Shown one piece after another: positions 1-12,609 of a DNA stretch of 12,609 nucleotides. The position numbers were made by a program, and so were the translations under genes. The stretch's first letter is position 1, and every line of letters begins with the position of its first letter. The notes beneath the pieces are model-generated. The model saw only the letters and a program-made list of their open reading frames with translations. It did not search any database and was not told the DNA's origin. The DNA is from Neptuniibacter sp. (lineage in GTDB: Bacteria > Pseudomonadota > Gammaproteobacteria > Pseudomonadales > Balneatricaceae). The DNA lies in assembly GCA_030149405.1 (NCBI GenBank), contig JASBRM010000370.1:1-12609 (forward strand). The letters are read 5' to 3'.

Positions 1-2385
1 CTCGGAGTCATTCCAAGTAGGGTACTTGCTAACCAGATCACGACGATTGGTATAAAGAGGCTCACGGTGTAGAGGTACTTTATCCGGGAAGGTCCAGACA
101 ACCGCACGTGCTTTCGCATTACCAAATGGAGCACAGCCGTGTTTGATAGCAACACGCTGGATGCCACCAGACAAGTCAGTTTTCCAGTTCTTACCTTCAG
201 CCAAAGCTTTTTCTTCAGCGGTCAGGTCGTTCCACCAACCCAGCTTCTTCAGTAGCTTGTCGCTGAACTCAGGGTAACCATTCTTGATATCAGAACCTTT
301 AGAGAAGGAATCTTCAGCCAGCAGGTTTACACCATCACGTTCTACACCAAAGCGGGCACGGAAGGTCAAGCCACCTTCAGCAACCGGTTTGCTTGTGTCG
401 TAAAGGATTGGTGTACCTGGGTGACCCTGCTCAGCAGTACCCCAGCATGGCCAAGGCATACCGTAGTATTCGTCACTCGCAGGACCACCTTCGCCTTTGA
501 GTGTATCGAAGTTGAAAGTGTGCCAGTTCTGCTGATGAAGTTTCAGGCGCTCAGGGCTCTGACCGGTGTAACCGATAGTCCACATGCCTTTGTTAATTTC
601 ACGAGTGATATCTTCTATCACTGGTTGACCGTTTTTGATCTCAATATTCTTGAACAGCTGCTTGTCGAAGCCCAGCTTCTTAGCAAACAGGTACATGATC
701 TCGTGGTCTGGTTTCGACTCAAACAGCGGTTCGATAACCTGATCACGCCATTGGATAGAACGGTTGGATGCTGTAACAGATCCGTAGGTTTCAAACTGAG
801 TACAAGCTGGGATCAGATAGACACCATCTTTACGATCAGACATTACAGCAGCGTGAGTTGGGTAAGGGTCTACGATAACCAGAGTATCCAGTTTCTCGAT
901 CGCCTTCTTCATCTCAGGACCACGGGTTTGAGAGTTCACGGCGTGACCCCAGCAAACCATAACGCGCAGATTGTCTTTCTGATCCATCTGAGCTTTATCT
1001 TCAAGAACACCATCGATCCAGCGGGAAACCGGGATACCTTTGTTGTTCATTGGCTTAAGCTTGCGGTAAACATCCTGGTCGAATCGGCTGGAAACCCACT
1101 CGTGATCCAGGTCCCAAACTTTTGACCAGTGCTTCCAGGCACCATCAGACAGGCCGTAATAACCAGGTAGCGTGTGGGAAAGAATACCCAAGTCCGTCGC
1201 ACCCTGTACGTTATCGTGGCCACGGAAAATGTTAGTACCACCACCGGAAGTACCCATGTTACCCAGAGCTAACATCAGGATGCAGTAAGCACGAGTGTTG
1301 TTGTTACCAGTAGTATGCTGCGTACCACCCATACACCAGATAACGGTGCCCGGACGGTTCTCAGCAAGCTCTTTAGCTGCACGACGCATTTGAGATTCTT
1401 TAACCCCAGTAACGTCTTCAACTTCCTGAGGTGTCCACTTTTTAACTTCTTCGCGGACTTCATCCATGCCGTATACACGCTGGCGGATAAACTCTTTATC
1501 TTCCCAGCCATTTTCAAAAATGTGCCACAGCAGACCCCAGATAAAGGCTACATCAGAACCCGGACGGATGCGGATGTATTCATTTGCGTGCGCAGCAGTA
1601 CGTGTGAAACGCGGATCAACACAGATGATGTGTGCCTTGTTACGCTCTTTAGCGCGGAAAATGTGCTGCAGAGATACAGGGTGTGCTTCAGCAGGGTTAG
1701 AACCGATCAGGATAATCGACTTAGCAAAGTGGATATCGTTGAACGAGTTAGTCATCGCACCGTATCCCCAAGTGTTGGCAACACCGGCTACAGTCGTTGA
1801 GTGACAGATACGCGCTTGGTGGTCTACGTTGTTCGTACCCCACATAGCAGCGTATTTACGGAACAGGTAAGCCTGCTCGTTGCTAAATTTCGCAGAACCT
1901 AACCAGTACACCGAATCTGGGCCAGACTCCTGACGAACCTGCATCATTTTGTCGCCAACTTCGTTGATGGCTTCATCCCAGGAAAGTTTTTTCCATTTGC
2001 CATCAACAAGTTTCATTGGGTATTTCAGACGACGGTCACCATGACCGTGTTCACGCAATGCTGCACCTTTAGCACAGTGCGCACCAGCGTTGAATGGGTG
2101 GTCAAATGCAGGTTCCTGACCTGTCCAAACACCATTCTGAACTTCAGCGTAAACACCACAACCTACAGAACAGTGTGAACAGATAGTACGCTTCACATCA
2201 GTTGGAGCTCCTGAGCTCACACCTGCTGCTTCTGCTTGCTGCATCATGCCTGGCGACATCATGCCTGCGGTTGCGACACCACCGGCTGCAATACCTGAAT
2301 TTTTCAGGAAGCGACGACGACTTAGCCCAAGTCCTGATGACTGAGAAGGAGCCGCTGGCTGATCGGATTTTTTCGTTAGTCTCAT
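1..2385 (-). CDS. fdhA: Formate dehydrogenase catalytic (alpha) subunit, Tat-exported, Cys-type; partial, C-terminal end outside window
   Basis: Molybdopterin (Mo/W-bisPGD) oxidoreductase that oxidises formate to CO2, expected in the periplasm with a ferredoxin-like beta and a cytochrome b gamma subunit, which would lie beyond the left edge. 795 codons are visible and the frame is open to base 1; the family is usually about 950 residues. Residues 22-28 (SRRRFLK) plus a hydrophobic stretch form a twin-arginine signal. Cys69, Cys72, Cys76 and Cys104 (CX2CX3C...C) bind the proximal 4Fe-4S cluster. The metal ligand position is Cys194 in ARICHSTT, codon TGT at 1804-1806, where E. coli FdnG has selenocysteine, followed by His195. 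The start ATG at 2383-2385 has a strong ribosome site (AGAGGTGAGG). The gene lies 20 nt after fdhX and is last visible in the operon. The nearby tupA suggests tungsten could be the metal, but the sequence cannot distinguish Mo from W. Confidence 0.95.
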   Translation of the reverse strand, partial: MRLTKKSDQPAAPSQSSGLGLSRRRFLKNSGIAAGGVATAGMMSPGMMQQAEAAGVSSGAPTDVKRTICSHCSVGCGVYAEVQNGVWTGQEPAFDHPFNAGAHCAKGAALREHGHGDRRLKYPMKLVDGKWKKLSWDEAINEVGDKMMQVRQESGPDSVYWLGSAKFSNEQAYLFRKYAAMWGTNNVDHQARICHSTTVAGVANTWGYGAMTNSFNDIHFAKSIILIGSNPAEAHPVSLQHIFRAKERNKAHIICVDPRFTRTAAHANEYIRIRPGSDVAFIWGLLWHIFENGWEDKEFIRQRVYGMDEVREEVKKWTPQEVEDVTGVKESQMRRAAKELAENRPGTVIWCMGGTQHTTGNNNTRAYCILMLALGNMGTSGGGTNIFRGHDNVQGATDLGILSHTLPGYYGLSDGAWKHWSKVWDLDHEWVSSRFDQDVYRKLKPMNNKGIPVSRWIDGVLEDKAQMDQKDNLRVMVCWGHAVNSQTRGPEMKKAIEKLDTLVIVDPYPTHAAVMSDRKDGVYLIPACTQFETYGSVTASNRSIQWRDQVIEPLFESKPDHEIMYLFAKKLGFDKQLFKNIEIKNGQPVIEDITREINKGMWTIGYTGQSPERLKLHQQNWHTFNFDTLKGEGGPASDEYYGMPWPCWGTAEQGHPGTPILYDTSKPVAEGGLTFRARFGVERDGVNLLAEDSFSKGSDIKNGYPEFSDKLLKKLGWWNDLTAEEKALAEGKNWKTDLSGGIQRVAIKHGCAPFGNAKARAVVWTFPDKVPLHREPLYTNRRDLVSKYPTWNDSE

Positions 2386-2405
2386 TTCCTCACCTCTTGC
2401 GGCAA

Positions 2406-2609
2406 TCAGTTACGCAGTGTTTCGTAGAAGCTACGAACATGCTCAGTTTCTTTGTAACCGGAACCTTCCTGTTTCTCACCGGATTCAGCCGTAGTAACTT
2501 TTGCTTGAGCTGTGCCTGCTACGGCAACAGCTCCAGCAGCGGTACCTGCTAATCCCAGCTTCTTCAGAAAGCCACGGCGTCCTGTATCAGGCGTCTTGTG
2601 CTGGCTCAT
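2406..2609 (-). CDS. fdhX: FdhX-like small Tat-signal protein of formate dehydrogenase clusters
   Basis: A 67-residue protein matching the small 'formate dehydrogenase region TAT target' family found just upstream of fdhA in Shewanella-type clusters. Its function is not established. It has a twin-arginine motif (TGRRGFLKK, residues 9-17), an Ala/Gly-rich hydrophobic stretch to about residue 35 (ending AQA, a possible cleavage site) and the family C-terminus GYKETEHVRSFYETLR. It has no cysteines, so no metal cluster is expected. The start is chosen at the second ATG of an ATGATG pair (2609) because GGAG lies 7 nt upstream; ATG 2612 is equally possible. A longer frame from ATG 2630 (74 residues) lacks a ribosome site. 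It sits between the TorD-like gene (40 nt gap) and fdhA (20 nt gap). It may help FdhA export or assembly (inference). Confidence 0.88.
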   Translation of the reverse strand: MSQHKTPDTGRRGFLKKLGLAGTAAGAVAVAGTAQAKVTTAESGEKQEGSGYKETEHVRSFYETLRN

Positions 2610-2649
2610 CATCTTTCTCCGCAATTTCATCGCTTAGGGTTAAGCGTCC

Positions 2650-3297
2650 TTATTGTTGTTGTCCGCCCTCACGTGCGGCAGGTGATAACTGGAGGAACCA
2701 GTTATCTTCCTGTTGCGTAAATGCTTGACCAAGCAGGCCTACAGCGGTGTAGAACACAGCATGCTCAGCATTTTGCAAATCTTTAAAAAACTTTTCTGCC
2801 CAGCTCTGGATATGTTTCTGCCAGAACTGATGTTGTATCTCGTAGCTACGACCACTCAGAATAAGCATGCTCATTACTTCACACAGAGCAGCAATGTGAT
2901 CTTCCGGTTCTTTAACCTCTGGCTGGCGCTCAAAACCCAACAGTTCGAGGTCTTCACGCAAGATAACCAATGGTTTTTCCATCAGTGAGCCTGTCAGGTA
3001 CCAGCAACCGAAAGGCATAAGCTCACCGCGACCTACACCAATAAAAAGGTTGTGGTGTTCGTCATCTAATTGCTCATGGGCGCTGTGGCTGGCATGCAGT
3101 GCCAGGCTGCTCCAGGCTCTTGCCATTGGAGAGTCTTCGTCCTGATCGGGTTGGATCTCTTTAAGCCAGGTAAGCAGGTCCGGTTGTGGCGGCTGGCGCA
3201 GTAGTGTCGCCAGCAGTGCATAAATATCTGCACGTAGTTCATCCGTTTCCTGAAGGGCTGGAGCGGCGTTAATCATGTTCATAGTGTTTTGCTCCAT
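2650..3297 (-). CDS. TorD/DmsD-family redox enzyme maturation chaperone
   Basis: A 215-residue cytoplasmic, all-helical chaperone of the TorD family, which binds Tat signal peptides of molybdoenzymes and holds the precursor until cofactor insertion; here the client is most likely FdhA. Family signatures are HNLFIGVGRGELMPFGCWY (residues 82-100), the following LTGSLMEKPL, and EPEDHIAALCEVM (residues 130-142). The length is normal for the family. The start ATG at 3297 overlaps the stop of the polyferredoxin by one base (TAATG), pointing to translational coupling. An alternative in-frame ATG at 3282 has a GGAG 9 nt upstream and would give 210 residues. The gene precedes fdhX by 40 nt. The symbol fdhT is sometimes used for FDH chaperones in epsilonproteobacteria, but orthology is not shown here. 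Confidence 0.92.
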   Translation of the reverse strand: MEQNTMNMINAAPALQETDELRADIYALLATLLRQPPQPDLLTWLKEIQPDQDEDSPMARAWSSLALHASHSAHEQLDDEHHNLFIGVGRGELMPFGCWYLTGSLMEKPLVILREDLELLGFERQPEVKEPEDHIAALCEVMSMLILSGRSYEIQHQFWQKHIQSWAEKFFKDLQNAEHAVFYTAVGLLGQAFTQQEDNWFLQLSPAAREGGQQQ

Positions 3298-4946
3298 TAC
3301 AGTTCCAGTTGTTTTTCAGGATGTGCTGTGAGGTCGGTATAAATGTCTTGTACTCGACAGTCTTCACACATTTTCAGGCGGTTGATCGCAGGGCCTTCAA
3401 ATAAACGATGACCGCTTAATTTCTCGATCATTTTTTCAACCGTACTTCTTGGAGCAAAAGGTTTTCCACAACTGATACATTCAAAAGGTGCTTCAGAATG
3501 GATCTCAACAGAAACCGAACGCTGTTCAGTAAGAAGAAGCCGAGGCGTATAAGAGATGACCTTCTCTGGGCAGGCTGATTCACATAACCCACACTGAACA
3601 CAGTTCTGCTCAAGGAAATTTAGGGCCGGCTTTTCCCCACCATCAGTCAGGGCTTGGGTGGGACAAACTGCTACGCAGGACATACACAACGTGCAATCGT
3701 TTTGACTTAAGGTGACCTGACCGAAAGGGGAACCCGCCGGCAGGGCGAGGTAATTTGGGTGTTGCTGTTCGCTGTTAGCAGCCAGGTGGTCAATAGCCTT
3801 AAACAAAACTTCACGCTTGTTGCTGCTGTTAACCGTTGCCATTGGCTGAGTTACCAGAGGTTCGGCTTCATCTGCAATTGCTGTTAGTTGCTCAGCATTA
3901 ACCCGTTGTAATGAAGAGGAGCGCAATGCTAAACCGGAAAGAATTTGCTGAGTAAGCTTTATCTCTTTGTTTAACAGTACAGAGATGGATTCTGGTAGAT
4001 GGTTTTCTGTAAATAAAATAACTTGCGATGCACCGGATGCAAAGCAGGTAAGCCAGGTTTCCTGACCGGCCGCTGCAACTTCTTCTAATTGGACAGGGAT
4101 TATGTGTCCTGGTAAATCTTGTGGTACTGGCTGCTCTTTATCATGGAACAAAACAACCGGATTACTGCCATTCTGGGTGCGATATTCTTCCAGAGTGCGT
4201 TGTAAATACTCGTGTAAACGCATGGGTTGTGGCAGTGCATAACTGATTGCCCCGGTCGGACATGCCGTCGCACAACCACCTGCACCATGACACATATGAG
4301 GGTTAATACTCACCTCAATATTATCGCTGCTAATCGCATCAGCAGGGCAAACATCTAAACATCTTGTGCATCCGGTAAGACCGCGATTACTGTGCGCACA
4401 GATGTCGTTGTTGATTTGGAAATAACGTGGTTTCTCAAACTCGCCAATATAATCCGGCAATTCTTCCAGAACATTAGCCAGCTCGGGGCTGTTTGGATCA
4501 ACGTGGAAGTAACCGGCAGGAGCAAGCTCTGTTTGGAAAAGGTCATCGCTGCCAAGGTTCAGGATGAGATCGAAGAAAGGGCGGTTTTGTGCAATTTTTG
4601 AGAATTCACCCGTTTCACCATTTTGCTCAATCGTGACCTGAAATTGGCCCAGAAAACCTTTAACCGATTTGATAGTGGCTTGGTAGATTGTTTTGTCTTG
4701 CGCAGCCGCAAGCGCTTTCTCAAGATGATCTTCATCCATGTTCTGGATGGAATCGGTAACCAGCAGGGTTACACTCGGTAATGACGGCAGCTTTTCTGCA
4801 GCTAAACGGATCATATCTTCAGAACCTGTAATCAATAGATGACCATAGGTGCTAAAGCTCACCGTTGCCGGCGCCAGATTAATAGGCGGCGACACGCTTT
4901 TAAGCGCCGTATCACGGGCGATAATGTTCCTGTTGTTATTATTCAT
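3297..4946 (-). CDS. Multi-cluster 4Fe-4S ferredoxin-type protein of the formate dehydrogenase cluster
   Basis: A 549-residue soluble iron-sulfur protein, first gene of the operon reading into fdhA. Two ferredoxin regions are visible: Cys183, Cys193, Cys196, Cys200 with Cys219, Cys225, Cys229 (CPADAIS and CPTGAIS), and the classical pair Cys418/421/424/428 and Cys449/452/455/459. Near the C-terminus two more pairs, Cys490/493 and Cys527/530, could hold zinc or another cluster. No signal peptide or membrane helix is seen, so it should act in the cytoplasm. Homologues sit in the same position in Shewanella-type FDH clusters; the exact function is unknown, with electron transfer during maturation or from formate as possibilities. 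The start ATG has GAGG 6 nt upstream. The first about 170 residues contain no cysteines and I recognise no domain there. Expression is likely from the sigma-54 promoter at 5048-5063. Confidence 0.9.
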   Translation of the reverse strand: MNNNNRNIIARDTALKSVSPPINLAPATVSFSTYGHLLITGSEDMIRLAAEKLPSLPSVTLLVTDSIQNMDEDHLEKALAAAQDKTIYQATIKSVKGFLGQFQVTIEQNGETGEFSKIAQNRPFFDLILNLGSDDLFQTELAPAGYFHVDPNSPELANVLEELPDYIGEFEKPRYFQINNDICAHSNRGLTGCTRCLDVCPADAISSDNIEVSINPHMCHGAGGCATACPTGAISYALPQPMRLHEYLQRTLEEYRTQNGSNPVVLFHDKEQPVPQDLPGHIIPVQLEEVAAAGQETWLTCFASGASQVILFTENHLPESISVLLNKEIKLTQQILSGLALRSSSLQRVNAEQLTAIADEAEPLVTQPMATVNSSNKREVLFKAIDHLAANSEQQHPNYLALPAGSPFGQVTLSQNDCTLCMSCVAVCPTQALTDGGEKPALNFLEQNCVQCGLCESACPEKVISYTPRLLLTEQRSVSVEIHSEAPFECISCGKPFAPRSTVEKMIEKLSGHRLFEGPAINRLKMCEDCRVQDIYTDLTAHPEKQLEL

Positions 4947-5047
4947 TCTCTACCTCACTCAACAACACAGGACTCAAGTCTTTACTGAATTCTCTGTGCT
5001 GTGCCAGCCTGCCCCCTTCAAACAGACTGTTGCTCGTTTATTTATAA

Positions 5048-5063
5048 AGCAAAGGGGGAACCA
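5048..5063 (-). promoter_or_regulatory. Sigma-54 (-24/-12) promoter of the polyferredoxin-torD-fdhX-fdhA operon
   Basis: The minus strand reads TGGTTCCCCCTTTGCT: GG and GC are separated by exactly 10 nt, with a full TGG and a full TTGCT against the consensus TGGCACG-N4-TTGCW. Transcription would start near 5037, leaving a leader of about 90 nt before the ATG at 4946. A palindromic activator site lies about 85 nt upstream (centre 5141). Confidence 0.75.
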
Positions 5064-5133
5064 TAAATGGCGAAATAAAAGCGACGACTAATAGGGATAG
5101 ATCGTATGCTTTGTGCTCTTTTGAATTTTGCTT

Positions 5134-5148
5134 GGGACAATTTGTCTG
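5134..5148. promoter_or_regulatory. Palindromic activator site (UAS), copy 1
   Basis: GGGACAATTTGTCTG contains the dyad GACAA-T-TTGTC. It matches the sites at 6287 and 11776 and lies about 85 nt upstream of the sigma-54 promoter at 5048-5063, a usual distance for an NtrC-type activator. The window's own response regulator is the natural candidate (inference). Confidence 0.65.
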
Positions 5149-5180
5149 GGTGTGCGGTGTTGATGTGTCAAATCGATACT

Positions 5181-5714
5181 TCAGCCATCAAGGTCCGCAT
5201 CACCAAGGTCGTCCTCATCAACCTCCTGATCTTCCTCGGTAAACTGAACTTGCCTCTCATCAGCCTCAATTACCGATTCTTTCTCAGACTCCTCGCTTCC
5301 CTCATCAGCAAGCTGCTCTTTGAAATCTTCTTTCTGCTCCTCCACCCAATTCCGCAATTTGGACGCCACTGCTTCTGTTAGCTCAGGCATTTTGCTGAAG
5401 TCTTCGTCGTAATCATTTAAACCATCACGCAGATTGAACTCAGGTAAACGGAAGAGTTTTTGTAACGCGAGGTTTCTCAGTTCCTCGCTAACCCCGGATG
5501 AAAAGAACTGACTGAAATCAGAGGTTTCATTCAGTGTTTCAACATCAGGCATATCTTCATCAGTGAGAACTGTTGCTTCCGGTTCATCCTGAGTGGATAA
5601 CGTCGTTTCATCGGGCTCAATGGTCGTTGGTTCTGATTCAACTGGCTCCGGGTTATTCTGTTGTTCCGCTTTGCGCTGCGCCCATCGGGATAGAAAAGAT
5701 GTTTTATCTTCCAC
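5181..5714 (-). CDS. DUF3306 protein of formate dehydrogenase cluster
   Basis: A 177-residue protein of the DUF3306 family, of unknown function, found with DUF3305 next to fdhD/fdhA in proteobacterial FDH clusters. The N-terminal FLSRWAQRK (residues 7-15) and the block LQKLFRLPEFNLRDGLNDY followed by DEDF (about 86-107) are the family marks. Between them lies a low-complexity acidic linker rich in Glu, Pro and Thr, and the tail from about residue 120 is strongly acidic, ending DEDDLGDADLDG. There is no signal peptide, membrane segment or cysteine. The start is chosen at GTG 5712-5714 because AAGGGG lies 7 nt upstream and FLSRW then falls near the N-terminus, as usual in the family; this overlaps DUF3305 by 11 nt. 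A longer frame from ATG 5756 would add a basic extension that is probably not real. Confidence 0.85.
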   Translation of the reverse strand: MEDKTSFLSRWAQRKAEQQNNPEPVESEPTTIEPDETTLSTQDEPEATVLTDEDMPDVETLNETSDFSQFFSSGVSEELRNLALQKLFRLPEFNLRDGLNDYDEDFSKMPELTEAVASKLRNWVEEQKEDFKEQLADEGSEESEKESVIEADERQVQFTEEDQEVDEDDLGDADLDG

Positions 5715-6147
5715 TGCTGCGCCCCTTGCCACGTTTTTTCTTTTTCTTACCTTCATCAATTAACTCGCCGTGAATACCTAGGTAGGTATCAATCCAGCAC
5801 TGAATTGCTGGAGGCATTAGAGTTTCAAGAAGCTGGTGTTCGCCATCCATATATGAAGCAGCGTCATCCTGGCTGGCAGTAATATGAACGGGGGAATAGT
5901 CACCGCTGGCTTCGTCTTGATTACAAAGAACGAATAAATGCGGAGATTCGGAATTCAAGTTGAAGCGATACGCAGTACGTTCATCCTTGTGCAACTCAAG
6001 GGTCAGATTATGACCTTCATCGCTTGATTGATCGGGTAACAGGGCGGAGATCTTCCAGCGATCTGTGTCCCAGCCATTAACGTTTACCGTTTCTGAATGC
6101 AGGCACACTTGTAAGGGCCAATGTTCAGTATTTTTTTCGTTCATCAT
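5704..6147 (-). CDS. DUF3305 protein of formate dehydrogenase cluster
   Basis: A 147-residue DUF3305-family protein. The match rests on the opening WPLQVCLHSE, the pattern YRFNLNSESPHLFVLC (about 60-75), VHITASQDDAASYMDG (about 87-102) and the closing LMPPAIQCWIDTYLGIHGE. Its function is not known; the family occurs paired with DUF3306 in FDH clusters, so a role in assembly or activity of the enzyme is inferred from context only. It has no signal peptide or membrane segment. The C-terminus is very basic (GKKKKKRGKGRSSGR), in contrast to the acidic tail of DUF3306. The start may be either of two adjacent ATGs (6147 or 6144), with AAGG 6 nt before the first. It is first gene of a two-gene unit read from the sigma-54 promoter at 6195-6210. 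Confidence 0.85.
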   Translation of the reverse strand: MMNEKNTEHWPLQVCLHSETVNVNGWDTDRWKISALLPDQSSDEGHNLTLELHKDERTAYRFNLNSESPHLFVLCNQDEASGDYSPVHITASQDDAASYMDGEHQLLETLMPPAIQCWIDTYLGIHGELIDEGKKKKKRGKGRSSGR

Positions 6148-6194
6148 TTTTAGCCTTAAAGTTTTGGCTGTTTATTATTCTGAAACGGAGGCTT

Positions 6195-6210
6195 TGCAAA
6201 GCTTAGGCCA
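6195..6210 (-). promoter_or_regulatory. Sigma-54 promoter of the DUF3305-DUF3306 operon
   Basis: The minus strand reads TGGCCTAAGCTTTGCA, with TGGC and TTGCA intact and the required 10 nt between GG and GC. The start of transcription would fall near 6184, 37 nt before the ATG. The -12 half lies inside a perfect 12-bp palindrome, GCTTTGCAAAGC (6191-6202). The activator site at 6287-6301 is about 92 nt upstream. Confidence 0.75.
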
Positions 6211-6255
6211 CTGCCCGAAATACGGTATCTCTGGGCAAGGTCTAAAGCGGCGTAG

Positions 6256-6277
6256 GGCCAAAAGTATTCAGTTGGCC
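6256..6277. promoter_or_regulatory. Inverted repeat GGCCAA-N10-TTGGCC in the divergent promoter region
   Basis: A perfect 6-bp inverted repeat with a 10-nt spacer lies between the minus-strand sigma-54 promoter and the activator site. The geometry suits a dimeric regulator and it could be the operator of the HTH/tungstate-binding-like regulator encoded downstream, or chance. No second copy was found in the window. Confidence 0.3.
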
Positions 6278-6286
6278 TGCGTAAAT

Positions 6287-6301
6287 GGGACATTTTGTCC
6301 C
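6287..6301. promoter_or_regulatory. Palindromic activator site (UAS), copy 2, shared by two divergent sigma-54 promoters
   Basis: GGGACATTTTGTCCC is a 15-bp dyad with perfect 6-bp arms (GGGACA/TGTCCC). It lies about 70 nt upstream of the fdhD promoter and about 92 nt upstream of the DUF3305 promoter, so one site could serve both directions. It is the best match to the repeated motif in the window. Confidence 0.7.
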
Positions 6302-6356
6302 TGCTGCCTATGGGGGATATTCACTTAATGTTGGATTTAGTAAGACTTGAGTTGTC

Positions 6357-6372
6357 TGGAACAGTATTTGCT
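6357..6372 (+). promoter_or_regulatory. Sigma-54 promoter of the fdhD-HTH regulator operon
   Basis: TGGAACAGTATTTGCT fits TGGCACG-N4-TTGCW with only two mismatches at fixed positions and the correct 10-nt GG to GC spacing. Transcription would start near 6384, giving a short leader of about 24 nt before the fdhD ATG at 6408. Confidence 0.8.
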
Positions 6373-6407
6373 GAAAGCTCAGTATCAGATTGCGAGTAAG
6401 GTGCTCT

Positions 6408-7280
6408 ATGAATACTGCCAACCAAGAACTGACGCTCAGTAAAGCTGCTGCTGAGCTTACAGAAACCGTTCAGGTGCTAGATGAACGTGGGGAACCGAGG
6501 GAGTTGCAGATTGCCTGTGAGCGTCCGCTAACGATCTATCTGAATAAAAGAGAGATAGTGACGTTGATGACGCTTGGGGGTGACCCGGAAGCTTTGGTCT
6601 TGGGATACCTACGGAATCAGGGTTTTATTAATTCCATGGATGATCTCGTGGCTATTCAGGTTGATTGGGAGGTTGAGGCGGCAGCTGTAGTAACGCGTGA
6701 GCAACCTCAGGATCTTGAAGAAAAACTTCAGCAGCGCACAGTGACGACCGGCTGTGGACAAGGAACAATGTTCGGTAACCTTATGGATAAGCTAGAGGAA
6801 GTATCTTTACCCGATGTCGAGATTCAGCAAAGTATGGTGTATGCCCTGTTGGATAATCTGAATCTTCACAACGAAACCTATAAAAATGCTGGCGCAGTAC
6901 ACGGTTGTGCTATCTGCGAAGGCAGTGAAGTGGTGGCTTTTGTTGAGGATGTTGGCAGGCATAATGCGGTGGATACGTTGGCAGGGCGTATGTGGCTGGA
7001 TGGCATCACTGATGAAAACAAGATTTTTTATACCACCGGGCGACTGACATCAGAGATGGTGATCAAAGTGGCCCAAATGGGGATTCCGGTTTTGCTGTCG
7101 CGTTCTGGAGTAACTCAAATGGGCTTGGCTCTGGCCAAAGAGTTGGGGATTACTATGTTGGCCCGTGCAAAAGGTAAGCATTTCTTGCAGTTCAGCGGCG
7201 GTGAATCGTTACTGAGAGATGCTATTCCGGAAGTAAAATATGAGCGCAGTGTAAAAAAAGGCAGGAGGAATGAGGCGTGA
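6408..7280 (+). CDS. fdhD: Formate dehydrogenase accessory sulfurtransferase FdhD
   Basis: A 290-residue FdhD-family protein, which in E. coli passes sulfur from IscS to the Mo-bisPGD cofactor and is essential for FDH activity. Family motifs are ERPLTIYLN (38-46), TTGCGQGT (113-120) and EDVGRHNAVD (180-189), then TTGRLTSEMV (209-218) and SRSGVT (231-236). In the sulfur-carrying loop only Cys116 is present: the usual CXXC second cysteine is replaced (CGQG). A different CXXC, Cys167-Cys170 in HGCAICEG, lies just before the EDVGRHN motif. The start ATG 6408 has AAGGTG upstream; an in-frame TTG at 6390 would add six residues and lies too close to the predicted transcript start. The stop overlaps the next gene's GTG (GTGA). 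Confidence 0.95.
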   Translation: MNTANQELTLSKAAAELTETVQVLDERGEPRELQIACERPLTIYLNKREIVTLMTLGGDPEALVLGYLRNQGFINSMDDLVAIQVDWEVEAAAVVTREQPQDLEEKLQQRTVTTGCGQGTMFGNLMDKLEEVSLPDVEIQQSMVYALLDNLNLHNETYKNAGAVHGCAICEGSEVVAFVEDVGRHNAVDTLAGRMWLDGITDENKIFYTTGRLTSEMVIKVAQMGIPVLLSRSGVTQMGLALAKELGITMLARAKGKHFLQFSGGESLLRDAIPEVKYERSVKKGRRNEA

Positions 7281-8185
7281 GTGATTTCAATAATGCCTTT
7301 CTGAATGTCAGGCAGCTTTCAGAGTATCTGCACCTGAATGAGAAAAAGGTGTATGCGATGGCTGCGGAAGGGGAAATTCCCGCAACAAAGCTTACCGGTA
7401 AGTGGCTGTTCCCCAAGTCACTGGTAGACCGTTGGTTGTTGGAAAGCTGTCATGGTGGAATTATGGCTGATCGGCTTTTGCTGGCTGGCAGTGATGACCC
7501 TTTATTGCAGGCGGCTGCAAACAGGTTAACTCAAAAGCTTAAAACCAAGGCATTGTTCAGCTACACGGTAACCGGGACAAAACTTGGGTTGGACTTGCTG
7601 GGGCAGGGGCATGCAGATGCCTGTGCAATTCACTGGGGCAGGGCGGAGGAAAGTGAAGTCAGACATCCGGCTTTGCTGCAACGTTATTCTCAGTGTAAGC
7701 ACTGGGTGCTGGTACATCTTTTTTGCCGTAGTCAGGGGTTAATTGTACGTGGGGCGGATCAAATGCGTTTTGAAACCACGGCAGATGCGCTTGAGTGTAG
7801 CACCCGCTGGGTTGTCCGTCAGGAAGGTGCAGGCTCACAACGTTTTCTTAATGAATGGTTAGCAGGCCAGGCGGTACCATTTGATAGCCTCACAGTAGGT
7901 CATACAGCATTCTCTGAACGCGAAGTAGCCTCTCTGATTGCCAAAGGGGAAGCGGATATCGGTCCGGGGACACTCAGCGCGGCGCGGGAGTTTGGTCTGG
8001 GGTTCATTTCAGTTTGTAATGAAAGCTTTGACTTGGTTGTTCCAAGAAATGTTTATTTCAGGAATCTGTTACAGCAGCTCTTTGAGTTCCTGCAAAGTGT
8101 AGAGGGTATCGAACTGGCAAGCCGGCTTCAGGGCTATGATCTGACCCATTGCGGCAGATTGGTCTGGAGCTCTGAGTCAGAATAG
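7277..8185 (+). CDS. Excisionase-type HTH regulator with periplasmic-binding-like (molybdate/tungstate) domain
   Basis: A 302-residue cytoplasmic regulator. Residues 9-54 (LNVRQLSEYLHLNEKKVYAM, then GKWLFPKSLVDRWL) are a MerR/excisionase-like winged helix. From about residue 65 to 285 there is a substrate-binding fold resembling the molybdate-binding domain of COG1910: LAGSDDPLLQ, DACAIHW, EGAGSQRFLNEWL, and GEADIGPGTLSAAREFGLGF followed by ISVCNESFDLVVPR. No signal peptide is present, so the binding domain should sense an intracellular oxyanion. Beside fdhD and tupA, tungstate or molybdate is the likely ligand (inference). The GTG start has GGAGG 8 nt upstream and overlaps the fdhD stop by 4 nt, so the two are co-translated. 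Its stop is 5 nt from the convergent kinase stop, with no clear terminator between. The DNA target is unknown; dyads at 6256 and 12012 are candidates. Confidence 0.85.
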   Translation: MSDFNNAFLNVRQLSEYLHLNEKKVYAMAAEGEIPATKLTGKWLFPKSLVDRWLLESCHGGIMADRLLLAGSDDPLLQAAANRLTQKLKTKALFSYTVTGTKLGLDLLGQGHADACAIHWGRAEESEVRHPALLQRYSQCKHWVLVHLFCRSQGLIVRGADQMRFETTADALECSTRWVVRQEGAGSQRFLNEWLAGQAVPFDSLTVGHTAFSEREVASLIAKGEADIGPGTLSAAREFGLGFISVCNESFDLVVPRNVYFRNLLQQLFEFLQSVEGIELASRLQGYDLTHCGRLVWSSESE

Positions 8186-8190
8186 TTTGC

Positions 8191-10335
8191 TTAACTTAGT
8201 TCTTCAGCTTGGTTGCTTACCGCTCGACGGTTAACTCGTTCTGCGGCAGCCAAGCCTTCAAGAATGCCTACTTCACTGCTACCACTTGAAAGGTCAGCCT
8301 CTTGCAATAAATACACGGTGAATTGCGTGCCTTTGCCTTCCTCTGATTGCACTTTAATATCACCACCATGGCGACGAATAATGCTGTAACTAACAGAAAG
8401 ACCAAGACCTGTGCCGCTTTTCTTCGTGGTGAAGAATGGATCGAAGATCTTCTCTAAATGCTCCCGGGTAATCCCTTTGCCCTCATCAATTACGCTGATG
8501 GTTGCGCCTTTGAGGTTTCCATCTTCAAACCAATCGGCCGTTTTAATTTCAACTTGTCCGGGACCTTCTAGTGCATGGGAGGCGTTAAGAATCAGATTAA
8601 CTAATACTTGTTGAACCTGTTGATAATTCACCTCTACTAACGATGTGGCTTCATAGCTTTTCTTAATGGTGACTTTTTGCTGCTCAAGGGCATGAGACAC
8701 GAGCAGCAAGGTATCATCTATGATCTGGTTCACCAGATGGTGCTCATAGCTTTCAATGTAATGACCGGGGCGACTGTATTGCAGCAGGTTGTTGATCAAT
8801 GAACGAATACGGTAAACCTGTTGAATGACCATATCCACTTCTCCGCGAGCTGGCTCTACTGCATCGCCCAGCTCAGCAACCAGCAAGTCCATATTGCCCA
8901 GAATGACGGCGGCTGGGTTATTAATCTCATGAGCGATACCGGCAGTGAGCTCACCTAAGACAGCCAGTTTTTCTTTATCAAGCAGTTGTTGTCGAGTGTT
9001 TTTTAGCAGGCGAATATGTTCTTTAAGCGCTTCGGTACGACGACGAAGTGAGCGTGTCCTTTGGTCTACAACAGCTTCAAGTTGATCGTTAGCCAGGCGG
9101 ATTTGCTGCTCTCGTTGCTCCAGCAGGTTCAGCATAACATCGAACTGCTTTGCCAAGTCAACCAGTTCATCAGAGCTATCTAGCTTACCTATACGAGGAT
9201 GCATTGAGCCTTCATGAACAGAGGTTACGACGGAATGAATCTTGTTTAGTGGCTTCAACAGCAGGCGTGTGTGATTGGTTACAACCACTGCGGAAACCAG
9301 CATGATGAGTAAAATCAGGGTTCCTGACTCAATAAGGGTTTTGTAATAAATCTGAGAGAATGGAGCTTCGGTGAAACCTGCGTAGATCATTCCAATTTTT
9401 TTATTATTGAAGTCCAGCAAAGGCTTATAGGCAGAGATATACCAATCGTTTACTACGAAGGCCCTGTCGATCCAGGTTTCCCCTTGTAACAATACCCGTT
9501 TGCGAACTTCAGCCGATACTCGTGTGCCGATGGCACGTTCTTTCAAGCTTAGGTCACGTTTTCCCTGGGTTATGCTGGAAACATCCTGAGGCACGTTGGT
9601 ACTGATTCGCACATCGTCCATAAAGAGAGTCACAGTACCAATGCCGCCTTCGGGGAGGCTGCCTTTGCCGTATACCAGATCACGAATACGGTCTACGGCA
9701 GTGGTTGTATTATTAAGGATAATGCCAGAGTCAAGAACACCGATCAGTTCGCCAAAATCATCTGTTACAGGAACTAGTGCTCTCAGCACCATGGCTCTTT
9801 CTTCCACGATTCTATCAGTCGGAACGGCCCTGGGAGTGTCAATCAGGTTGATTTTAGCGCGTTCAGCCAGACCAAAATTGATGCTGTTTAACTCTTCAGC
9901 ATTCAGTATTGAAATGCCGTTTAGGTATTCTTTATCAAGAAGCCGAGGAATCAACGTGTTGAAATTGGGTTCGTTAAGAGAGGTTAGATCTTCTGTTTCT
10001 ATATACCTTAAGAAATCCAGAGAACGACTGCGCTTTACTTCGAGGAGTTGAACGATTAGCTCGCGGTTGTCACCTAGTTGTAAGTTAGTACGGAACTCAA
10101 AACCGTTGGCAAGCTGTTCCAGAGTGTCAATCTGTTCCTGCTGCATGAATTTAAGAGTACCGTTGGCTACGGATAGATCTGCGCTTACCTTCATGTACAA
10201 CTGACGGTCGGTGTAACTGGATGTCCAATATGCGGACATAACCGCAAAGCCTAAGGCTGTTAAGGCCAGAGGCAGAAGTGTGAGAAGAAGTAACTTATGC
10301 CTTAGGGTGTTTTTAAGCCCAAAACTAAAACTCAT
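8191..10335 (-). CDS. Cache-domain membrane sensor histidine kinase
   Basis: A 714-residue inner-membrane kinase, partner of the adjacent response regulator. The order is TM1 (about 14-36), a periplasmic part of about 300 residues, TM2 (about 338-354), HAMP (about 355-408), a coiled coil to about 455, HisKA and HATPase. The end of the periplasmic part ([15 protein letters not shown], then [16 protein letters not shown]) resembles Cache_3-Cache_2 sensor domains, which bind small organic acids and similar ligands. The phospho-acceptor is His469 in GIAHEINNP; the N box includes Asn584; the G boxes are DEGKGI (617-622) and GTGLGLS (641-647), with FDPFFTTK between. The start ATG 10335 overlaps the regulator stop (ATGA); a GTG at 10350 would add five residues. 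Formate, or another electron-donor signal, is a plausible ligand from context only. Confidence 0.92.
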
Positions 10336-11714
10336 GCGGTCTGCTCGCACACATCCTGATCATCTAATGAGGCCCAGACGGCAAGTTTTCGATCCAAAGT
10401 TTTCCTGGATACTCCGAGTTCCCTTGCTGCAGAAGACTTGTTGCCGTGGTGTTGATCCAAAGTAAGCAAAATGTGATGTTTTTCCACTTCCTCAAGAGAC
10501 CATCCGCTGAAGTTGTTACAAGGTTTGCAGTCCTCTTCTTGCTCCCTGAAGTAGTCTGCTGGAAGTTTTCCAAGAAGGATGCAACGTTCTATCAGGTTCT
10601 TAAGTTCCCGTATGTTGCCTGGCCAGCTATAGGACTGCATGGCCTTGAGGTCATCATGATTAAATGGAATGGTTGGCAGACCTAATTCACGTGAGAGCTT
10701 TGATGAAAAATGATGAATGAGATCTGGCAGGTCTTCTCGTCTGTCGCGCAGAGGTGGCAGGGTGATGCTCAATACGTTTAAACGATAATAAAGATCTTCC
10801 CGGAAGCGATTATTCGCCACTTCATCTTTCAGGTGGCGGTTAGTTGCTGCAATGATTCTTACATCTACGCTGGTTTCCTGTTCGCTACCTACCGGACGAA
10901 CGGCTTTTTGTTCTAACGCTCTTAACAGTTTTGCCTGCATCAGCAGGGGCATTTCACCGATCTCATCAAGGAAAAGCGTGCCTCCGCTGGCAAAGTTAAA
11001 CAGGCCATCGCGGGCTTTATTAGCGCCGGTGAAAGCGCCTTTGGTATGTCCAAACAGTTCCGCTTCCAGTAGATCGGGTGAGATAGCTCCACAATTAAGC
11101 GGTACAAAAGCCCCTGATCTGCCACTTAGTTGGTGCAGCATTCTGGCGGCCAGTTCTTTACCCGTTCCTGATTCACCTTCAATCAAAACGGCTGAAGGGG
11201 TTTTGGCCACACGGTAAATTACATCATGTACCTGTTGGATCGAGGGGCTGCTTCCAATCATATCCGTAGTCGGGAATGCATTTTCGACTTCCCGCCTGAG
11301 TACAAAATTGGAACGTGTCATAGCACGTCTTTCCAGGCAGCGATCTACCGCATTCATCATCTGTTCTAGTCGGAATGGCTTCAATATGAAATCAGAAGCG
11401 CCGGCTCGTAGAGCCTTGATTGCAGTTTCTAGATCCGCGTAGGCAGTCATGAAGATAATATCGCTGCTACGTTGGCTATCCTCAATGGCTTCATGCCATT
11501 CCATACCAGAGCGGCCCGGAAGTTTGATATCAACGATCAACAGGTCAAAATGACATCGCTTACGTAATTCTTCTGCTTCTTCGACGCTACTTGCAACCTC
11601 CACTAGGGCAAAACGTTTGACAAGCGCTTTGTGAAGAAAGCTACGCATTCCCATCTCGTCATCAACAATCAATACGGAAACGGCTGGTAAAACAGGTGAG
11701 CTATTCGTGTCCAT
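10332..11714 (-). CDS. NtrC-family sigma-54-dependent response regulator
   Basis: A 460-residue transcriptional activator. The receiver domain (about 12-130) has Asp18/Asp19, phospho-acceptor Asp62 (VDIKLPG), Thr90 and Lys112 (LKPF). The AAA+ domain (about 152-380) has Walker A GESGTGKE (180-187), GAFTGA (226-231), which contacts sigma-54, Walker B GGTLFLDEIGE (Asp250, Glu251) and the arginine-finger segment RFREDLYYRL (303-312). The C-terminal Fis-type helix-turn-helix is NKSSAARELGVSRKTLDRKL (425-444). All activating parts are intact. It is transcribed ahead of its kinase with a 4-nt overlap. Its ribosome site is weak. The repeated palindromes in the window, each beside a sigma-54 promoter, are its likely targets, and one overlaps its own presumed promoter. 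Confidence 0.95.
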   Translation of the reverse strand: MDTNSSPVLPAVSVLIVDDEMGMRSFLHKALVKRFALVEVASSVEEAEELRKRCHFDLLIVDIKLPGRSGMEWHEAIEDSQRSSDIIFMTAYADLETAIKALRAGASDFILKPFRLEQMMNAVDRCLERRAMTRSNFVLRREVENAFPTTDMIGSSPSIQQVHDVIYRVAKTPSAVLIEGESGTGKELAARMLHQLSGRSGAFVPLNCGAISPDLLEAELFGHTKGAFTGANKARDGLFNFASGGTLFLDEIGEMPLLMQAKLLRALEQKAVRPVGSEQETSVDVRIIAATNRHLKDEVANNRFREDLYYRLNVLSITLPPLRDRREDLPDLIHHFSSKLSRELGLPTIPFNHDDLKAMQSYSWPGNIRELKNLIERCILLGKLPADYFREQEEDCKPCNNFSGWSLEEVEKHHILLTLDQHHGNKSSAARELGVSRKTLDRKLAVWASLDDQDVCEQTA

Positions 11715-11754
11715 TAGCTATCAATCTCACAAAATTACATTAAGCGAAACATAG

Positions 11755-11782
11755 ATTGTAGTTGATTAAGCTTGATGGACAA
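11755..11782 (-). promoter_or_regulatory. Possible sigma-70 promoter of the response regulator-kinase operon
   Basis: The minus strand has TTGTCC (11777-11782), a 16-nt spacer and TACAAT (11755-11760, one mismatch to TATAAT). Transcription would start near 11748, about 34 nt before the ATG. The -35 box is weak and lies within the activator palindrome, so the bound regulator would be expected to block it. No -24/-12 promoter faces this gene. Confidence 0.4.
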
Positions 11783-11790
11783 ATTGTCTC
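11776..11790. promoter_or_regulatory. Palindromic activator site (UAS), copy 3
   Basis: TGGACAAATTGTCTC carries the perfect dyad GACAA-A-TTGTC (11778-11788) and aligns with the sites at 5134 and 6287. It lies about 198 nt upstream of the tupA sigma-54 promoter and overlaps the presumed -35 box of the divergent response regulator gene. Confidence 0.6.
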
Positions 11791-11805
11791 ACTCTTAATC
11801 ATTAG

Positions 11806-11820
11806 AGGACATTATGACTC
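11806..11820. promoter_or_regulatory. Weaker tandem copy of the activator site
   Basis: AGGACATTATGACTC matches 12 of 15 positions of the motif GGGACAWWTTGTCYC. Its centre is exactly 30 bp from the centre of the site at 11776, about three helical turns, so both sites face the same side of the helix, as is common for cooperative NtrC-type binding. Confidence 0.45.
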
Positions 11821-11973
11821 AAAATAGACCTTGATTCCGATAAGACTATTGTCCCGTTTTGAACCGTTTTTTGCGATTTTGGAGTATTTGGCAAGTATTT
11901 CGATTTTAATTCCATAGGTTTTATGCAGTTTATCCTGTTCGCATTGGGTCAAATTGGCTAGTAAGGTTTTGTT

Positions 11974-11989
11974 TGGCATTTAATTTGCT
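11974..11989 (+). promoter_or_regulatory. Sigma-54 promoter of tupA
   Basis: TGGCATTTAATTTGCT has TGGCA and TTGCT with exactly 10 nt between GG and GC. The predicted transcript starts near 12000 and carries a leader of about 78 nt before the tupA ATG at 12078. Confidence 0.8.
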
Positions 11990-12011
11990 CAATCGTCAGA
12001 AGCGAAGCTAT

Positions 12012-12040
12012 TACCCCAACCAAGAAGGAAGGTTGAGGTA
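12012..12040. repeat. Inverted repeat in the tupA leader (hairpin or operator)
   Basis: TACCCCAACC (12012-12021) and GGTTGAGGTA (12031-12040) pair at 9 of 10 positions across a 9-nt loop. The element begins about 12 nt after the predicted sigma-54 transcription start. It could be an mRNA stem-loop or a DNA operator for a tungstate-responsive regulator. It is too small for the known molybdenum-cofactor riboswitch and has no U tract like a terminator. Confidence 0.45.
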
Positions 12041-12077
12041 TCAATTAACAATAAAAATTACATGAAAGGACCTATCC

Positions 12078-12609
12078 ATGAAAAACTGGCTCTCTGCAGT
12101 TGTCACTATTTCCGCACTGACTATGAGCTCTCTATCGGCTGTGGCTGAAGAGCAGATTATTCGATTGGCAACTACGACCAGTACCTACAATTCAGGGCTA
12201 TTAGATAGCCTGCTTCCAGTTTTTGAAAAACAGTATGACGCCAAAGTGCATGTGATTGCCGTCGGTACAGGCAAAGCATTGCGCATGGGACAGGCAGGTG
12301 ATGTAGATGTTGTTATGACACACGCTCCAAAAGCCGAGAAAGCGTTTGTTGAAGCGGGTTATGGTGTTCAGCCACGCAGTGTAATGTATAACGATTTCGT
12401 TATTGTTGGCCCAGAGCAGGATCCTGCGGGTGTTAAAGGCTCAAACAATGTAGCAGATGCCCTGCAGAAAATAGCGGCTAAAAACTCAGAGTTTATCTCC
12501 CGTGGCGATGACTCCGGTACCCATAAAAAAGAACTGTCCCTTTGGTCTGTTACTGAATCTGGCAACACCTTCGCAAATTACAAAGAAGTGGGTCAGGGCA
12601 TGGGTAAAG
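12078..12609 (+). CDS. tupA: Tungstate ABC transporter periplasmic binding protein, TupA-type; partial, C-terminal end outside window
   Basis: The first 177 codons of a TupA-family protein (full length about 270) that captures tungstate in the periplasm for the TupBC transporter, whose genes would lie beyond the right edge. Residues 1-23 form a Sec signal peptide (cleavage after AVA). Family motifs follow: ATTTSTYNSGLLDSLLPVF (from residue 31), VIAVGTGKALRMGQAGDVDV (about 63-82), HAPKAEKAFV, VMYNDFVIVGPEQDPAG and ISRGDDSGTHKKELSLW (to about 155). The TTTST and SRGDDSGT segments are the usual oxyanion-binding loops and distinguish it from ModA. ATG 12078 has AAAGGA 8 nt upstream. Transcription is likely from the sigma-54 promoter at 11974-11989, in common with the FDH genes. 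Confidence 0.93.
   Translation, partial: MKNWLSAVVTISALTMSSLSAVAEEQIIRLATTTSTYNSGLLDSLLPVFEKQYDAKVHVIAVGTGKALRMGQAGDVDVVMTHAPKAEKAFVEAGYGVQPRSVMYNDFVIVGPEQDPAGVKGSNNVADALQKIAAKNSEFISRGDDSGTHKKELSLWSVTESGNTFANYKEVGQGMGK

Follow-up and report, generated by a model that had tools for sequence, protein, structure and literature searches.

Gene content of the locus

The window analysed here is the whole of contig JASBRM010000370.1 (12,609 nt, forward strand) of the Neptuniibacter sp. draft assembly GCA_030149405.1, and the genes, sites, conservation and co-occurrence described below were all read from sequence. On the minus strand, the fdh operon begins with a gene for a multi-4Fe-4S cluster protein (3297..4946; PF00037 and related families) and continues with a TorD/NarJ-type chaperone gene (2650..3297; PF02613), an ORF for a small Tat-signal-like protein (2406..2630), whose homologues occupy the same position between torD and fdhA in relatives, and fdhA itself (1..2385). 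The last encodes the catalytic subunit of a Tat-exported (SRRRFLK) molybdopterin formate dehydrogenase (FDH) of the Cys type (ARICHS), with matches to PF00384 and PF04879; its top NCBIfam match, TIGR01591, scores 430.2 bits against a cut-off of 666.25, and its 3′ end is missing at the contig end. Genes for a DUF3306 protein (5181..5759; PF11748) and a DUF3305 protein (5704..6147; PF11749) lie on the same strand. On the plus strand, fdhD (6390..7280) encodes the cofactor sulfurtransferase (PF02634, 265.3 bits against 27.2; NCBIfam TIGR00129, 139.1 bits, slightly under the cut-off of 140.9). It is overlapped by a regulator gene on the plus strand (7277..8185) that combines an excisionase-type helix-turn-helix (HTH) domain (PF12728) with a PBP-like domain (PF12727). 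The tungstate-linked TaoR family is defined by an excisionase-like HTH plus a PBP-like domain, and from this architecture we take the gene to be TaoR-like; as a second regulator in the fdhD operon, it had been overlooked in an earlier note on this DNA. Back on the minus strand, an NtrC-type response regulator gene (10332..11714; REC, AAA+ with GAFTGA, Fis-type HTH) overlaps by 19 bases the gene for a sensor histidine kinase (8191..10350; transmembrane segment, periplasmic region, transmembrane segment, HAMP, HisKA, HATPase).

At the right-hand end lies tupA (12078..12608, plus strand), encoding a tungstate-type ABC substrate-binding protein and cut by the contig end. Because the 12.6-kb contig ends within fdhA on one side and within tupA on the other, the completeness of the regulon, which the earlier note had asserted, cannot be demonstrated. 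Its attribution of tungstate uptake finds support in the motifs TTTS and RGDDSGT, corresponding to the TTTS and RGDxSGT that we take to be TupA motifs, and is not matched by the curated family scores. The sole NCBIfam match of the incomplete window protein is NF041772, at 158.5 bits against a cut-off of 400. In a close relative (locus L052), in which the tup operon continues with a permease, an ATPase and mobAB, all three transporter proteins fall under the TupABC equivalog cut-offs: full-length TupA has this sole NCBIfam match at 228.7 against 400 bits, TupB scores 185.4 against 320 bits, second behind a generic permease family, and TupC scores 115.3 against 400 bits, fifteenth among ABC ATPase families. 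The imported metal is probably tungsten rather than molybdenum.

Predicted sigma-54 promoters and palindromic sites

Four predicted sigma-54 promoters were found, all where the earlier note had placed them: ahead of the fdh operon (5048..5063, minus strand; TGGTTCCCCCTTTGCT), of the DUF3305-DUF3306 genes (6195..6210, minus strand; TGGCCTAAGCTTTGCA), of fdhD (6357..6372, plus strand; TGGAACAGTATTTGCT) and of tupA (11974..11989, plus strand; TGGCATTTAATTTGCT). The geometry given for them, TGG-N10-TTGCW, has to be corrected to TGG-N8-TTGCW, since the literal pattern matches none of the four sites and only one other place. These four GG-N10-GC (-24/-12) sites stand 55-183 bases downstream of three GGGACA-N3-TGTCCC-like palindromes; thus every promoter does lie downstream of a palindrome, as had been claimed, and the strong palindromes number three, not four. 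A perfect palindrome at 6287..6301 (GGGACATTTTGTCCC), a predicted activator site, is common to the two divergent promoters. The predicted activator site at 5134..5148 (GGGACAATTTGTCTG) is kept in near relatives and begins 85 nt from the start of the fdh operon promoter, and the one predicted for tupA at 11776..11790 (TGGACAAATTGTCTC) is conserved. A second, weaker palindrome (11806..11820; AGGACATTATGACTC) follows the latter 30 bases further on, a spacing that is also found in near relatives.

The consensus GGGACAWWTTGTCYC occurs exactly at 6287-6301 and with one mismatch at 5134-5148 and 11776-11790. When up to three mismatches are allowed, it has eight matches in the window against 1.78 expected, a number reached in 0 of 200 shuffles; when no more than one mismatch is allowed, the entire draft genome has four matches, three of which are inside the window. 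The -24/-12 sites by themselves show no enrichment in the window (with up to three mismatches, 65 against 66.8 in shuffles), and the palindrome with up to two mismatches is not in excess in the draft genome (10 matches forward and 13 in reverse, where the reversed control gives 25 and 18), nor are palindromes alone in excess over the reversed pattern in most of the related genomes scanned. In addition, only the 6287 site is within one mismatch of the symmetric pattern GGGACANNNTGTCCC. Because the palindrome alone is not in excess genome-wide and the symmetric pattern finds only this one site, what carries the argument is how the sites are paired, where they lie and how they are conserved. Five other near-perfect palindromes in this genome and related ones (G299 at 814955, G299 at 1046740, G300 contig 104, G000 contig 262 and G293 contig 10) were treated as chance occurrences; none has a -24/-12 site with up to two mismatches at a suitable distance and side. 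Of the three for which the ORF context was obtained, one is flanked by transporter-like genes on both sides and the other two fall within unrelated ORFs.

The two-component system and its sensor domain

The earlier note had described an intact GAFTGA-type activator and a Cache-domain kinase, and both descriptions were borne out by domains and motifs. The response regulator retains the phosphoacceptor Asp, the Walker motifs and GAFTGA, and it has the REC, Sigma54_activat and Fis-type HTH domains of the NtrC type, with palindromes upstream of -24/-12 promoters. Its NCBIfam scores lie under the equivalog cut-offs for AtoC (392 against 714 bits), NtrC (389.9 against 558.6) and ZraR (345.6 against 760); its top match is AtoC, and that of the kinase is AtoS, likewise under the cut-off. 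No GAF domain of the kind that characterises FhlA was matched in the regulator, which carries REC instead. The regulator would be the protein that binds the palindromes, and it would activate rather than repress. In the draft genome to which the window belongs, a search detected neither of the rpoN domains; the gene is present in seven of eight congeners.

In the kinase, which has the H, N, G1 and G2 boxes, two hydrophobic segments flank a periplasmic region of about 290 aa that ends in an sCache_3_3 domain (residues 212-336; PF17202, 95.9 bits against 28.8), placing the sensor in the Cache_3-type family. A profile of the sensor matched the chemoreceptor domains 8py1 and 8py0 (E 9.7e-5; similarity spanning 73 and 81 positions). 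No other PDB entry was matched with E <=0.01, and we take these two to be formate complexes. In the alignment (A2), R248 and T251 are present in 49/49 sequences and T276 in 48/49, and these residues align with R142, T145 and T158 of PacF, which are reported to affect formate binding (PMC12501870). In PacF, formate is reportedly bound at the membrane-distal module (PMC12501870), whereas the Cache module of the kinase is membrane-proximal and preceded by about 170 residues. A gut sCache_3_3 domain carrying the reported formate-binding residues is reported to bind formate (PMC12415202). The arginine is not a simple marker of binding, because in the formate receptor Atu0526 the R115A exchange reportedly abolished chemotaxis, and the variant bound formate more tightly in vitro (PMC8698456). 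Taken together, formate is the likely ligand of the kinase, and the suggestion that the signal would be read outside the cytoplasm is strengthened by this formate-type Cache domain.

Conservation in related loci and genomes

We compared the best 80 loci of at least 586 matching stretches, which are not independent of one another; relatives of the two-component system occur in Vibrio, Photobacterium, Shewanella, Chromohalobacter, Neptuniibacter and Thiodiazotropha symbionts. Among these best 80 loci, the regulator and kinase occur together in 77/80, and tupA or FDH genes are present in 69/80 overall and in 52/54 loci of at least 16 kb; FDH genes just beyond a locus edge, as in Nitrincola, are missed in the FDH count. 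According to the earlier note, its reading would fail if the sites were not conserved in homologous loci; on this point the reading held up. Within the same best 80, the pair of palindrome and promoter stands upstream of tupA in 41/54 related loci and upstream of DUF3305 in 15/22 related upstream regions, against 5/831 other ORFs, a chance rate that is probably overstated because these mechanically called background ORFs still include cofactor genes such as moaA. A -24/-12 site with up to two mismatches is found in 53/54 related tupA upstream regions of this set. The pair is present upstream of fdhD in 9/31 of the related loci (absent in 22/31) and upstream of the Fer4 gene in 9/30 (absent in 21/30), and in eight of the nine Fer4 pairs the start-to-start distance is 84-85 nt. 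In all, 62 strict pairs were found, whereas 40 scrambled half-sites gave 0.9 on average and never more than 4; seven of the 62 have an unlabelled downstream ORF and for five none was found. Elsewhere, the cofactor genes moaA, mobA and mobB stand behind equivalent sites. The joint FDH and tup regulon that had been put forward is thus qualified: on this comparison, its predicted conserved core is the tup-side sites, which are general, and the sites on the FDH side persist chiefly among nearer relatives.

The co-occurrence of the sites with the system, which the earlier note had proposed as a check, was also seen at the genome level. The exact composite site is present in 3/293 genomes of the order, all three among the seven that are kinase-positive (Fisher 8e-6), and within the genus the perfect palindrome is found in 4/5 kinase-positive and 0/4 kinase-negative genomes.

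A proposed circuit and its alternatives

How might these genes and sites work together? We propose that, in the periplasm, formate would bind the kinase (8191-10350) at its membrane-proximal Cache module, that the kinase would then phosphorylate the response regulator (10332-11714), and that the regulator would bind the GGGACA-N3-TGTCCC-like palindromes and open the sigma-54 promoters of four transcription units, namely the fdh operon, DUF3305-DUF3306, fdhD with the TaoR-like gene, and the tup operon. In this way the substrate may call up jointly the enzyme, its metal (probably tungsten) and the cofactor machinery. We give a probability of roughly 0.7 to the reading that an NtrC-type two-component system which senses formate in the periplasm drives FDH, FdhD, a tungstate-type importer and cofactor genes through sigma-54, and the overall interpretation of the earlier note is, at the level of sequence comparison, supported. 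With somewhat less confidence, we think it probable that this represents a widespread gammaproteobacterial regulon, in which a formate-Cache kinase and sigma-54 control FDH, tungstate import and the machinery for molybdopterin-guanine-dinucleotide formation and sulfuration, the TaoR-like regulator serving as a second check in the same operon. If so, the electron donor would be tied to the supply of the rare metal needed by its enzyme, a case in which the substrate would drive the supply of both metal and cofactor to a metalloenzyme, and the proposal yields testable formate-responsive promoters.

It would be extremely improbable that the sigma-54-like and palindrome-like strings are meaningless; the lack of enrichment of either string by itself, in the window or genome-wide, would fit such a view, and the pairing, the conservation, the scrambled-site controls and the co-occurrence with the kinase speak strongly against it. 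Another possibility is that it is the TaoR-like regulator (7277-8185) that uses the palindrome, reading metal or cofactor status, and that the two-component system exerts its effect elsewhere or by way of different sites. Its gene sits in the fdhD operon, is matched at full length in 21/24 kinase-positive genomes (hand-picked from the best 80 of at least 586) and is present or absent together with the kinase gene across nine genomes of the genus; moreover, TaoR, the one-component regulator of Rajeev et al. 2019, is said to control tup and tungstoenzyme genes. We nevertheless consider this distinctly unlikely, in view of the three loci of the 24 without the full gene (L064, L066 and L126), which keep the tup palindromes (two to three mismatches each) and a -24/-12 site with one mismatch, and of the 29 genomes of the order positive for the TaoR-like gene, where the exact composite site is found in 3/6 with the kinase and 0/23 without it. 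The enhancer-like distance to the sigma-54 promoters also fits an AAA+ activator.

The circuit might also be as proposed with a kinase ligand other than formate, such as a small carboxylate (for example lactate), tungstate or molybdate, or the state of TupA. Cache_3 domains bind various organic acids, tupA is the most constant partner found (45/54, against 31/54 for FDH genes, in loci of at least 16 kb among the best 80 of at least 586), and at one locus (L121) tandem palindromes stand upstream of a gene for an MFS transporter that has the L-lactate transporter SfMCT as its top NCBIfam match (326.4 bits against a cut-off of 320). This variant seems rather unlikely to us, since the three residues of the PacF site are nearly invariant and the only PDB matches at the threshold given above are 8py0 and 8py1, and one would not expect a signal of metal shortage to induce the metal enzyme too.

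Comparison with known systems

The formate-driven reading proposed here has several partial precedents. FhlA of Escherichia coli, which controls the formate hydrogenlyase regulon, works without a kinase and binds formate in the cytoplasm through GAF domains. What the proposed system would share with it is an AAA+ activator that, acting through sigma-54, turns on formate dehydrogenase genes in response to formate; here, in contrast, the activator is of the REC type and is paired with a membrane-bound kinase whose Cache domain is periplasmic, and the targets would be an exported FDH plus metal uptake. The earlier note had named FhlA as the known sigma-54 control of formate genes, and it is not the sole reported link, because an RpoN promoter is reported ahead of the fdn genes of Geobacter sulfurreducens, with fdhD in the operon (PMC2725144). 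The sigma-54 promoter and the association of fdhD with FDH genes are common to both organisms, whereas a cognate two-component system, a palindrome and a tungstate importer are not named in the available part of that account (PMC2725144). Both partners share their domain order with AtoS-AtoC and ZraS-ZraR, from which they differ in the sensor domain and, by inference, in the binding palindrome and target genes. The RxxT...GT signature and the profile similarity link the sensor to PacF, Atu0526 and 8py0/8py1; those are chemotaxis receptors, whereas here the module belongs to a histidine kinase with about 170 periplasmic residues ahead of it. No paper on such a circuit was found in the literature searched, whose coverage was partial, with most subscription papers outside it. 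For this two-component system, of which no description was found there, the present reading proposes what the signal, the binding site and the targets would be. Finally, a gene of TaoR architecture lies within the locus; TaoR itself is a one-component regulator, whereas the TaoR-like gene here seems either to be controlled by a sigma-54 two-component system or to work as its partner.

Results

Contig C306, the window, comprises 12.6 kb of a 2.9-Mb draft assembly of 397 contigs. From the left, it carries a cut fdhA, genes for a small Tat-signal-like protein, a TorD-type chaperone and a 4Fe-4S protein, and DUF3306 followed by DUF3305 (5181-6147), all on the minus strand; fdhD and an HTH/PBP-like regulator gene follow on the plus strand, then a sensor kinase (8191-10350) and an NtrC-type response regulator (10332-11714) on the minus strand, and finally a cut tupA on the plus strand. 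The HTH/PBP-like gene (7277-8185), left unmentioned in the earlier note's account of the locus, overlaps fdhD and combines an excisionase-type HTH with a PBP-like part; we take it to resemble the TaoR family of tungstate-linked regulators. The intact GAFTGA activator and Cache-domain kinase described in that note are both present. In the kinase, two hydrophobic segments, at about residues 18-41 and 334-365, are accompanied by an sCache_3_3 domain at 212-336, HAMP, HisKA with HEINNP, and HATPase; its reading frame overlaps by 19 bases, from the coordinates, with that of the regulator, which carries LIVDIKLP, Walker A, GAFTGA and a Fis-type HTH. Kinase residues 42-211, about 170 periplasmic amino acids ahead of the formate-type Cache module, had no Pfam match.

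Four -24/-12 sites (sigma-54-type promoter-like elements) lie at 5048-5063 and 6195-6210 on the minus strand and at 6357-6372 and 11974-11989 on the plus strand, just where they had been placed; the geometry first written for them, TGG-N10-TTGCW, fits none of the four and must be corrected to GG-N10-GC (TGG-N8-TTGCW). A GGGACA-N3-TGTCCC-like palindrome, a putative activator site, occurs in the window once exactly and twice with one mismatch. At three mismatches or fewer, the window has eight matches versus 1.78 expected, a number reached in 0 of 200 shuffles, and at one mismatch or fewer the whole draft genome has the palindrome at four places, three of them in the window. With two mismatches allowed, the genome shows no excess (10 and 13 on the two strands, where the reversed control gives 25 and 18), and promoter-like strings by themselves are not more frequent in the window than in shuffles. 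Therefore, the case rests on pairing, place and conservation. DUF3305/DUF3306 (5181-6147), families of unknown function, have their own putative palindrome and sigma-54 promoter; a possible role in cofactor supply is suggested by one weak hit, at 20.9 bits, to an NCBIfam model of a MobA that carries a DUF3305 domain.

When the sensor half of the kinase was searched against 293 genomes of the order, 50 genomes fell below 1e-5, and seven of these, the window included, were strong matches (E ≤4.5e-85). An alignment of these seven, used as a query against a named-genome collection, matched at least 586 stretches, of which the best 80 loci were examined; these contain sister species and are not independent of one another. 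Of these best 80, 77 also encode the regulator, 54 have TupA, 41 carry FDH-type genes and 36 a TaoR-like gene. Among the 54 loci that span 16 kb or more, TupA is encoded by 45, FDH genes are present in 31, and 52 have at least one of the two. We defined a pair as a -24/-12 site preceded, at a start distance of 40-260 bases, by a palindrome, with ≤2 mismatches allowed in each; the counts by gene are limited to upstream regions of 250 bases or more. The expectation that motif and promoter would be conserved together in homologous loci is borne out in the best 80 for tupA (41/54) and DUF3305 (15/22), but much less so for fdhD (9/31) and the 4Fe-4S gene (9/30); other ORFs of the same loci are preceded by a pair in 5 of 831 cases. 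When promoters were restricted to one mismatch or fewer, 62 pairs in 43 loci were obtained, whereas 40 scrambled half-sites averaged 0.9 and never exceeded 4. At the 4Fe-4S gene, the spacing is 84-85 bases in eight of nine pairs (85 in the window). Gene-by-gene reading of 32 sequences (the window plus 31 hand-picked loci), with Nitrincola in addition, placed the retained FDH-side sites chiefly in Neptuniibacter, Neptunomonas, Amphritea, Marinobacterium, Nitrincola and Ferrimonas. Vibrio/Photobacterium loci (L124-L126) also keep sites at the 4Fe-4S gene, and in the more distant loci of this set fdhD and the 4Fe-4S gene mostly have none.

An exact composite of palindrome and promoter, a strict pattern that misses four of the seven kinase-positive genomes, occurs in 3 of the 293 genomes, all among those seven (Fisher p 8e-6). 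Within the genus, five of nine genomes have the kinase, and a perfect palindrome is found in four of these five and in none of the four kinase-negative genomes. In the remaining kinase-positive genome (G294), a palindrome with one mismatch, flanked on each side by a -24/-12-like site, lies some 1 kb away from the TaoR-like gene; one-mismatch palindromes in these genomes of the genus are not commoner than the reversed control. One locus (L051, genome G213) has a kinase-regulator pair of this family (41% and 54% identity) with tup and FDH genes absent from the locus and the TaoR-like gene absent from the genome.

Downstream of tupA in a close relative (L052) come genes for a permease and an ATPase and then a mobA-mobB fusion. 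For the tupA product, NCBIfam gives TupA as the sole match, at 228.7 bits where the cut-off is 400. For the permease, TupB is the second-best model after a generic permease family, and for the ATPase, TupC takes fifteenth place among the ATPase families; neither model reaches its cut-off. Tungstate is the probable substrate of the tup importer. Elsewhere, the same sites precede moaA (L067, L069), mobB (L079, L091, L104) and mobA (L127, L109), the families being above cut-off for L067, L079, L127 and L109 and read from sequence for the other three. At L121 (12218-12403), tandem palindromes 31 bases apart precede the gene of an MFS transporter that most closely matches an L-lactate transporter and, next and below cut-off, the oxalate/formate antiport family; a loose -24/-12 site with three mismatches lies, by eye, about 50 bases past the second palindrome, and neither tup nor FDH genes were found at this locus. 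The common theme of the sites is small-carboxylate use together with the metal cofactor of FDH.

Discussion

Which protein binds the palindrome? The TaoR-like protein is a real rival, because 21 of the 24 kinase-positive genomes tested contain a full-length match to its gene. The three that lack a full copy still have, on the tup side, a one-mismatch promoter and palindromes with two or three mismatches. Moreover, 29 of the 293 genomes have the TaoR-like gene at E ≤1e-30, and the exact composite site is present in three of the six with the kinase versus none of the 23 without it. Because of these two observations, we favour the response regulator as the predicted binder.

What might the kinase sense? 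A profile of 49 sensor halves (the window and 48 hand-picked from the best 80 loci) matched the solved chemoreceptor domains 8py1 and 8py0 at E 9.7e-5, the matches spanning 73 and 81 Cache-module positions. We take these to be the sCache structures with bound formate from Monteagudo-Cascales et al. 2025. In PacF, changes at R142, T145 and T158 are reported to affect formate binding (PMC12501870), and this +3 and +16 spacing is also found in the 8py1 and 8py0 sequences. The counterparts in the window kinase are R248, T251 and, beyond a longer loop, T276, conserved in 49, 49 and 48 of the 49 sensor halves, respectively. Formate binding is reported for an sCache_3_3 domain carrying the reported residues (PMC12415202). 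In Atu0526, formate chemotaxis is reported to require R115, yet the R115A variant still bound formate in vitro, and more tightly (PMC8698456). The predicted circuit would couple the sensing of periplasmic formate to the control of FDH, metal-uptake and cofactor genes.

The draft genome that holds the window, estimated to be 96% complete, yielded no match to either sigma-54 domain family; since seven of eight congeners have rpoN, this is likely an assembly gap. Sigma-54 two-component systems are familiar in both their components and their logic. The combination of formate sensing with FDH, metal-uptake and cofactor control appears undescribed within the literature searched, which took in few subscription papers and part of some result lists. 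In Vibrio cholerae, VC1522 is presumably a sigma-54-type regulator divergent from tup-like genes. It appears in published expression and AphA-binding lists. By eye, moeA lies downstream of the kinase in the Nitrincola loci L060, L061 and L076, and moaB also does so in L060 and L076, which is another molybdopterin link.
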